Positions 1 to 61,643 of a stretch of 61,643 nt of DNA are shown piece after piece. The stretch comes from a virus. The notes below the pieces were generated by a model that saw only the letters and a program-made list of their open reading frames with translations, had not been told where the DNA came from and did no database searches. The stretch covers positions 1-61,643 of the IMG/VR virus record IMGVR_UViG_3300037486_000465. One strand, written 5' to 3'. The number at the start of each line of letters is the position of its first letter. The stretch's first letter is position 1. Position numbers and translations under genes: made by a program.

Positions 1-2
1 TT

Positions 3-1049
3 CCTGATTCAGTTCTTGATGCAACTTTAGGTGGTTTCGTTAATTATTATCCTTCACTTATTTCAACTCTTGAAGATCAAGTTCAAGGTTTTGTAGGTGC
101 TGGAGAAAATGATGACGAAGATTGGTCAGGTACATTCGTAAATGGCGCAGTTCTTTATGAACCAATGGAAAGAGGCGTTGGTGAAGTTGAATATCCTAAA
201 GCATTAGGTCTTCAAGTATTCACTAAATTCGTTGCAGTTGGTACTTATCAAGTATCAGTTTCTGTTACTCAGGAACAAATTCAAGACCTTAACAAACAAT
301 GGGGTATTGATGTTATTGCAATGGTTGAAAACGCTGGTATTAATGAAATTTCTCAGGCTATTAACAAAAACATCCTTTCAAGATTATTTGCTCATGGTTG
401 GGATAACCACATTAAAGCTAACACCGTTGAAGGAATTAACCTTAACTTAGACCTTACTTCAGGTAGTGCATCAACAACTCCTTCATACGCTTATATGGCA
501 GGTGGAGCAGTTACTACCAGTACTATGGTCCTTCCTGGATTCCCAGTTTATGCTCCTGCTAGTACTACAGCATTTGAAAACCAAGACACTGTAATAAAAA
601 GAGTTATGGCTCTTATACTTTCAGCTGGTAATGTTGTAATGCAAAGAGGAAGAAGAGGTCCTGCAAACTTTATCGTTACAAACCTTAAACTTGCTACAGC
701 TCTTCAAAGCAATGCAGCTTATGCATTCTCACCAATGACCAATACATTTACTCAATCAAACGGTTCATTATACCCACTTGGTACAATCGCCGGAATGACA
801 CTCTATGTAGATCCTAACATGCTCTACACTGATACCAGAGTACTTGTAGGACGTAAGGGTGCTATTGATGAACCCGGAACAGTATTCTGTCCTTATTTAA
901 TGGCAGAAAGCGTTAAGCTTATTACTGAAGGTACAGGCGCTCCTAAAGTTATCATCAAAACTAGATACGCTTTAGTAGATGCAGGTTTCCATCCAGAAAC
1001 TCAGTATTTAACACTTTACATTAAAACTAATACAGGCGCAATAATTTAA
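3..1049 (+). CDS. 23: Major capsid protein, T4 gp23-like (5' partial)
   Basis: The reading frame is already open at base 3 and has no stop before 1049, so the ATG at 165 is internal and the true start lies left of the window. The C-terminal half follows the T4 gp23 pattern: an RRGPANFIV segment matching gp23 RGRGNFII, then LGTIAGMTLYVDP (T4: LGGKYRVYIDQ), VGRKGAIDEPGTVFCPYL (T4: VGYKGPNEMDAGIYYAPY) and KTRYALVDAGFHP (T4: KTRYGIGINPF). This is the HK97-fold shell subunit that forms the head lattice. The gene is followed directly by a hairpin terminator, which fits a highly expressed late gene. The similarity was judged from memory of T4 gp23, not by alignment. Confidence 0.88.
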   Translation, partial: PDSVLDATLGGFVNYYPSLISTLEDQVQGFVGAGENDDEDWSGTFVNGAVLYEPMERGVGEVEYPKALGLQVFTKFVAVGTYQVSVSVTQEQIQDLNKQWGIDVIAMVENAGINEISQAINKNILSRLFAHGWDNHIKANTVEGINLNLDLTSGSASTTPSYAYMAGGAVTTSTMVLPGFPVYAPASTTAFENQDTVIKRVMALILSAGNVVMQRGRRGPANFIVTNLKLATALQSNAAYAFSPMTNTFTQSNGSLYPLGTIAGMTLYVDPNMLYTDTRVLVGRKGAIDEPGTVFCPYLMAESVKLITEGTGAPKVIIKTRYALVDAGFHPETQYLTLYIKTNTGAII

Positions 1050-1072
1050 TTGTAACTAAATTAGTTAATAAC

Positions 1073-1102
1073 AAAAAAGAGGAATTTAAATTCCTCTTTT
1101 TT
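1073..1102. terminator. Bidirectional terminator between capsid gene and glycan cluster
   Basis: A perfect 30-nt palindrome: A-run, GAGGAATT, its complement AATTCCTC and a T-run. It gives a U-tract on both strands, so it can end the capsid transcript from the left and the minus-strand cluster from the right. Confidence 0.85.
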
Positions 1103-1107
1103 TATGT

Positions 1108-1854
1108 TTAAATGTTTCCTCTGTGATGATAAAAAAGTTGTCCGTATGGCGAATTTGTAAATTGATTTCTAAAATTATTACCGAATTGCGTAGGATCACA
1201 AAATAATTGAATATCATACCTTACTGATAAAATTGTTAAAACAGATTGATCATGTCTATGATCTTTAAATTCCGCAAAATTAGGACGTCCACACATATTA
1301 GGATCATCAGTAACAATTCTTGGATCTCTTAAATATTTAAGCCACTCTTTTAAAAATTCAATATTTTTATCAGTTTTCATCCATAATGAAACTGCTCCAT
1401 TAGTCATATTTGCATTCCAATATTTTTGTTCATCAGCATTTGTTAAAACAAAGCAATCTCTTTTAGTCCAAGTCTTTGCAATATGACTAGGTACATCAAC
1501 TGGTGGTAATTTAAATATCATCTTTCCATCACACGTGTCTCTTTGAGTCACTTCAAACAAAGGAGTAAGGGTATCTATTACTTTTAAACCTGCGTCACTA
1601 TAAAGAACCACATCACCTTCTTCAAGTTTTTCAAAGGTTTTTAATATAAGATAGGGCTTCCATATCCAATAACCAGCTCCTCGCGGTTTACTTAAAATGT
1701 AGCTATTTTTTATCCAAAATTCTTCATTTTTTAACTGATCTTGTTTATAACAAATAACCTCATCTACTTTTCCAATTTCTATAGAAGTTTTTTCAAGTAA
1801 TTCTAGACTTTTGAAGAATTTTTGATTTCCGAATGATATATGGACTTTTTTCAT
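1108..1854 (-). CDS. Glycosyltransferase-like protein with GYWIWKP motif
   Basis: A 248-aa soluble protein with no signal peptide. Residues 59-67 (GAGYWIWKP) and the acidic YSDAG motif (D87) are typical of a GT-A-type family seen in capsule and O-antigen loci. A late HDQSVL segment near residue 205 also fits these enzymes. It would transfer a sugar from an NDP donor to a glycan in the cytoplasm; donor and acceptor cannot be read from sequence. It is the last gene of the minus-strand cluster and overlaps its upstream neighbour by 4 nt. Confidence 0.65.
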   Translation of the reverse strand: MKKVHISFGNQKFFKSLELLEKTSIEIGKVDEVICYKQDQLKNEEFWIKNSYILSKPRGAGYWIWKPYLILKTFEKLEEGDVVLYSDAGLKVIDTLTPLFEVTQRDTCDGKMIFKLPPVDVPSHIAKTWTKRDCFVLTNADEQKYWNANMTNGAVSLWMKTDKNIEFLKEWLKYLRDPRIVTDDPNMCGRPNFAEFKDHRHDQSVLTILSVRYDIQLFCDPTQFGNNFRNQFTNSPYGQLFYHHRGNI

Positions 1855-2468
1855 ATTCTTGTAATTATATCTATACCAACATATATGGAAATATTGAATA
1901 TATTATATTTCATAAAATTGTTAATTTTATCTAATAAAAAATCATCATAACTTATTTTTCTATTGTCATATTCGATGTCGTTTTTATTATAAGACATTCC
2001 TGGCCATTGTTTAGAACACTGTGTTAAATCAACATTCACACAGTGTGTATCTTCAATAATATAAATTCCCTTTGAAGCTAACATCGGCCAATATAATTCA
2101 AAAGACGCAAACGTAAATTGGTTTACATGACTGCCATCATCTATTACAATATTTAAATTGCCATATTTATTTTGAATATTATTTTTAATATTTACATCAT
2201 CCTGAGAACCTATAAATATTTCTATTCTTTCAGATTCTTCTTTTTTACATGTTGGATCAATATCTAGACCAATAATATTAGCATTTGGAAAATAATCTCT
2301 CCACATTTTAATAGATTTTCCTCCAAGTACGCCTATTTCTAAAATATTTATTGAAGCTTCTCTCATTTGTTCTAAATGAGGTTGGTATCTAGTTAAATAT
2401 GTTATGCCTGCGTGCTGATGTCTACTTTTATCTGTACCATATTTTAATCCTATTTCTTGTAAATCCAT
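1851..2468 (-). CDS. Class I SAM-dependent methyltransferase, MycE-like
   Basis: 205 aa. The N-terminus has a YGTDKSRHQHAG segment followed by LEIGVLGGKS (43-52) and GLDID (67-71), the glycine-rich SAM loop and the acidic ribose-binding strand. This order resembles sugar O-methyltransferases of the macrocin/mycinamicin (MycE) type, which methylate sugar hydroxyls. An IVIDDGSH segment supplies the usual metal-binding acidic residues. It overlaps the next gene by 4 nt. O-methylation of a surface sugar is the likely role; the substrate is unknown. Confidence 0.75.
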   Translation of the reverse strand: MDLQEIGLKYGTDKSRHQHAGITYLTRYQPHLEQMREASINILEIGVLGGKSIKMWRDYFPNANIIGLDIDPTCKKEESERIEIFIGSQDDVNIKNNIQNKYGNLNIVIDDGSHVNQFTFASFELYWPMLASKGIYIIEDTHCVNVDLTQCSKQWPGMSYNKNDIEYDNRKISYDDFLLDKINNFMKYNIFNISIYVGIDIITRI

Positions 2469-2476
2469 TGTAATTT

Positions 2477-3109
2477 TTATTTTAAGTTATTTATAAATGC
2501 ATCATCTATTCCTAATCTTTTATAAAACGAAAAATTTTTTGTTTTGAGAAAATCTCGTATAAATGATTCGCCTTCTCCGTTTTCGTATATTATTACTTTT
2601 ATATGAAATTTATCATAATCAATACTTTTAAGTATTTTTAATTCAGAGCCTTCAGTATCAACAGATAAAAAATCTATATCATATATTTTATTTTCTTCAA
2701 GAATTTCATTTAATATTCGAGTATGCACTTCAATAACTTTTCTTTTTGCTCCAATTCTTTGACTTTCAGATAATATGTTTGACATGTGTTTAAATGTAAT
2801 GTCTTTTGCAATGCCGCTTAACATATCGGGATAACCATCAAATTCTACTAATGTAAATTTTTCTATTCCATTAGTTTCATAACATGCACAATTATATGTA
2901 ATGCAGGATCTATTTTCAATTAATTTTTTATATTCATATTCTATTGGCTCTATACATATTCCCGTCCATTCTAATTCTTTTTCTAGTACATATGTATTTG
3001 AAAGATCTATACCATCATGAGCTCCTATATCTATAAATACACCATTTCGTTTTCCTTTAAAATAATTTACTATAAATTGATCTTGTTTATGTTGGCTTTT
3101 ATATTCCAT
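2477..3109 (-). CDS. FkbM-family methyltransferase
   Basis: 210 aa. FIDIGAHDG (25-33) is the SAM-binding motif I, CIEP near 52-55 the ribose-binding acidic motif, and SVDTEGSE (149-156) the FkbM signature. FkbM enzymes are O-methyltransferases common in polysaccharide loci. It is one of three clear FkbM genes in this cluster (with those at 5398 and 22934), which implies several methylated positions or alternative acceptors. Confidence 0.85.
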   Translation of the reverse strand: MEYKSQHKQDQFIVNYFKGKRNGVFIDIGAHDGIDLSNTYVLEKELEWTGICIEPIEYEYKKLIENRSCITYNCACYETNGIEKFTLVEFDGYPDMLSGIAKDITFKHMSNILSESQRIGAKRKVIEVHTRILNEILEENKIYDIDFLSVDTEGSELKILKSIDYDKFHIKVIIYENGEGESFIRDFLKTKNFSFYKRLGIDDAFINNLK

Positions 3110-3111
3110 TT

Positions 3112-3762
3112 TTATTTTATATTTATTGGTTGTCCAATATATTCATTATTAATTCTTAAGTGAGGTATTTTTCTCGCTCCTTCGTTATATCTATCTTGGT
3201 CATCATGAATGCAAGCAGAATCTTTAATTAATGGATATATCATTCTTGCAAGAAATTCTTGATCTGTTGCATAAGTATTAATATATTTAATATTATTAAA
3301 TTGCAATATAAGATCATCATAATTAATACGAGAAATAAAATCATATGTTGCACCCCACATTCCCCCCATTATTTTTGTATTATGCATAGGATGATCTCGT
3401 ATAATGTGAAATTCTTTTTTACTTCTCTCCCAATCTATTATACAATTTTTTTCTCGCTGTGTTAGTCTTCCATCAGTATCTCTAACTATAAATCTTTCAA
3501 CGTCTTTATCTTTTAAAACTTCAAATCTCCAAAACATACCCGGGGCATCCATATGTTTAATAAAAGGGTTTTCTAATTTCTTAACTACTTCGCAGTTTTC
3601 TTCTTTTATTTTATTACATATATCTTCAGATACTAAGTCATGAATATAGAATCTACAAATCCATTCAGGATATATAAGTTTTTGTAACTTAATATTTTCC
3701 AGTGCTCCAATAATATACTTTTGATCATTTCCCCAAAGAGAAAATGATATGATTTTTTTCAT
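3112..3762 (-). CDS. Putative GT-A-type glycosyltransferase
   Basis: 216 aa. A central FIVRDTDGR segment (D95, D97) looks like a DxD metal/nucleotide-binding site. It is followed by HIIRDHPMH and GGMWGA, a combination found in small transferases of phage and marine bacterial polysaccharide clusters. No membrane segment. Donor and acceptor are unknown. The call rests on these motifs and on its glycan neighbours. Confidence 0.55.
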   Translation of the reverse strand: MKKIISFSLWGNDQKYIIGALENIKLQKLIYPEWICRFYIHDLVSEDICNKIKEENCEVVKKLENPFIKHMDAPGMFWRFEVLKDKDVERFIVRDTDGRLTQREKNCIIDWERSKKEFHIIRDHPMHNTKIMGGMWGATYDFISRINYDDLILQFNNIKYINTYATDQEFLARMIYPLIKDSACIHDDQDRYNEGARKIPHLRINNEYIGQPINIK

Positions 3763-3773
3763 CGTTAAAAAAA

Positions 3774-4751
3774 TTAATCGCCATCAGTGCATCTTTTACA
3801 AATTGGATCTATTTTATAATCGCCATTTTTATGTATTTCTCGTAAATACTTAATTTTATCAGAATTCCATGCTTCTTTCAATGTTATATCTGAAATATTT
3901 CCAATTTTATGTCTTAATCCATACATTGTACAGCAGGGAAGAATATCTCCTTCTGATGTAATTACTATTTGCTTAAAGGGGAATGAGCAATGGAATTCTT
4001 TTTCTGGCTCTTTTATTGTTAATCCTGTATGAACATCTAAAATTTCATTCATTTTTTGAACAATAACCATATCGGCTTTATCTTTCCAATAATCTACAAA
4101 TAGTTGTTCTTCATCTTTATTAATTGCAGTTCTAAGGAAATTTACACGAACAACAGGATATCTTAATCCCATTTCATTACGAATCTTTATAAAGTTTTCA
4201 GTATTTTCAATTATTTTATCAAAACCATTTGAGTTACGAAGAGCATTATAAGTTTCTGCTTTAACCGCATCTATGCTAACAAATATTTTTGTAAGGCCAC
4301 TCTCTATTAAGCTTTTTGATCGTGAGGGCGTAAGAAGAACTGCATTTGTACTTAAAGAAATGTTTATCATTCCTTTTTCTTTAGCAAATTCAATATATCT
4401 TTCAAGATCTTTTACAAGAAGAGGTTCATTTAAATAATTAAGTTTTAAACTTCTTGTGCCAAATTTAATAGCTTGTTCAATCACAAAGATAAATTGATCA
4501 AAAGTCAAAGATGACATTTTACGTTTAGTAATCCCATGAATACAAAAAGCGCAATGATGATTACAATTGCTATTAAGTTCTATATCAATTTGAGCAGGAT
4601 TAAGATTTATTTTTAAATTTGCTGCATCATTATATTGTTTACGAAATTTTTTCCATTCTTTAGAATTAAGTCCATCAGGCGTTTGTTCATAAAATTTTCT
4701 ATGAAGAGACTGCGCAGTTTCATTTTTTCTTTTGATAAATTTATAACTCAT
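3774..4751 (-). CDS. Radical SAM/SPASM-domain protein
   Basis: 325 aa. C63-x3-C67-x2-C70 is the radical SAM [4Fe-4S] site, within a TIM-barrel-type order (LNYLNEPLL, ISLSTNA, VSIDAVK). A C-terminal SPASM-like Cys set follows: CSF, CCTMYG and a final CKRC, which would hold auxiliary clusters. SPASM enzymes modify peptides or sugars by radical chemistry. In glycan loci they act in aminosugar or cyclitol modification, but the substrate here cannot be assigned. It sits in the run of transferases with short gaps on both sides. Confidence 0.8.
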   Translation of the reverse strand: MSYKFIKRKNETAQSLHRKFYEQTPDGLNSKEWKKFRKQYNDAANLKINLNPAQIDIELNSNCNHHCAFCIHGITKRKMSSLTFDQFIFVIEQAIKFGTRSLKLNYLNEPLLVKDLERYIEFAKEKGMINISLSTNAVLLTPSRSKSLIESGLTKIFVSIDAVKAETYNALRNSNGFDKIIENTENFIKIRNEMGLRYPVVRVNFLRTAINKDEEQLFVDYWKDKADMVIVQKMNEILDVHTGLTIKEPEKEFHCSFPFKQIVITSEGDILPCCTMYGLRHKIGNISDITLKEAWNSDKIKYLREIHKNGDYKIDPICKRCTDGD

Positions 4752-4765
4752 ATTTTATAATTATT

Positions 4766-5401
4766 TTATAAATTAAATACTTGATCAATTTTATATTGTG
4801 TTTCTATATTTTTGCCAGTAAGAATATAATGCCATGTCCATTCAAATATATGCGCTGGATTATTTCCTGCAGGATTAATTGGATCTTTTGCAAAATTTAC
4901 CCAAACTAAGCATTTACTATAAAAATCTCGTGAATGATGTAATATTAATGATTTACTTACAACAAATTGAGAGCTTCCATACATTGTAAATTTATCCGGC
5001 AATATCATTTCATTTCCAAATATTTCATTCCAATAATTTTTTATTAAATTGTATGGTCTAGCGTGAGGAGGACTTATCATTGAAATTTCTTGATATGTTT
5101 CTCTCTTATTTACAGAAAAATAATCATCTAATTCCCAATTAACATGATTACATATAAAGTCAGCATCATAATCTTGATGCCAATTGTTTCTATGACCATG
5201 TAAAAATAAAATTTTATCAGGTAATTTATTATAATTATCAATAATAAATTTTAAATATCCGTTTGTATCATTACCCTGAATCACGGGGTAATAAATAAAT
5301 CGAGTATCTGATTTAGAATAAACATATATACTTACATCGGGATTAATATTTTTAACCCAATCTATATTTTCTTTATAATGTGTTATTACAACTGCGTTCA
5401 T
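4766..5401 (-). CDS. DUF3431-like glycan cluster protein
   Basis: 211 aa. The NGYLKFIIDNYNKLPDKILF segment followed by HGHRNNWHQD is the hallmark of DUF3431 proteins, which occur in fungi, bacteria and giant viruses and are thought to be transferase-like. A C-terminal GSSQFVVSK segment also fits. Function is inferred only from family context. Its start overlaps the stop of the upstream FkbM gene by 4 nt. Confidence 0.65.
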   Translation of the reverse strand: MNAVVITHYKENIDWVKNINPDVSIYVYSKSDTRFIYYPVIQGNDTNGYLKFIIDNYNKLPDKILFLHGHRNNWHQDYDADFICNHVNWELDDYFSVNKRETYQEISMISPPHARPYNLIKNYWNEIFGNEMILPDKFTMYGSSQFVVSKSLILHHSRDFYSKCLVWVNFAKDPINPAGNNPAHIFEWTWHYILTGKNIETQYKIDQVFNL

Positions 5402-6063
5402 TTTAAAAATTTTTTATTTATCCAAATACTTTCAGATTGCGAAACTATATTATTAATAAATCTAAAATAAAGTTGTTTAAAATCATTTTCTTCAAGAAGT
5501 TTTTTAACATCTGCATACAATTTTTGATTTTGCCATATTTGTCGATGTTCACACTCTATATGAATACTTTTTATTTTTTTAATTGATTCTTTAAAACTTT
5601 TTAACGCTTCATAAGCAGCACCTTCTACATCTATTTGACATATATCTATTTCTTCTATATTATAATCTTCCATTATTTTTTTACCCGTAAATGCAGAAAC
5701 ATCAATAATTTCAGTATAATTTTCATGATAAAAATTATCATATCTATCTAAAACTGAACTAGTGCCTGCTGCTACACTACAATTAAATTTTACATTTTTA
5801 TTTTCATTAAATATTGCACATCTTATTAAATTATATTGAGGATAATTATGCGCTATATTTTTTTGTTCTTCTGGATGTGGTTCTATAATAAAAACATTAT
5901 TTGGAGATATATTAAATATTTCTGCAAAATAATTAGAATCATCTCCGGTTGCGCCACCTATTTCTACAATATTTTTAGGTATTATAATAGTTTGATTAGT
6001 AATTAAATTAACATAATTTTTTAATTCTTCTATTTCTGGAAGTCCAGGCTGGTTAATTTTCAT
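5398..6063 (-). CDS. FkbM-family methyltransferase
   Basis: 221 aa. VEIGGATGDDS (33-43) is SAM motif I and FIIEPHPEE the acidic motif. ICQIDVEGAAYEAL is a variant of the FkbM D(T/V)EG signature. Likely an O-methyltransferase acting on a glycan. It overlaps both neighbours by 4 nt, so it is probably translated in a coupled way with them. Confidence 0.8.
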   Translation of the reverse strand: MKINQPGLPEIEELKNYVNLITNQTIIIPKNIVEIGGATGDDSNYFAEIFNISPNNVFIIEPHPEEQKNIAHNYPQYNLIRCAIFNENKNVKFNCSVAAGTSSVLDRYDNFYHENYTEIIDVSAFTGKKIMEDYNIEEIDICQIDVEGAAYEALKSFKESIKKIKSIHIECEHRQIWQNQKLYADVKKLLEENDFKQLYFRFINNIVSQSESIWINKKFLK

Positions 6064-6773
6064 AAAATATAATTTATTAATTTATCTATTTCATTTTTAT
6101 ACGTGTTATAAGGTCGTATAGAATGACAGTCATAATACATTCCTAATTTTAATTTTTCTACACTGTACGGCCAATAATTATAATTATAATGACTTCTATC
6201 TATTCTAGATTCTGAAGGACGAATAAGTCTCATAATTGATTTATTTTTTAATTTATTTGCTAAATAAATTTCATCGCTGCCCCAATATATTTCTCCATTT
6301 ATTTGATAAATAGAGTCTTTTAAAATATAAATTTGTTCTTCCCATGTATTTTTTAATTCTAAATATTTTTTGAAAATAGAGCCTTTTGCTATATTATAAC
6401 AAATACTTATAGTAGTTTCATCTACTCCTGATAAAATATATTCGTCATCATCTATATTTTCTATAGCAGTTTTAAATGGATATGAAGACAACGGAATCAT
6501 GTCCATATCAGTTGTAATGCAAACGTCTTTTGGAAAAAATTGAAGATACCATAATCTTGCAAATTGAGATTGAGAAACTGTAGAAATATTTAAAATTGGC
6601 GTAAGTTTAATAACTGTTCCATAAGTATCATCAATATCTATATTTTTTTCATCAACATAAAGTAAAATCGGTTCAATATCAAATTTTAATTTCCAAACTC
6701 TTGAAACACATGGCCAAAAATCTAAATACATTGGATTTGAATTACATGACATTATAGCGTATTTTATCTTCAT
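6060..6773 (-). CDS. Putative glycosyltransferase with DxD motif
   Basis: 237 aa. TTDMDMIP (D89, D91) sits at the end of a hydrophobic strand (FPKDVCITT), as in GT-A folds. GSDEIYLANKL later in the protein resembles the catalytic-base region of such enzymes. No signal or membrane segment. Family number and donor are unknown. Confidence 0.6.
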   Translation of the reverse strand: MKIKYAIMSCNSNPMYLDFWPCVSRVWKLKFDIEPILLYVDEKNIDIDDTYGTVIKLTPILNISTVSQSQFARLWYLQFFPKDVCITTDMDMIPLSSYPFKTAIENIDDDEYILSGVDETTISICYNIAKGSIFKKYLELKNTWEEQIYILKDSIYQINGEIYWGSDEIYLANKLKNKSIMRLIRPSESRIDRSHYNYNYWPYSVEKLKLGMYYDCHSIRPYNTYKNEIDKLINYIL

Positions 6774-7468
6774 GATTTTCTTAAATCTTGTCTATCTATT
6801 ACTCTTCTATCTAATTCCGAAAAATCTGTGATTTGAAATGCTGTTTTTGGAAGATACATATATGCTCTTAAAGGATCTACTTCTCTAAACATTATATCAT
6901 TCATGGAATCATCATTTGTTGTTTTAAATGAAAGCATTGCATCAGAAATTTTATTAAAACCATTTCCTCTAACTAAATACGCATGCAATCCATCTGTAAA
7001 ACTTGTAGTATATAAATGTTCTGTAACCTTTTCCATTTTCTTATAAACAAAATTTCGAACTGCACCGCCAAGATAAATGTGTTCCCAATCAAGATTTTTA
7101 CTTTCATTTTCAATATTTATAAATACTTCCTGTATATTTTCTGGAAATTCTACATCATCTTCTACAATAAAAGCTGTTTTTGCGTTTAGCATTTTAGCAA
7201 ATTTTAATGCTCCAATATGAGACATCGTGCACGCAATTTGAAATCGATTCATTTTATTTGTGGGTATTCTTGATAATTCATCTTTAAATGAAAAATAAGA
7301 TCTATGCGGAGGAATTACTGATACAATTCCCGGAGTTATTTTTTCACCATCATAAGCTGGTAAATAATAAACATCTTTAAACCCACGTTCAGATAAATGA
7401 GATTCTAATCTCGTTCTTCTATCTTTTCTTCTTTCTAAGCTAATCGCTATTATAATATCATAAAGCAT
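6770..7468 (-). CDS. GT25-family glycosyltransferase
   Basis: A 232-aa product from the ATG at 7468. A longer frame from 7522 would overlap the upstream gene by 65 nt and adds a poorly conserved stretch, so the inner start is preferred. It begins with the GT25 hallmark (IIIAISLERRKDRR), then CTMSHIGALKFAK and VEDDV. GT25 enzymes are LPS galactosyl- or glucosyltransferases. It is one of three GT25-like genes in this window (also 28702 and 33436). Confidence 0.82.
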   Translation of the reverse strand: MLYDIIIAISLERRKDRRTRLESHLSERGFKDVYYLPAYDGEKITPGIVSVIPPHRSYFSFKDELSRIPTNKMNRFQIACTMSHIGALKFAKMLNAKTAFIVEDDVEFPENIQEVFINIENESKNLDWEHIYLGGAVRNFVYKKMEKVTEHLYTTSFTDGLHAYLVRGNGFNKISDAMLSFKTTNDDSMNDIMFREVDPLRAYMYLPKTAFQITDFSELDRRVIDRQDLRKS

Positions 7469-8189
7469 TTCTATATATTTTTTGCACTTCTTCAGGAACA
7501 GGAGCTTTATAAGTTTTATCATCAGCTACTCCTGGCAAATTTGCAGCTAAACAATGTTCAGCATCTACTATAAATAAAGGCTTTATTTTTAATCCTTTTT
7601 CTTTAGCGTTTTCTCCCATAAAAGTTTCTGAATGATATTGTATGCCACAATCATACAATCTTCTATAATCTCTTCCTACATATGAAAATTTTCTAACACT
7701 TTCTGATTTTCCTATCGCAAACCAATCACAAGCAGAAAACCATCTTCCATCTATAAGTGGATTGTACATTGCAGTAGATGATATAATTTCATCGTCTGTT
7801 GTTAAAATTCTATTAATATCTAAAGGTTTATAAAAAATATGATCAATTCTACTTAAAATAAAATAATCATATCGTTTTTCAACAATACTCACAGCCTTAT
7901 ACATTGAAAAAAGCAAACATTGAACATTAAATGGCTTATTTACACAATATCGTTTTCGTTCTGGATTTTCAATCCATTGAGCAGATTCTTTAACATCATC
8001 ATAAGATGTTAAAAGCATTCTTTTAGGCTTATAAAGTTCGGTATATTCAGATATATTTTCTTGTTCAATCCAAGTATGAGAATAAATATCTTTTATATTC
8101 AAAGGATCAATCACATTTTGTTTCCATACTAAATAACACAATTTAATATGCCTTAATTGCCCATAAAATATTAAAGCAATATTACTCAT
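7458..8189 (-). CDS. Putative glycosyltransferase
   Basis: 243 aa. It starts with an IALIFYGQLRH strand. FILSRIDHIFYKPL is a DxD-like site, DWFAIGKSES follows, and a late HSETFMGENAKEKGL segment fits a GT-A acceptor region. This architecture is common among uncharacterised transferases of phage and bacterial LPS clusters. Donor and acceptor are unknown. Confidence 0.55.
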   Translation of the reverse strand: MSNIALIFYGQLRHIKLCYLVWKQNVIDPLNIKDIYSHTWIEQENISEYTELYKPKRMLLTSYDDVKESAQWIENPERKRYCVNKPFNVQCLLFSMYKAVSIVEKRYDYFILSRIDHIFYKPLDINRILTTDDEIISSTAMYNPLIDGRWFSACDWFAIGKSESVRKFSYVGRDYRRLYDCGIQYHSETFMGENAKEKGLKIKPLFIVDAEHCLAANLPGVADDKTYKAPVPEEVQKIYRNAL

Positions 8190-8917
8190 TATAATAAATT
8201 TTTAGTTCTTAATTCATTTTCTGATGCTTGGGGATTCCAAGCATTTCTTCCTATAATATTATAAGGTTTAAAAAGATGTCTACTCGACATATTTCTTGGC
8301 ATACTTTCTGTTTTAAATCTTCTATTCAAGTAACCTTCGGCATTCCAAATATCATTATACATAAAATATGCTTTATCATATACTTGTTTAACAATATCAA
8401 TAGAAGCTATATAAGAAGAATCATCCATATTATAAATGTGTTCATAATTCATACAGTTATTTTCGTATATAGCAAAATTGTTAAAAGTTTTTAAAGATTT
8501 TAGATTATCTTTTGGAATTCTTAAATGCATACAATATCCAGCGCAAAATGAAAGCATAAATTGGTTTTTTTGTTCTTTTATATAATTAACGAGTTCTTCA
8601 AAATTTATATCATCATTATCATCGCTGAATGCATCATCTTGAATAAAAAAAAGATGCGTACATTTTAAATTTTCTAATATTTGTAAAAGATTTTTGACGC
8701 ATTGCGTGTATGAAATTCCATTGAATCGTAAAATTTGAGTATTTTTAACAGGATTTTTATCAATAAAGTAATTTACGATATCATCATTACTATTATGAAA
8801 AGAATAAAAATTTATATCGCATAAATTTTTAAATTCATGTAGTTTTTTATCTCGAAAATAAATGTCCAGAAGTCTTTTTCTGTCATTTCCATAGGTTTGT
8901 GTAAAAGATATTAACAT
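8189..8917 (-). CDS. Putative GT-A glycosyltransferase
   Basis: 242 aa. CTHLFFIQDDAF places an acidic pair at the end of a hydrophobic strand, as in GT-A enzymes. A later NDIWNAEGYLNRRF segment could carry the catalytic acid. Its stop shares one base with the start of the following gene. Function is assigned only to this level. Confidence 0.5.
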   Translation of the reverse strand: MLISFTQTYGNDRKRLLDIYFRDKKLHEFKNLCDINFYSFHNSNDDIVNYFIDKNPVKNTQILRFNGISYTQCVKNLLQILENLKCTHLFFIQDDAFSDDNDDINFEELVNYIKEQKNQFMLSFCAGYCMHLRIPKDNLKSLKTFNNFAIYENNCMNYEHIYNMDDSSYIASIDIVKQVYDKAYFMYNDIWNAEGYLNRRFKTESMPRNMSSRHLFKPYNIIGRNAWNPQASENELRTKNLL

Positions 8918-9354
8918 AGTATTTTATAATTTATAACATAATCGCTACATATTCCGTAGCATTTTTCTATATTTTCAAACTTCTTAACTTCTGGCAAAAC
9001 TGCTATAGAATATTTAGTGAGATATTTTCCAGGAAGTGTCCATAAATATCCGTTTGATGTTAATGTTACATCATCATATTGATGCCAAAAATATTCTCCA
9101 TTAAATTTTATATGCTTTAAATACTCTAAAGTTTCAATTGATTTGCAATGTATCCACAAATTATCTGCTTTTATAAATTCTTGATCTATTTCGTATTCTT
9201 TTTTATCGTGTCCTAAAAATAAATGGCCATAAATATATCGTAAATCTATTTCACAATTATATCCTAAAGATAAAGCTTTAATTATGTAATCGGGGTTATT
9301 TTCTAATTTTAAATTTTTGCCGTTAATATTTCCTCTATGCGATATTAGTATCAT
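8911..9354 (-). CDS. Short GDPD/PI-PLC-like protein next to nucleotidyltransferase
   Basis: 147 aa. ISHRGNINGKN, ENNPDYIIKAL and CEIDLRY reproduce the start of a glycerophosphodiester phosphodiesterase TIM barrel (HRG, E-N and E-x-D). LFLGHD and an HCKSIETLEYL segment also fit. The protein is far shorter than a full GDPD (about 250 aa), so it may be a minimal version. Such short proteins occur beside sugar nucleotidyltransferases in capsule loci; here the pair overlaps by 20 nt. It could release or transfer a phospho-substituent; this is inference. Confidence 0.6.
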   Translation of the reverse strand: MILISHRGNINGKNLKLENNPDYIIKALSLGYNCEIDLRYIYGHLFLGHDKKEYEIDQEFIKADNLWIHCKSIETLEYLKHIKFNGEYFWHQYDDVTLTSNGYLWTLPGKYLTKYSIAVLPEVKKFENIEKCYGICSDYVINYKILC

Positions 9355-10072
9355 ATTTTTCTACATATTTATTAAAAATTTCAACATCTTTAGGTGTACC
9401 AATTACGTGAACTTCTTCAACCTCTCGAGTTTTTACTATTAATCCATCTCTAATGAGTAGATTATATATAGGACATATATAAAATTCATTTTTATGTGTT
9501 ATCTTTTTATCTAATAATTCTTCAGCATATTTTACAAACATCTTTCCTGTTCTAAAATAATATAATCCTATTGTTGCATTATTACTTATTACTTCTTTTT
9601 CTGCTGTTTCAACCACATTTCCATTTTTTCCTAATTTAACATAACTATGAGCAGGGCAATCTGACCAATATGTTAAAAGAAAGCCATCTTCTAATTCTAT
9701 AGAAGCGGGATTAAAAACTGGCTTCCAACAAACATCTAATGTATATGTAAACAAAGGGATTTCATTATCAATATATTTTTTAGCATATAGGCATGTTTCT
9801 ACACTTCCACGTGTATCGCCATCAATAGAAATTATAACGATGTCTTCTCCAAATTTTTGTTTTAAAATTTTATCAATATTATAATTATCTATATGTTCTT
9901 TTCTTACTATAAATATTAAATTACATTCTTGTAAATTTATTGCTCCCAATGACCAATCAATTGATTGCTTATTCGCTACAGATATTAGAGGTTTAGGAGT
10001 ATCAAATCCTTGATTTAAAAATCGAGATCCTTTTCCTGCCATAGGTATTAATAAATTATACTTTTTATTCAT
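9335..10072 (-). CDS. Sugar-phosphate nucleotidyltransferase
   Basis: 245 aa. IPMAGKGSRF (9-18) followed by TPKPLI (K27) is the NTP-binding signature of the NDP-sugar pyrophosphorylase fold. It would join NTP and a phospho-sugar to give an NDP-sugar plus pyrophosphate. The length fits the short cytidylyl/uridylyl class without a C-terminal beta-helix. It overlaps the kinase gene upstream by 8 nt. With the kinase, phosphatase and transketolase halves it looks like one sugar-activation cassette. Confidence 0.8.
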   Translation of the reverse strand: MNKKYNLLIPMAGKGSRFLNQGFDTPKPLISVANKQSIDWSLGAINLQECNLIFIVRKEHIDNYNIDKILKQKFGEDIVIISIDGDTRGSVETCLYAKKYIDNEIPLFTYTLDVCWKPVFNPASIELEDGFLLTYWSDCPAHSYVKLGKNGNVVETAEKEVISNNATIGLYYFRTGKMFVKYAEELLDKKITHKNEFYICPIYNLLIRDGLIVKTREVEEVHVIGTPKDVEIFNKYVEKYDTNIA

Positions 10073-10748
10073 GTTGTTTAATTTTAATTAATTCCGTTGT
10101 ATTAATATGAGAATTTTCTATTATTTCTTTCACGTCATTATTCTTAAAAGATTCTATGATAAAGGCTGCTGCAAAAGAATCTCCTGCTCCTAAAACATTT
10201 ACATCTTCTAAATATAAATCATTTGGCAAAGCATATTCGTATGTTTCTTCACCATTACTGCAAATGCTGCCATGAGAATCATGAGCTATTACCCATCCTT
10301 TTGTTTTTTTGCCGATTTCAATTACATCATCAAACAAATCTTCTTTTGAAATAAAAAGATAATCTATCATTGACAAATAAGGCACGCAATTTTCTGGACA
10401 TTCTTTTGTAATATCTGCACTTATTATTCCACTAAGTTTATTTATAAATTCTATATCTATATTGGGTATTTGATTTATATATGCTAAATGATTCCAATCT
10501 GCTTTCATTACTCTTGGTTGTATTATTGTTTTATTCAATATTGCTCTTCCTACTTTTTCTGTTTTTTTAATATTGACAACAATTATAGCTTCTCCAATTG
10601 AAGTGGGCTGCATATTAATGAGTGTTTTTCCGTTTAATTTCATTAAACTATCCCATACATTTGCTATTCCTCCTAAAGTTTCTCTATATCCAGTATCAAA
10701 AAATATCCTATCTACCGTTAAGTGTCCATATAAATTTATTATTTTCAT
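10065..10748 (-). CDS. PfkB-family carbohydrate kinase
   Basis: 227 aa. NVLGAGDSFAAAF (catalytic base D190) is the PfkB signature 2. LGGIANVW near residue 25 is a reduced signature 1. At 227 aa it is shorter than typical ribokinases (about 300 aa), so lid elements are trimmed. It phosphorylates a sugar, probably at C1 before nucleotide activation, as the kinase half of HldE does. Placement between the nucleotidyltransferase and the phosphatase supports that reading. Confidence 0.8.
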   Translation of the reverse strand: MKIINLYGHLTVDRIFFDTGYRETLGGIANVWDSLMKLNGKTLINMQPTSIGEAIIVVNIKKTEKVGRAILNKTIIQPRVMKADWNHLAYINQIPNIDIEFINKLSGIISADITKECPENCVPYLSMIDYLFISKEDLFDDVIEIGKKTKGWVIAHDSHGSICSNGEETYEYALPNDLYLEDVNVLGAGDSFAAAFIIESFKNNDVKEIIENSHINTTELIKIKQHE

Positions 10749-10757
10749 ATAGTTTTA

Positions 10758-11315
10758 TTATTTCATTTCTTCACTTGTAATTTCATTTTTATCTAAATTA
10801 GCTACATCTTCTTCAGATGCATCTTTCAAATATCCAAACTCTTCAAACAAATCATACAATTCAACTAATACACCTTCCCCGCCTTTATTTTTTAATATAA
10901 ATTTTGCAGCCTTTTTAATTATATTAGGAGAATCTACTGTACAAAAGGTTAATTCTAATTTTTTAAACATTGATAAATCAAAATAATCATCACCAATAAA
11001 AGCTATTTCATTAATATTGCATTTGTATTTTTCAAAAAATATATCTACAAATCTACTTTTATCCAAACTTAGATCAGAATTTCTACTACAATAAAATTCT
11101 ATGTTTCTTTTAGCAGCCATCTTTTTATTAAAATTATCTCCTGATAATAAAATAATTTTAATTCCTGCTGCTGTAAATCTTTTAATTGCAGTAAAATCTT
11201 TACACATAAATCTCTTAGTTAATACATGGTGATTTTCATCATACACCTTTGTTCCATCTGTCAAAACACCATCTACATCTACTATTAATAATTTAATTTT
11301 TCCTATATTATTCAT
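10758..11315 (-). CDS. KdsC-like HAD phosphatase
   Basis: 185 aa. VDVDGVLTDG (nucleophile D13, acid D15) is the exact start of KdsC-type HAD phosphatases. LLSGDN follows, and GDDYFDLSMF (108-117) is HAD motif IV. KdsC removes phosphate from 3-deoxy-manno-octulosonate 8-phosphate; relatives act on other sugar acids. Its C-terminus (GGEGVLVELYDLF) matches the family. It probably removes a phosphate during synthesis of the activated sugar made by the neighbouring genes. Confidence 0.85.
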   Translation of the reverse strand: MNNIGKIKLLIVDVDGVLTDGTKVYDENHHVLTKRFMCKDFTAIKRFTAAGIKIILLSGDNFNKKMAAKRNIEFYCSRNSDLSLDKSRFVDIFFEKYKCNINEIAFIGDDYFDLSMFKKLELTFCTVDSPNIIKKAAKFILKNKGGEGVLVELYDLFEEFGYLKDASEEDVANLDKNEITSEEMK

Positions 11316-11794
11316 CTTGATAAATTTAAATAAACCGGCATATTATTAAATAATATTTCTTTAAAGTTATTTTCCATATCTTCATCACTAATAGGCCAAT
11401 ATTGTTTGATATTTTTAAATCCACTCATATGATCTTTATCATCAGTTGCCCAATGTGACCATCCTAACCATTCATAATCTTTTCCTCTACCACTTCCAAC
11501 TAATTTAACTGGAATTGATTCATGATCTACATAATTTCTAATAAATTCAAATGGTCTATAAATCACAAATGGCGTGATAGAATAACAAATAGGTATCTTT
11601 TTCTCCATTGCTAAACCAATTCCTATGCCTAGCATTAATTGCTCCGCGGCTCCAACATTTATAAATCTTTTTTTAAAATTATTCTTAAAATCATCAAAAA
11701 GGTTATAACCTAAATCCCCTGTCACAAGATATATATTATCATCTTCTTGCATATGTTCATATAACAATCGTATAAATGTTTTTCTTACACTCAT
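11312..11794 (-). CDS. Transketolase-like protein, pyrimidine-binding half
   Basis: 160 aa. The order LVTGDLGYN, FINVGAAEQLMLGIGIGLA and ITPF matches the pyrimidine-binding domain of transketolase; the E in GAAEQ is the residue that activates the thiamine aminopyrimidine. The third (C-terminal) transketolase domain is absent. It overlaps the partner half (11791-12426) by 4 nt, so the two subunits should assemble into one ThDP enzyme that moves a two-carbon ketol unit. Such split enzymes are known in LPS clusters. Confidence 0.82.
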   Translation of the reverse strand: MSVRKTFIRLLYEHMQEDDNIYLVTGDLGYNLFDDFKNNFKKRFINVGAAEQLMLGIGIGLAMEKKIPICYSITPFVIYRPFEFIRNYVDHESIPVKLVGSGRGKDYEWLGWSHWATDDKDHMSGFKNIKQYWPISDEDMENNFKEILFNNMPVYLNLSR

Positions 11795-12426
11795 AATAAA
11801 TTTGTTAAAATTTTCATGCCTAATTCGTATTGTTCTTTATTAATTTTAATATAATGCGCAGATAATCCACTTAAAAAGGGCAATATTTCTGTAGAAGTTC
11901 TATGAAAAATAATATTCGGTAAAAAACTTTTTAATCTTTTTTCAAGATAATCAAGATCAATAGTATCATAACATGACCATCCATTTGCGTTAACATGTAT
12001 TTCTATATTACAAATATTTTGATTTTTTATAAATGCTAATGATTCCCATATGCTTCCTTCAGCGCATTCACCATCAGAAATGGTAACATATACTTTTCTT
12101 TTTTGATCAATTAATGCTCTGCCTATTGCGATTGGCAAGCCACTGCCTAAACTACCAGTTGAACAATATATATAATTTTCTTCTTCTCGATTTGGATGTC
12201 CCCCGTGTCTACGTACTAAATCATCTGCATTAATATTATAATATTTTTCTAATGTAGCATATAATGCATATGCTGCATGCCCATTAGATAAAATAAAAAT
12301 ATCGTTTTCTTTTTTATTTTTAAAAATTTCGTCAATTATATCTATACAACTAAAACAACTCCCTACATGTTCTTCATTATGATCATATAAAAGTTTAAGT
12401 AATCTAGCCTTTAAGTTAAATTCCAT
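11791..12426 (-). CDS. Transketolase-like protein, ThDP diphosphate-binding half
   Basis: 211 aa. LSNGHAAYALY (H50), HGGHP and the ThDP motif SDGE at 117-120, with NAN around residue 148, give the GDG-x(25-30)-N pattern; the first G is replaced by S. Partner of the protein encoded at 11312. The pair could make a C7 or C8 ketose or branch a keto-sugar for the activated sugar pathway. That product is inference. Confidence 0.82.
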   Translation of the reverse strand: MEFNLKARLLKLLYDHNEEHVGSCFSCIDIIDEIFKNKKENDIFILSNGHAAYALYATLEKYYNINADDLVRRHGGHPNREEENYIYCSTGSLGSGLPIAIGRALIDQKRKVYVTISDGECAEGSIWESLAFIKNQNICNIEIHVNANGWSCYDTIDLDYLEKRLKSFLPNIIFHRTSTEILPFLSGLSAHYIKINKEQYELGMKILTNLL

Positions 12427-12428
12427 AA

Positions 12429-13298
12429 TTATTTTTTAAGTATTTCTATAAGCCAATTTTCAAATCCATCTATATTATTTGCATTACGTTCTCGCTGTTC
12501 ATCTGTAAATATTGGTTGTGTATACATTTGCATATATAAATTATTATCGACTTCCATTTTTTTTATTAAATTTATTGCTTCATTTATACCAAGTTTCATA
12601 GTGTTTATAAAAGCGTTAGTATTCCAATCTTTTCCAACGTCAGGATCTCCCCAATATATTGGAATACTACCTACTAAAAAAGCGTCCATTAATTTTTCGG
12701 TAGTATATCCTGGATAAGAATTATTTTCGAATGTAATAGAATATTTGTGCTTATTTTGCTGAAAAAATTCATCCTTTGCTTCTCTCCAGTATTTTCCGTG
12801 TGAAGCTTTAATTAAACTAAAATCATTTGTTTTAAATTTTCCATACGAATGAATTTTTCCTAATGATTGCATATTTAATTTTTCATAAAATGCATTTCTA
12901 AAAAAATTATTCGGATTTGATACTATAAAAGAACAAAATCTGTCAAATTTTTCATAATTAAGACGATGACTAAATACTCTTTCTCGTAATTTTGGCCACA
13001 ATAAACAATAAATTTGCCATAACGGAAGTCTATAGTTAGTTTCGCTTTGAGGATCAAAACTAATACTATAATTACTTGCAAACTGTGAAGACCTCCAATT
13101 TTCTGCTAATATTAAAACCTTTTTGCATTTATATTTCGGAGTTTCTTGCATTCTATTGAAAATAGAATGAAATATAACATCAGGGTTGTGATTGTTATAC
13201 TCAACATCGAAATATTTTTTAAGAATAGGAGAAATAAAATCTTCTAAATTCCACTCTGGCCAAAAATCTGCAAAGGCTATACATAATTTATCCATCAA
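12429..13298 (-). CDS. GT10 alpha-1,3/4-fucosyltransferase
   Basis: 289 aa. FENNSYPGYTTEK (190-202) and IPIYWGDPD (212-220) are the GT10 signature for GDP-fucose binding. The protein lacks a membrane anchor and has the short length of bacterial FucTs. It uses GDP-L-fucose, for which the phage also carries synthesis genes at 45524 (gmd) and 47042 (fcl), on the other strand. The set therefore predicts that the phage directs fucosylation of a surface or virion glycan. Confidence 0.88.
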   Translation of the reverse strand: MMDKLCIAFADFWPEWNLEDFISPILKKYFDVEYNNHNPDVIFHSIFNRMQETPKYKCKKVLILAENWRSSQFASNYSISFDPQSETNYRLPLWQIYCLLWPKLRERVFSHRLNYEKFDRFCSFIVSNPNNFFRNAFYEKLNMQSLGKIHSYGKFKTNDFSLIKASHGKYWREAKDEFFQQNKHKYSITFENNSYPGYTTEKLMDAFLVGSIPIYWGDPDVGKDWNTNAFINTMKLGINEAINLIKKMEVDNNLYMQMYTQPIFTDEQRERNANNIDGFENWLIEILKK

Positions 13299-13819
13299 GT
13301 TATTCTTTTAAGTATTGTTAATCCATTATTATTGATAAATGTTTGATGTATTTTCCAATTACTGTTTATTGCTAAAAACACATTTATAGCTGGGCCCAAT
13401 TGAAAACGACATGAATAAGTATCATGTAATATAATATATTTTTTGGCTTTTGATCCTAATTTACTTAATTCTTTATTAAGTTGTTCCATTGTATGTAAAG
13501 TATCTATAAAAAGTAAATCGGTTTCTTCTAATGAAATTTTAAGATCATCCCCTAAAATAAATTTAAAATCGACATTTATTTCTTTAGCAGCATCATATAC
13601 TTCTTGCAAATTTCCATCAAAGGTTTCGGGATATACTATATCTACTGAAACTAATTTTTTGGGTTTTGCTGCTAAAAATGCCCAAGTAGAAACAATTCCT
13701 CGTACACCCAATTCAGTAACATGCTCGCATTCTTTGGCATACTTTTTAAGTATAGGCATATGTTCATTTATATCGCTCGATAAAGTGCAAAAATATTCGT
13801 ATTTTTCTTGTGCAATCAT
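13295..13819 (-). CDS. Class I SAM-dependent methyltransferase
   Basis: 174 aa. VTELGVRG (34-41) is SAM motif I and VSVDI the ribose-binding strand. LLFIDTLHTMEQL and YIILHDT match the Methyltransf_24/CmcI-like group. Likely a sugar O-methyltransferase. The protein is short but the core fold is complete. It overlaps the GT10 gene by 4 nt. Confidence 0.7.
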   Translation of the reverse strand: MIAQEKYEYFCTLSSDINEHMPILKKYAKECEHVTELGVRGIVSTWAFLAAKPKKLVSVDIVYPETFDGNLQEVYDAAKEINVDFKFILGDDLKISLEETDLLFIDTLHTMEQLNKELSKLGSKAKKYIILHDTYSCRFQLGPAINVFLAINSNWKIHQTFINNNGLTILKRIT

Positions 13820-13829
13820 TGTAACTTAA

Positions 13830-14582
13830 TTATTTGTAAAATATGTTATATAAATATTCCATTTTTTCAGTATCATTTCTGAATCTGGGATTCATTAATA
13901 AAAAATTTTGTGTAAGATTTGTAAAATTTAATTGTTCTGTTTTACATCTAAAAAATATGTATTTTTCTAAAATACTTTTTGGCGTATTTTTTAAAAAATC
14001 TAAATTATAATCAACAAAAGGAATGTGTGGTACTTTTTCTGTCATTAAAACGTCAGAACGTTGGAAATATAATCCTATATCAAAATCATCGCCATATCCG
14101 CTGTATTTAATTTCATTTTTATTACTAACAATATTTTCAATCATATCTCTTGAATACATCATAGCAGTGCCTGAAGGATATTTTACTTGTTTAGTTTTAA
14201 AATATAATTCTTCGTTAGGTTTTAAATTTATAATTATTTCATGACCTGCATAGTAATTTTTTCTGGGCTTATCTTCTAAATATTTGTATAAAGCATCTAA
14301 GCGAACAAATGTACTAGCATTTGGCCTAATAAGATAATCAAATTCAAAATTTTTTAAACAGAATTCAAAGGCCTTTATAGTTTTTGTTAATAAATTTGTG
14401 TCATCTTCAGATAAATGTAATTCATTATCAATCATTTCTTCTTTAGAATAACCTCCAAAATATGCAAATACTTTAATATTTGGAATATTTAAAGATCCCC
14501 AAGTTTTAAATGCACCTTTAATTATCGAAGGAAAAGAATTATTTTTTGATGCTAAAATAGGCAGTATAAGTTTCATTTCCAA
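13830..14582 (-). CDS. Putative glycosyltransferase
   Basis: 250 aa. The start resembles LILPILASKNN followed by FKTWG. FDYLIRPNASTFVRLDAL resembles the R-T-N-x-S-T-F segment of fringe-like or core-GlcNAc-like transferases. GYGDDFDIGL could be the catalytic acidic motif. No membrane segment. Overlaps the epimerase gene by 10 nt. Donor unknown. Confidence 0.55.
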   Translation of the reverse strand: MEMKLILPILASKNNSFPSIIKGAFKTWGSLNIPNIKVFAYFGGYSKEEMIDNELHLSEDDTNLLTKTIKAFEFCLKNFEFDYLIRPNASTFVRLDALYKYLEDKPRKNYYAGHEIIINLKPNEELYFKTKQVKYPSGTAMMYSRDMIENIVSNKNEIKYSGYGDDFDIGLYFQRSDVLMTEKVPHIPFVDYNLDFLKNTPKSILEKYIFFRCKTEQLNFTNLTQNFLLMNPRFRNDTEKMEYLYNIFYK

Positions 14583-15565
14583 TAGCTATATAAGTTTTTA
14601 TCAATTTCATAATCCATATTTTTTACTTTTCTTTGTGGTTGTTCTTTTGCCCACAAAAACATTTTTTCTAAAAGATCGTATACGTTTGTATTATCTTTAA
14701 ATCCTAACATTTTTTTTGCCTTTGAATGATCTGAATAAGCAAATTTAACTTCATGACGAGGTTCTGCGTGTTTAATATCGCAATCATACCCATGTTGTTT
14801 AACAACACTTTTAAGAATATCTGCAATTTCATTTAATTTATATTCTTTATCTGCGCCAATATTAAAAGTTTCATTATTAAAGTCATTCATCAATGTTTCA
14901 AGGGGTTCCATATAATAATATATGTCAGAAAAAGCCCTTTTTTGTAATCCATCTCCATAAATTAATATGGGCTTATTATTTAAAACATTATAAATCCATA
15001 TGCCTATGACGTTTCTATATCGATCCCATATGTTTTGATATACTCCTATAATATTATGCGGACGAACAATAGTATAATTTAATCCGAATTGTTCATGCGC
15101 ACATCTTAAATCACTTTCAACTGCATTTTTTGCAATTCCATAGGGGTCAATTGGTTTAAGCTCATCATCTTCTTTAAACGGTGGTTTTCCTATTCCGTAT
15201 ACAGACATAGAAGAAGTAAATATTATTTTTTTAACATCATATTTAATACAATTATTAATAATATTGGCTGATCCTAAGATATTATTAGTATAATTATATT
15301 TCCTAATAAACGGAGAAAGACATTCTGCTGCATATGCAGCAAAATGATAAACAATATCTGGATGATGTTTTTCAAAAATATTTGTCAAATCATTAACAAT
15401 ATCTGAAGTATATAAATTTTGATTATTTATTATTCTATTATCTACATATTCTATGTATCCACCCGACAAATTATCAATTCCTAACACTTCATATCTTTTA
15501 TCTACTAAATATTTAGAAAAATTTGCGCCAATTAAACCAGCAATGCCTGTAATTAAAATTTTCAT
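14573..15565 (-). CDS. NAD-dependent sugar epimerase (GalE-like SDR)
   Basis: 330 aa, normal length for the family. GIAGLIG (7-13) is the Rossmann glycine motif. TSSMSVYG (117-124) and PYGIAK (Y142, K146) make the extended-SDR catalytic Ser-Tyr-Lys set. The C-terminus has the usual FNIGADKEY segment. It most likely epimerises or reduces an NDP-sugar at C4. Substrate cannot be told from this; UDP-hexose is the default. Confidence 0.85.
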   Translation of the reverse strand: MKILITGIAGLIGANFSKYLVDKRYEVLGIDNLSGGYIEYVDNRIINNQNLYTSDIVNDLTNIFEKHHPDIVYHFAAYAAECLSPFIRKYNYTNNILGSANIINNCIKYDVKKIIFTSSMSVYGIGKPPFKEDDELKPIDPYGIAKNAVESDLRCAHEQFGLNYTIVRPHNIIGVYQNIWDRYRNVIGIWIYNVLNNKPILIYGDGLQKRAFSDIYYYMEPLETLMNDFNNETFNIGADKEYKLNEIADILKSVVKQHGYDCDIKHAEPRHEVKFAYSDHSKAKKMLGFKDNTNVYDLLEKMFLWAKEQPQRKVKNMDYEIDKNLYSYWK

Positions 15566-15580
15566 AAAATTATAATATTT

Positions 15581-16306
15581 TTATATTATATTTCTATTTA
15601 AAGTATTAGTTTTATTTAATTTAGCTTTTAATTTATCTAAATTCATCGTAACATCATAAGGTCTTTCAAATTTATGATCATCTAATATAGGGATACAATC
15701 TTTTTGAGTTTCTTTTGCTAAATCGTATAATGTTTTAATTTCTGTTCCTACATTATAAACTCCACAAGCATCCAACATTATTAATTGAATAATTAGATCA
15801 GCGATAACTTCTACGTAATCTAAATTACTAATTAAATCTATCCAGCCGGTTTTCCATGGAAACGGACGGGGTTTAAAAGAGTTTCTTGCTATTAAATATT
15901 TTTTTGATATAGCCTGTATATATCCATCAGACAACAATTTTGTATATGTATACCAGTTATTAATATGTACAGGAACATCATCTTCACTTGCGCAAGATTT
16001 AGAATTTCCGTAAATATAATCTGTACTTATATGAACTAATTTTTTATCAAATGTATTGCATAAATCAGCTAAATAAATTACGCCCAAATAATTTATATTC
16101 CAATGACGTTCTTTAGTATTATCAATAGTATTAGTATATCCAATACAATTAATTATTGTATCATAATCATCTTTCATTATAAAATCTGCATATGACGCAG
16201 GAGAAAGAAAATCTATATTATTTTTTTTTCTACTTATGTAATCCCAGGAGGTTTGTTTAACTATTTCTGTTCCCAACAAGCCATCACCTAATATTAAAGG
16301 TTTCAT
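15581..16306 (-). CDS. RmlD-like NDP-4-keto-sugar reductase (SDR)
   Basis: 241 aa. ILGDGLLG (5-12) is the NAD(P) loop. HISTDYIYG (92-100) and WYTYTK (Y119, K123) match the RmlD/dTDP-4-dehydrorhamnose reductase pattern. It is shorter than RmlD (about 290 aa), with a reduced C-terminal substrate domain. It could reduce the 4-keto group made in the pathway that includes the RfbH-like dehydrase, which it overlaps by 4 nt. Confidence 0.75.
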   Translation of the reverse strand: MKPLILGDGLLGTEIVKQTSWDYISRKKNNIDFLSPASYADFIMKDDYDTIINCIGYTNTIDNTKERHWNINYLGVIYLADLCNTFDKKLVHISTDYIYGNSKSCASEDDVPVHINNWYTYTKLLSDGYIQAISKKYLIARNSFKPRPFPWKTGWIDLISNLDYVEVIADLIIQLIMLDACGVYNVGTEIKTLYDLAKETQKDCIPILDDHKFERPYDVTMNLDKLKAKLNKTNTLNRNII

Positions 16307-17592
16307 AATTGAATGTTTTTTGTAATGTTGTCAATATATTCAAATGTTTTTTCTGTATAATTTGGAGAACACCCCAAGAAAAATACTTTCTCTAAAACTT
16401 GGTTAGAATTAGGATATTTTTCCCAATCATCTAAATTTTTATAAGCTGGATGCAACAAGATATTTCCTGCAAAATAATTTCTTGTTTGTATTTTATTTTT
16501 TTCTAGTTGTTCAACTAAACTTACCTTTATATTTTTAGATTTGCATATAATTGGTATTCCAAACCAAGATACAAAGGAACCTTCATTTTCATCTATAACT
16601 CTAATTCCTTTTAAATTTTTTTCTAAAATATTTTGTATTATTTTTTTGTGTCTAATTCTTCTTTCAATAATATTTTCAACTTTATCTAATTGGCATAATC
16701 CGATTGCGCCCTGAAAATCCATTGGTTTTAAATTATATCCAACATTTGTAAAAATATATTTATGATCTAATAAAATATCTTGTTCTGGAAGCCATTTACT
16801 AAATCTTTTTTTGCAAGATCCATTAGATAATAAATTTTCAACACCAACACATGTACAATCTCTGCCCCATGTTGCCATACTTTTAGCAATCTTAATAATT
16901 TCATATACATTTGAAGAAATCATTCCGCCTTCTCCTGTTGTAATATGGTGAGCAGGATAGAATGAACAGCTAGATGCAATTGAATATTCAGATAAATATC
17001 TATCTTTCCATTTTGATCCCAAACTATCACAATTATCCAATATTAATTCAATATTATATTTACGACACAGACTTAATAAAAAATCGATATCAGGTGGATT
17101 TCCTAATACAGGAGAAACAAAAATACCTTTAGTTTTTTCAGTTATTTTAGCCCCAATATCATATATATTGAAATTTAAAGTTTCAAATTCTATATCAATA
17201 AAAACTGGCTTTAAATTGTTTATAGTTATTGCTGATAATGTTGTTGGAAATCCCACAGCAGATAAAATTATTTCATCATTATCATTCCAATTAAAATATT
17301 TTTTAAGAGCAGCTATCATAATTAAATTAGCAGAACTGCCAGAATTAACCATAACAGAATAATCTAATTTAAATTTTTTAGAAAAAGCTTTTTCAAAATC
17401 ATGAACACTCGTTCCGCTTGAAAACCAATTTCCTAATATTAAAGATTCTATTATAGTATATAATTCTTTTTCATCATAATATGGACCAGAATAATACACA
17501 TTATCATCGCTTAAATGCATGAATTTTGGAATTTTTCCATAAATTCTATTCATATTAATTAAAAAGTCAGTTATATAAGCAGAAGGTTCCAT
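16303..17592 (-). CDS. rfbH: RfbH-type CDP-4-keto-6-deoxyglucose-3-dehydrase (E1)
   Basis: 429 aa of the DegT/DnrJ/EryC1 aminotransferase fold. In SFYPAHHITTGEGG (210-223) the usual PLP lysine is replaced by His, the mark of E1/ColD-type dehydrases, which use PMP to remove the C3 hydroxyl. Cysteines C188, C246, C248 and C260 give C-x57-C-x1-C-x11-C. The characterised E1 [2Fe-2S] site is C-x57-C-x1-C-x7-C, so three of the four spacings match. This points to the CDP-linked, iron-sulfur E1 rather than ColD, and to a 3,6-dideoxyhexose. No E3 reductase or CDP-glucose 4,6-dehydratase is seen nearby, so the host may supply them. Confidence 0.85.
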   Translation of the reverse strand: MEPSAYITDFLINMNRIYGKIPKFMHLSDDNVYYSGPYYDEKELYTIIESLILGNWFSSGTSVHDFEKAFSKKFKLDYSVMVNSGSSANLIMIAALKKYFNWNDNDEIILSAVGFPTTLSAITINNLKPVFIDIEFETLNFNIYDIGAKITEKTKGIFVSPVLGNPPDIDFLLSLCRKYNIELILDNCDSLGSKWKDRYLSEYSIASSCSFYPAHHITTGEGGMISSNVYEIIKIAKSMATWGRDCTCVGVENLLSNGSCKKRFSKWLPEQDILLDHKYIFTNVGYNLKPMDFQGAIGLCQLDKVENIIERRIRHKKIIQNILEKNLKGIRVIDENEGSFVSWFGIPIICKSKNIKVSLVEQLEKNKIQTRNYFAGNILLHPAYKNLDDWEKYPNSNQVLEKVFFLGCSPNYTEKTFEYIDNITKNIQL

Positions 17593-17600
17593 AAATTTAT

Positions 17601-18407
17601 TTAATCATTTTTATATTCTTTTCTAACTTTAAGATTTTTTTTCCATGTTGCTTCAAGCATAATAGGATCTACATCATATAATTTAAAGTGATAAATCATT
17701 GCATTAACATCTTTTGGGAAACATGCGCCGCCAAAACCAAAATCTCCGTCAGGCCCAGGAACTGCCCAATGAGTTTTTCCAAGTCTTTTATCAAGCATCG
17801 TATATTTCGCAACTTCATCATAATCAATCTCAGCTTCTTTACAAAATTCGTAAATTTCATTAGCGTAACTTACTTTCATTGCTAAAAATGTATTTGCTAC
17901 ATATTTAACCATTTCAGCAATTCTATTAGTAGTATATACAATTTTAACCTTTGGAAATAATACTTTATAAAGTTTCCCCACTAATTTTGCATATGTTTTA
18001 ATTCCTCCTATTATTATTCTATCTTGATTAGCAAAATCTTCAACTGCGTTAGCAGCAGTTAAAAATTCAGGATTAAAGCATATATAAACGTTTGAAGTTA
18101 TAACATTCCATGAATCAGTTTTGCCAGGAGGAATAGTTGATTTTAAAATAATAATTTTTAATGATTTTGCTATATATGATATTTCTCGCAATACATCTTC
18201 AACTATAAATGTATTACATTTTCCTTCATCTCCCATCGGTGTAGGAAGACAAAGAAAAATAAATTCGCATTGATCTACAACTTCTTTAAATGTTGAATTA
18301 CATTTATCTTTGATTAAATCATATGTTAAAACTTCATATGCTTCTTTAAATTTCTGGTATACTGCGTTTCCTACAAAACCTTGACCAATTATTCCTATTT
18401 TTTCCAT
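17601..18407 (-). CDS. UDP-glucose/GDP-mannose dehydrogenase, short form
   Basis: 268 aa. GQGFVG (8-13) is the NAD loop, and LCLPTPM, LKSTIPPG and FNPEFLTAANA follow. GFGGACFPKD carries the catalytic Cys C229. The N-terminal NAD domain and the central dimer domain are present. The C-terminal UDP-binding domain of full enzymes (about 400-450 aa) is missing, yet the frame ends naturally. Converts a UDP-hexose to a uronic acid if active. Could be a truncated remnant or work with another protein. Confidence 0.82.
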   Translation of the reverse strand: MEKIGIIGQGFVGNAVYQKFKEAYEVLTYDLIKDKCNSTFKEVVDQCEFIFLCLPTPMGDEGKCNTFIVEDVLREISYIAKSLKIIILKSTIPPGKTDSWNVITSNVYICFNPEFLTAANAVEDFANQDRIIIGGIKTYAKLVGKLYKVLFPKVKIVYTTNRIAEMVKYVANTFLAMKVSYANEIYEFCKEAEIDYDEVAKYTMLDKRLGKTHWAVPGPDGDFGFGGACFPKDVNAMIYHFKLYDVDPIMLEATWKKNLKVRKEYKND

Positions 18408-19183
18408 ATTTTAATATCGTTTAATGTATCTTTTAATAAATCGTTATAACTATATTTAATTTCTTTTGATTTAAGATATAAAATTTTTTTAGTTGCTACA
18501 TTATGAATAGTATTTTCGACTACATAATCTTCGTAACTTAATTTACTTTTTTTATATAATTCTCTAATAAAATCGTTTATAAAAGTAAGTCTCCCAGATC
18601 CTACAATTTCATCAGACATTGCTAACAAAGATCTTTCGACTAGATATTTTGGATGTATTAAATCTCTATAGAAATACGTGTCCCCTATTTCTATTTTTTT
18701 CTTATTTATTATTGAATCAAATATTTTAGAAAATAAAAAATCTGGTTTGCGATACGGAGAATTAAAATTAAATGGATGAAGAACAAAAACGTTTTTAACT
18801 TTTGATTCATGTATATCATCAGCCATTAAGTGTTTTGATAAACAATATGCAGCATAAGGAGACCTTTCATCATAATCAAATTTATCTTTTATATCAATCG
18901 CGCCTATATAATTATTCCACAATTCGCATGAACCATATACAATTAGGTAATTTGCTTTATTTTTAAAAAATTCAACTAATTCTAATATCAATGTAGTGTT
19001 AATGTCAGCGTATGCAGTTAATTCTTTTATTGTATGAATTCGCTGTTCGGCAAATGTTAGAAACACGCGATCGTAAAAACTATCTTTATAAAGTTTTAAA
19101 TTAATATTTCGTGAAGATATTTTTTCAAAATCTTTTGGAAAATAATGAGATAATTGTGATGTGCCTATTACTAAACTATTCAT
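18395..19183 (-). CDS. Divergent SDR-type sugar epimerase/reductase
   Basis: 262 aa. The first strand keeps LVIGTSQLS in place of a full GxxGxxG loop. LIVYGSCELW and YAAYCLSKH (Y-x3-K-like) fit the SDR active site. FVLHPFNFNSPYR is the usual strand after it. The weak cofactor loop suggests altered or lost activity. It overlaps the dehydrogenase gene by 13 nt and the small gene at 19176 by 8 nt. Confidence 0.6.
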   Translation of the reverse strand: MNSLVIGTSQLSHYFPKDFEKISSRNINLKLYKDSFYDRVFLTFAEQRIHTIKELTAYADINTTLILELVEFFKNKANYLIVYGSCELWNNYIGAIDIKDKFDYDERSPYAAYCLSKHLMADDIHESKVKNVFVLHPFNFNSPYRKPDFLFSKIFDSIINKKKIEIGDTYFYRDLIHPKYLVERSLLAMSDEIVGSGRLTFINDFIRELYKKSKLSYEDYVVENTIHNVATKKILYLKSKEIKYSYNDLLKDTLNDIKIWKK

Positions 19184-19553
19184 ATTTTTTATATGATTTT
19201 TCCTCTATAATATCTGAATCATATTTTAAATTAATTTCTTTTTTAATTTCTGAACGTTTATCATTTAAATGATATATTTCTCTAGCATATAAAATAAAAT
19301 TCTCATCAAACTCTTCATTTCTTTCTTTTTCACGAATCATGTCTTCAACATTCCATAGTTGAAAATTAACATTTAAAAGTTTAGAATACAGCTTATCGTC
19401 AATAGGAAAATCTTCAGCAGCAGGCTTTAGTAATTCCATTTCTTTTATAATATTGACTAATTTAGTTATATCAGATATATGTCCACTCTTAATATCAAGA
19501 ATAGAAATCTTATCGTACAATTCACCTAACGATACGGGTATCAATATTTTCAT
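19176..19553 (-). CDS. DUF6165-like small protein
   Basis: 125 aa. The start IPVSLGELYDKISILDIKS is typical of a small family (which I know as DUF6165) found inside polysaccharide loci. It is mostly helical with a charged tail. Function is not known. Context suggests a helper of a sugar-modifying enzyme. Confidence 0.55.
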   Translation of the reverse strand: MKILIPVSLGELYDKISILDIKSGHISDITKLVNIIKEMELLKPAAEDFPIDDKLYSKLLNVNFQLWNVEDMIREKERNEEFDENFILYAREIYHLNDKRSEIKKEINLKYDSDIIEEKSYKKYE

Positions 19554-19557
19554 AATT

Positions 19558-20838
19558 TTATATTATTTCAAATTTGGGACAAGGTATAATAAAATGCCCA
19601 CCATTTTCTAAATATTCTTTTTCTCTTTCTACAAATTCATTAATAAAATGCCACGGAAGAACAAGTAAATAATCTGGTTTAACCATTCTCATAGTTTCTT
19701 CTGAATGTATAGGAATATTAGTTCCGATTGTTTTTAATCCAAATTTATATGGACTTCGTTCTGCTGCACCATCAATTAGTTTATTATCTAATCCAAACCA
19801 TTGTAATAACGTATTTCCTTTTGTAGATGCCCCATAAACCCAAATACTTTTTCCTTGATTATGAGCATCTTTAATAAATTCTGCAGTTTTCATTTTAAGT
19901 AATTGTATTTTACTAGAAAAATCCATGTACGCATCTTGTTTATCAAGCTTTAAAGTTTTTTCGTATTCTCTTAATGCTTGTATTCTCATATTAGCTACAT
20001 CTCTATATGGAGAGGATCCAAAAGAATGTACGTTAGCTTTTTTCTTTTGAATATAAGTACGAAAGCTTCCTCCATTAATATCATTTAATTGTACATCAAC
20101 TACTTTAAATTTTGTTTTATCTAACATATATTCCATTGAATACAGCGAATGATAGAATACGTGTTCGTGGCAAATATTATCAAACGCTAATTGTTTTATC
20201 ATTAACGGCATGTAACTTTGCTGAATAACAAATAAACCGTCATCTTCCATTATATCATAGACATCTTTAAGAAATTCAATAGGATCATCAAGATCATAGA
20301 ACATTGCGATGCATGTAACTATAGAAGCTTTAGGTAATGGAGTAGTTCTATTACTAATATCTGGCCACATAGCTATATTTTCATAAACCTCTTTAGAAAA
20401 GAAATATTGATTGGCGCTTTCACTATTTTTTCTAGCTTTTTCTTGAAATACGCCTTCAGCAGGATCGATCGCAACTCGATAATAACTTTCCGGAGAAACA
20501 AAGCTTAATAGTGTTCCATCGTTAGAAGCAATATCTAAAAATACTTTTTGTTCAACTGTTTTAACTTTTGATAACTTTACTGCTGATTCAGCAATATCCT
20601 TTAATTCATTAGTCATTGAAGCATTAGTGCCGGAATGATACCAATATTTTCCATACATTAGATGTTTATCGGCGCTTTCTTTAAGTTGTAAACATTGAGT
20701 TTCTGAAGATAACATTAACGTTAAATCCCATTTTTTTACACCTTTATAATCTCCTTCTGTTTTAATAAAATCTGATATATAAAGATCTCCCAATGACAAT
20801 ATTTCAGTCATAGGTTTTTTAGTTATTCTGCAGTTCAT
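19558..20838 (-). CDS. NDP-sugar C-methyltransferase (TylCIII/NovU-like)
   Basis: 426 aa, three-part family layout: a short N-terminal region, a SAM domain with LDIASNDGTLL (101-111) and a C-terminal domain with VYGASTKGNTLLQ. CHEHVFYHSL (223-232) contains the His-Glu-His catalytic set known from sugar C-methyltransferases. It adds methyl to the carbon next to a keto group. The N-terminal zinc site of the family is reduced (only C3 and C49). With the RfbH-like dehydrase this suggests a methyl-branched dideoxy sugar. Confidence 0.85.
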   Translation of the reverse strand: MNCRITKKPMTEILSLGDLYISDFIKTEGDYKGVKKWDLTLMLSSETQCLQLKESADKHLMYGKYWYHSGTNASMTNELKDIAESAVKLSKVKTVEQKVFLDIASNDGTLLSFVSPESYYRVAIDPAEGVFQEKARKNSESANQYFFSKEVYENIAMWPDISNRTTPLPKASIVTCIAMFYDLDDPIEFLKDVYDIMEDDGLFVIQQSYMPLMIKQLAFDNICHEHVFYHSLYSMEYMLDKTKFKVVDVQLNDINGGSFRTYIQKKKANVHSFGSSPYRDVANMRIQALREYEKTLKLDKQDAYMDFSSKIQLLKMKTAEFIKDAHNQGKSIWVYGASTKGNTLLQWFGLDNKLIDGAAERSPYKFGLKTIGTNIPIHSEETMRMVKPDYLLVLPWHFINEFVEREKEYLENGGHFIIPCPKFEII

Positions 20839-20859
20839 TTTAATATAAATTTATATAGA

Positions 20860-22251
20860 TTATATGCTCGCAAGAACATTTGTTTCAACTAAATTTAACT
20901 TTTTAATCTCTTTTTCCATCAATAATCGTTCTTTAACGATTTGATCAGGAGATAAAGTTTCTGTTGAAACATATGAAGCATATTCATTAGATTTACTTTT
21001 ATAGAAATTAGATTGATTTAAAAAATCTATATTTTGAATGAGTAAAAAATCATTTGTTTCAGGATTTGTATATTTGAGTAAATTTTTATTAATTGCTATT
21101 GCTTTATCAAAATAATATGAGCCCGGATAAATAGAAACAATAGTTATATCTGTTTCGTCTGGCTTAACTAATTTTAACCAATTAATACTCTCTTTAATTG
21201 TTTTGTGCGATTCTCCGGGATGTCCTATAGACATAAGAGCTTTTATTTTTAAATTACTTTCTCTGGCTATTTCAAAGCATTTTGAATTATCTTGAACTGT
21301 ACAACCTTTATTCATATTTTTTAATATGCGATCTGATCCAGACTCAAATCCAACTAATAGCCATCTGAATCCTGCTTTATACATTAATTCTGCTTGATAT
21401 TTAGAAAGTAAATTACTTCTTGTAAAAGCTCTTAAATTAAATTCTACTTTATTATCTTTTTGATATTTTATTAATTCTAATAAAAAGTTTTCAAAATAAA
21501 TTTTGTTTAAGTTTATTTCATCATCATAGAACATAAATCCTTCATATCCATATTTTTTATGTAATATGTCAATTTCTTTTATTATATTTGGTATGCTTCT
21601 TTTTCTAATATGATTAAAAGATTTTGAATCTCTTCCACTACAAAAACCACATTGATATGGACATCCTATTTGCGAAATAATATTTGTAGATTTTTTTCCG
21701 TCAATAAAATAATGATAAGAATTTACATCTAAAAAATCACGATTAGCTATAGCAACATCGTCATAATTTTTTGATACAAACAACGTTTCATCTTCTTCAG
21801 CATTAATTACTTTTTCATTTGTATGAATCGCTTTATGTATAGCAAATTCGCCATCTCCGATAACCAATGTGTCAATATATTTAAGAAGGTTTTTTATGTG
21901 TTTTTTACAAATTTTTTTTATATCTGGTGTTCCATGTTGTAATGAAGAATACATCAAAGTAATATGCGGACCGCCTAATATTATTTTTATATTGAAATTC
22001 TCTTTTATAAATTTTGCAAACTTAAAAACAATTTCAATATGAGGCGTAGTTGCAGTTAAGCAAATAATATTTAAAGAATTTTCTTTTATGAAATTATAAA
22101 TTAAAGAATTATAATCTTTTTCATTTGATAAATCTAAAAATTTAACATTTTCATTTTTTAATTGCGTTGCAACACGAAGAATTCCTAAAGATATAAATAC
22201 TCTTTGATCTGTTAAAAATTCAGAAGGTGGATTTATAAAACCTATATTCAT
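20860..22251 (-). CDS. B12-binding-type radical SAM protein
   Basis: 463 aa. The N-terminal 150 residues have a cobalamin-binding-like Rossmann order (FINPPS, LGILRVAT, ILGGPH, VIGDGE). C197-x3-C201-x2-C204 (GCPYQCGFC) binds the [4Fe-4S] cluster. YDDEI, VGFESGSDRIL and SIGHPGE follow as in BchE/HpnJ-type enzymes. The B12 His of DxHxxG is not evident. Possible role: methylation or rearrangement of a sugar or lipid. Confidence 0.82.
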   Translation of the reverse strand: MNIGFINPPSEFLTDQRVFISLGILRVATQLKNENVKFLDLSNEKDYNSLIYNFIKENSLNIICLTATTPHIEIVFKFAKFIKENFNIKIILGGPHITLMYSSLQHGTPDIKKICKKHIKNLLKYIDTLVIGDGEFAIHKAIHTNEKVINAEEDETLFVSKNYDDVAIANRDFLDVNSYHYFIDGKKSTNIISQIGCPYQCGFCSGRDSKSFNHIRKRSIPNIIKEIDILHKKYGYEGFMFYDDEINLNKIYFENFLLELIKYQKDNKVEFNLRAFTRSNLLSKYQAELMYKAGFRWLLVGFESGSDRILKNMNKGCTVQDNSKCFEIARESNLKIKALMSIGHPGESHKTIKESINWLKLVKPDETDITIVSIYPGSYYFDKAIAINKNLLKYTNPETNDFLLIQNIDFLNQSNFYKSKSNEYASYVSTETLSPDQIVKERLLMEKEIKKLNLVETNVLASI

Positions 22252-22943
22252 TTTAATAACTTATCTATATCGTCGTTAAATAATTGTTCTCTGTACATCC
22301 ATACTACACTCCAAGCATTTGGACCCAAAAAATCATCATTAACTATATGTAATTCTATTTCGTCTTCCCAAAAGAATCCTAAATTTTGACAATATGGATC
22401 ATTTTTTCCCAATTTGCAAAGTATAGGATCTATTTCTATAAAGGAAAGTTTTGGAAATCCTATAAACTCTCCGTTTTTAAATGAAAAAATCCATCTATGA
22501 TGTATAAAGCCCTTAAGCCAATAATATTCTGGCGTTGTATCATAATTATTTAATTCAGCATATTTACTTGGCACTGCAATATATCCTGATTTAGAAATTT
22601 TTGTTAACTGATCGCATACATATTTTGGATTTGAAATATCTTCAAGAGTATGACTACAAATACAAAAATCGAATTTTCCCTTTTCATTTACATATTCTTC
22701 TATTTCTTTCCAGCCGTTTGGATAATTAATATTAAATGAAAAATGTTTTATTTTACCGCCATCAGTTGGAGCATTTAAATCTACAATAGCATCTACATAT
22801 GGATATGACCAACCATCATATGAACCACCTACATCAATTACAGTAAATTTTTCATTTATCTTTTTTTGACTATTAATATAATCAATCGTGGTGCTTATTC
22901 TATCTGGCATAGATGATAAGCGTATATCTTTTATCATTTCCAA
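22248..22943 (-). CDS. SAM-dependent methyltransferase-like protein
   Basis: 231 aa. VIDVGGSYDGW is a motif I variant and CSHTLEDISNP is the post-II segment seen in Methyltransf_11 members. The C-terminal part (HHRWIFSF, GPNAWSVVW) is typical of a subgroup in O-antigen clusters. Substrate unknown. Overlaps both neighbours by a few bases. Confidence 0.65.
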   Translation of the reverse strand: MEMIKDIRLSSMPDRISTTIDYINSQKKINEKFTVIDVGGSYDGWSYPYVDAIVDLNAPTDGGKIKHFSFNINYPNGWKEIEEYVNEKGKFDFCICSHTLEDISNPKYVCDQLTKISKSGYIAVPSKYAELNNYDTTPEYYWLKGFIHHRWIFSFKNGEFIGFPKLSFIEIDPILCKLGKNDPYCQNLGFFWEDEIELHIVNDDFLGPNAWSVVWMYREQLFNDDIDKLLK

Positions 22944-23593
22944 AATATTATATCTTCTTGAAATATATCTCCCTGCCTAATATCTCCAACTGGATCTAAA
23001 CATGGCCAAATATGATTATCAATTACTTCATAGTTATTATATGACATTTTTGCCATAAAGTTTATGATATCATCTTTAAGTGGAACTTCGCCATCATTAT
23101 AATGTTTTAATGATACTTCTATAATAATATATTTACAAGTTGATAAAGTTTCTTTTCCACCTTTTATGATATCTAATTCTGAACCTTGCGTATCTAATTT
23201 TGCGAAATCAAAAATAATATTTTTATCTTTGAATAAACTATCTAAAGTAATCATTCTTTTTTTTACTTCTATAAGACTTTCATCTCTATAAAAATTCGTT
23301 TTTTCTTTATATATAGAATTTCCTGTATTCGCAAAGATTTCTTTAGTTTTATAAAAAGATACTATTTTATTATCTTCATCACCTAATAAATGCATGTAAA
23401 TATTAAAACCAGTAGTTAACAAATTAAGATAATTATCTTCATCAGCCTCAATTAAATGAAAATTATCTAATGATAATTCTGGCCAAATTTCTTTTAGTTG
23501 AATAGAAAAGTATCCCTGATTTGCACCAATGTCTAATATATTTTTTGGAATAAATCCTTTATTTTTTAAATTGTTTATATATGTAAATATCAT
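22934..23593 (-). CDS. FkbM-family methyltransferase
   Basis: 219 aa. NILDIGANQGYFS (18-30) is SAM motif I, FHLIEAD the acidic strand, and FAKLDTQGSELDII the FkbM signature with TQG in place of TEG. Likely an O-methyltransferase. Third clear FkbM gene of the cluster. Confidence 0.85.
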   Translation of the reverse strand: MIFTYINNLKNKGFIPKNILDIGANQGYFSIQLKEIWPELSLDNFHLIEADEDNYLNLLTTGFNIYMHLLGDEDNKIVSFYKTKEIFANTGNSIYKEKTNFYRDESLIEVKKRMITLDSLFKDKNIIFDFAKLDTQGSELDIIKGGKETLSTCKYIIIEVSLKHYNDGEVPLKDDIINFMAKMSYNNYEVIDNHIWPCLDPVGDIRQGDIFQEDIIFWK

Positions 23594-24528
23594 AAAAATA
23601 CAGTTTCAAATTGCTTCATTGTAATTTCTGGAGTATATATCTTAGAATATACATCCCAATTTTTTTCTGGCTCTGGGAAGAAATTATATATTTTGCTAAA
23701 TAATTCATTTTCATTATTATAAATTATAGCTTTATCTTTTAAAATCTCTATGTGGCATGTTTCTGGAGACAATCCATATGTAAATATTTGTTTATTTTTT
23801 GATGAGAATTCTGCGCAAGCCATTCCAAAAGTTTCTCCCCGATAACGTGCATGTAATAGAGCATCGCAAGTATTTATAAATTTAACTTTTTCTCTTAAAT
23901 CTGCTATAGTATCTAAATATATGATATTAGGGTGTTCATAAAATTTTGAATTACCCATAAACAAAAAATAAATATCTTTTCGCACGTCTACTATTCTTCT
24001 TATTACATCTCGTACAAATGGTATATCAAAGCCGTAATCTCCTCCATATCTTCCAAAAACAATTGCTTTTTTTGGAATATTTAAAGCACTACGTAAATCG
24101 CCATTTTCTTTTGGCAAATTAATCATATATTGTACCCATGGATATGTATTATTAGTGACTGTTCTTGATAGCCATTCAGATACGTATGCATAGACATTTC
24201 CATGTGGTTCAAACGCGCCAAACACAGCATGTATTACAGTTTTTCTGCCAGGCGATATGCATCCATCATTATATCCATATTTCGCAGCATAAAAAATATC
24301 TACTTTATTATTATCTAAGTGTTTTTCTATTTCTGAAAAATCATTATATCTAATAGTTTTAAATTGTTTACTAAATTTTTCAACTACTTTAGGATCATCC
24401 ATAGGGCTGTATTTGGCGATTATTAATGATTCATTGCCTAATAGAAGTTGATTAAAAAAAGCATAATCATATAAAGATACTTCTACTCCACCAATAGATA
24501 ACTGAGTTATGTGAAAGGCTATTTTCAT
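23590..24528 (-). CDS. GT4-like GT-B glycosyltransferase
   Basis: 312 aa. QLSIGGVEVSLYDYA is the N-terminal acceptor-side loop of GT4 enzymes. FGRYGGDYGFD and FLFMGNSKF are the inter-domain and donor strands. ALLHARYRGETFGMACAEF is the donor-binding E-x7-E-like region. It uses an NDP-sugar, but which one is not visible. Confidence 0.78.
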   Translation of the reverse strand: MKIAFHITQLSIGGVEVSLYDYAFFNQLLLGNESLIIAKYSPMDDPKVVEKFSKQFKTIRYNDFSEIEKHLDNNKVDIFYAAKYGYNDGCISPGRKTVIHAVFGAFEPHGNVYAYVSEWLSRTVTNNTYPWVQYMINLPKENGDLRSALNIPKKAIVFGRYGGDYGFDIPFVRDVIRRIVDVRKDIYFLFMGNSKFYEHPNIIYLDTIADLREKVKFINTCDALLHARYRGETFGMACAEFSSKNKQIFTYGLSPETCHIEILKDKAIIYNNENELFSKIYNFFPEPEKNWDVYSKIYTPEITMKQFETVFL

Positions 24529-25298
24529 TCTTTAAAATCTCTTATAACTTCTGGTAACAGGCCTTCATATATTTCACAATGAGACCAAACTTTGGGCCAG
24601 ATTGGATGTAAATTTTTTGATTCTAAAGTCCAAGGTAGCCAAACTTCATTGTACCATTTATCTGTATCAAAATTTACAAAATGGGCCCATGTTTTTATTT
24701 TTTTATATGTTTCTCTATCAGATAATACATATGCGCCGTGATAACAAATAATTTCTGGCATAGTTAAGCGTACGCAAACACGTTTTACATTTCTTGTATC
24801 TTCGTATTTTTCAATTGTATGTAAGTTTATTATTGATTGCGATATCATGCCAATTTTAGTTCCTTCAGAGTTTATTATGATATATTTAAGTGATTTCCAA
24901 AAAACATAATTATTAATATGAAAAATGTCAATGTCTTTACATATCTTTACTAAACTTATTATTTTTTCAAAATCGTCGTGAAAATAAAATTCATCTGCAT
25001 CATGAACCATTAAATAATCAAATCCATCTGCTTTAGCACGTTGAAGACAAAAATTTCGCTCTTCTACCTCGTTATCCCAATCTCCTTCAATAATGGATAT
25101 TTTATCCATATATTTTGATCGTTTAATGATATTAAGATCAAAACTATTTGTAAATGTTTGTTTTGCATTAGGATTATAATTCCAAGGTAAGCGACTATAC
25201 ATTACATAAATACGATCAACATGCTGATATGAGTTTTCAAGATTTCTCATAATCCACTTATTTTGATCAAATACCATTACATATGTTGCAAATTTCAT
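24525..25298 (-). CDS. GT2/GT92-like glycosyltransferase, paralogue 1
   Basis: 257 aa. MVHDADEFYFHDDF contains the D-A-D-E metal site of GT-A enzymes, and CYHGAYV and LESKNLHPIW are conserved blocks. It is one of three related genes; the copy at 25295 is the same length and mostly identical, and that at 27580 is more distant. A tandem duplication is the simplest explanation. Start ATG overlaps the stop of its upstream copy by 4 nt. Confidence 0.7.
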   Translation of the reverse strand: MKFATYVMVFDQNKWIMRNLENSYQHVDRIYVMYSRLPWNYNPNAKQTFTNSFDLNIIKRSKYMDKISIIEGDWDNEVEERNFCLQRAKADGFDYLMVHDADEFYFHDDFEKIISLVKICKDIDIFHINNYVFWKSLKYIIINSEGTKIGMISQSIINLHTIEKYEDTRNVKRVCVRLTMPEIICYHGAYVLSDRETYKKIKTWAHFVNFDTDKWYNEVWLPWTLESKNLHPIWPKVWSHCEIYEGLLPEVIRDFKE

Positions 25299-26068
25299 TC
25301 TTTAAAATCTTTTATAACTTCTGGTAGCAAATCTTTATATATTTCGCAATGAGACCAAACTTCAGGCCACATTGGATGTAAATTTTTTGATTCTAAAGTC
25401 CAAGGAAGCCAAACTTCGTAATACCATTTATCTGTGTTAAAATCTCCGAAATGACTCCAAGTTTTTATTTTTTTGTATGCTTCTTGATCAGATAACACAT
25501 AAGAACCATGATAACAAATAACATCGGGTATAGTTAATTGTTTACAAAAAATTTCTACATCTCTTAAATAATCATATTTTTCAATTGTATGTAAATTTAC
25601 AATTGATTGCGCTACTGCACCAATTTTAGTTCCTTCAGAATTTATTATGATATATTTAAAGGATTTCCAAAAAACATATTCATTAATATGAAACACATCA
25701 GCATCTTTATATTTTTTTACTATACTTATTATTTTTTCAAAATCATCATGAAAATAAAATTCGTCGGCATCATGAACCATCAAATAATCAAAGCCATCTG
25801 CTTTAGCACATTGCAAACAAAAATTTCGTTGTTCTGTATCACTATCCCAATTACCTTCAATAATGGATATTTTATCCATATATTTTGATTGTTTAATGAT
25901 ATTAAGATCAAAGCTGTTTGTAAATGTTTTTCTTGCTTCAGGATTATGAGTAAATGGTAATTTGCTATACATTACATAAATACGATCAACATGCGGATAT
26001 GCATTTTCAAGATTTCGCATAATCCATTTATTTTGATCAAATACCATTACATATGTTGCAAATTTCAT
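25295..26068 (-). CDS. GT2/GT92-like glycosyltransferase, paralogue 2
   Basis: 257 aa, a near-twin of the preceding gene with scattered substitutions (for example YPHVDRIYVMYSKLPF here against YQHVDRIYVMYSRLPW there). The D-A-D-E site and all conserved blocks are kept, so both copies look functional. The changes spread through the protein rather than cluster, as expected for divergence after duplication. Confidence 0.7.
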   Translation of the reverse strand: MKFATYVMVFDQNKWIMRNLENAYPHVDRIYVMYSKLPFTHNPEARKTFTNSFDLNIIKQSKYMDKISIIEGNWDSDTEQRNFCLQCAKADGFDYLMVHDADEFYFHDDFEKIISIVKKYKDADVFHINEYVFWKSFKYIIINSEGTKIGAVAQSIVNLHTIEKYDYLRDVEIFCKQLTIPDVICYHGSYVLSDQEAYKKIKTWSHFGDFNTDKWYYEVWLPWTLESKNLHPMWPEVWSHCEIYKDLLPEVIKDFKE

Positions 26069-26072
26069 TTTG

Positions 26073-26657
26073 TTATTTTTTTATAAATATTCCCCATAAA
26101 ACTGATTTAAAATCTTGATATAATTCATGTTTTGATAAACTATGTTTTTCAATGCTATCTTTTATCATTAGATATGAAGAATCTGGTAAAGATGGCCATT
26201 CTATTGGATCTGTAAATGAATGCCATTCTTCATAACTTTCTGCATAATCATGAACCATAATAACATCATTGGATTTTAAATATTCACTAAAAGTGTTAAA
26301 TTCCCATTCTTTATAACCACCATCACATAACAATAAAACTCTTTTAGGCGTAACTGAAATTAATTCTCGAAGTTCTTTTTGTATTTCTTCTGTAAAATAG
26401 TTTCCTTGTCTAATATCTATGCCATATTCTTTTGGTACTTGACATAAACTTGCATCAATATCATAAGATATTAAATCACAATTAGATTTTTTAATTCTAT
26501 ATAAATATAAAGTTAAACCTCCTGCATATGTTCCAATTTCAATTATTCTATCAAAATTATTTATAATCTTTTCAAAATGTCTATTAATATCAGGATGTTG
26601 TAATATACTGATTCCTTCAAAATTGTGTGGTACGTATTTCATGTTATTATATTCCAA
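26073..26657 (-). CDS. Class I SAM methyltransferase, CmcI-like
   Basis: 194 aa. RIIEIGTYAGGLTLYLY is SAM motif I, LISYDID the acidic strand, LLLCDGGYKEWEF the DGG segment and VIMVHDYAESYEEW the metal-binding segment. This matches the cephalosporin hydroxylase/CmcI-type methyltransferase group common in LPS loci. Overlaps the upstream gene by 19 nt. Confidence 0.7.
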   Translation of the reverse strand: MEYNNMKYVPHNFEGISILQHPDINRHFEKIINNFDRIIEIGTYAGGLTLYLYRIKKSNCDLISYDIDASLCQVPKEYGIDIRQGNYFTEEIQKELRELISVTPKRVLLLCDGGYKEWEFNTFSEYLKSNDVIMVHDYAESYEEWHSFTDPIEWPSLPDSSYLMIKDSIEKHSLSKHELYQDFKSVLWGIFIKK

Positions 26658-27370
26658 TTTAGTCGTAATGCTGGCTGATCAAATGGCATAGGCCTTACAT
26701 ATTTATGATAATTTAAATTATTATGCTGTATATTCATTAAATCTATAAAAGTTAAAGTTCCTGTATTAAATGTATGTACTTCTTTAGACTTTTCAACTAT
26801 ATATAATACATCTAAAATATTTATGTCTTGTAATTTAGAAAACTCAACTAATTTTATATTAGGATTAATATATTTTCTATCAATTGACATATTTCTTGAT
26901 GTATCTTCATGTAAAAATATGAATTCTTCTTTATCTTTTAAATCTAGCATGTCATAAAAAATTTCCTTTTCTTTTTTTAAATCTCTATCAAAATAGAAAT
27001 TATCCCATTTAAGAGAAAGAGGAAAGCCTGCATTAAAATACCATTGCCTATCAAATATCCAACTTTCATCAAACCAATCTGGCGCAGGTAAAGAATTATC
27101 TAAAAGCCAAGGCATAACTTGATTAAACCACATACAAGTATGCGCTATAGCATGATCTGCTTTATGAATTTCTTCTACGTATTGTTCTGGAAATAATACA
27201 ACTTCTTTAATACCTGAATATAATCTTTTGTTAGTATTAAATGTATTTTCATCAGTTGCATCTGAATAGCATTCTATTCTATCATACCATTTCGTCCATT
27301 CTTTTATAATTCCGAAACATACGCAATGATCTCCAAATTTATGATATGTATATGTTTTAACTGTAGGCAT
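26639..27370 (-). CDS. Glycan-cluster protein, possible GT-B fold
   Basis: 243 aa. FIFLHEDTSRNMSIDRKYI and LYIVEKSKEVHTFNTGTLTFIDL resemble the donor half of a GT9-like GT-B enzyme. YHKYVRP and LRLNWNIIT close the protein. I do not recognise the N-terminal half beyond an alternating strand/helix pattern. Assigned as transferase-like by pattern and context only. Confidence 0.4.
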   Translation of the reverse strand: MPTVKTYTYHKFGDHCVCFGIIKEWTKWYDRIECYSDATDENTFNTNKRLYSGIKEVVLFPEQYVEEIHKADHAIAHTCMWFNQVMPWLLDNSLPAPDWFDESWIFDRQWYFNAGFPLSLKWDNFYFDRDLKKEKEIFYDMLDLKDKEEFIFLHEDTSRNMSIDRKYINPNIKLVEFSKLQDINILDVLYIVEKSKEVHTFNTGTLTFIDLMNIQHNNLNYHKYVRPMPFDQPALRLNWNIIT

Positions 27371-27372
27371 TT

Positions 27373-27561
27373 TTAATCTGTAAGAGAACTTACATATCCT
27401 TCTGAACGAACTTCTTCTAATATTTTTACAAATTCCAATTGCTGTTGTTTATTTAATTCTGTATTAGATAAAAATAAATCAATCTTATTTAAAAGACTCT
27501 CAGATAAATCTAAATATAAAGACGAACCTTCTATAATTTGTTTATTAGTTAATTTTTCCAT
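27373..27561 (-). CDS. Small protein of unknown function
   Basis: 62 aa, charged and probably all helical, with no motif I recognise. It lies 2 nt from the gene at 26639 and 18 nt from the third GT paralogue, so it is likely cotranscribed. Confidence 0.55.
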   Translation of the reverse strand: MEKLTNKQIIEGSSLYLDLSESLLNKIDLFLSNTELNKQQQLEFVKILEEVRSEGYVSSLTD

Positions 27562-27579
27562 GATTATTTATTTTTTTAT

Positions 27580-28332
27580 TTAACCAAGATCACTTATAAC
27601 TTCTGGCAATGGACCTTCATAGATTTCACAATTTGACCAATGTTCTGGTTTAACTGGATGTAAATTTCTTGATTCTAAAGTCCAAGGAAGCCAAACTTCA
27701 TTATACCAATTATCCGTATCAAAATCCGCATAATTGCGCCAAGTTTTTATTTTTTGATATACTTCTGCATCTGTTAAAACATATGAACCGTGATAACAAA
27801 TAATATCATTTAAAAGAGCGCTGCCTCGATCTGATAAATTTAAATTAATAATTTTAGATTTAAGTTCAGTATTTTTCATAGTAGGCGCATGATTTAACGT
27901 TGGCATAACTATGACATTTTTGAAAGATTTCCAAAAAGTACGTGTAAATATTTCGTAATATGAATATTGAATATCATTATTTAATATCCATATTATTTTG
28001 CTAAAATCTTCGTTGGTGTAAAATTCATCTGGATCATGAATCATAAGATAAGTAATATTATCCTGTCTAGCGCGTTCAACACACGCATTTCTTGCTTCTT
28101 CTTCAGTTGGCCAATCTCCTTCTATGATAGTAACTTTCGCCATATATGGAGATTCTCGAATTGTATTTAAATCAAAGGTATTTACATAAGCTGTTCTTGC
28201 AGCAGAATTATATGCAAAAGGTAACATACTATGTAATACATATATTTTATCTACGTATGGCCAAGCATTTTGAATATTTCTCATTATCCATTTATCTGCG
28301 CCAAATGTCATTAAATAGGTTGCAGTGCTCAT
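27580..28332 (-). CDS. GT2/GT92-like glycosyltransferase, paralogue 3
   Basis: 250 aa. It keeps the family blocks: TFGADKWIMRN at the start, MIHDPDEFY as the metal site (D-P-D-E), CYHGSYVL and LESRNLHPVKP. It is more distant from the two 257-aa copies than they are from each other, pointing to an older duplication or separate acquisition. Confidence 0.7.
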   Translation of the reverse strand: MSTATYLMTFGADKWIMRNIQNAWPYVDKIYVLHSMLPFAYNSAARTAYVNTFDLNTIRESPYMAKVTIIEGDWPTEEEARNACVERARQDNITYLMIHDPDEFYTNEDFSKIIWILNNDIQYSYYEIFTRTFWKSFKNVIVMPTLNHAPTMKNTELKSKIINLNLSDRGSALLNDIICYHGSYVLTDAEVYQKIKTWRNYADFDTDNWYNEVWLPWTLESRNLHPVKPEHWSNCEIYEGPLPEVISDLG

Positions 28333-28334
28333 AA

Positions 28335-28547
28335 TTATTTAGTTTTTTTAGTTGTTGTATCTTCTTCTCGTGGAACAATTATCCACATAAGTAAATAAAT
28401 AAATATTCCAGGAAAAAATCCTGATAATATAGTTCCAAATATGAATACTAATCTCCATATAATGGGATCATCGCCAAAATATTCACCGATACCGGCGCAT
28501 ATTCCCGCAATAGCTGCATTTCTTTTTCTTAATAATTTTCTTTTCAT
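28335..28547 (-). CDS. PspC-domain small membrane protein
   Basis: 70 aa. The basic start (MKRKLLRKRN), AIAGICAGIGEYFGDDPIIW, a hydrophobic span of about 25 residues and the WIIVP end are the complete PspC domain. PspC proteins sense or relay envelope stress in bacteria. In a phage it may dampen the host response to membrane or surface change, which fits the glycan genes around it. That role is inference. Confidence 0.85.
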   Translation of the reverse strand: MKRKLLRKRNAAIAGICAGIGEYFGDDPIIWRLVFIFGTILSGFFPGIFIYLLMWIIVPREEDTTTKKTK

Positions 28548-28565
28548 ACTTTTACTTTTATTAGT

Positions 28566-28709
28566 TTATATTTTCGATTTTATCCATTTTTTCTTTTTAT
28601 TATCCCATATATATGTATAATAATAAACAGATTCGTCTTCAATATAAGTTGAAACATCGATTGTTTCTCTTAATATATCTATAGTTTGTTCTTTTTCTTC
28701 TTTATTCAT
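28566..28709 (-). CDS. Small acidic/basic protein, 47 aa
   Basis: A 47-aa frame that starts MNKEEKEQTIDILRE and ends in a lysine-rich stretch (WDNKKKKWIKSKI). Its ATG at 28709 overlaps the stop of the upstream GT25-like gene by 8 nt, as in other genes of this operon, and it fills an otherwise empty 154-nt gap. No known motif. Confidence 0.55.
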   Translation of the reverse strand: MNKEEKEQTIDILRETIDVSTYIEDESVYYYTYIWDNKKKKWIKSKI

Positions 28710-29436
28710 AATCATTTGAATTAACGCCTAGCATAAATACGTTTCCTCCTAAAAATTGTGTTTTTTCATAATTTTTATTTTCTCCTCGAATTGAAGAACT
28801 AAGAGATTTAGAAGGAATAACAAGAGGAGGGCTTGCACTATAAAAATTATATCCTAATTGTGTCATCATAATCCAGGATGCTTTATCTGCAATCATGGGT
28901 TGAGAATCTTGTAATTTAATATATCCTTCCATTGCTCTTTTATTCAATCCATATGCTAAAAATGACCAACTGGCAAAGCCTTTAGTCCATCTCGGATTAA
29001 CTCTAACATTTTCTGGTAATAATCTATCCATATATGAATAGAGCAATATTCCGTCAGCATTTTCTGGAATAGTATCAAAATATTTTGGTAATAATTCATC
29101 CCATTTTTTATGAAATGCGCAGTCATCTTCAAATACAAAAATATTTTTTGCACCATCGAGTAATGCAGATTTAATTATTGTATAATGTGATTGCATTGCG
29201 CCCAATTCGTTTGGAAATTCTTTATTAAATAAACGATGATTTATACTAAGATCATTATATTTATCTGCATAAAGTTCTATTAATTTATAAGCATATCCAG
29301 GAATTACTGGTCTATAAAATTCAACTTGTATGTCATGCCTTATAAATTGAGAAAATGCATATTTATATTTGTCTTCTCGTTCTTTGAGACAAATACACAC
29401 CACTGTATCATAACGTTCGTTAATTAAATTCCCCAT
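28702..29436 (-). CDS. GT25-like glycosyltransferase
   Basis: 244 aa. VVCICLKEREDKYKYA is the GT25 start in a divergent form. GAMQSHYTIIKSAL and FVFEDDCAF are the next two hallmark blocks. A Pro/Ser-rich segment near the end (SKSLSSSIRGE) resembles that of other GT25 proteins. Likely an LPS-type hexosyltransferase. Confidence 0.72.
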   Translation of the reverse strand: MGNLINERYDTVVCICLKEREDKYKYAFSQFIRHDIQVEFYRPVIPGYAYKLIELYADKYNDLSINHRLFNKEFPNELGAMQSHYTIIKSALLDGAKNIFVFEDDCAFHKKWDELLPKYFDTIPENADGILLYSYMDRLLPENVRVNPRWTKGFASWSFLAYGLNKRAMEGYIKLQDSQPMIADKASWIMMTQLGYNFYSASPPLVIPSKSLSSSIRGENKNYEKTQFLGGNVFMLGVNSNDYE

Positions 29437-29729
29437 TTTGTTATTTCTTGCATAAGTGTGTAACCTTTAACTCTTCTATCTTCAAGCCATTCTTTATAAC
29501 CATCTGTATAATCAATACTGTAATAATCTTGAATAACTGCATAATGTCCAGTATCTTTTTTATATTTTTCACGCCAATGCGTAGCATTTCCTTCAAGCCA
29601 TTGCACATATTCATTTGTTAATTCGCCTTGATAATTATAAAATTCTTGTGTTTTAGAAGAATCCATTCCAAGTGTAGGTGTAAAACCAGTCTCAAACTTG
29701 TATTTAATTCTCAATTGCAGCGCTGTCAT
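29424..29729 (-). CDS. Phage protein of unknown function
   Basis: 101 aa, rich in Tyr, Trp and Lys, with a repeated pattern EYVQWLE / GYKEWLED that may mark a duplicated short unit. Not recognised. Overlaps the downstream GT25-like gene by 13 nt and the upstream gene by 26 nt. Confidence 0.6.
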   Translation of the reverse strand: MTALQLRIKYKFETGFTPTLGMDSSKTQEFYNYQGELTNEYVQWLEGNATHWREKYKKDTGHYAVIQDYYSIDYTDGYKEWLEDRRVKGYTLMQEITKWGI

Positions 29730-30114
29730 TTTCTATAACTTTTAATTGTTCTTGTAATAAATTTAATTTTGAAAATATATCTTCATCTGGTTCCTTTGGA
29801 TAAATACATTCTAACTTTATATTTTCAGTTTCGTGACTAGGAACAAATACAGTTTTTATTATTGTATTGGTTTTCTCTTGAAGTTCTAAAGTAAATATTT
29901 CTTCTATAGAAGTTTTTAATCCTGCTGCTCTTTCTCGTATTTTGCTAAGAGACAAATTTGATATTCCAAAATAACACACTAAAATAATTAAGTTTTTCAT
30001 ATTATTTTTAATATTAATCGATTGACTTCCTGATGATCCGTTTTCTCCTATAATATCTTCACATAGTTGTCCATGGTGCGTAAAATGTGCGATATTTTTA
30101 TTTTTTAGCGCCAT
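29704..30114 (-). CDS. Phage protein of unknown function
   Basis: 136 aa from the ATG 2 nt past the AGT-like gene's stop. An internal ATG at 30000 would give a 98-aa protein starting MKNLIILVCYFG, and either start is possible. The C-terminal third is acidic and probably coiled (KLNLLQEQLKVIEND). No recognised domain. Confidence 0.5.
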   Translation of the reverse strand: MALKNKNIAHFTHHGQLCEDIIGENGSSGSQSINIKNNMKNLIILVCYFGISNLSLSKIRERAAGLKTSIEEIFTLELQEKTNTIIKTVFVPSHETENIKLECIYPKEPDEDIFSKLNLLQEQLKVIENDSAAIEN

Positions 30115-30115
30115 A

Positions 30116-31357
30116 TTAAAATAATGATTTAGATTTAATAATTTTTGCTTTTTCTAATTTCATAACATCATCTATAAGATTTTGAAATATAAATTGACTA
30201 TCACAATGATTTCTCGTTATTTCAAAACTACATTCTAAATATTGTTTTTTGAGCGTTGGTTTATTATATATATCGTTTATTTTTTCTACTATTTCACCGA
30301 CATTTGCTAAATCTTTTTTTACAAATAAGCCATATGTATCTAAATCAACAAAATGCTTAGCTGTTTTTTTGCCATTTTCCCAAATATAACAATTTTGTGC
30401 CCAATGATAATCAAACATTGGAACTACCCCTACACCAATTATTTCACATTGAGCATATTCGAAATTGTCTCCATAAGCATCCGCAGAAAGATGATAAAAA
30501 TCTGCACCTACTAAAGATGTGCTTAAGGTTTCCATTCCATCAACATAATCATAAGGTCCAAAGACATAAATATGTTCATAACTTCTATCTGCATTTAGAG
30601 CTGACATTCCAGTTGAAAAGAAATTTTTATCTACCTGAATAATATCATGCTTGGGTATTCTTTTTTTAATATCATCATAAAAGATGTTAAGGGCACCAAG
30701 TGATCTCTCGACACCTTTCATTTCAAGTAATATGTTATTTTGTTTAGCATATGGAAGGAATCCAAACAGTCTATCAGGTTGCTTGAATGTGGCATATCTA
30801 CCAAGGTAGGTAATCTTTTTTACATGATCAGTCTTTCTATATTTTTCTAATTGAGAAAAGTTAAAGCCTACTTGTAATTGTATAAATTTTGATTTAATAT
30901 CGGTTCCAAAAATTTCTACAAGTTTATTATAGAATGGCGATGTAATGCTATGAGAAACTATACCATCACATAAATTACAAAGTTCAAAGAAATTTGCGTT
31001 TCTATGTATTGATGCTATTTTGTGATCATTTTGAAATATAATTTTTTTAGTTTTAATATTTTTCACCATATTAAGAAAGCCATCAATTGCCCATTGAGAA
31101 TGCTTAATACTTGGGACACTATTTATAAAAACATAGTCAAATTCATTTAACACAGTTCCAAATGTACTTATGTTATCTTTTGTTATAACGCTAAATTTGG
31201 GCAAATTTTGCATATTTCTTCTACCCCATTTTTTATCGTCTAGATCATAAACAGTATATTCAATTCCTTTACTTGTAAAAAACTCTGAAAGCTCGATAAT
31301 ATATCTAGTTACACCGGCACCTTCAAAAGATCTTCCTACTACAATTGCTATTTTCAT
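30116..31357 (-). CDS. a-gt: T4 AGT-like DNA alpha-glucosyltransferase
   Basis: 413 aa, close to T4 AGT (about 400 aa). Blocks align in order with AGT as I recall it: SFEGAGVTRY (10-19; T4 GLEGCGVTKF), FINSVPS (77-83; T4 IINSVPA), FQNDHKIASIHRN (108-120; T4 YQHDHSVLSLRRN), YLGRYATFKQ (T4 WIGRTTTWKG), MKGVERSLGA (T4 MEGLERSPAF) and YAQCEIIGVGVVPMF (T4 YTHLELGACGTIPVF). AGT moves glucose from UDP-glucose onto hydroxymethylcytosine in DNA and protects it from host nucleases. A gp42-type enzyme at 49793 supplies the modified base. Confidence 0.82.
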   Translation of the reverse strand: MKIAIVVGRSFEGAGVTRYIIELSEFFTSKGIEYTVYDLDDKKWGRRNMQNLPKFSVITKDNISTFGTVLNEFDYVFINSVPSIKHSQWAIDGFLNMVKNIKTKKIIFQNDHKIASIHRNANFFELCNLCDGIVSHSITSPFYNKLVEIFGTDIKSKFIQLQVGFNFSQLEKYRKTDHVKKITYLGRYATFKQPDRLFGFLPYAKQNNILLEMKGVERSLGALNIFYDDIKKRIPKHDIIQVDKNFFSTGMSALNADRSYEHIYVFGPYDYVDGMETLSTSLVGADFYHLSADAYGDNFEYAQCEIIGVGVVPMFDYHWAQNCYIWENGKKTAKHFVDLDTYGLFVKKDLANVGEIVEKINDIYNKPTLKKQYLECSFEITRNHCDSQFIFQNLIDDVMKLEKAKIIKSKSLF

Positions 31358-32127
31358 ATTTGTTGTGTTTTACGTTTCCAATATTCTTTTCTTTTATTAC
31401 TTTGTTTTAAACGTGTTTCTTCAGATATGGGTTTTCTTTTTCTTTGTGATTGTCTTCCTATCTCCCAACCCTCTGATATATAATTTTCTAATTCTTCTTG
31501 TTTAATCTGTTTACTTTTATTTACTTTTACATTTCTAACCCAAACCCTATTTGTTTTATTTTTCTTATATTCTTCTATTTTTTTATCAGCTATTTCTTTT
31601 CCATATTTTATAAACCATATATCATAAAAAGATTTATTTGCCATAGGATTATTTTCTCCTGCGGATTTTTCACCAAGTTTTCGCTTCATTTCATCTGCTT
31701 TTTCTTTTCCATATCTTTCTTCGTAGTTTCCTAAATTTGATATTCTATTTTTTTCTATAGATTTTTTAGAGTGCTTCTTGCCGTACATTGTATTTTTTTC
31801 ACCTCTATGATCTACTGGAATACTTCTAAATAATTCTATGGCGTATTCATAATCTCTTGAACTTATTTCATATTTTCTTTTATTCATAAATGCCATAAAA
31901 TGAAACGCATGATATATTTTATAATTTCCCTGATAAATATATGTTAGTAATTTATGACAAACAAAGTGTTCTCTTGCAGTTAATAAAACTTTATTTTTAA
32001 TACTATCATCGCCTCCTATACATCGAGGAATTATATGATGATCTTCATAATAATTTTCATTGTTTCTAATTCTATTTTGTTTTCTGGCGTTTTCGATTAT
32101 AGAATTATAAACTTGTTGGTGATTCAT
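31354..32127 (-). CDS. HNH homing-endonuclease-like protein
   Basis: 257 aa from the ATG at 32127; a longer frame from 32166 overlaps the next gene. EDHHIIPRCIGG with downstream H...H (REHFVCHKLL) is the HNH site. KNTMYGKKHSKKSIEK and NNPMANKSFYDIW are NUMOD3-like DNA-binding repeats, and the tail is very basic. Freestanding HNH genes of this kind are common in T4-like phages. It lies directly upstream of the AGT-like gene (4-nt overlap). Confidence 0.8.
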   Translation of the reverse strand: MNHQQVYNSIIENARKQNRIRNNENYYEDHHIIPRCIGGDDSIKNKVLLTAREHFVCHKLLTYIYQGNYKIYHAFHFMAFMNKRKYEISSRDYEYAIELFRSIPVDHRGEKNTMYGKKHSKKSIEKNRISNLGNYEERYGKEKADEMKRKLGEKSAGENNPMANKSFYDIWFIKYGKEIADKKIEEYKKNKTNRVWVRNVKVNKSKQIKQEELENYISEGWEIGRQSQRKRKPISEETRLKQSNKRKEYWKRKTQQI

Positions 32128-32149
32128 CTTTTTAATAAATTTATTATTT

Positions 32150-32335
32150 TTAATCTTTACTATCAATTAAGTATTCTGCTAAATATATAAGTCCAAGCGT
32201 TACTCCGGCTGCTCCTATTATTAATAAAACTGTTGTTATATCAATAAGAAAAGATAAGGCAGTAAATAAAGCACCTATTATTAATATAAGTATAAACCAT
32301 CCGATAATTTTTTTGATTTTAGTTTTAGTTTTCAT
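32150..32335 (-). CDS. Small two-helix membrane protein
   Basis: 61 aa. A basic start (KTKTKIKK), then two hydrophobic spans (about residues 11-30 and 33-52) and a short acidic end. No family recognised. Overlaps the upstream YopX-like gene by 11 nt. Confidence 0.6.
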   Translation of the reverse strand: MKTKTKIKKIIGWFILILIIGALFTALSFLIDITTVLLIIGAAGVTLGLIYLAEYLIDSKD

Positions 32336-32738
32336 TTTTATCTTTTGTTAATAATTCTGGATTTTCATAAATATTTCCGATAACTTCAGGTAATATATTT
32401 TCATTATACGTCCATTTTTCTATATTTACACCATGTGGTCCAAATGTAACAGGATATATTCTTAAATATTCTCCGGCGGGCCCAAAATCTACCATTGCTG
32501 CGACTATATCTTTTTCATAAATTTCTTTATCATTTTTATCATGTAATCCAGTATATTGCATTATATCATAATGCTCTATGTTTTCATCCATTTCTGCTGG
32601 CCACACGTCCCATTTTTCTTCCCATTCTTTTCTGGTAAAGCATAAACTATTGTATTCACCACATAGCCATAAATGATCTAAAAATGTCATTTGCTTTCGT
32701 ATTTTATCCCAAACTCTAAATTTAATCTCTCGATTCAT
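32325..32738 (-). CDS. YopX-domain protein
   Basis: 137 aa. IKFRVWDKIRKQM at the N-terminus, DIMQYTGLHDKNDKEIYEKDIV in the middle (YTGL-D-x-G/D-x-E-I-Y-E) and VIGNIYENPELL at the end are the YopX pattern. YopX proteins are small phage proteins of unknown function. A second copy lies next to it. Confidence 0.85.
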   Translation of the reverse strand: MNREIKFRVWDKIRKQMTFLDHLWLCGEYNSLCFTRKEWEEKWDVWPAEMDENIEHYDIMQYTGLHDKNDKEIYEKDIVAAMVDFGPAGEYLRIYPVTFGPHGVNIEKWTYNENILPEVIGNIYENPELLTKDKNEN

Positions 32739-33132
32739 TTTTGTATTTTTCTCTTAATTCTATTTCAATTTCTGCTGCTCTCTTTAATATTTCTTCCTTC
32801 TTTTCAGGGTATTCTTTTAATTCATAAGAATTACCCAATATTTCACTTTCTTCTGGAAAAGAAGGGTCTATATCATTACAAAAGGGGTGAAATCCTGCAT
32901 CAAAAAATATCACAGTTTCTATACCACGTCTTCCAAATATTATATCGCTTTCGTATATCTCTTTTCCTTTTTTATCTTTTAATCCTGTATATTGAAGCAA
33001 TTCATAGTTATCATTGCCCTCGCCATTTTGCAAATTATATACGTTTCCATTTATATCTATAGATATGTGTGGAGAGTATATAACGAAGCGTTTAAACTCT
33101 TTATCCCAAACTTTAAATTTAATCTCTCTCAT
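32722..33132 (-). CDS. YopX-domain protein, second copy
   Basis: 136 aa. EIKFKVWDKEFKRF and ELLQYTGLKDKKGKEIYESD are clear YopX blocks. ILGNSYE is the C-terminal block. The last 30 residues are charged and helical (EEILKRAAEIEIELREKYK). Overlaps the first copy by 17 nt. The two share the fold but differ in most positions. Confidence 0.85.
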   Translation of the reverse strand: MREIKFKVWDKEFKRFVIYSPHISIDINGNVYNLQNGEGNDNYELLQYTGLKDKKGKEIYESDIIFGRRGIETVIFFDAGFHPFCNDIDPSFPEESEILGNSYELKEYPEKKEEILKRAAEIEIELREKYKNESRD

Positions 33133-33133
33133 A

Positions 33134-33436
33134 TTATATTCTTTTAAAGTATCTTTTGTATTTTATTTTTTCGCATTTTGAACATTTCCATTCACTTTTT
33201 GGTGTTTTGCTTTCATAAACATTCCTTATAAATACTAATTCGTGTTTGTCGCACTTAACTTCTTCACCATAATCTATTAAATCACACCAATTAGGAATTT
33301 CATGAACTTTTGTTTCGGACTCAATAGGAACGGGTTTCATAAATGCCTTTCTGCACGATTCTTTACAATTTTCTGCCCAAGAAGGAATAAAAAAAGGACA
33401 TTCATCGCAATTTTTAATTACTATATGTTTATTCAT
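33134..33436 (-). CDS. Zinc-ribbon-like small protein
   Basis: 100 aa. Cys pairs CDECPF near the start and CSKCEKIKYKR at the end, with CKESC, WCD and CDKH between, suggest one or two zinc sites. Function unknown. Stop-start overlap with the GT25 gene upstream is one base. Confidence 0.65.
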   Translation of the reverse strand: MNKHIVIKNCDECPFFIPSWAENCKESCRKAFMKPVPIESETKVHEIPNWCDLIDYGEEVKCDKHELVFIRNVYESKTPKSEWKCSKCEKIKYKRYFKRI

Positions 33437-34242
33437 TATAATAATGGTTTTGATTTAATAGTTTTTTCGTAACTGTACTCTGATTTTATATCTTTGATAT
33501 TAGTTTTTGTTTTACGATCATATCCACACATATTATCAAAATTACTATCAGGAGAATATAATGTCTTAGTATAATTTAAAGATTTGCTTTTTCCGTCTAT
33601 ATCTGAAGTTCCTCCTATTTGATATACACAAAATGGAAAAAGCCCATATCCTTTATATTTTCCTTCAACTATGCCTTCTGGTAATAATCCATCACATGTA
33701 TCATCAAAATCCATTAATTTATCTAAAACTGGTTTATACCCTGCTTTAGTTATTATATATGAATGCATGCCATAAAAACCCATTTTAGAAACATCCCATA
33801 TATGTTCAGATATTTGATATTTTTTATTTAATTTTTGTTCATATGCTATTGCACCTAAATAAATAACCTGCGCATCTTCTGGAACTTCATCTAAAAGTTT
33901 CAATCTATCTGCAAAATCTGGAGATAATATAACATCATCTTCTAATATTAAAATGCCATTTAAATTCATCATCTGAGCATATTTAATAGCAGCCGAATGA
34001 GATATGGCACAACACAATGCACCTACGCTAAAACGAGCTCTTGCATCTTTTCCAAATGAAAAAGCTTTCATTGGTCTTCTGGTTAATGATTTAAGTGCTG
34101 GGTTGTTTATCAATTTGCCGTCAAAGGCAGGAAAAAAATGATATTTAATATTATGTTTTTGTAATTGTTCTTCAACCATAGATTTTCGTTGTGTACTTCT
34201 TTCCAAATTAATCACAACTATCTCATCGAAAAATCTGTTCAT
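33436..34242 (-). CDS. GT25-family glycosyltransferase, first gene of the minus cluster
   Basis: 268 aa. IVVINLERSTQRKSM, FPAFDGKLI, CCAISHSAAIKYA and LILEDDVILS are the four GT25 blocks in order. It is transcriptionally first in the 33-kb minus-strand run, so a promoter should lie in the short gap between it and the terminator at 34306. Confidence 0.88.
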   Translation of the reverse strand: MNRFFDEIVVINLERSTQRKSMVEEQLQKHNIKYHFFPAFDGKLINNPALKSLTRRPMKAFSFGKDARARFSVGALCCAISHSAAIKYAQMMNLNGILILEDDVILSPDFADRLKLLDEVPEDAQVIYLGAIAYEQKLNKKYQISEHIWDVSKMGFYGMHSYIITKAGYKPVLDKLMDFDDTCDGLLPEGIVEGKYKGYGLFPFCVYQIGGTSDIDGKSKSLNYTKTLYSPDSNFDNMCGYDRKTKTNIKDIKSEYSYEKTIKSKPLL

Positions 34243-34258
34243 GTGTAAATATATTTAA

Positions 34259-34273
34259 TATTTTTATATTATA
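34259..34273 (-). promoter_or_regulatory. Candidate promoter for the minus-strand cluster
   Basis: On the minus strand this reads TATAATATAAAAATA, about 17-31 nt before the start codon of the first gene. It lies in the only gap between the upstream terminator and that gene. The base composition is AT-rich, so chance is possible. Confidence 0.3.
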
Positions 34274-34305
34274 CGCATAAGTATGGTTAAAGTTTTGTTA
34301 AAAAC

Positions 34306-34329
34306 AAAAGGGAATCGAAATTCCCTTTT
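34306..34329 (-). terminator. Terminator of the gene at 34336
   Basis: A 10-bp stem (AAAAGGGAAT / ATTCCCTTTT) with a CGAA loop, 7 nt after the stop of the gene on the minus strand, followed by a U-rich run. Confidence 0.8.
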
Positions 34330-34335
34330 TATAAT

Positions 34336-35226
34336 TTAGTTATCACCTAAGAATTTTTTAACCTTATTTGCTTTTTCAGTTTCTTTCTTAGCTTTTTCAG
34401 CCTTTTCGGCTTCAATTTTTTCTTGTTCTTTTTTCTGCTTATATTGTGCTATTACTTCTTTCATTGATCCTTTAAACGTATCATTATAAAAAGAATTAAA
34501 ACCCTTTACAACATTATTAGATCCGCATCTAAAAATTTCTTCTCTTCCATCACCAGCTAAATCATAAACTACTAGATAAGTCTGTGGAGATGTAAGATCT
34601 GCAGTAGGCTGTACTGGTTCTTCTAATGGTGTTTCAGTGGGAGCTTCCATAGAATCTTCTGCTGGAGGAGTAGATAAATCTTGCGCCGGAGCGTTTTCGG
34701 CAGGTGTATCTGTAGGTTCTTTAGTAAGAAGATCTTCTTTTTCATCGCCTAAATTACCAAGATCTAAAGCAGGATCTTCAGTTTCTTTAGCTTCAGTAAC
34801 AGGAGTAGTAGGCAAAGCTGTTTGTTCAACTTTAGGAGTAATTTCCTTTCCTTCTATAATTTCTTCTTCTGGTTCTTCTGACGCGCCCGTTCCTCCTTCT
34901 ATACTACCATCTGATAGTGTTTGCGGCGGTAATTCCATAACACCCACAACATAATCACTATTAAATAATTTATATATGTTTCCACCCTGTGTAAAGCTTT
35001 GTTTAGTTTGTTGGTTTTCATCCCAAAATTCCTTAAATTTAAGAATTTCGCCGCCAGCAGCCTTTTTAAATTGATCAAAGTTCTTAGTAATCTTATCTAT
35101 AATAGCTAAGCCATCTTTTTCCTTTGATTGTAATGTCTCTTTATCCATTCCAGCCTTTTCTTCTTCAAATAAGCTAAAAAATTTGTAATCTTCAAATTCT
35201 TGCAGAGATTCACGTACGTGTTTCAT
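34336..35226 (-). CDS. Acidic Pro-rich protein with capsid-targeting-like N-terminus
   Basis: 296 aa. Starts MKHVRESLQEFEDYKFFSLF. The SLQE and SLFE sites match the (I/L)-x-E rule of the T4 prohead protease. A linker at about 125-215 is rich in Pro, Glu, Thr and Ala. A folded stretch (TYLVVYDLAGDGREEIFRC) and a Lys/Glu coiled tail follow. It resembles a head-internal or scaffold-type protein in composition. It has its own promoter-like box and terminator, unlike the rest of the minus cluster. Role is inference. Confidence 0.6.
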   Translation of the reverse strand: MKHVRESLQEFEDYKFFSLFEEEKAGMDKETLQSKEKDGLAIIDKITKNFDQFKKAAGGEILKFKEFWDENQQTKQSFTQGGNIYKLFNSDYVVGVMELPPQTLSDGSIEGGTGASEEPEEEIIEGKEITPKVEQTALPTTPVTEAKETEDPALDLGNLGDEKEDLLTKEPTDTPAENAPAQDLSTPPAEDSMEAPTETPLEEPVQPTADLTSPQTYLVVYDLAGDGREEIFRCGSNNVVKGFNSFYNDTFKGSMKEVIAQYKQKKEQEKIEAEKAEKAKKETEKANKVKKFLGDN

Positions 35227-35233
35227 AATTCAC

Positions 35234-35254
35234 TATTTTATTTTATATATTCAA
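35234..35254 (-). promoter_or_regulatory. Late-promoter-like box for gene 34336
   Basis: Minus-strand sequence TTGAATATATAAAATAAAAT(A) is identical over 21 nt to the box before the tail gene at 54287. TATATAAA begins 23 nt before the ATG. T4 late promoters have TATAAATA at -10. Confidence 0.6.
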
Positions 35255-35268
35255 ACTTTTTCTATCAG

Positions 35269-35287
35269 AATATATATAAAAAAATAA
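35269..35287 (+). promoter_or_regulatory. Late-promoter-like box for gene 35299
   Basis: AATATATATAAA box with TATATAAA 26 nt before the ATG. It faces away from the minus-strand box at 35234, making a divergent promoter pair in a 72-nt gap. Confidence 0.5.
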
Positions 35288-35298
35288 ACATCAATACT

Positions 35299-36072
35299 AT
35301 GAAATATAGCGAGTTTTTACAATTAGATCAATTATTAGAATCTAAAGGAACAACTTTAGTAAAGGAACTAAAGGAGCTAAATGAAGCTACTCCTCAATTA
35401 CCAACCGCACCACAAAAACTTGATACTGAAAGAGGAGGAATTTTTACAAATTGGGGCAGATTGAAAACAAAATTGAATAACATAGCTAAAAATACACAAA
35501 AGCAATTACTTGTAAAAGTTTTAAATAAATATTTGCCAAATATTCTTCAAACAGAAAAACAAATGGTAGAAAAAATGCAAAAACCTAATAATACTGTACA
35601 ATTACAAAAAGTAGCTAACGATAATTATGCTGCGATTAAAAGTAATCAAAATAAACAAATAAACACTATCATTACAGTAATGGATCAATTTATTGATAAT
35701 ATAACACAAGAAATGTATAAAAAAATAAATGCGAGTAATGTAACTAATGAAAATAAACTTAAGTTAAAAAATTATTGGCTATTATTAACTACACAAATTT
35801 CTATGAATGCATTATCTTATATAATTAACGAACGCGGAAAAATAATAGATTCTATTTTTGGAAATGATAAAAAGGCAAGCGAACCGGTAAAAAAGGCAGC
35901 CAATCAAGATCTTATTCAAGCAAGAGATAAACAGGGGAAATTTGTAAGTGCAAAAAAACAGGAATTTACAACTAGCCAAAAAAATCCAAGTGAGCCTAAA
36001 CCTACAGTACCTGCTCCTGCGCCAGCTACTACTCCAGCACCCGCTATTACTCCAGCACCGGCTACAAAATAA
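35299..36072 (+). CDS. Pro/Ala-tailed protein with targeting-like N-terminus
   Basis: 257 aa from ATG 35299; an upstream in-frame ATG at 35200 would run through the divergent gene start and promoter, so it is rejected. Begins MKYSEFLQLDQLLES, with an LLE site. The body is helical and basic with no recognised domain. The tail is low-complexity PAPAPATTPAP. Ends 12 nt before the next gene. Candidate head-internal protein. Confidence 0.6.
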   Translation: MKYSEFLQLDQLLESKGTTLVKELKELNEATPQLPTAPQKLDTERGGIFTNWGRLKTKLNNIAKNTQKQLLVKVLNKYLPNILQTEKQMVEKMQKPNNTVQLQKVANDNYAAIKSNQNKQINTIITVMDQFIDNITQEMYKKINASNVTNENKLKLKNYWLLLTTQISMNALSYIINERGKIIDSIFGNDKKASEPVKKAANQDLIQARDKQGKFVSAKKQEFTTSQKNPSEPKPTVPAPAPATTPAPAITPAPATK

Positions 36073-36084
36073 TATAATTATAAT

Positions 36085-37044
36085 ATGTCAGAAAAAAAAT
36101 TAGTTTGTGAATCATTAGAAGAGTTTAATTTTCTTGTAGAGGCCAAAGAAGGAGAACATGGAATTGGTAGTGGCGTATGGAAAGCCGTTAAAACTGCTCC
36201 AGGTCGTATATTGAGAAAATCAAGAGCAAGAAACATTATACAAAAATATCAAAAGAAATTAACTCAAAGGATTAATGCCATTGTTCCTAAATATGAACCA
36301 AATATTGCAAAATTAGTTGAAAAAATCAAAAATAGAATAGCTCAAATTAATCCTACAGCATCAGAAGAAATTCAGAAAAATCAAAAAGAAGATATTCTTG
36401 ATGACATGAAAGATAATATGAAAAGCTTGCTAGATTCAATGAAAACTGCGATGGAAGAACAATTAAAAATTTACGCAGAAAGTTTGCATGATAGGTTAAC
36501 TAGAACAGGAACGATAACAGGTGTGGACTTCTTCCCCGAAGAAAAAACCGCTCTTTTATCAGAATGGAAAGTTGTAGAAGAAAATATAAATAAATTAATT
36601 CAAGAAAAACTTATTAATTTATTAGACAACGTTAATATTAAAGACTTTCAAGAAATGAAAGCTGAATTAGAAGAGTATATAAATAATGCAAAGGGTTGGT
36701 TTTCGCCTACATTATTAACAACAGGAACAGTAGATGATTTAGATCCTAAATCAGATGAATACAAATTATGGGATTATATTTTTAATAAAGCAGGATATAC
36801 TTTTAATCAGCCTTATTTAATAAATGATACTAGTAGATTTCCTATAAGAACTTTTTCTCGACATATTGAATTTAAAATAGATGCCAATAAAGCAAAAGTA
36901 GGATATTTATTCGTACAAAAAGATAGAAAACGAGGTTGGATACCAGTTTTAGATCACCCTGATATAATTCATTTAATTAAGCCCAAAGAAACTTTTGCAG
37001 AAGGTTTAGAGGTAGTAAAAGCTATAGATAGTGCATTAAAATAA
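36085..37044 (+). CDS. Unknown helical protein with targeting-like N-terminus
   Basis: 319 aa. Begins MSEKKLVCESLEEFNFLVEA, with SLEE and FLVE as possible protease sites. The middle (about 60-200) is long charged helix. The end has a compact strand-rich part (RKRGWIPVLDHPDIIHL). No domain recognised. Confidence 0.6.
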   Translation: MSEKKLVCESLEEFNFLVEAKEGEHGIGSGVWKAVKTAPGRILRKSRARNIIQKYQKKLTQRINAIVPKYEPNIAKLVEKIKNRIAQINPTASEEIQKNQKEDILDDMKDNMKSLLDSMKTAMEEQLKIYAESLHDRLTRTGTITGVDFFPEEKTALLSEWKVVEENINKLIQEKLINLLDNVNIKDFQEMKAELEEYINNAKGWFSPTLLTTGTVDDLDPKSDEYKLWDYIFNKAGYTFNQPYLINDTSRFPIRTFSRHIEFKIDANKAKVGYLFVQKDRKRGWIPVLDHPDIIHLIKPKETFAEGLEVVKAIDSALK

Positions 37045-37053
37045 TATTTAATT

Positions 37054-37920
37054 ATGTTAGGAAGAGAAGCATACGAAGAATTTAAAAAATTAGAAAAACA
37101 GGTAAATGAAGTAAGAGCAATCTATAATCATTTAAAATCTGATATAGCTTCTATGTCTGATGGCCAAATTAAATCCCAAGTAACAAAAATATTAAACAGA
37201 ATAACAAAAATAGATTTTGATTTAATAAATGATTATTTAGAAGCTTTAAAATCTTATCTTATATATGATGACTTGAAACTAAAGGCCGAGGAAATTCTAA
37301 AAGATATAGATGAAATTAAAGAATACGTTTATTCACTTAAAAAAGAAGAAATTAAACCAGAGCCAAAGCCTGAGCCCAAACCCGAAGAAGATACAACTGT
37401 TCCGCATGCTAATAAATTAGATATAATTAGAGATAAATATACATTTCTTCAAAAAGAAATAGATGCATCAGATACTGATGCAGTCATTAAAGATGCTAAA
37501 AGGCTTGATACATTATTATCAAATTTAAATTTTGAAGATCTTCCTGAAGGAGATTATGAAGAAATGTTTAAAATTAAAAATGAAGTTTCGAGAATTATAA
37601 AAAATCTCGTAGGTGTTGAAAAATCAGAAAAATATGGTCCTTATATTATGGCACCTTTAATTGAATTAATTGCCAATATTTATACTTTAGGAAATAAAGC
37701 CAAAGCAGAACAAAAGGCTGCTACACTTTTGAACTTCATAGAAGATCCAGAAAGAATAGAAATGTTTGAGCCCGCAATTAAAAGAATTATTGCAAAAAAA
37801 ATGACACCTAAAGAATTTAGAACTTTTTATGAATCTACAAAGGCAATGATACGCGGAGAAAAGAAATTTGAATCTTTTGGAAAATATAAGGAACGAAATG
37901 AATTATTTTATCTCATATAA
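37054..37920 (+). CDS. Unknown helical protein with EPKPEP linker
   Basis: 288 aa. Two helical blocks are joined by KPEPKPEPKPEED at about residues 104-116. The N-terminus (MLGREAYEEFKKLEK) is only weakly like that of its neighbours. The C-terminus has KKFESFGKYKERN, which resembles the N-terminal tags of neighbours. Overlaps the next gene by 23 nt. Confidence 0.55.
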   Translation: MLGREAYEEFKKLEKQVNEVRAIYNHLKSDIASMSDGQIKSQVTKILNRITKIDFDLINDYLEALKSYLIYDDLKLKAEEILKDIDEIKEYVYSLKKEEIKPEPKPEPKPEEDTTVPHANKLDIIRDKYTFLQKEIDASDTDAVIKDAKRLDTLLSNLNFEDLPEGDYEEMFKIKNEVSRIIKNLVGVEKSEKYGPYIMAPLIELIANIYTLGNKAKAEQKAATLLNFIEDPERIEMFEPAIKRIIAKKMTPKEFRTFYESTKAMIRGEKKFESFGKYKERNELFYLI

Positions 37921-38653
37921 TCAATATAAAAAACAAATAGTTTTAAACGAAACGTATGAAAGTTATCAAGAATTAAAGATTTTGGCAGAAGAAATTTCTG
38001 CAAAAATTAATATTTTCAATAGTTCTATAAATAAATTGTATCCATTATCAAAATTAGTACAAAATTCGCGTTATACAGTAATTAAAGATTTTATAACTAA
38101 TCAAGTCTGTATAATTATTACTGATCAACTTGATACTCCAGCCGCTTATGTATCAAATGATAGATACGATCTAGCTTTCGGAAACAATTTTAGGAGTAAA
38201 CATGAAAATATTTGTAAAACTGGAGTTATTTTAATACGTCCAACTTCTAAAAATTCTTCAGCTTTAATTCATGAATTAGAGCATGCGTGGGATGATTATC
38301 GTTCAAAGGGAAAACTTTTAAATACAAAATTAGGACAAAAATACAAAGAAAAAGCAGAAAAATATATATCTCAACAAACTGGAAAATCTGCAGCGTATGA
38401 TCCAGCTTTAACAACATTATATTATCGTACGCCCCACGAAATAAGTGCATATTTTGTTGAAGTATTAGAAGAAATCAATTTCTTTAGAGATGAATCAGAA
38501 ATGTATTTAAGAGATTTTAAAGATTTATACGAAGAATTCGTAGAAAAATTTCAAGGATACGAATATTTAACGCCTAAAGATAAAAAAATACTTGCTAGAA
38601 AATTTTCTCAGTATTATTATAAATTAAAGGAAAGAAATATTTACGAAGAATAA
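37898..38653 (+). CDS. Putative zinc metalloprotease (HExxH)
   Basis: 251 aa from ATG 37898, preceded by an AAGGA element; the frame extends 10 codons upstream to 37868. SALIHELEHAWDD (H125, E126, H129) is a zincin HExxH motif at the end of a hydrophobic stretch. TPHEISAYF (H180, E181) may give the third ligand. The C-terminus is charged and helical. Substrate unknown. Its place beside a SET-domain gene suggests a host-directed protein, but a capsid or cell-wall role is possible. Confidence 0.7.
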   Translation: MNYFISYNQYKKQIVLNETYESYQELKILAEEISAKINIFNSSINKLYPLSKLVQNSRYTVIKDFITNQVCIIITDQLDTPAAYVSNDRYDLAFGNNFRSKHENICKTGVILIRPTSKNSSALIHELEHAWDDYRSKGKLLNTKLGQKYKEKAEKYISQQTGKSAAYDPALTTLYYRTPHEISAYFVEVLEEINFFRDESEMYLRDFKDLYEEFVEKFQGYEYLTPKDKKILARKFSQYYYKLKERNIYEE

Positions 38654-38671
38654 ATATAATAAAAATATTAT

Positions 38672-39373
38672 ATGAAACACAAAATTAAACCATTTGAAGA
38701 ATTCAAAAAGATAAATGAAGAATTTTATAATCCTTTTGAAGTAGATAATCCAATAGAAACAAAGCCTTCTCATATTGCAGATAAGGGTGGAGTATTGAAA
38801 ATGCGTAAAGAAATATTTAATGTTAATCGCGTTGAATACTCTAAAAAGAAAAATGGAAGTTATTGTGTTCTTGCAAAAACTCAATTTGCTAAAGGTGAAA
38901 TAGTTGAAATAGCGCCAGTTATATTTGTAGGGTTTGAGGCTAAAGCTGTTCCAAGATTAAAAGATTATATTTTTGAAATAGATAAAAACAAACAAACTTA
39001 TGGAGTTGTTTTAGGATATGGATCTTTATATGGGCATTCACCAACACCTAATATAACATTTGCTTATAATAAATCTAATCGTCAAATGTATTTTATGGCG
39101 GCTCAAACTATAAACGCTGGCGCAGAATTGACAATTGATTACGGAAAAGATTATTGGGCAGAACGTTCCGGATTCGGAACCATGGCACCCCAAGAACAAC
39201 CCGCAGTTCAGAGTGGAGAGTCAGTAGTTAAAGGAGAAACTAGCGAAAGCGCAGTACAGCCTAATTCTGAGGATATAACTAATGCAAGCGCAGCCAAACA
39301 ATTTGGTATGCATAATGATAAAGCAAACCCGGCAGTATCTGGAATTGCTATAAAAACTATTGGACAACAATAG
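38672..39373 (+). CDS. SET-domain protein with targeting-like N-terminus
   Basis: 233 aa. Begins MKHKIKPFEEFKKINEEF, a T4 CTS-like tag with an INE site. Residues 47-163 form a small SET domain: CVLAKTQFAKGEIVE (65-79), the knot segment GSLYGHSPTPN (117-127; N-H-S-x-x-P-N-like with G for N) and AELTIDYGKDYW (151-162, catalytic-type Tyr 157). SET enzymes methylate protein lysines from SAM. The C-terminal 65 residues are Ser/Glu/Ala-rich and probably unfolded. Target unknown. Confidence 0.82.
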   Translation: MKHKIKPFEEFKKINEEFYNPFEVDNPIETKPSHIADKGGVLKMRKEIFNVNRVEYSKKKNGSYCVLAKTQFAKGEIVEIAPVIFVGFEAKAVPRLKDYIFEIDKNKQTYGVVLGYGSLYGHSPTPNITFAYNKSNRQMYFMAAQTINAGAELTIDYGKDYWAERSGFGTMAPQEQPAVQSGESVVKGETSESAVQPNSEDITNASAAKQFGMHNDKANPAVSGIAIKTIGQQ

Positions 39374-39374
39374 T

Positions 39375-39902
39375 ATGAAAGCCAAAAAAGTATTTGAAAA
39401 ATTTGTAGCAGATTCTGATCCTATTAAAGATATGGGTATAGGCATATTTTATAAACAATGGAGAATTGATCATAATCATAAACCAATTATTACTTATATT
39501 TTTTATTTAATAGACCCAATGAATAATAAAAAAAGATACATATTTTTTATCTATTACGCACATGAAGTAGCATTGGCAAATGAAAGAGATTCTATATATT
39601 TTAGGGGCGAACGATTAATAGGAGGATGGGAGTATGGAAGCGGAACAGGATTTGCATTAAGCAATATGCAAAATAAACCCGACAGATTTTTTGATTCTGC
39701 AGAAGATACAAGTTGGTTACATAGTAAAGTATTCGAAAAGGATGTTATTGATAATCTTAAAGATGAAAAAAGCGCAGAAAAAATGATAAATGATATTTCA
39801 AATGAATGGTTTGAAGAACCCATTTTTTTAGAAATGATGAAAAAATGGTTTAAAACTGGCGTAATGAGAATTGATCATATAGAAATGAAGATTCATAAAT
39901 GA
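39375..39902 (+). CDS. Phage protein with SDPIKDMGIG N-terminal module
   Basis: 175 aa from ATG 39375; a frame start at 39360 lies inside the SET gene. Begins MKAKKVFEKFVADSDPIKDMGIGI. The same SDPI-x-DMGIGI block opens the next gene. The rest is an alpha/beta protein rich in Tyr, Trp and Phe with no known domain. Overlaps the next gene by 4 nt. Confidence 0.65.
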   Translation: MKAKKVFEKFVADSDPIKDMGIGIFYKQWRIDHNHKPIITYIFYLIDPMNNKKRYIFFIYYAHEVALANERDSIYFRGERLIGGWEYGSGTGFALSNMQNKPDRFFDSAEDTSWLHSKVFEKDVIDNLKDEKSAEKMINDISNEWFEEPIFLEMMKKWFKTGVMRIDHIEMKIHK

Positions 39903-40270
39903 AGTTAGTTAGAGAACATATTAATGAAAAGTTTATTGAGGATTCAGATCCTATAAGAGATATGGGCATTGGAATATACGGAAAACCTAAAAATTTTAAA
40001 TCTACAGATGAAATAGTAGATTTTTTAATAGAATGTTTGCCAGCTATTCTTAAAACTAATAAAATTCCCAAAAATATAATTTATTTACCAGAACAAGGAA
40101 GCGCATTTAATTGGCAATATTATGAATATTTAGATAAGTATATTAAAAAATATTTAACAATTAACAATAAAGAAACTCGGTTAGAAGCATTTTTAATAAA
40201 TTTTTGGCACAGATTACTAAAGATGGGATATGGAGTATCAAACGAAGAAATGAAAAATTATAATCAATAA
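39899..40270 (+). CDS. Phage protein with SDPIRDMGIG N-terminal module
   Basis: 123 aa. Begins MKLVREHINEKFIEDSDPIR, then DMGIGIYGKP. The first 30 residues resemble the upstream gene, after which the two proteins differ completely, so the N-terminus behaves as a portable module. The HINE site fits the prohead protease rule. Rest unknown. Confidence 0.65.
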   Translation: MKLVREHINEKFIEDSDPIRDMGIGIYGKPKNFKSTDEIVDFLIECLPAILKTNKIPKNIIYLPEQGSAFNWQYYEYLDKYIKKYLTINNKETRLEAFLINFWHRLLKMGYGVSNEEMKNYNQ

Positions 40271-40278
40271 ATTAAATT

Positions 40279-40635
40279 ATGGAATTAGATAAAATTAAAA
40301 GCATTTCTTTTTCTTTAATGAAAAGAGAAACTGAAATAGATATGGAACAAGCTAAAGCAGAATATACTAAAAAGGCATCTGCAAAATTCATAGTCCCTGA
40401 AGGATATTTTCAAAATGAAGGAATGGTTGAAACAATGGTAATTGCCATGTATGATAATCTTAAAGACAATGTAGTAAATAAAGAAGATGTAGATTCATTG
40501 GGTTTATGGATAGGTTATGAAGATATAGTTACAGATAATGCTATATCATTAACCACACTAGATGCTATTGGTGAATATTCCGCAGAAAAAATAACGCCAG
40601 TTTTTGAATTCTTCAAAATGACTTTGCCAGAATAA
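40279..40635 (+). CDS. Phage protein of unknown function
   Basis: 118 aa, acidic and helical, without the N-terminal module of its neighbours. Starts 8 nt after the previous stop. No recognised motif. Confidence 0.6.
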   Translation: MELDKIKSISFSLMKRETEIDMEQAKAEYTKKASAKFIVPEGYFQNEGMVETMVIAMYDNLKDNVVNKEDVDSLGLWIGYEDIVTDNAISLTTLDAIGEYSAEKITPVFEFFKMTLPE

Positions 40636-40668
40636 ATGGTTATACGGGCCCTAAAAGTAACCATAACC

Positions 40669-40752
40669 GGATGGTTTTGTAGTTTAAACACAAAACTATA
40701 AGAGAGTTTCTTATGTTGTAGGGCGGGATCCTACCAAGACCATCTTTTTTTC
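40669..40752 (+). ncRNA. Structured RNA, tRNA-like, ending in a T-run
   Basis: GATGGTTTTG at 40670-40679 pairs with CAAGACCATC at 40735-40744, directly before a run of seven T. Inside are three hairpins: TTTTGT/ACAAAA (40675/40690), ATAAG/CTTAT with a 7-nt loop (40698/40710) and GTAGG/CCTAC with a 7-nt loop (40718/40730). The layout is cloverleaf-like. It lacks U33 and the TTCRA T-loop (loop reads GCGGGAT), so it is not a normal tRNA. Part of the closing stem overlaps the first inner hairpin, so alternative folds compete. May be a small RNA or the leader of the gene at 40840. Confidence 0.45.
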
Positions 40753-40807
40753 TAAAAAAATCATTAATATATACAACAATAATTTTAAAAACTAAACTAA
40801 AATAATG

Positions 40808-40815
40808 TATATAAA
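40808..40815 (+). promoter_or_regulatory. TATATAAA box before lysine aminomutase gene
   Basis: TATATAAA 32 nt before the ATG, downstream of the T-run at 40745. It would start a short transcript that skips the structured RNA. The spacing is longer than for the other boxes. Confidence 0.35.
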
Positions 40816-40839
40816 CAAGTAAAATTTTTTACTTAAACA

Positions 40840-42009
40840 ATGGAAGAACTAGATTCGTCTAAAGACAGGCAGAATCAATCAGAGCAATTTGATTCTGCCG
40901 TAAACTCACACCTCGTAAGCTCATCGAAAACATTAGAATTTCGAAATAAATTTTATCCTCAAGTAACTTTATCACAATGGAACGACTGGAAATGGCAAAT
41001 ACGTAACAGTATAACTACGTATGAAGAATTGTCTCGCATTTTTGGATTATCTAATTATGAATTATCTGAAGATATAAATTTACCTCTAAGAATTACTCCT
41101 TATTATGCAAGTACAATAACTTCTATTCATCAAGGAATAGGAAAATGTGTAATTCCAACTAGTAATGAACTCATTGTTACTGAAAATGAATTAAATGATT
41201 CATTAAACGAAGAAGAACAAAGTCCAGTGCCTTGTATTGTTCATAGATACCCTGATCGTGTATTATTTCTAACTACAGACTTTTGTTCATCTTATTGTAG
41301 ATATTGTACAAGATCTCATATGGTAGGACATACCGAAATTACTAAAAAAATATGGGATAAAGGTATTCAATACATTAAAGATCATAAAGAAATTCGAGAT
41401 GTATTATTATCTGGCGGAGATCCATTAACTATGAGTGATGAAAATATTGAATATTTACTTAAAGAATTAAGATCAATAGAACATGTTGAATTTTTAAGAA
41501 TAGGAACTAAAATGCCTGTAGTATGTCCTCAACGAATTACGACTGAACTTGTTTCAAAATTAAACAAGTTTCACCCCTTGTTTCTAAGTATTCACTTTAG
41601 TCATCCCGATGAATTAACGCCTGAAGTTAAAGAAGCGTGTGAAAGACTTGCAAATGCAGGTATTCCATTAGGTTCTCAAACCGTATTACTTAAAAATGTT
41701 AATGATGATGTAGATACTATGAAAAAGCTTATGCACGGTTTACTTAAAATTCGTGTCAGACCTTATTATATATACCAGTGCGATCGCGTCGTGGGAACAT
41801 CACATTTTAGGACTCCTATAAGTAAAGGATTAGAAATAATAGAAGGATTGCGAGGATGGACAACTGGATATGCTGTGCCTCAGTTTATTATAGATACTCC
41901 CGGAGGAAAAATTCCGTTATTACCAAACTATTTTGTTGAGAAAGAAGGAAATTGTATAAAACTAAGAAATTATCAAAATAAAGAATTTACATACTATGAA
42001 GAACTTTAA
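40840..42009 (+). CDS. kamA: Lysine 2,3-aminomutase
   Basis: 389 aa. C149-x3-C153-x2-C156 (CSSYCRYC) binds the [4Fe-4S]-SAM. SGGDPL (191-196), HFRTPISKG (322-330) and PGGKIPL (PLP lysine K357) are KamA marks. D315 (CDRVVG) and D352 (IDTPGG) sit where clostridial KamA has the two Asp that hold the lysine side chain, so lysine rather than glutamate is the likely substrate. N-terminal WNDWKWQIRNSITTYEEL matches KamA more than EpmB. It turns L-lysine into beta-lysine; in a phage this is unusual. Confidence 0.9.
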   Translation: MEELDSSKDRQNQSEQFDSAVNSHLVSSSKTLEFRNKFYPQVTLSQWNDWKWQIRNSITTYEELSRIFGLSNYELSEDINLPLRITPYYASTITSIHQGIGKCVIPTSNELIVTENELNDSLNEEEQSPVPCIVHRYPDRVLFLTTDFCSSYCRYCTRSHMVGHTEITKKIWDKGIQYIKDHKEIRDVLLSGGDPLTMSDENIEYLLKELRSIEHVEFLRIGTKMPVVCPQRITTELVSKLNKFHPLFLSIHFSHPDELTPEVKEACERLANAGIPLGSQTVLLKNVNDDVDTMKKLMHGLLKIRVRPYYIYQCDRVVGTSHFRTPISKGLEIIEGLRGWTTGYAVPQFIIDTPGGKIPLLPNYFVEKEGNCIKLRNYQNKEFTYYEEL

Positions 42010-42101
42010 CAAAAAAATAACATATTTCATGTATAATTTCATAATTTATAATTATATTTGCTTTACATTTTAAAATGTATTATTAACAAAATTAAAACAG
42101 T

Positions 42102-42404
42102 ATGAAAAAAGTAAGTAAAGACAAAAAGGTTAAATCTAAATCTCCTATGCCCAAGAAGAGCGTAAAAAAGATTAAATCCAATTTACCAAGTTTCACTCAG
42201 CGAATGTATAATATGGCGGAAAGCTTGGAAGTAGATAAGTATTTTTATGTTAACGTTGCTAAAGAAAAATTGAGCGTTAATACTCTTCAAGATAGAATTA
42301 CTGCTGCTATTTGGAGACGTTATACTTTAAAAAATTCAAACAAAAAATTTGCAACACATCAAAGTACTACTGGTACTCTTGTACGTGTAAAGAGAATGGC
42401 ATAG
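42102..42404 (+). CDS. Basic small protein, probable nucleic-acid binder
   Basis: 100 aa. The first 28 residues are Lys/Ser/Pro-rich (KDKKVKSKSPMPKK), and the rest has SFTQRMYNMAESLEVDKYFYV. The overall strong positive charge suggests DNA or RNA binding. Not recognised. Followed by a strong terminator. Confidence 0.6.
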   Translation: MKKVSKDKKVKSKSPMPKKSVKKIKSNLPSFTQRMYNMAESLEVDKYFYVNVAKEKLSVNTLQDRITAAIWRRYTLKNSNKKFATHQSTTGTLVRVKRMA

Positions 42405-42432
42405 GTTCCATAACTATAATTATCATCCCCTT

Positions 42433-42466
42433 AAAAGCATACAAATTTAGTTTGTATGCTTTTTTG
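42433..42466 (+). terminator. Terminator after 42404
   Basis: A 13-bp perfect stem (AAAAGCATACAAA / TTTGTATGCTTTT) with a TTTAG loop and a T-run. Confidence 0.88.
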
Positions 42467-42478
42467 TTGTTAATAAAT

Positions 42479-42494
42479 AAATATATAAAATAAA
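42479..42494 (+). promoter_or_regulatory. Late-promoter-like box for gene 42503
   Basis: AAATATATAAAATAAA with TATATAAA 21 nt before the ATG, just after a terminator. Shares ATATATAAAATAAA with the box at 54264. Confidence 0.55.
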
Positions 42495-42502
42495 TATACG
42501 TT

Positions 42503-42832
42503 ATGGCAAAAAAATTAGTAGAAGAATCTTTATACGAATATTTAGGAGTACCTTCAGATAAAGAGGTTCTTAAAAAAGAAAAAAAAGTAGGAATAACTCT
42601 AGAAGATGTTGATTCTAAAGAATTTTTAATTGGTATGGAAATTGAAAAAGAACATTCTGCAGATTTGGCTATTCAAAAGACTCTTACTCTTCAGCATTTA
42701 GCAGATAATCCTAAATATTATAGCGAAGGCATGAAAAAGGGGTTTTTTGATAATCCATCTGCTATAAATTTATATAAAAAATATTTTATAGATAAAGAAA
42801 AGCCCGAAGAAACAAATGAACCTATTGTATGA
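42503..42832 (+). CDS. DUF5661-like protein with targeting-like N-terminus
   Basis: 109 aa. Begins MAKKLVEESLYEYLG (LVE and LYE sites). GMEIEKEHSAD with LQHLADNPKYYSEGM matches the phage family I know as DUF5661 (E-x-E-H-T ... A-x-D-H-L-x-E-x-P-x-Y-Y). Function unknown. Overlaps the lipoprotein gene by 4 nt. Confidence 0.65.
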   Translation: MAKKLVEESLYEYLGVPSDKEVLKKEKKVGITLEDVDSKEFLIGMEIEKEHSADLAIQKTLTLQHLADNPKYYSEGMKKGFFDNPSAINLYKKYFIDKEKPEETNEPIV

Positions 42833-43080
42833 AAAAGAAAGCAATTATTTTAATTTTAATATGCATTACATTTATATCATGTAATAAACATATTATGCCT
42901 ACACAAAAAATAGATGATTCGGCATCAACTCAAATTATAGCAGTTAAAAGTGATCCTATAATTGAAAAAAATATTGAAGCAATTGAAATTGATACAATCT
43001 GGAAAACTAGACAACATATAAATTACAATTCTCCAAAAATAGATGAAATAATGAATGTAGTTGTATTAGAACGTAAATAA
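42829..43080 (+). CDS. Small lipoprotein
   Basis: 83 aa. MKKKAIILILICITFISC is a lipoprotein signal with lipobox FISC (C18). N19-K20 follow, without an Asp retention signal. The mature 66 residues are short and polar. Phage lipoproteins in the envelope often block superinfection or support lysis; which applies is unknown. Confidence 0.75.
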   Translation: MKKKAIILILICITFISCNKHIMPTQKIDDSASTQIIAVKSDPIIEKNIEAIEIDTIWKTRQHINYNSPKIDEIMNVVVLERK

Positions 43081-43108
43081 CATCGCTTAAGATAGTATCT
43101 TTTGCCCG

Positions 43109-43136
43109 ACGCTCCTTCTGGAGCGTTTCTTTTTTG
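43109..43136 (+). terminator. Terminator after lipoprotein gene
   Basis: GC-rich 7-bp stem (ACGCTCC / GGAGCGT) with TTCT loop and T-rich tail, 28 nt after the stop. Confidence 0.85.
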
Positions 43137-43195
43137 TTAAAAATGAAAACTTTTATAGCTCTTAAAAATATAATACTAAATTACAATAATTTAAC

Positions 43196-44410
43196 ATGAG
43201 ATACATTACACATATCCCGTTGGCCGGCGGGTTTGGTTTAGGAAATATGAACATAACTGGAACTGCACCTTTAGCAATTACTTCTTATTCTGCATTTGAA
43301 TCTAATGATAATCTTTTTCGTCGATATTTAAGTAAAAAAGGGTTTGATATCCCATATTATCAAATAGATAAATTAGATTATCATCAAAGTAGATTTCTTT
43401 TAGAAAAATATACCGATATTGATTTTATAACTGCTGTTCCTCCTTGCAACGCGCTTTCGCAAGCTGCTTGTAGAGCTAAAGGTTCTCGAGGTACTGCTGC
43501 ACCAAATGAATGGATGTATAAATCAGCAGAAGTTATTTTACATCATATACGGCCAACAATATACGCCTTTGAAAACGCGCCAGGACTTTTTACATGTAGT
43601 GGAGATGTAGTTCGCGAAAAACTTATAGATATAGGCGAAAATAATGGATATTCAATAACTTTTTATAAAACTAATACCATAAAACACGGTATTCCTCAGT
43701 TTAGACCTCGTACATTTGGAATATTCTTAAAGGGCTTTGGCGCGCCTATTTTGAATTATTATAATAAACCAATGCCTCATATAATAGATTATTTAAAACA
43801 AATTCCTAAAGAAGCAAGTTATCAAGATAAATATATGAATCCTGATTCAAATATAAACGAATATGAAATAACTAAGTTCTTTAAAAAGAAATATGGAGAA
43901 GATTGGAGAAACGAAATCTATAAAACATATAAATTTCATTTAACGTCTTACGATTATTTGAAAAGACAACACTTATTATATGAATTTAAAGATTTTCTTG
44001 AAACACTACCAAATGCATCAATAATAGTTAAAAAGAATCTTGATCACGTTATTAAAAAAACTGATATAGGCAAAAATTTTAGATTAGGATATAGAGTTCT
44101 TGGATTAGATAAAGATCATGTTTATGCAGTTATATCAGAAATGATGAATAGAACTTTACATCCAATTGAAGATAGACTCATTAATATAAGAGAATATATG
44201 CACTTAATGGGATTACCACATGATTATGAACTTGAAAGTGCAAAAGAATATCCTAAAATAACTCAAAATGTACCCGTTAGTACATGCGAAGATATAACGA
44301 CAGAAATAATAGAAATAATAAATGGCAATAGAAAAATATCAAATAGACAAGTTTTAATGCAAGACAATACAAAAGAAACTGAAAATTCAAAAACTATAGC
44401 ATTATTTTAA
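43196..44410 (+). CDS. Cytosine-C5 DNA methyltransferase
   Basis: 404 aa. AVPPCNALSQA holds the catalytic Cys C84 (motif IV), FENAPG (E126, N127) is motif VI, and HGIPQFRPRTFGI is motif VIII (Q-x-R-x-R). The SAM loop is a variant, LAGGFGLGN (9-17). Motifs IX/X are less clear, with INIREYMHLMGLP near the end matching the usual T-x-R-E segment. It would methylate cytosine at C5 in a specific sequence. This conflicts with full hydroxymethylcytosine replacement predicted from gp42. Confidence 0.85.
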   Translation: MRYITHIPLAGGFGLGNMNITGTAPLAITSYSAFESNDNLFRRYLSKKGFDIPYYQIDKLDYHQSRFLLEKYTDIDFITAVPPCNALSQAACRAKGSRGTAAPNEWMYKSAEVILHHIRPTIYAFENAPGLFTCSGDVVREKLIDIGENNGYSITFYKTNTIKHGIPQFRPRTFGIFLKGFGAPILNYYNKPMPHIIDYLKQIPKEASYQDKYMNPDSNINEYEITKFFKKKYGEDWRNEIYKTYKFHLTSYDYLKRQHLLYEFKDFLETLPNASIIVKKNLDHVIKKTDIGKNFRLGYRVLGLDKDHVYAVISEMMNRTLHPIEDRLINIREYMHLMGLPHDYELESAKEYPKITQNVPVSTCEDITTEIIEIINGNRKISNRQVLMQDNTKETENSKTIALF

Positions 44411-44421
44411 ATTATAAGAAT

Positions 44422-44838
44422 ATGGAAGAAACTTATCACAATACTAAAAATTCAGATAGAAATTATGGAAAAAAACGAGAACCGTTAGCATTAGAAAAAT
44501 TCTGTAAAGAAAAATCTCTTTCTTATATACAATCTTCTCATGATGATGATACAAAAAATAAATTTGATGCATACATTAATGACTACCCAACTAGCGTAAA
44601 ATGTTCAGAGAGATGGCCCAATGGAAGTTTTCCTAAAAAGGATTTGATTCCTGAAAATAAATCTGTATATGTTTTATTTGAAAATAACGTATATGAAAAC
44701 TATTTAGTTTGGTTTGAATCATTAAAAGAATTCATCAATGAAGGAAAGGCGGTTGATCGGGGAGCTTATTATGTAATAGATCAAAAAGATTTATACGATT
44801 TACAGGAATTAACAAAAAAATTACATCCTATAATATAA
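44422..44838 (+). CDS. Small protein, possible PD-(D/E)XK nuclease-like
   Basis: 138 aa. NKFDAYINDYPTSVKCSERW gives D-x(n)-(S)VK, loosely like the catalytic core of PD-(D/E)XK nucleases, with E29-type acids upstream. Directly follows the methyltransferase gene (11-nt gap). A nuclease role is a guess; no motif is strong enough to settle it. Confidence 0.35.
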   Translation: MEETYHNTKNSDRNYGKKREPLALEKFCKEKSLSYIQSSHDDDTKNKFDAYINDYPTSVKCSERWPNGSFPKKDLIPENKSVYVLFENNVYENYLVWFESLKEFINEGKAVDRGAYYVIDQKDLYDLQELTKKLHPII

Positions 44839-44850
44839 AAATACTTTCTA

Positions 44851-45444
44851 ATGAATAAATTAATAGTTATCTGCGGAGGCGACCGCCTCGGAAAAGGAAC
44901 ATTAATTAAAGGTTTATGCGAAACTTTTGATTATAAAAATATAACTATTCGTCATTGCGATAAACCGCCCAAAGATCTATTAAATGATCAAATTTTAGAT
45001 TATCAATTAAAAGCGTTTGAACAAGAATTTGAATTAATACATTATGTTCAAACAATGAATAGAAAATTTATGTATCATGATAATATAATTATTTATGATA
45101 GATTTCATCTAGGAGAATTTGTATATGGGCAATTATTTAGAAATTATGATGCAAATTTATTGAAAACTAAAATATTAGCGTTAGAAGAAAAAAATTTAAG
45201 AAACAATATATGGTTTGAGCCGTATCTTATAACTTTAACTGCTGACTCTGAATTCTTTTTAAATAAAGAAGATGGAAATTCATTTTCAAAAAATTTAGAA
45301 GAGAAAACAAAAGAGCTTCAATTATTTAAAGAAACTCATGATTTTAGTGTAATTAAAAATAAATTGTTAGTTAAAGTTGATGAAAATGGTTCTTTTAGAT
45401 CAAAAGAAGAAATATTAAATGAAGTAATAAATTTTATAAAATGA
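44851..45444 (+). CDS. Thymidylate-kinase-like P-loop kinase
   Basis: 197 aa. GGDRLGKGT (9-17) is the Walker A site. IIIYDRFHLGEFVYG carries the D-R motif typical of nucleoside monophosphate kinases. RHCDKPPKD is a likely substrate loop. It would phosphorylate a dNMP. Because the genome makes hydroxymethyl-dCMP, that nucleotide is a possible substrate. It is not similar to T4 gp1. Confidence 0.7.
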   Translation: MNKLIVICGGDRLGKGTLIKGLCETFDYKNITIRHCDKPPKDLLNDQILDYQLKAFEQEFELIHYVQTMNRKFMYHDNIIIYDRFHLGEFVYGQLFRNYDANLLKTKILALEEKNLRNNIWFEPYLITLTADSEFFLNKEDGNSFSKNLEEKTKELQLFKETHDFSVIKNKLLVKVDENGSFRSKEEILNEVINFIK

Positions 45445-45548
45445 ACAAATTTATAGTAAAAGATAATGTGCCTACCTGCGCAAAGAAAGGGCTACCGCCA
45501 AAACCTATAAAAAACAATAAAATATGGTTGCTGAAAATAATAAAATAG
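45441..45548 (+). CDS. Small ORF of 35 aa
   Basis: [20 protein letters not shown] followed by a basic end. ATG overlaps the kinase stop by 4 nt (ATGA), as in true gene pairs here. Its end overlaps the gmd start by 25 nt. No motif; could be chance. Confidence 0.3.
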
Positions 45549-46600
45549 CACTAATTTCAGGCATAACAGGGCAAGATGGTTCGTATTTAGCTGAATTACT
45601 TCTTTCAAAGGGATATAAAGTTCATGGAATAATTCGTAGAGCATCTACATTTAATACTGCTAGATTAGAACACATTTATGAAGATCCTCATATTCCAGAT
45701 CATCACTTAACGTTACATTATGGAGATGTATCGGATATATTATCGGTAGAACAAATAATGATGAACGTTAAGCCCGATGAAATATATCATTTAGGCGCAC
45801 AATCTCATGTTAAAGTTTCTTTTGAATTACCTGCTTATACAGCGCAAGTAGATGCATTTGGCACGTTGAATATGCTTGAAGCTATGAGAAAACACTGTCC
45901 CAATGCTAGATTTTATAATGCAGCAACATCAGAATTATTTGGAAAAGCTGAACAGATTCCACAAAATGAAAATACACCAATACATCCGCGAAGTCCTTAT
46001 GGAGTAGCAAAAGTATATGCTTATTGGATAACTAAAAATTATCGAGAAGCATATAATATGTTTGCTGTAAATGGAATTCTTTTTAATCATGAAAGCGAAA
46101 GACGAGGAGGCACATTTGTAACTGCAAAAATTATAAACGGCTTAATAGATTATCTTAAAAATGGTACACCGTTTTATTTGGGAAATATTTACGCAAAACG
46201 AGATTGGGGATATGCTCCAGAATATGTTGAATGTATGTGGAGAATGCTACAACAAGATAGTCCAGAAGATTTTGTAATTGGAACCGGCGAAACACATACA
46301 ATAAAAGAATTTGTAGATGAATGCTTAGAATATTTGCCTAAGCTAGAAATTTCTATTAATTATTCATATAAAAGATTTAGGTGGAGAGAAGACGAAAAAA
46401 ATAGATGGATTCTTTGGGATGTAAAAGATTGGAAATTAGTAATTGGTATTGATGAAAAATATTATAGACCGGCAGAAGTAGACGTATTACAAGCAGATTC
46501 TTCAAAAGCAAAAGAAAAATTAGGTTGGGCCCCAAAAACAACATTCAAAGATCTTGTTAAAATTATGATTGAATATAGAATTAAACACGGTAAAATTTAA
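45524..46600 (+). CDS. gmd: GDP-mannose 4,6-dehydratase
   Basis: 358 aa. [14 protein letters not shown] (13-26) and [12 protein letters not shown] are Gmd-specific. NAATSELFG and RSPYGVAK (Tyr and Lys) form the active site. It turns GDP-mannose into GDP-4-keto-6-deoxymannose, first step to GDP-L-fucose. NHESERRG replaces the usual NHESPRRG. Paired with fcl at 47042, with one gene between. Confidence 0.92.
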
Positions 46601-46605
46601 CAACA

Positions 46606-47055
46606 ATGGACAAAAAACAAGTTATTTACTTAATTGGGAGTTTGAGAAATGAAAAAATTCCGTTTATTGCTAATAATATTAGAAAATTAGGATTCGAAGT
46701 TTTTGATGATTGGTTCTCTCCCGGTCCTGAAGCTGATGAATTTTGGAGAACATATGAAAAAAACAGGGGAAGCTCATATAAACAGGCGTTAAATAATTGG
46801 GCCGGAAAACATATATATGAATTTGATAAACATCATATTGATAGAGCAGATATTGGTGTTTTATATATGCCGGCGGGTAAAAGTGGACATCTAGAATTAG
46901 GATATATGATAGGACAAGGCAAAAAATGCTTTGTATTATTTGATGAAGAGCCCGAAAGATGGGACGTGATGTACCAGTTTGCAGAAGCGGTGTGCTTTTC
47001 ATTTGACGAATTAAAAGAAGAACTAATAAAATTTACTAGTGATGCAAAAAAATAG
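46606..47055 (+). CDS. Nucleoside 2-deoxyribosyltransferase-like protein
   Basis: 149 aa. VIYLIGSLRNEKIP opens the fold, FDDWFSPGPEADEFW follows, and MPAGKSGHLELGYMIGQGK has the usual G-x-S-x-x-x-E (catalytic-type Glu) segment. The family exchanges bases on deoxyribonucleosides or cleaves nucleotides. Its place between gmd and fcl looks like an insertion in the fucose cassette. May recycle nucleotides for phage DNA. Confidence 0.8.
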   Translation: MDKKQVIYLIGSLRNEKIPFIANNIRKLGFEVFDDWFSPGPEADEFWRTYEKNRGSSYKQALNNWAGKHIYEFDKHHIDRADIGVLYMPAGKSGHLELGYMIGQGKKCFVLFDEEPERWDVMYQFAEAVCFSFDELKEELIKFTSDAKK

Positions 47056-48019
47056 TAAAATATACGTAACAGGTTGTGATGGATTAGTAGGTTCAGCGGT
47101 AGTTCGCGAACTGCAAAAACAAGGATACACAGATATTCTTCGTTCATCAAAACATAAAGCTTATCATAATGGAACAGTTTATGAAGACGATTATGATTTA
47201 CGTTACGAAGAAAATGTAACTAAATTGTTTATTCAATTTGGTCCAGAATATGTTATAAATTGCGCTGGAAAAGTAGGAGGAATTAATGCAAATAATACTC
47301 AAAGTGCAGAATTTATTCGAGATAATATTATGATACAAACAAATATCATTAATATGTGTTATACGTATAGTGTTAAAAAACTATTGTTTCTTGGAAGCTC
47401 CTGTATTTATCCTAAATTATGTCCACAACCAATTAAAGAAGAATATTTATTAACATCATCATTAGAAGAAAGTAATATTGGGTACGCCATTGCAAAAATA
47501 TCTGGTCTTATAATGTGTCGTATGTATAATAAACAATATGGAAGTAATTTCATCTCGGCAATGCCTACAAATCTTTACGGTCCTAATGATAATTTTAATT
47601 TAAAGAATTCTCATGTTTTGCCGGCGCTAATACGAAAATTTCATGAAGCAAAAATTCGTGGTGATGAAAGTATTGAATTATGGGGAACTGGAACCGCAAA
47701 AAGAGAATTTTTATTTGTTGATGATTTATCCGAAGCACTAGTATTTTTAATGAATAATTATAACGATTGCAAAGAACACATTAATATTGGAATGGGTGAA
47801 GATATAATTATTAAAGATTTAGCCAATTTAATTAAAGAAATAGTTGATTATGATGGTAAAATTTTCTGGAATGTAGATTATCCAGACGGAACTCCTCAAA
47901 AATTATTAGATGTATCTAAAATTAATAATCTTGGTTGGAAGGCAAAAATTCCATTAGAAGATGGATTAAGAAAAACATACAAGTGGTTCGTTGAAAATTA
48001 TGAAAATATAAGAAAATGA
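47042..48019 (+). CDS. fcl: GDP-L-fucose synthase
   Basis: 325 aa from ATG 47042; a GTG three bases before is less likely. YVTGCDGLVGSAV is the NADP loop. LGSSCIYPKLCPQPI and GYAIAKISG (Tyr and Lys) are typical of Fcl/WcaG, and NLYGPNDNF follows. It epimerises and reduces the Gmd product to GDP-L-fucose. Start overlaps the preceding gene by 14 nt. Confidence 0.92.
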   Translation: MQKNSKIYVTGCDGLVGSAVVRELQKQGYTDILRSSKHKAYHNGTVYEDDYDLRYEENVTKLFIQFGPEYVINCAGKVGGINANNTQSAEFIRDNIMIQTNIINMCYTYSVKKLLFLGSSCIYPKLCPQPIKEEYLLTSSLEESNIGYAIAKISGLIMCRMYNKQYGSNFISAMPTNLYGPNDNFNLKNSHVLPALIRKFHEAKIRGDESIELWGTGTAKREFLFVDDLSEALVFLMNNYNDCKEHINIGMGEDIIIKDLANLIKEIVDYDGKIFWNVDYPDGTPQKLLDVSKINNLGWKAKIPLEDGLRKTYKWFVENYENIRK

Positions 48020-48216
48020 AAACAGCAAAAGATTTGGCATATAAAGCATATTGTGACTCTATTAAAGAAATAGGTACAATAACAGATGAAGGAAAAATTA
48101 AAGAACGATTTGAAAATTGGTGGAAGGAATGGTATCATAGAGAAGATCATAAAGATAGTTTTCATCATGTGCATTCAGTCTTTATAGATCTTAAATCTTA
48201 TATACAAGCAGAATAA
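48016..48216 (+). CDS. Small protein of unknown function
   Basis: 66 aa, charged, Trp/His-rich (WWKEWYHREDH). ATG overlaps fcl stop by 4 nt. Not recognised. Confidence 0.6.
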   Translation: MKTAKDLAYKAYCDSIKEIGTITDEGKIKERFENWWKEWYHREDHKDSFHHVHSVFIDLKSYIQAE

Positions 48217-48227
48217 AAATTAAAAAA

Positions 48228-48491
48228 ATGAAAATTCTAAACAATTGGAAATTTAAAAGACATTTTAGTAATAATTTTTGGTATCGATACGGAATAATGT
48301 TTCCGTGGGAACGTAGAAAATATTTGCAAATAGGAATATTTGGGTTTATATATATGTTTCAGTGGGGTAGTTATGAAAATATCTATACTACAATATTATG
48401 TCCTGCTTGTGGCACGGTTGAAAATAAAAGAATTAAACTTTCTTGCGCATGTTGCAAAGGAGAAGGATATATTAAAAAATATAAAAAATGA
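48228..48491 (+). CDS. Small zinc-finger protein
   Basis: 87 aa. CPACGT and CACCKGEGYI near the end form a DnaJ-type zinc site. The N-terminal 50 residues are aromatic and basic. Function unknown; overlaps the next gene by 4 nt. Confidence 0.6.
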   Translation: MKILNNWKFKRHFSNNFWYRYGIMFPWERRKYLQIGIFGFIYMFQWGSYENIYTTILCPACGTVENKRIKLSCACCKGEGYIKKYKK

Positions 48492-48991
48492 GCTTAACCA
48501 CAAACAAAAATGACCCGAGATTAAAAGAAGGTCAGAAAAACGAAACAGGCCAACACGAAATATATTTAGTGCTTTCGGAAGAAGAAAGAGCAAAGGGATT
48601 TCTTCGTCCAGTGAGAGATTCTTATGTGCATGTTGGCAGAAAACAACGTGGATTGGAAATTCATGAAATACTTAGTGAAGAAGACAAAAAAGAAATGAAA
48701 GAAAAATATCCCGAAGATAAAAGGGACTATGTGGCGATATTAACTGTTATGAAAAAAGAAGATGGTAGTTTTCTTGGTGGATCGTATGTTACGCAGGAAG
48801 AATTGGACTCCTGGAAATCTGGCACGCTAATAGATGGTTGTGGAACTGTAACGATAATGGGAAGAGAGCTAGCTGAAACATACGCATGTTTTCCAAACTT
48901 TTATAGCGCAACATATTGCTGCGGTTGCGGAAAACATTTACCTGTTGAAGAATTTGTATGGGAAGGAACAAATGAAATAGTAGGATCATAA
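48488..48991 (+). CDS. Phage protein with GCGTVTIMGRELAETYA motif and zinc site
   Basis: 167 aa. GCGTVTIMGRELAETYA, FYSATYCCGCGKHLPVEEF and W at the end are features of a widespread uncharacterised phage family. The CxxC pair probably binds zinc. VLSEEERAKGF near the start is also typical. No known role. Confidence 0.75.
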   Translation: MSLTTNKNDPRLKEGQKNETGQHEIYLVLSEEERAKGFLRPVRDSYVHVGRKQRGLEIHEILSEEDKKEMKEKYPEDKRDYVAILTVMKKEDGSFLGGSYVTQEELDSWKSGTLIDGCGTVTIMGRELAETYACFPNFYSATYCCGCGKHLPVEEFVWEGTNEIVGS

Positions 48992-49012
48992 AAATTATAA
49001 AGGTATATAAAA

Positions 49013-49171
49013 ATGAAAAAAATTACACTCATCGTTGAGGATGAAAACGGAAAACAAGTAACTGCTTATTTCGATTCTGAAAAAATAAAAGTTATGAAAG
49101 ATACATACGGTACAAATGTACTTGAACAAATGTATAATGTGTTGATAGAAGAATTAAAACAAATTAAATGA
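49013..49171 (+). CDS. Small protein, 52 aa
   Basis: MKKITLIVEDENGKQVTAYF followed by a helical acidic end. Ends in ATGA shared with the next gene, fills the gap between 48991 and 49168, and has an AAAGG element upstream. No family recognised. Confidence 0.7.
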   Translation: MKKITLIVEDENGKQVTAYFDSEKIKVMKDTYGTNVLEQMYNVLIEELKQIK

Positions 49172-49506
49172 AAAAATATTTCAATACGGAAGAAAAAGCA
49201 ATTAAGCATCTGGAATATAGAAAACAGTATGCCTATTCTCGTATTGAAAAAAGTGGAGATAAAATTTTAGGAGACGCATCATTCATATATAAAAATAAAA
49301 ATAATAAATGGGTAGTTTTCGTACAGATATTAACAGATAAAATGATGCATGATATTGAAGAAGTACAATCTATGTTTGATTCTATTCATCCATTAATTCC
49401 ATTTACATCAGACGAACAGATACTTAAAAGTGAACAACGAATTAAAAAATTAGGCAAGAAATATAAAACTCTTGACATTGAAGATTATACAATAAATATA
49501 TGGTAA
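49168..49506 (+). CDS. Phage protein of unknown function
   Basis: 112 aa, basic and mixed alpha/beta (KWVVFVQILTD in the middle). Overlaps both neighbours. Not recognised. Confidence 0.6.
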   Translation: MKKYFNTEEKAIKHLEYRKQYAYSRIEKSGDKILGDASFIYKNKNNKWVVFVQILTDKMMHDIEEVQSMFDSIHPLIPFTSDEQILKSEQRIKKLGKKYKTLDIEDYTINIW

Positions 49507-49796
49507 AAGAAGAAAAAATATTAACGCAAACAACTAAATATCGCAAATATTGTGATGACTGCGGAAAAGAAATTACAAGAGGATTGGCTTGTAGTGTCGC
49601 TTTATGCGAATATTGCAAAAAAGATTTATGTGAAAAATGTATAGGCTACGAAGAAGAAACTTGGGGAGATTTTAGAACAGTTTATTGTAAAACCTGTTGG
49701 GAATTAGGTAATGAATATAGGCCTAAAATTGAAGAATTACATAATGAAATTGATAAATTATATAAAGAATGGCAAGATAAATGTAAAAATAAATGA
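49500..49796 (+). CDS. Small zinc-binding protein
   Basis: 98 aa. Cys pairs CDDC, CEYC, CEKC and CKTC give a treble-type zinc domain over residues 18-65, followed by a coiled tail (KIEELHNEIDKLYKEW). Overlaps the gp42-like gene by 4 nt. No known function. Confidence 0.65.
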   Translation: MVKEEKILTQTTKYRKYCDDCGKEITRGLACSVALCEYCKKDLCEKCIGYEEETWGDFRTVYCKTCWELGNEYRPKIEELHNEIDKLYKEWQDKCKNK

Positions 49797-50461
49797 AAGT
49801 AAAAGACATTAGACAACAATTTGTACAAAAGTACATAGATAAAGATTTTGAAGTAGATAAATATGGGGGCAAAACTATAGATTTAAATTGCGTTCAATTT
49901 GAAGCTGATGAAAATTATATTTTTGGAGAACCGAATGATGATTACATTAGACGAGAATTGACATGGTATTTATCTCAATCTTTGAATGTTAATGACATTG
50001 AAAACACTCCTAAAATTTGGAAGAAAGTAGCAGATCCAGATGGATTTATAAATTCAAATTATGGTTGGTGTATCTTTAGTAAAGAAAACGGAAACCAATA
50101 TGATAACTGCTTAAATGAACTTAAAAATAATAGAAGTTCAAGAAGAGGAACAATGATTTATAATCGTCCTGAAATGTGGATAGATTATAACAAGAATGGA
50201 CGTAGTGACTTCATGTGTACCTACGCAGTACAATTTTTAATAAGACATAATATCCTATGGTCATATGTTTTGATGCGCTCGAATGACGCCTGGGCTGGAT
50301 ATCGCAATGATTACGCTTGGCACAAATATGTGCTTAATAAACTAGCGAATGATTTAGAAATAGAAAAAACTATGATGATATGGAACTCTGGTAGTTTACA
50401 TTTATATGATAGGCAATTCTATTTATTAGATCAATATATTGTTGCAAATAAAACTATTTAG
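49793..50461 (+). CDS. 42: dCMP hydroxymethylase, T4 gp42-like
   Basis: 222 aa. Collinear with T4 gp42 as I recall it: KDFEVDKYGGKTID (T4 KDFVVDKTGVKTIE), FGEPNDDYIRRELTWY (T4 FGALNDEYIQRELEWY), NSNYGWCIFS, SRRGTMIYNRP and DFMCTYAVQFLIR with catalytic Cys C142. Asp173 in YRNDYAW matches T4 Asp179, which replaces the Asn of thymidylate synthase and sets cytosine use. Converts dCMP to hydroxymethyl-dCMP with methylene-tetrahydrofolate. With AGT it predicts glucosylated hmC DNA. Confidence 0.92.
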   Translation: MKVKDIRQQFVQKYIDKDFEVDKYGGKTIDLNCVQFEADENYIFGEPNDDYIRRELTWYLSQSLNVNDIENTPKIWKKVADPDGFINSNYGWCIFSKENGNQYDNCLNELKNNRSSRRGTMIYNRPEMWIDYNKNGRSDFMCTYAVQFLIRHNILWSYVLMRSNDAWAGYRNDYAWHKYVLNKLANDLEIEKTMMIWNSGSLHLYDRQFYLLDQYIVANKTI

Positions 50462-50496
50462 GTTATTAACAATATAAATTAATAATACTTAAAATT

Positions 50497-50889
50497 ATGA
50501 CACATACATATTTAGATTGGACGCATAAAGGTACAATAATCACAGACATAAGAAAACTTAATAAATCAAAATTATATGTTATTAAAGTAATAGATGGCGA
50601 AACATCAGTCCAAATAGATTCTGCATTATTTGTAAGAGATATCATTTTTGAAGAAAGATTAAAATCTTATTTTATTAAAGATATATCAAGAATATCGAGA
50701 GAAGAAATTCTTGCAGTTAAATGGAATATGTATATTACAAAGGGATATTATATTAAAATAAATAAAATGGGTGTAGTTGATGAATTTAAACATGATCCAG
50801 ATAAATGGTATATAAGTTATTTAGAAATAGATGGGCCGTTAGGATTATTTACATCTATATTTAGGGAAAACGACGAAGAAACAAAATAA
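50497..50889 (+). CDS. Phage protein of unknown function
   Basis: 130 aa, mixed alpha/beta, no motif recognised. Same strand and close spacing as its neighbours. Confidence 0.6.
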   Translation: MTHTYLDWTHKGTIITDIRKLNKSKLYVIKVIDGETSVQIDSALFVRDIIFEERLKSYFIKDISRISREEILAVKWNMYITKGYYIKINKMGVVDEFKHDPDKWYISYLEIDGPLGLFTSIFRENDEETK

Positions 50890-50897
50890 AATAAAAT

Positions 50898-51197
50898 ATG
50901 AATACAGAACAAAGACAACCAGGGGGAGCTCGTGTTAACGTTACTCCTGAAATGATGAAAAGTTTTAAAACCGTTACATGTGATTGCGGCGGTCAATTAT
51001 TCCACGCAGGATTTGTAATTAAGAAAATTTCTCCATTAATTTCTCCTACAGGAAAAGAAGAATTATATCCTATAGAAGTTATTGTATGCGAAGAATGCGG
51101 AAAAGTTCCTTCAGAATTTGTTGCGGCAGATATGCTACCTAATAACGTCGTAGCAAAAACTTCAGAGATTATAAAAGAATTAAAAAAACAAAAATAA
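50898..51197 (+). CDS. Small zinc-ribbon phage protein
   Basis: 99 aa. CDCGGQLFHAGF and CEECGKVPSEF form a zinc ribbon. ISPLISPTGKEELYPIEVIV between them is typical of a phage family of unknown function. Confidence 0.7.
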   Translation: MNTEQRQPGGARVNVTPEMMKSFKTVTCDCGGQLFHAGFVIKKISPLISPTGKEELYPIEVIVCEECGKVPSEFVAADMLPNNVVAKTSEIIKELKKQK

Positions 51198-51216
51198 ACT
51201 AAAAATAATAAAAACT

Positions 51217-51414
51217 ATGAATCAATATTACAAAGTATCAGTAAAATCTTCATTTGAAGATAAAAAAGGAAATCTTAAATACAAAAAAGATTCTTATATT
51301 GTATATGCTATGAATCCGACAGATGTTGAAGCTAAAATGGCGCAACATTTAGGAGTAGAAGATTATGAAATTATAGGCATAAATGTAACTAATATTGTGG
51401 ATATAGTTAAATAA
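51217..51414 (+). CDS. Small phage protein of unknown function
   Basis: 65 aa, strand-rich: YYKVSVKSSFEDKKGNLKYK then VYAMNPTDVEAKMAQHL. The layout resembles small beta-alpha proteins of T4-like phages. Not identified. Confidence 0.6.
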   Translation: MNQYYKVSVKSSFEDKKGNLKYKKDSYIVYAMNPTDVEAKMAQHLGVEDYEIIGINVTNIVDIVK

Positions 51415-51442
51415 ATATCCCGCAGTGCCTTATAATATTAAT

Positions 51443-51457
51443 AATATATAAATTAAA
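51443..51457 (+). promoter_or_regulatory. Late-promoter-like box for gene 51471
   Basis: AATATATAAATTAAA with TATATAAA 26 nt before the ATG, in a 56-nt gap. Confidence 0.45.
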
Positions 51458-51470
51458 AATAATTATTAAT

Positions 51471-51812
51471 ATGGAAAAATTTACTAATAAGAAGTTTGTT
51501 TTTCATGAAACTTTCATGAACATTAACGGAAAGGCTAGTGGTTCAGGCTTCATTGGTGTTGTTTTAGGATTAATTGCAGGCGTAGCGTTTATTGCTACAA
51601 TAGTTGGGTATTTTTATAAAATGCCCAATACAGTTGAAGTAATGGGTGAAATTTTAAAATTAGTTGCTGCTGCCACATTGTTATTGGGTGTTAGAAAAGT
51701 TGCAGGCGCAGTTAATAAAAAAACTGCTGCTGACGATGAAGGTATAACACCCACAGTTCAAAAAACAGAACCATATCCTGGCAATATACTAGAAACTCCC
51801 GATAAAGGATGA
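51471..51812 (+). CDS. Small membrane protein
   Basis: 113 aa. Two hydrophobic spans at about residues 24-47 (GFIGVVLGLIAGVAFIATIV) and 60-77 (LKLVAAATLLLGV). Polar C-terminus of about 35 residues. Function unknown; a holin-like role cannot be excluded but nothing shows it. Confidence 0.6.
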   Translation: MEKFTNKKFVFHETFMNINGKASGSGFIGVVLGLIAGVAFIATIVGYFYKMPNTVEVMGEILKLVAAATLLLGVRKVAGAVNKKTAADDEGITPTVQKTEPYPGNILETPDKG

Positions 51813-51816
51813 AAAT

Positions 51817-52155
51817 ATGCCACATAACTTTGATTTTTCAAAACTTGAAAATGTTAAAACTATTGAAGTAAATCCAGAAGGCTGGGTTACTCCATTGTAT
51901 ATTGAATACGGAATTGCAATAAATTTAGAAATAAGCGGAACGTTAGATTATTATTGGAAAGTTAAGGGAACACAGCATACATTTACGATACCAGTAATAA
52001 GAATGGATTATTTGAGTGCTGGAGATTATAAAAAGCTTTTTGAAAATGTATTGGAAATTTTTAGAGAAGATTATATTTCATGGAAAAATGAAGGATTCGT
52101 CACTCAATGGTCAAACGAATATCGTGAACAATACTCAAGATTCATCATTATATAA
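51817..52155 (+). CDS. Phage protein of unknown function
   Basis: 112 aa, acidic start, strand-rich middle (YYWKVKGTQHTFTIP). No motif recognised. Confidence 0.6.
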   Translation: MPHNFDFSKLENVKTIEVNPEGWVTPLYIEYGIAINLEISGTLDYYWKVKGTQHTFTIPVIRMDYLSAGDYKKLFENVLEIFREDYISWKNEGFVTQWSNEYREQYSRFIII

Positions 52156-52203
52156 TATTAAAATTAAAAATATTAAAAATATAGTAATTAAAAATACAAT
52201 TAA

Positions 52204-52887
52204 ATGAGTGATTTAAAATTTTTTCAGTGGATTGCAGGAGATAGAAAAGGCGAAGTAATGGTATTCGATAAAATTGAATCTGAAGCTCCAGATATTTTTA
52301 TAGTATTTAAAGATGGCTCACGAATAAATGAAAATTTTGTAGCTCCTATAAATCAAAGAGATCTTACTGGAAAATACATGGTTGAAATTGATAGTCCTAC
52401 TAATGTGTGGACATTTAAAGAAGAGTGGGTTGGAAGAGAAGAGGAACGCTGGGAATGGCGTGATGAAACAAATCCTACAGAAAAAGTTTGTGTTCAACCA
52501 CTAGTTGAAGGAAGAAAAGTAATTAAGTTGATTCCACCTAAACCTACACCTAAAACTAGTTCTAAATTTGGACAGATAGATAATATTTCACCTGCATTAA
52601 TAGTAACACCGGAATCACTACAAGGAAAAGTTGGAAGCAATATAATACCAACCAGAGAAAATACCGATCCTGTTTATATTTTAATGTCAAAATCTAAAAA
52701 AATAGATAGCGAAATTTCTATGGACATCACGATTTCGTTACCATCTAAAAACTTATATGATATTGCAAAAGAATCCTTTGATGAAGGGCACAAAAAATTC
52801 ATTGAATATATAATTCAAGAAATAGCAGACGATGAAATAAAAGAAGCTCTTAAGATCGCAATAACAAAATGGTATGAGGATCAATAG
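52204..52887 (+). CDS. Phage protein of unknown function
   Basis: 227 aa. The N-terminal half has a small beta-rich region, the middle a Pro-rich linker (PPKPTPKT), and the C-terminal half is helical. VYILMSKSKKIDSEISMDIT after the linker may begin a second domain. Not identified. Confidence 0.6.
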   Translation: MSDLKFFQWIAGDRKGEVMVFDKIESEAPDIFIVFKDGSRINENFVAPINQRDLTGKYMVEIDSPTNVWTFKEEWVGREEERWEWRDETNPTEKVCVQPLVEGRKVIKLIPPKPTPKTSSKFGQIDNISPALIVTPESLQGKVGSNIIPTRENTDPVYILMSKSKKIDSEISMDITISLPSKNLYDIAKESFDEGHKKFIEYIIQEIADDEIKEALKIAITKWYEDQ

Positions 52888-52916
52888 AGTTTATTATCTA
52901 AAATGATAAATTTATA

Positions 52917-53465
52917 ATGGAAGATAAAAAAATAGAAAAGAAAGTTGTATTTGAAGGAAAATATGAAGATATTATTGAAATAAAAGAACATTTCTATCTT
53001 ATTTCTAAAAAACGCCAAGTTGCGGTGCTTCCTTATACAATTGATACTCGAGGTCTTCTTGACAAAGTTGGTGTAATAAAAGACTATAATTTTGTATTTG
53101 AAGATTATGATTATACTTTGATAAATGGTTATATATCACAAGATGACGGAACTAATTTAGTTGCAGCAAACAGAGTTTTATATGAAGTAATTGGATTGAA
53201 TTTAACTAATGCAGATGACTGGATGTATTTGGGTAGTTTATATAATACATTAACATCTGATTCTCCTATAGATTTATATTGTGTAGATCTTACTGGAAAA
53301 AATGTTATAGAAAACGAAGAAGCTACGGAACGTGGAAATAAAATTATATTTAAAATGATAGATTCTAGTTATGTTATAACTTCAGATGATTCTCTGCTTT
53401 TAAGTTCATATTTAAGATTATTCAATTATTTTTATGTAAACTCACTTAATAGTAGTAATAAATAA
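52917..53465 (+). CDS. Phage protein of unknown function
   Basis: 182 aa, acidic. VVFEGKYEDIIEIKEHFYLI and VAVLPYTIDTRGLLDKVGVI suggest an alpha/beta fold. No known domain. Followed 12 nt later by the next gene. Confidence 0.6.
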   Translation: MEDKKIEKKVVFEGKYEDIIEIKEHFYLISKKRQVAVLPYTIDTRGLLDKVGVIKDYNFVFEDYDYTLINGYISQDDGTNLVAANRVLYEVIGLNLTNADDWMYLGSLYNTLTSDSPIDLYCVDLTGKNVIENEEATERGNKIIFKMIDSSYVITSDDSLLLSSYLRLFNYFYVNSLNSSNK

Positions 53466-53477
53466 TAAATTTATATC

Positions 53478-53771
53478 ATGAATCGTAAAGAACGCAGAAA
53501 AATGTCTCATAATTTAGGCATCATGCAATATCAACAGAAACTTCCTCTTGAAAAAAAGTTTGAAATAATAAGAGAAAATATTATTACAGGTAAAAAACAA
53601 CAGCAAGAATTTACTGAAGAAATAAGAAGACAGCAAAATCTAACAAAAGAACAACGAGAAAATGAAGCCATACAATATATGGCAGCAAATATTGCTAAAA
53701 CAAAGGAAATACCATTGATAGATGCACTAGAAGAAGCTCAACAAATATTCCAAAAAAATACGAAAAAATAG
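53478..53771 (+). CDS. Small coiled-coil protein
   Basis: 97 aa, nearly all charged helix (NRKERRKMSHNLG; QQQEFTEEIRRQQNLTKEQR). The frame ends in TAG, which supports TAG as a stop. Possible chaperone or scaffold role is only a guess. Confidence 0.6.
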   Translation: MNRKERRKMSHNLGIMQYQQKLPLEKKFEIIRENIITGKKQQQEFTEEIRRQQNLTKEQRENEAIQYMAANIAKTKEIPLIDALEEAQQIFQKNTKK

Positions 53772-53774
53772 TTT

Positions 53775-54224
53775 ATGAAGTTCTATGTAACAGTAGAGAA
53801 TACTCAGAGGCTTAAAAAATCATTCCTCAATTTAAAATTATTTTCTATAATCTATATTCCTGAAATTATTGAAGAATATGGGTATACTTATGATACTATA
53901 GATGATTATGGTTCTTTTATTATAAGCAATCAAATTGATAATTTAATAAAAGTATACGCAAAATCAAAAAGAATAAGAGGAATAATTTATTCTAATCCAT
54001 TAATAACGGAAAAAATTCTTCCAAATTTATTTGAAACTCTCGTTAACGTAGACACAATAAATGAAGTAGTATTATTAGATGATTATAACGTACCTAAATT
54101 AACTCATTTATATTCAAATTTTGATGAAATTGCTTTCTTTCCTTCTATTAAAAAAATACGATTAATTGAATGCACAAAAATTTCAAATCTAAATAATATA
54201 GATTGGCGAACTAAGAAAGTTTAA
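53775..54224 (+). CDS. Phage protein of unknown function
   Basis: 149 aa, Ile/Leu-rich, last gene before the terminator that precedes the tail module. Repeated strand-loop units late in the protein (PKLTHLYSNFDEI, IKKIRLIECTKISNLNNI) look leucine-rich-repeat-like. Not confirmed. Confidence 0.55.
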   Translation: MKFYVTVENTQRLKKSFLNLKLFSIIYIPEIIEEYGYTYDTIDDYGSFIISNQIDNLIKVYAKSKRIRGIIYSNPLITEKILPNLFETLVNVDTINEVVLLDDYNVPKLTHLYSNFDEIAFFPSIKKIRLIECTKISNLNNIDWRTKKV

Positions 54225-54228
54225 GAAG

Positions 54229-54258
54229 AAAGCCTGATCGAATGATCAGGCTTTTTTT
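54229..54258 (+). terminator. Terminator before the tail module
   Basis: 11-bp perfect stem (AAAGCCTGATC / GATCAGGCTTT) with GAAT loop and a T-run. Confidence 0.9.
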
Positions 54259-54263
54259 ATTTG

Positions 54264-54278
54264 AATATATAAAATAAA
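54264..54278 (+). promoter_or_regulatory. Late-promoter-like box for tail module
   Basis: AATATATAAAATAAA with TATATAAA 21 nt before the ATG of gene 54287, directly after a terminator. With the preceding TTG it is identical over 21 nt to the box at 35234 on the other strand. Confidence 0.65.
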
Positions 54279-54286
54279 ATACTAAT

Positions 54287-56662
54287 ATGGGCTGGACAAA
54301 TGTTACATCATTAACAAAAATTTGGCAAAAACAGGCTAAAACTTCTTTAGGTTTTCAGCAACTTGCTGTAGCATACCCTACTGTACAGGCTGGCGTTGTT
54401 AAAAAATATACAGATATTAAAATTTCAGAAACCATTGATAAAGATGCACAAACTGCATTTAATAATTATTTAAATTCTTATAATAATGGTACATTATCGT
54501 TAACTTCAGAAGAAACAAAAAAATTAGCTTCGGCTGTTTGGTCGAAAAAAAGAACAGAAGTAGGTGCTTTAATAGGATTATCGGCAGAAAAGCAAATAGC
54601 TTTATTAAATTCTCAATTATTTAAAGGAACAACTAGATTATCAGAAAATGCTATATCAGAATTACCTGACAAAAAACCATTTGATAGAAGATTAGATAGA
54701 TATGAAATATACATAGGAGGAAAAGAAAATTTAGTTGTGCCATTAAATACTGCACAAGCTGATGTTGCAACATCAGGATATTTAATGTCTTCTGTAACAT
54801 TAAATGCTATAGATGATAAAGTTTTAACTAATAAACAAGAATTTGTAGATAGAAGAGAAATATTATATAAACAAATGGAGCATGACGAAATGTATTATGG
54901 CGTGCCAGCTTTACAAAATTCATATGCTCTTATAAATCTTTATGGATCTAAAGCAGGATCACTATTGATTAATGAAAAAAATAAAAGGAGATGGTATGAA
55001 ATTGATGTTGCTCAAGATTCATTTGGCACACCTGTATATAATTTCGCAAGTACTCCTACTACATCTGCTATAATAGATTGGGGCAAGGGTGATCCCTATG
55101 GAAGAACTCCTTATCATTTTACAGATTTTGTATTTTCTAAATATTGGAAAAAAATAGAAAATAATAGAATGATAACACTAAGAAGATATCCTGCTCCTAT
55201 GTATGATAACTTAAGATTTCCTGGAATGGGAGGATCAACCGATAATAAAGAAATTACTACATTACCGCCAATGGCTTCAGCAGTAACATATTTTGGTGGA
55301 GATACAGAAAATTCAATAAGTTCAATACTTAAATTTACTACAGGATATAATTGGGGAGAAGTACAAGGAGACGTATGGGGTGTTACAGTAGAAGGTGGAG
55401 TTCCTGATAATATGGCTGGCATAGGAAAATTATTCGGAGGTACAATAGGAGCTTTAGCAGAAATGCTAAACGTGGCAACTGGAAGATTTACTCCAGCATT
55501 TATAGCAAATGAAGGACAACTTCCTCCCGATCCTTATCAAGATGGTCCCTTTGAAAATAGAATTCAGGGCCCTGTTAATCGTATTGATAAAGTAGCAAAA
55601 AGAGATCCAGGTCTAAAATTTCAAATGGACGGATTAAAACTTGTATTTGAGTATGTTGCAAGACCTATAGGAGGAATAAATACTAAGGCAATTTTATTAG
55701 ATATTTTAAGTAATTTTTTAGTTATTGGTTCTGCAAGTGCAGTATTTTTTGGAGGTGCACACAGATTTATGGCAGATCCAGCAAAATATCCTTTTATTGG
55801 TGGAGATAACACGATGGAAAAATTGTATACCGGGAATGTAATTGGATATAGTGCCGATGTACTTACTTCTTTTGTAGGAAAAGGCGGATTGCTAGGAGAC
55901 GCATTTGGTGATATATGGAATGATATGAAAGGCGCAGCTCTAGATGCTCTTAGATCTATTCTTCATATGGATGGAACTGGAGCTTTAAATTCAGTAAAAT
56001 CATTAATTGCAGGAGATAATAATACTAAGGGTGTTTTGGGAAATTTTATTAAAAATAAAGTTGCTAAATCAGCTGGTCATGTTCCTTATCTTAAAGGTAT
56101 GAAAGCAATTTTAACAGGAGAGCCCGTAGGAGAATGGCATGTAACTATTGGAAATCCATTAAATCCAATTGCAATGATTGGAAATTTAATTTGTGATGAT
56201 ATAAATGTAGAATTTAATGAAGAACTTGGCCCCGATGATTTTCCCACAGAAATGAAGATAACTGTAAACTTAAAACATGCAATGGCAAGAGATAAAGATG
56301 CTATAGAATCAATATTTAATAGGGGTATGGGCAGAATTTATAATCTTCCTGATTCATTTCTTGGCTCTGGTGATTATCAAACATCTGTGGATAAAAACAC
56401 ACAAGGTAAATATAAAACAGGAACAATGCCAGGAGGAGCAGCAGGATTTTATTATCGTAGAGGAATGGATAGTAGAGCTGTTAGTGCAAAAGAAATGAAT
56501 GGTAGTAGTCTTTCAAATCATGGCGTTACAAGTGTTTGGGATAGATATGCATTTCATGTTGGAATATCTGAAAATTCACGAATTGATGATATTAAAAATT
56601 CAGATATATTTAAAAGCGCATATAGAACAGCTGATTGGGTTGCGCAAAGAGCATTATTATAA
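54287..56662 (+). CDS. Tail/baseplate protein, tail-tube-junction-like
   Basis: 791 aa. N-terminal 200 residues are helical; the middle is Gly-rich with hydrophobic spans (ILSNFLVIGSASAVFFGG). Near the C-terminus WHVTIGNPLNPIAMIGNLIC and VEFNEELGPDDFPTEMKI are the type of segment found in tail-tube-like domains of T4 gp48/gp54-type baseplate proteins. Placed first in a four-gene tail module behind a late-promoter box. Exact T4 counterpart is uncertain. Confidence 0.6.
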   Translation: MGWTNVTSLTKIWQKQAKTSLGFQQLAVAYPTVQAGVVKKYTDIKISETIDKDAQTAFNNYLNSYNNGTLSLTSEETKKLASAVWSKKRTEVGALIGLSAEKQIALLNSQLFKGTTRLSENAISELPDKKPFDRRLDRYEIYIGGKENLVVPLNTAQADVATSGYLMSSVTLNAIDDKVLTNKQEFVDRREILYKQMEHDEMYYGVPALQNSYALINLYGSKAGSLLINEKNKRRWYEIDVAQDSFGTPVYNFASTPTTSAIIDWGKGDPYGRTPYHFTDFVFSKYWKKIENNRMITLRRYPAPMYDNLRFPGMGGSTDNKEITTLPPMASAVTYFGGDTENSISSILKFTTGYNWGEVQGDVWGVTVEGGVPDNMAGIGKLFGGTIGALAEMLNVATGRFTPAFIANEGQLPPDPYQDGPFENRIQGPVNRIDKVAKRDPGLKFQMDGLKLVFEYVARPIGGINTKAILLDILSNFLVIGSASAVFFGGAHRFMADPAKYPFIGGDNTMEKLYTGNVIGYSADVLTSFVGKGGLLGDAFGDIWNDMKGAALDALRSILHMDGTGALNSVKSLIAGDNNTKGVLGNFIKNKVAKSAGHVPYLKGMKAILTGEPVGEWHVTIGNPLNPIAMIGNLICDDINVEFNEELGPDDFPTEMKITVNLKHAMARDKDAIESIFNRGMGRIYNLPDSFLGSGDYQTSVDKNTQGKYKTGTMPGGAAGFYYRRGMDSRAVSAKEMNGSSLSNHGVTSVWDRYAFHVGISENSRIDDIKNSDIFKSAYRTADWVAQRALL

Positions 56663-56677
56663 AATAACAATTAAGAT

Positions 56678-57259
56678 ATGTTTCCAAATAGTTTAGATAA
56701 AAAGGCAATATTTGTTAAAGATGACGGCACACAAGTTAAAGATTTAACTGAATCTATGTTTAATTTAGGTAATACATCTTATGCTAAATATAATGTATAT
56801 CGTGTACCAAAAGAATATGCAATGAGACCAGATTTAATAGCAGCTGCTGTGTATAACAGTGCTTCATACGCTGAAATTATTTTAAAGTATAATGGTATTT
56901 CAAATCCATTTTCTATTAATGAGGGTGATTTAATATTGGTACCGGCTTTAGATTCTGCTAAAGATAATATAAAAACACCACAAGGAACTGCTTTTGATGC
57001 AGCTAAATTAATTAGAGATAGTTATAAATATATTGATCCTACTAAAATTCCAAAATATAATAACGCATTTGACAAAAGACAAATTGTTGGTGGCGCAAAA
57101 GATGGCGCTCTTCCACCTAATATTGCAAAAGAAGGCGAGCCTCAAATAACTTATAGAAACGGTAGAGTATATTTTGGACCAGGCGTAGACACATGTTTGC
57201 AAAATGGAATGACGTCTAGCGAATTTTTAGCAAATATAATAAAAAGTAAAAAGGTATAA
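56678..57259 (+). CDS. LysM-like baseplate protein, gp53-like
   Basis: 193 aa. YNVYRVPKEYAMRPDLIAAA, YAEIILKYNGISNPFSINEG and DLILVPALD form a LysM-type unit at about residues 31-90. T4 gp53 and other baseplate wedge or hub proteins carry a similar domain. Lies between two large tail genes. Overlaps the next gene by one base. Confidence 0.65.
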   Translation: MFPNSLDKKAIFVKDDGTQVKDLTESMFNLGNTSYAKYNVYRVPKEYAMRPDLIAAAVYNSASYAEIILKYNGISNPFSINEGDLILVPALDSAKDNIKTPQGTAFDAAKLIRDSYKYIDPTKIPKYNNAFDKRQIVGGAKDGALPPNIAKEGEPQITYRNGRVYFGPGVDTCLQNGMTSSEFLANIIKSKKV

Positions 57260-58890
57260 TGGCAATAGTATTTAAACCAAGTACATCAACAGTTTCTCAG
57301 CAACCTTCTGATAATACAGGATCTAAATATAGAATATTAACTATATTTGAATCTACTATACAATTGGACGAATTAGCTATAATTAGCGATGAAACCGCTG
57401 ACAGTAAAAAACATAAAATTGAAGATGTAGCTGGTACAGAATTTCCTTTAATAAAAATAAATGATTATCTTTTTAATAGAAAAGAAATTACATCAATGTC
57501 AATTGATGTCACGAATTTTTTACCAAAAATTACATTAACGGTTAATCTTATAGATCAAGTATTTTTAGTAAGAGAAATGCCAAAGGATGGCGATATAATT
57601 TCATTAGCTATAAGAAGCAAAAGCGATATTCTAAAAATTATTCGTAATGATTATGTAATAACTGGAGTTCATGTAGCGGTTACTTCAACAGATGTAAAAG
57701 CGCCTACTATAATAACCTTTTACGGAGAATTATTTGTTCCCGGTTTAAAAAGCCAAGCTAATGATTTTTCTTTTTTAGGGACATCATTTGAAGCATTACA
57801 AGATTTTGCTAAAAGATATGGATTGGGTTTTGCTACTAATGAAGAAAATACTGATGATAAACAAGTATGGTTAAAGGCCAATGTTGCAGCAGATATCTAC
57901 GCAAATGATATTGTTAATAGAGCATGGAAAGATCCTACATCTTTTTATACTTGTTGGATAGATTTATATTATAATTTGAATTTTATTAATGTAAATAAAC
58001 AATTATTGTCTACAGAAGATGAGATAGATCCTGCCGCATTGATAAATAATATTGATAAAGCATGGACATTTGGAGAAAAAAATAAGCCTGAAGAAACTAT
58101 ACCTATGCTTAAATTATTTTCAAATTATGCTAAATTTAAAAATACATCTTTTTATATAAGTGCTTGGCAACCTATAAATAGAGCATCTGAAATTACTTTT
58201 TACGTGGGAACATCAATGATTTGTGAATTATTTGAACACAATAAAAATATATATGAAAATCCTAAAACTAACGAAAATAAAAATTATTGGGCAGTAAAAG
58301 AAGAGCCAATATACGATGAGGCTAAAACATTAGCGTATATTTTACTTAGAGGTAGAGCATCAGGAAAAGTACCAACAGATATAGCAAAAACATTACCACC
58401 AGATGAAAGTAATACATATTCTGCAAAAGCACACAACAGTTTTAAAGATTTATATGAAAAACACCCCTGGCTAGGCACTCAATATACTGTATCAAACCCT
58501 GATGCTGATCATTCTCAATGGGATGGAAATCATCATCGTCAGTATCAACGAGCTAAAGGACATAATTTAATAAATTTAAAAGAATTAGATAAATTAAATA
58601 TTCATATAGAAGTTTATGGAAATAATTTTAATATCATAAAAGGAGATAAAATACCCGTACTTTTATTTAGAACAAACACATTTGAAAATATTATGGTTAG
58701 CGCTGAAACTGGACCACATAGTTATTTGGATTTTTTTTATAGTGGATGGTATTATGTTAAAGGTTTTACAATAAATTGGGAAAATAACAGCAGACCATCT
58801 ATTTCTAGTCAATTTAGTCAAGAATTTGTTTTAACAAGAAGAGAATGGCCAACGCCTATATTAGTTGAACCTATAAAATCAAAAATATAA
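57259..58890 (+). CDS. Putative baseplate hub protein (gp27/gpD-like)
   Basis: 543 aa. ISLAIRSKSDILKIIRNDYVITGV and FLGTSFEALQDFAKRYGLGFAT are hub-type blocks: a beta-barrel start and the conserved helix plus F/YGLGF segment. ITFYGELFVPG lies between. No catalytic site. The hub joins the tail tube to the baseplate. The match is by pattern, not alignment. Confidence 0.6.
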   Translation: MAIVFKPSTSTVSQQPSDNTGSKYRILTIFESTIQLDELAIISDETADSKKHKIEDVAGTEFPLIKINDYLFNRKEITSMSIDVTNFLPKITLTVNLIDQVFLVREMPKDGDIISLAIRSKSDILKIIRNDYVITGVHVAVTSTDVKAPTIITFYGELFVPGLKSQANDFSFLGTSFEALQDFAKRYGLGFATNEENTDDKQVWLKANVAADIYANDIVNRAWKDPTSFYTCWIDLYYNLNFINVNKQLLSTEDEIDPAALINNIDKAWTFGEKNKPEETIPMLKLFSNYAKFKNTSFYISAWQPINRASEITFYVGTSMICELFEHNKNIYENPKTNENKNYWAVKEEPIYDEAKTLAYILLRGRASGKVPTDIAKTLPPDESNTYSAKAHNSFKDLYEKHPWLGTQYTVSNPDADHSQWDGNHHRQYQRAKGHNLINLKELDKLNIHIEVYGNNFNIIKGDKIPVLLFRTNTFENIMVSAETGPHSYLDFFYSGWYYVKGFTINWENNSRPSISSQFSQEFVLTRREWPTPILVEPIKSKI

Positions 58891-58899
58891 TTTTATACA

Positions 58900-61643
58900 A
58901 TGAATATTTATAAGCAATTTAGAAAAATAGACAAAACAGCGGGCCCATTTACTTTCTCAAAAAGATTTGATGAACCTACATATTTTTCTTTTAGATTAAG
59001 ATTTAGCGAAGGAGAAGATAAGTATAATAATTATGCGTCTGATGATAAAAAGAATTATGATAGAATGCCGCATCCACTTTTTTCTACAGATGAGCAAAAA
59101 GGAAAAAGTATAGATTCTGTAAACAATTATTCAGCTATTAGATATTTAAGAGATGCAAATGAACATACTAGAGCAGATATGCTTATAGATTTTATTGAAA
59201 AATTTAATACTTTACAAGATAGTTATCCATATTATTTTCAAGCTATAGAAGGCATTTCAGATTTATTAAAAATTGATACTACTAAAGGACAAAGAATATT
59301 AGATAATAAAAAAATAACGGTAACATGTCTTGAAGCTGTAGATTTAAGAATGAGTTATTTAATGAATCTTTATAGAAAAATTGTATGGGATGATGTTTAT
59401 CAAAGATGGGTACTACCTGATATGATGAGATATTTTACTTTGCAAATTTATCTTGCAGAATTTAGAACATTTCATTTACCACAAACATCTCGTACAAGTT
59501 TAATGAGTGGCTATGGACAATATCAAGATGCAGCAACTAGATCAACAAGATCTTTTGTAAATCCGGGACAAGGTTTATTGAATATGTCAGAAAAGTTCAA
59601 AGATACTCTATCTATGACTAATACGATACCATCGCAACCTCAACTTAATACTGCGCCATTATATTTAACTGTTCTTGATGATATTTTACCTACATGGGAA
59701 ATAACATGTGAAATGTGCGAATTTGATATATCTGATATAACTTTCGATCACTTAGATAATTTAACAGTTGCGGGTGATCCTGCAAAGGGCGGAATAAAAT
59801 TTGGAATAAAAGTCGGAAACATTAAAGAATTTCAAACTTATCCAGTTTTCATGCATAAATTCTTAAGCGATAGAAAATTAAATGCTATTAATAGAGCTAA
59901 AGAATATCCTTCAACTAGAGAAGACGCTAATAATAAATATAGTTATCCTACATCTTTACAAATTGCACAAAATAGAACAGAATTAAGAGAAAGCGTAACA
60001 CAAAGTAATAATCCACATACACCTGGCACACCATATGTTGAAAATGCAAATTCATATAATTTATTTGGAAAAGGTGGGCCTGGCGCAGATAGAATATGGG
60101 GAACTAAAGATGATGATGTAACAAGAGTTGATCCAATGAATCCTAATACATGGGTAGGAAATGCTATGACATGGGGATATAATTATGCTAAAAACTGGAT
60201 TAATAGAGGAATTGATAAACTTAAAATGACTTCTGTTCCTTCATTAGGAATATCTTATGAAGAAGTAAAGGCAGTATTGCAAACCAAAAATATAATTGGA
60301 GCAATAGGCATGATAAGAAAAGGAGTAAATACAGTAGCTCAACAATATGCAAATGCACCATCTTCTAAATTAGAAGAGCCTATTCAAACTGATATTATAA
60401 TGAAACAATTTTTATTAACTTTAAGGGATATACCATTATCAGAAGCTACAGATGATGAATCTCGTCAATTAATTGAAGTTGCTAATCAAATTTTATCAGA
60501 TAAATCTGCTTGGGAAAAAACAATAGAATATTCATTAGCAGAATTACCTTCTCCGGGTATTGGCAAAATTATCGAAAATGCTGATCAATATAAAGCTGCT
60601 ACTGAAAGACAAACGAAAGCATCTTCAGCTTTTGGAAATTTAGAAATTATATCAGGATTAGCTAAAGTAGATTCAAACGCAGTAGGAAGTGAAATAAATC
60701 AAGGACCTGTAATGTTAAGAGGAGTTAGTTCCGAAGATTTAGGTACCATAGTTGCAAAAACGATTGATGATCAAACACAACCATCAGAAAAACTATCATC
60801 TAAAACTGAAATTTCTGGATTAGAATCTGCAGTAGCATCAGAAAAACTATCGTCTAAAACAGAAATTTCTGGATTAGAAACAATTCAGCCTTCAGAAAAA
60901 CTATCGTCAAAGACTGAAACTTCAGGATTAGAATCTGCTGTAGCATCAGAAAAACTATCGTCTAAAACTGAAATATCGGGATTAGAATCTGCAGCAGCAT
61001 CAGAAAAACTATCTTCTAAAACAGAAACTTCTGGATTAGAAACAATTCAGCCTTCAGAAAAACTATCGTCAAAGACTGAAACTTCTGGATTAGAAACAAT
61101 TCAGCCTTCAGAAAAACTATCTTCAAGAGCTGAAACCTCAGGATTAGAATCTGCAGTGCCTTCAGAAAAACTTTCTTCAAGGACTGAAACTTCAGGATTA
61201 GAATCTGCAATGCCTTCAGAAAAACTATCGTCAAGGGCTGAAACTTCAGGATTAGAAACAATTCAGCCTTCAGAAAAATTATCATCTAAAACTGAAACTT
61301 CAGGATTAGAAACAATTCAGCCTTCAGAAAAACTATCATCTAAAACTGAAATTTCTGGATTAGAATCTGCAGTGCCTTCAGAAAAACTATCGTCAAGAAC
61401 TGAAACCTCAGGATTAGAATCTGCTGTAGCATCAGAAAAACTATCATCTAAAACTGAAATCTCAGGATTAGAATCTGCAACACCTTCAGAAAAACTATCT
61501 TCAAGAGCTGAAACTTCAGGATTAGAATCTGCAATGCCTTCAGAAAAACTATTATCAAGAGCCGAAACTTCTGGATTAGAAACAATTCAGCCTTCAGAAA
61601 AACTATCATCAAAGACTGAAACTTCTGGATTAGAATCTGCAAT
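58900..61643 (+). CDS. Tail protein with 18-residue repeats (3' partial)
   Basis: Starts ATG 58900, 10 nt after the hub stop, and stays open to the window end, at least 914 aa. KITVTCLEAVDLRMSYLM, YFTLQIYLAEFRTFH and YLTVLDDILPTWEITCEM fit a tail-tube-like fold as in T4 gp54/gp19 relatives. After a helical part to about residue 627, the rest is a tandem 18-aa repeat, 16 copies in view. Its nonrepeat part suggests a baseplate or tube-initiator role. Full length is unknown. Confidence 0.65.
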   Translation, partial: MNIYKQFRKIDKTAGPFTFSKRFDEPTYFSFRLRFSEGEDKYNNYASDDKKNYDRMPHPLFSTDEQKGKSIDSVNNYSAIRYLRDANEHTRADMLIDFIEKFNTLQDSYPYYFQAIEGISDLLKIDTTKGQRILDNKKITVTCLEAVDLRMSYLMNLYRKIVWDDVYQRWVLPDMMRYFTLQIYLAEFRTFHLPQTSRTSLMSGYGQYQDAATRSTRSFVNPGQGLLNMSEKFKDTLSMTNTIPSQPQLNTAPLYLTVLDDILPTWEITCEMCEFDISDITFDHLDNLTVAGDPAKGGIKFGIKVGNIKEFQTYPVFMHKFLSDRKLNAINRAKEYPSTREDANNKYSYPTSLQIAQNRTELRESVTQSNNPHTPGTPYVENANSYNLFGKGGPGADRIWGTKDDDVTRVDPMNPNTWVGNAMTWGYNYAKNWINRGIDKLKMTSVPSLGISYEEVKAVLQTKNIIGAIGMIRKGVNTVAQQYANAPSSKLEEPIQTDIIMKQFLLTLRDIPLSEATDDESRQLIEVANQILSDKSAWEKTIEYSLAELPSPGIGKIIENADQYKAATERQTKASSAFGNLEIISGLAKVDSNAVGSEINQGPVMLRGVSSEDLGTIVAKTIDDQTQPSEKLSSKTEISGLESAVASEKLSSKTEISGLETIQPSEKLSSKTETSGLESAVASEKLSSKTEISGLESAAASEKLSSKTETSGLETIQPSEKLSSKTETSGLETIQPSEKLSSRAETSGLESAVPSEKLSSRTETSGLESAMPSEKLSSRAETSGLETIQPSEKLSSKTETSGLETIQPSEKLSSKTEISGLESAVPSEKLSSRTETSGLESAVASEKLSSKTEISGLESATPSEKLSSRAETSGLESAMPSEKLLSRAETSGLETIQPSEKLSSKTETSGLESA
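60781..61643 (+). repeat. Tandem 54-bp repeat encoding 18-aa units, at least 16 copies
   Basis: Units start every 54 nt from 60781. Consensus is (P/A)SEKLSS(K/R)(T/A)E(I/T)SGLE then SA(V/M/A/T) or TIQ. Two unit types, ending SA(V/M/A/T) or TIQ, mix irregularly, and K-T/R-A variants mix independently. The 16th unit is cut one base short by the window end. All copies keep frame, so the repeat is selected as protein. Confidence 0.95.

Follow-up and report, generated by a model that had tools for sequence, protein, structure and literature searches.

A divergent vSET-type SET protein, probably packaged in the head of a very large T4-like phage

The window (the whole stretch of 61,643 nucleotides that was analysed, IMG/VR record IMGVR_UViG_3300037486_000465) comes from a very large T4-like phage and encodes a SET-domain protein that is probably packaged in the head and carries a divergent vSET-type domain. 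In our preferred explanation, to which we give a probability of about 0.55, a vSET-type SET domain was turned into an internal head protein that is injected and engages lysines. During head assembly, the N-terminal leader would take the protein into the prohead core, where a gp21-type protease would cut it after INE16. The mature protein would stay beside the DNA inside the capsid. It would enter the host at infection, and its SET domain would there engage lysine residues of some protein. We infer the targeting, cleavage and ejection steps; packaging is favoured by the S77 protease and gp23 on related contigs, the gp23 gene in the window and the leader-bearing operon, while the loss of residues from AdoMet motifs counts against a packaged enzyme. 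The gene is organized as follows (a slash in a sequence marks a putative cut).

38672-39373 (+): SET-domain protein gene, 233 aa, ATG start, with Pfam and PDB matches
38672-38719 (+): leader MKHKIKPFEEFKKINE, residues 1-16, with a putative prohead-protease cut after E16
38720-38818 (+): linker, residues 17-49, predicted disordered; bare viral SETs do without it
38819-39166 (+): vSET-type SET core, residues 50-165, from Pfam, PDB, AlphaFold, Foldseek and a rough dN/dS of 0.04-0.13
38864-38866 (+): codon 65, C in place of the second Gly of the AdoMet GxG (relatives: C/C/I/L)
39032-39034 (+): codon 121, G in place of the Asn of NHSxxPN (relatives: K/G/K/G)
39140-39142 (+): codon 157, motif-IV tyrosine retained (ELTIDY) in the SET alignment
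39167-39370 (+): C-terminal tail, residues 166-233, predicted disordered, ending NPAVSGIAIK... and found only within the window SET family

A SET-fold protein in a T4-type head module

The open reading frame at 38672-39373 encodes a real SET-fold protein, with a SET match well above chance. Its translation contains the strings GSLYGHSPTPN, ELTIDYGKDYW and FEEFKKINE, and the compact SET domain that an earlier note had read from these letters is borne out. In a Pfam profile search, PF00856 matched residues 64-158 (E=4e-11; 43.7 bits, above the curated cut-off of 22.4 bits). The top PDB sequence match is the chlorella virus vSET (1n3j, E=4e-13), and vSET also ranks first in Foldseek with the predicted core (3kma, E=3.8e-10, target TM 0.85); among viral models, phage and giant-virus SET proteins rank first. 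The comparison with vSET made in the note was well chosen, as this is the closest solved relative by both sequence and fold. AlphaFold, given 31 SET sequences, modelled the core (50-165) with a pLDDT of about 70-86, and residues 8-48 and 165-233 mostly below 50; the five close sequences alone gave a pLDDT of 31.6. The profile and structure-prediction checks suggested in the note therefore returned both SET homologues and a predicted SET fold, and did not refute it.

PBCV-1 packages vSET, which trimethylates H3K27 (PMC7019647). The phage protein shares its compact SET with PBCV-1 vSET (A612L), and vSET is known to be virion-packaged, as is proposed for the phage protein. The two differ in that vSET is a bare domain that keeps GYG and NHS and belongs to a virus of an algal rather than a bacterial host; leader, linker and tail are additions of the phage protein, and its AdoMet motifs are altered. 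The SET proteins of uncultured phages (IMG/VR, L066-L092) and ORF62 of Stenotrophomonas phage Ps15 are likewise phage-borne and match Pfam SET, and most are vSET-like; they differ in being about 100-160 aa long, mostly with canonical GxG and NHS and with no leader or tail. Many viral contigs carry such bare canonical-motif proteins of about 130 aa (L066-L092; WGYGSLYNHSNTPNA...). One phage paper merely lists a SET domain protein (PMC9025141) and we found no paper on phage SET function, which is essentially undescribed in the literature searched, in line with the "little-described" of the earlier note.

We detected relatives of the SET protein on five IMG/VR contigs. The 405-kb and 133-kb contigs encode an identical protein, so we count four distinct relatives (74-82% identical); "five sequences" below means the window protein plus these four, and "six records" the window plus the five contigs. 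In our tree the family groups as a single clade (support 100/99) whose branch is long and for which no sister group has support, and a tblastn search of the SET protein against annotated phage records gave no matches. The relatives sit in a T4-type head-module context, one of them on the 405-kb phage contig. A gp21-type prohead protease (S77, PF03420) is present in four of the six records, the window being a fragment without the protease, and the gp23 capsid protein in five. On three related contigs (G001, G003 and G004, the latter being the 405-kb contig) the protease comes first, followed in order by the capsid protein, a second gp23-like protein, the core block and SET. The phage origin claimed in the note is right, given the S77 protease on related contigs and the gp23-type fragment in the window:

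165-1049 (+): gp23-type major capsid protein, truncated where the window begins (gp23-type match at 198-998)
35299-40635 (+): co-directional block including the SET gene, with intergenic gaps of -23 to 18 bp and most members leader-bearing
37898-38653 (+): upstream HExxH protein (HELEHAW), leader ending VLNE/TY
39375-39902 (+): downstream neighbour, tag MKAKKVFE/KFVADSDPIKDMGIGI
39899-40270 (+): second downstream neighbour, tag MKLVREHINE/KFIEDSDPIRDMGIGI

The upstream HExxH protein gave no Pfam or NCBIfam match; the copies in G002 and G004 likewise retain its HExxH and leader, and it was not found beside SET in G001 or G003. The NCBIfam search of the SET operon genes returned no names.

Several other genes were observed in these regions. 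A lysine-2,3-aminomutase-like radical SAM protein (40840-42009, +) adjoins the SET block, as it does in L004 (12419-13594), and a small protein at 42102-42404 (+) has a lysine-rich N-terminus (KKVSKDKKVKSKSPMPKKSVKKIKS) that makes it a conceivable methylation substrate. A long run of minus-strand genes (1108-34242), mostly of 150-330 aa, separates the capsid gene from the core block and includes matches to an alpha-glucosyltransferase family (30116-31357) and an aminotransferase (16303-17592). Short second S77-like protease-domain ORFs, below the family cut-off, occur near the SET block at G001:21465-21851 and G003:11306-11713.

Altered AdoMet motifs in a core under purifying selection

The GxG motif reads SYC, SYC, SYC, SFI and GYL in the five members, and NHSxxPN reads GHS or KHS in all five, with HS..PN kept. 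The Asn of NHS is kept in all 26 other aligned SETs, both phage and bacterial. Both GxG and motif III make contact with AdoMet. Of the yeast Set1 mutants, N1016A, which alters this Asn, is null, and G951A is strongly impaired, with only partial monomethylation left (PMC3585878). Because two AdoMet-motif residues are lost in all five copies, activity cannot be assumed, and the term "methyltransferase" does not stand as the earlier note had used it, since aligned homologues keep these residues. Conversely, Y99, H122, I147, Y157 and G158 are invariant in 31/31 aligned SETs, and the core dN/dS (omega) of 0.04-0.13, a rough value with synonymous sites near saturation, indicates purifying selection. 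The domain is thus maintained, with methyl transfer uncertain: we put its retention at slightly below even odds, an estimate lowered because two AdoMet-contact motifs are altered.

These observations bear on a competing explanation, in which the protein is a pseudo-SET: it would no longer carry out methyl transfer, and its role in the head core would be structural or one of binding lysine or peptides. The residues lost in 5/5 members, the retention of the Asn in 26 homologues, the yeast Set1 mutants (PMC3585878), the long separate branch of the family and the neighbourhood of head-core genes all speak for it. On the other side, retained chemistry would easily account for the invariant Tyr157, Tyr99 and His122 and for the purifying selection on the core. 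We consider a pseudo-SET quite possible, somewhat short of probable, and its likelihood overlaps with that of our preferred explanation because it is compatible with packaging.

The leader as a candidate packaging signal

All five SET proteins keep M1-K2-x-K-I-K and [ILV]-x-E-E-F (the regular expression used to find leaders was built after the sequences had been inspected). The leader is 16 aa long in three of them and 19 aa in two, ending INE, INE, VNE, INE and LDE; E16-E17-F18 is invariant and position -3 is I, V or L in 5/5 despite the 3-aa length change. Bare viral SETs carry no such leader, which counts for packaging. T4 internal proteins have leaders of 10-19 aa that are cut by gp21, and the targeting sequence of IPIII is 10 aa long, with residues 8 and 10 governing processing (PMC9026906). 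In common with T4 IPI/II/III and Alt, the SET protein begins with a short leader that closes on an [LI]xE site of the prohead-protease type, and T4-type protease and capsid genes lie on SET-related contigs; it differs in its leader of 16-19 aa (10-19 in T4), in its unrelated passenger and in that its packaging is a proposal. The site [ILV]-x-E/E-F is compatible with a T4 gp21 cut and may form part of a packaging signal. Of the "packaging-like tag" of the earlier note, the conserved leader and its fit to T4-type capsid targeting and cleavage therefore hold, but the role in packaging itself is only suggested by them.

An LxE/A site (...HALNE/AAMGG) lies near the N-terminus of the capsid protein on the 405-kb contig; we take it to resemble the T4 cut site, a point in favour of packaging. 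Other comparisons temper this view. The alignment of that capsid protein with T4 gp23 ends short of the site, and the SET protein has no SDPIxDMGIG tag (see below); both points count against packaging. As 37% of the untagged proteins of the 405-kb contig carry [ILV]xE in residues 6-30, vs 29% of internal 25-mers, the site alone is weak evidence. The likeness of the SET leader to the T4 leader and to the core leaders is moderate and only suggestive: compared with neighbouring core leaders, 13 of 433 N-termini scored as high as the SET leader of the window, and 55 of 433 as high as those of two relatives. On the 405-kb contig, [IL]NE is over-represented in protein N-termini in general (p=2e-14). 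We rejected this as proof for the SET leader, because the tag family drives it; with that family left out, [ILV]NE is enriched 1.5-fold (p=0.1).

Such figures leave some room for another explanation: the phage SET protein would be an ordinary cytoplasmic one, its N-terminus would have no targeting role and the likeness to T4 signals would be due to chance. [ILV]xE is frequent in N-termini, the leader similarity is modest and leaderless bare SETs are frequent in viral contigs, yet leader and linker are conserved in 5/5 (dN/dS 0.06-0.25, rough for the same saturation) and genes with similar leaders lie all around, and we regard this explanation as unlikely. Still less likely is an active lysine methyltransferase, made late and not injected, whose substrates during assembly would be capsid or DNA-binding proteins of the phage itself. 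This would suit the head-module neighbourhood, the operon and the retained motif-IV tyrosine, but not the AdoMet motif losses, nor the leader, which would be superfluous unless solely for core targeting. The idea of a packaged SET protein is supported in outline by these comparisons, short of proof.

A tag family in very large T4-like phages

The two downstream neighbours of the SET gene and many proteins of the 405-kb contig share a tag architecture: a leader of 8-10 aa ending [ILV]xE, then KFxEESDPIxDMGIG. By pattern count, the records together contain 60 copies at N-termini and 27 internal ones. The 405-kb contig accounts for nearly all of them, and 87/87 have I, L or V at position -3 and E at -1; beyond these positions, the leader is conserved only in copies at true N-termini, where its length is mostly 8 or 10 aa. 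With a profile, the tag was found on that contig near the N-terminus of dozens of proteins (56, counting every start at or before residue 30), plus 26 internal copies. One ORF of 729 aa there has five internal tags about 115 aa apart, and the internal copies look as if they came from polyproteins. Outside the 405-kb and 133-kb records, among the matches listed, E is at -1 in 106/112 copies and nearly all have I, L, V or M at -3, some of these other contigs sharing a metagenome. When annotated phage records were searched by tblastn with the SDPI tag, no matches were returned.

Scanning 69 tagged or [ILV]NE-bearing proteins, we found ankyrin repeats in eight and one match each to lysozyme, AAA ATPase, VWA/metallopeptidase and HNH endonuclease families, these single matches being left outside the strict tag class. 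Tagged proteins with ankyrin-repeat and LRR-like passengers are found on the 405-kb contig (G004, loci L021-L041; e.g., 73584-75773, -).

We tentatively propose that dozens of leader-tagged proteins are loaded into the heads of these very large T4-like phages and injected, some of them being made as polyproteins that the prohead protease cuts at repeated [ILV]NE/KFxEESDPIxDMGIG junctions; the SET protein would be one member. Alternatively, the tag might serve in docking and never undergo cleavage. This family is probably a larger discovery than the SET protein.

Were it packaged and active, the SET protein would be to a virus of bacteria what packaged vSET is to the chlorella virus, and would suggest that lysine methylation is an early step in the takeover of bacteria. 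Were it inactive, it would show a SET fold put to new use in the phage head. In either case, leader and tag may provide a sequence rule predicting packaged and injected proteins among the many unknowns of very large T4-like phages.
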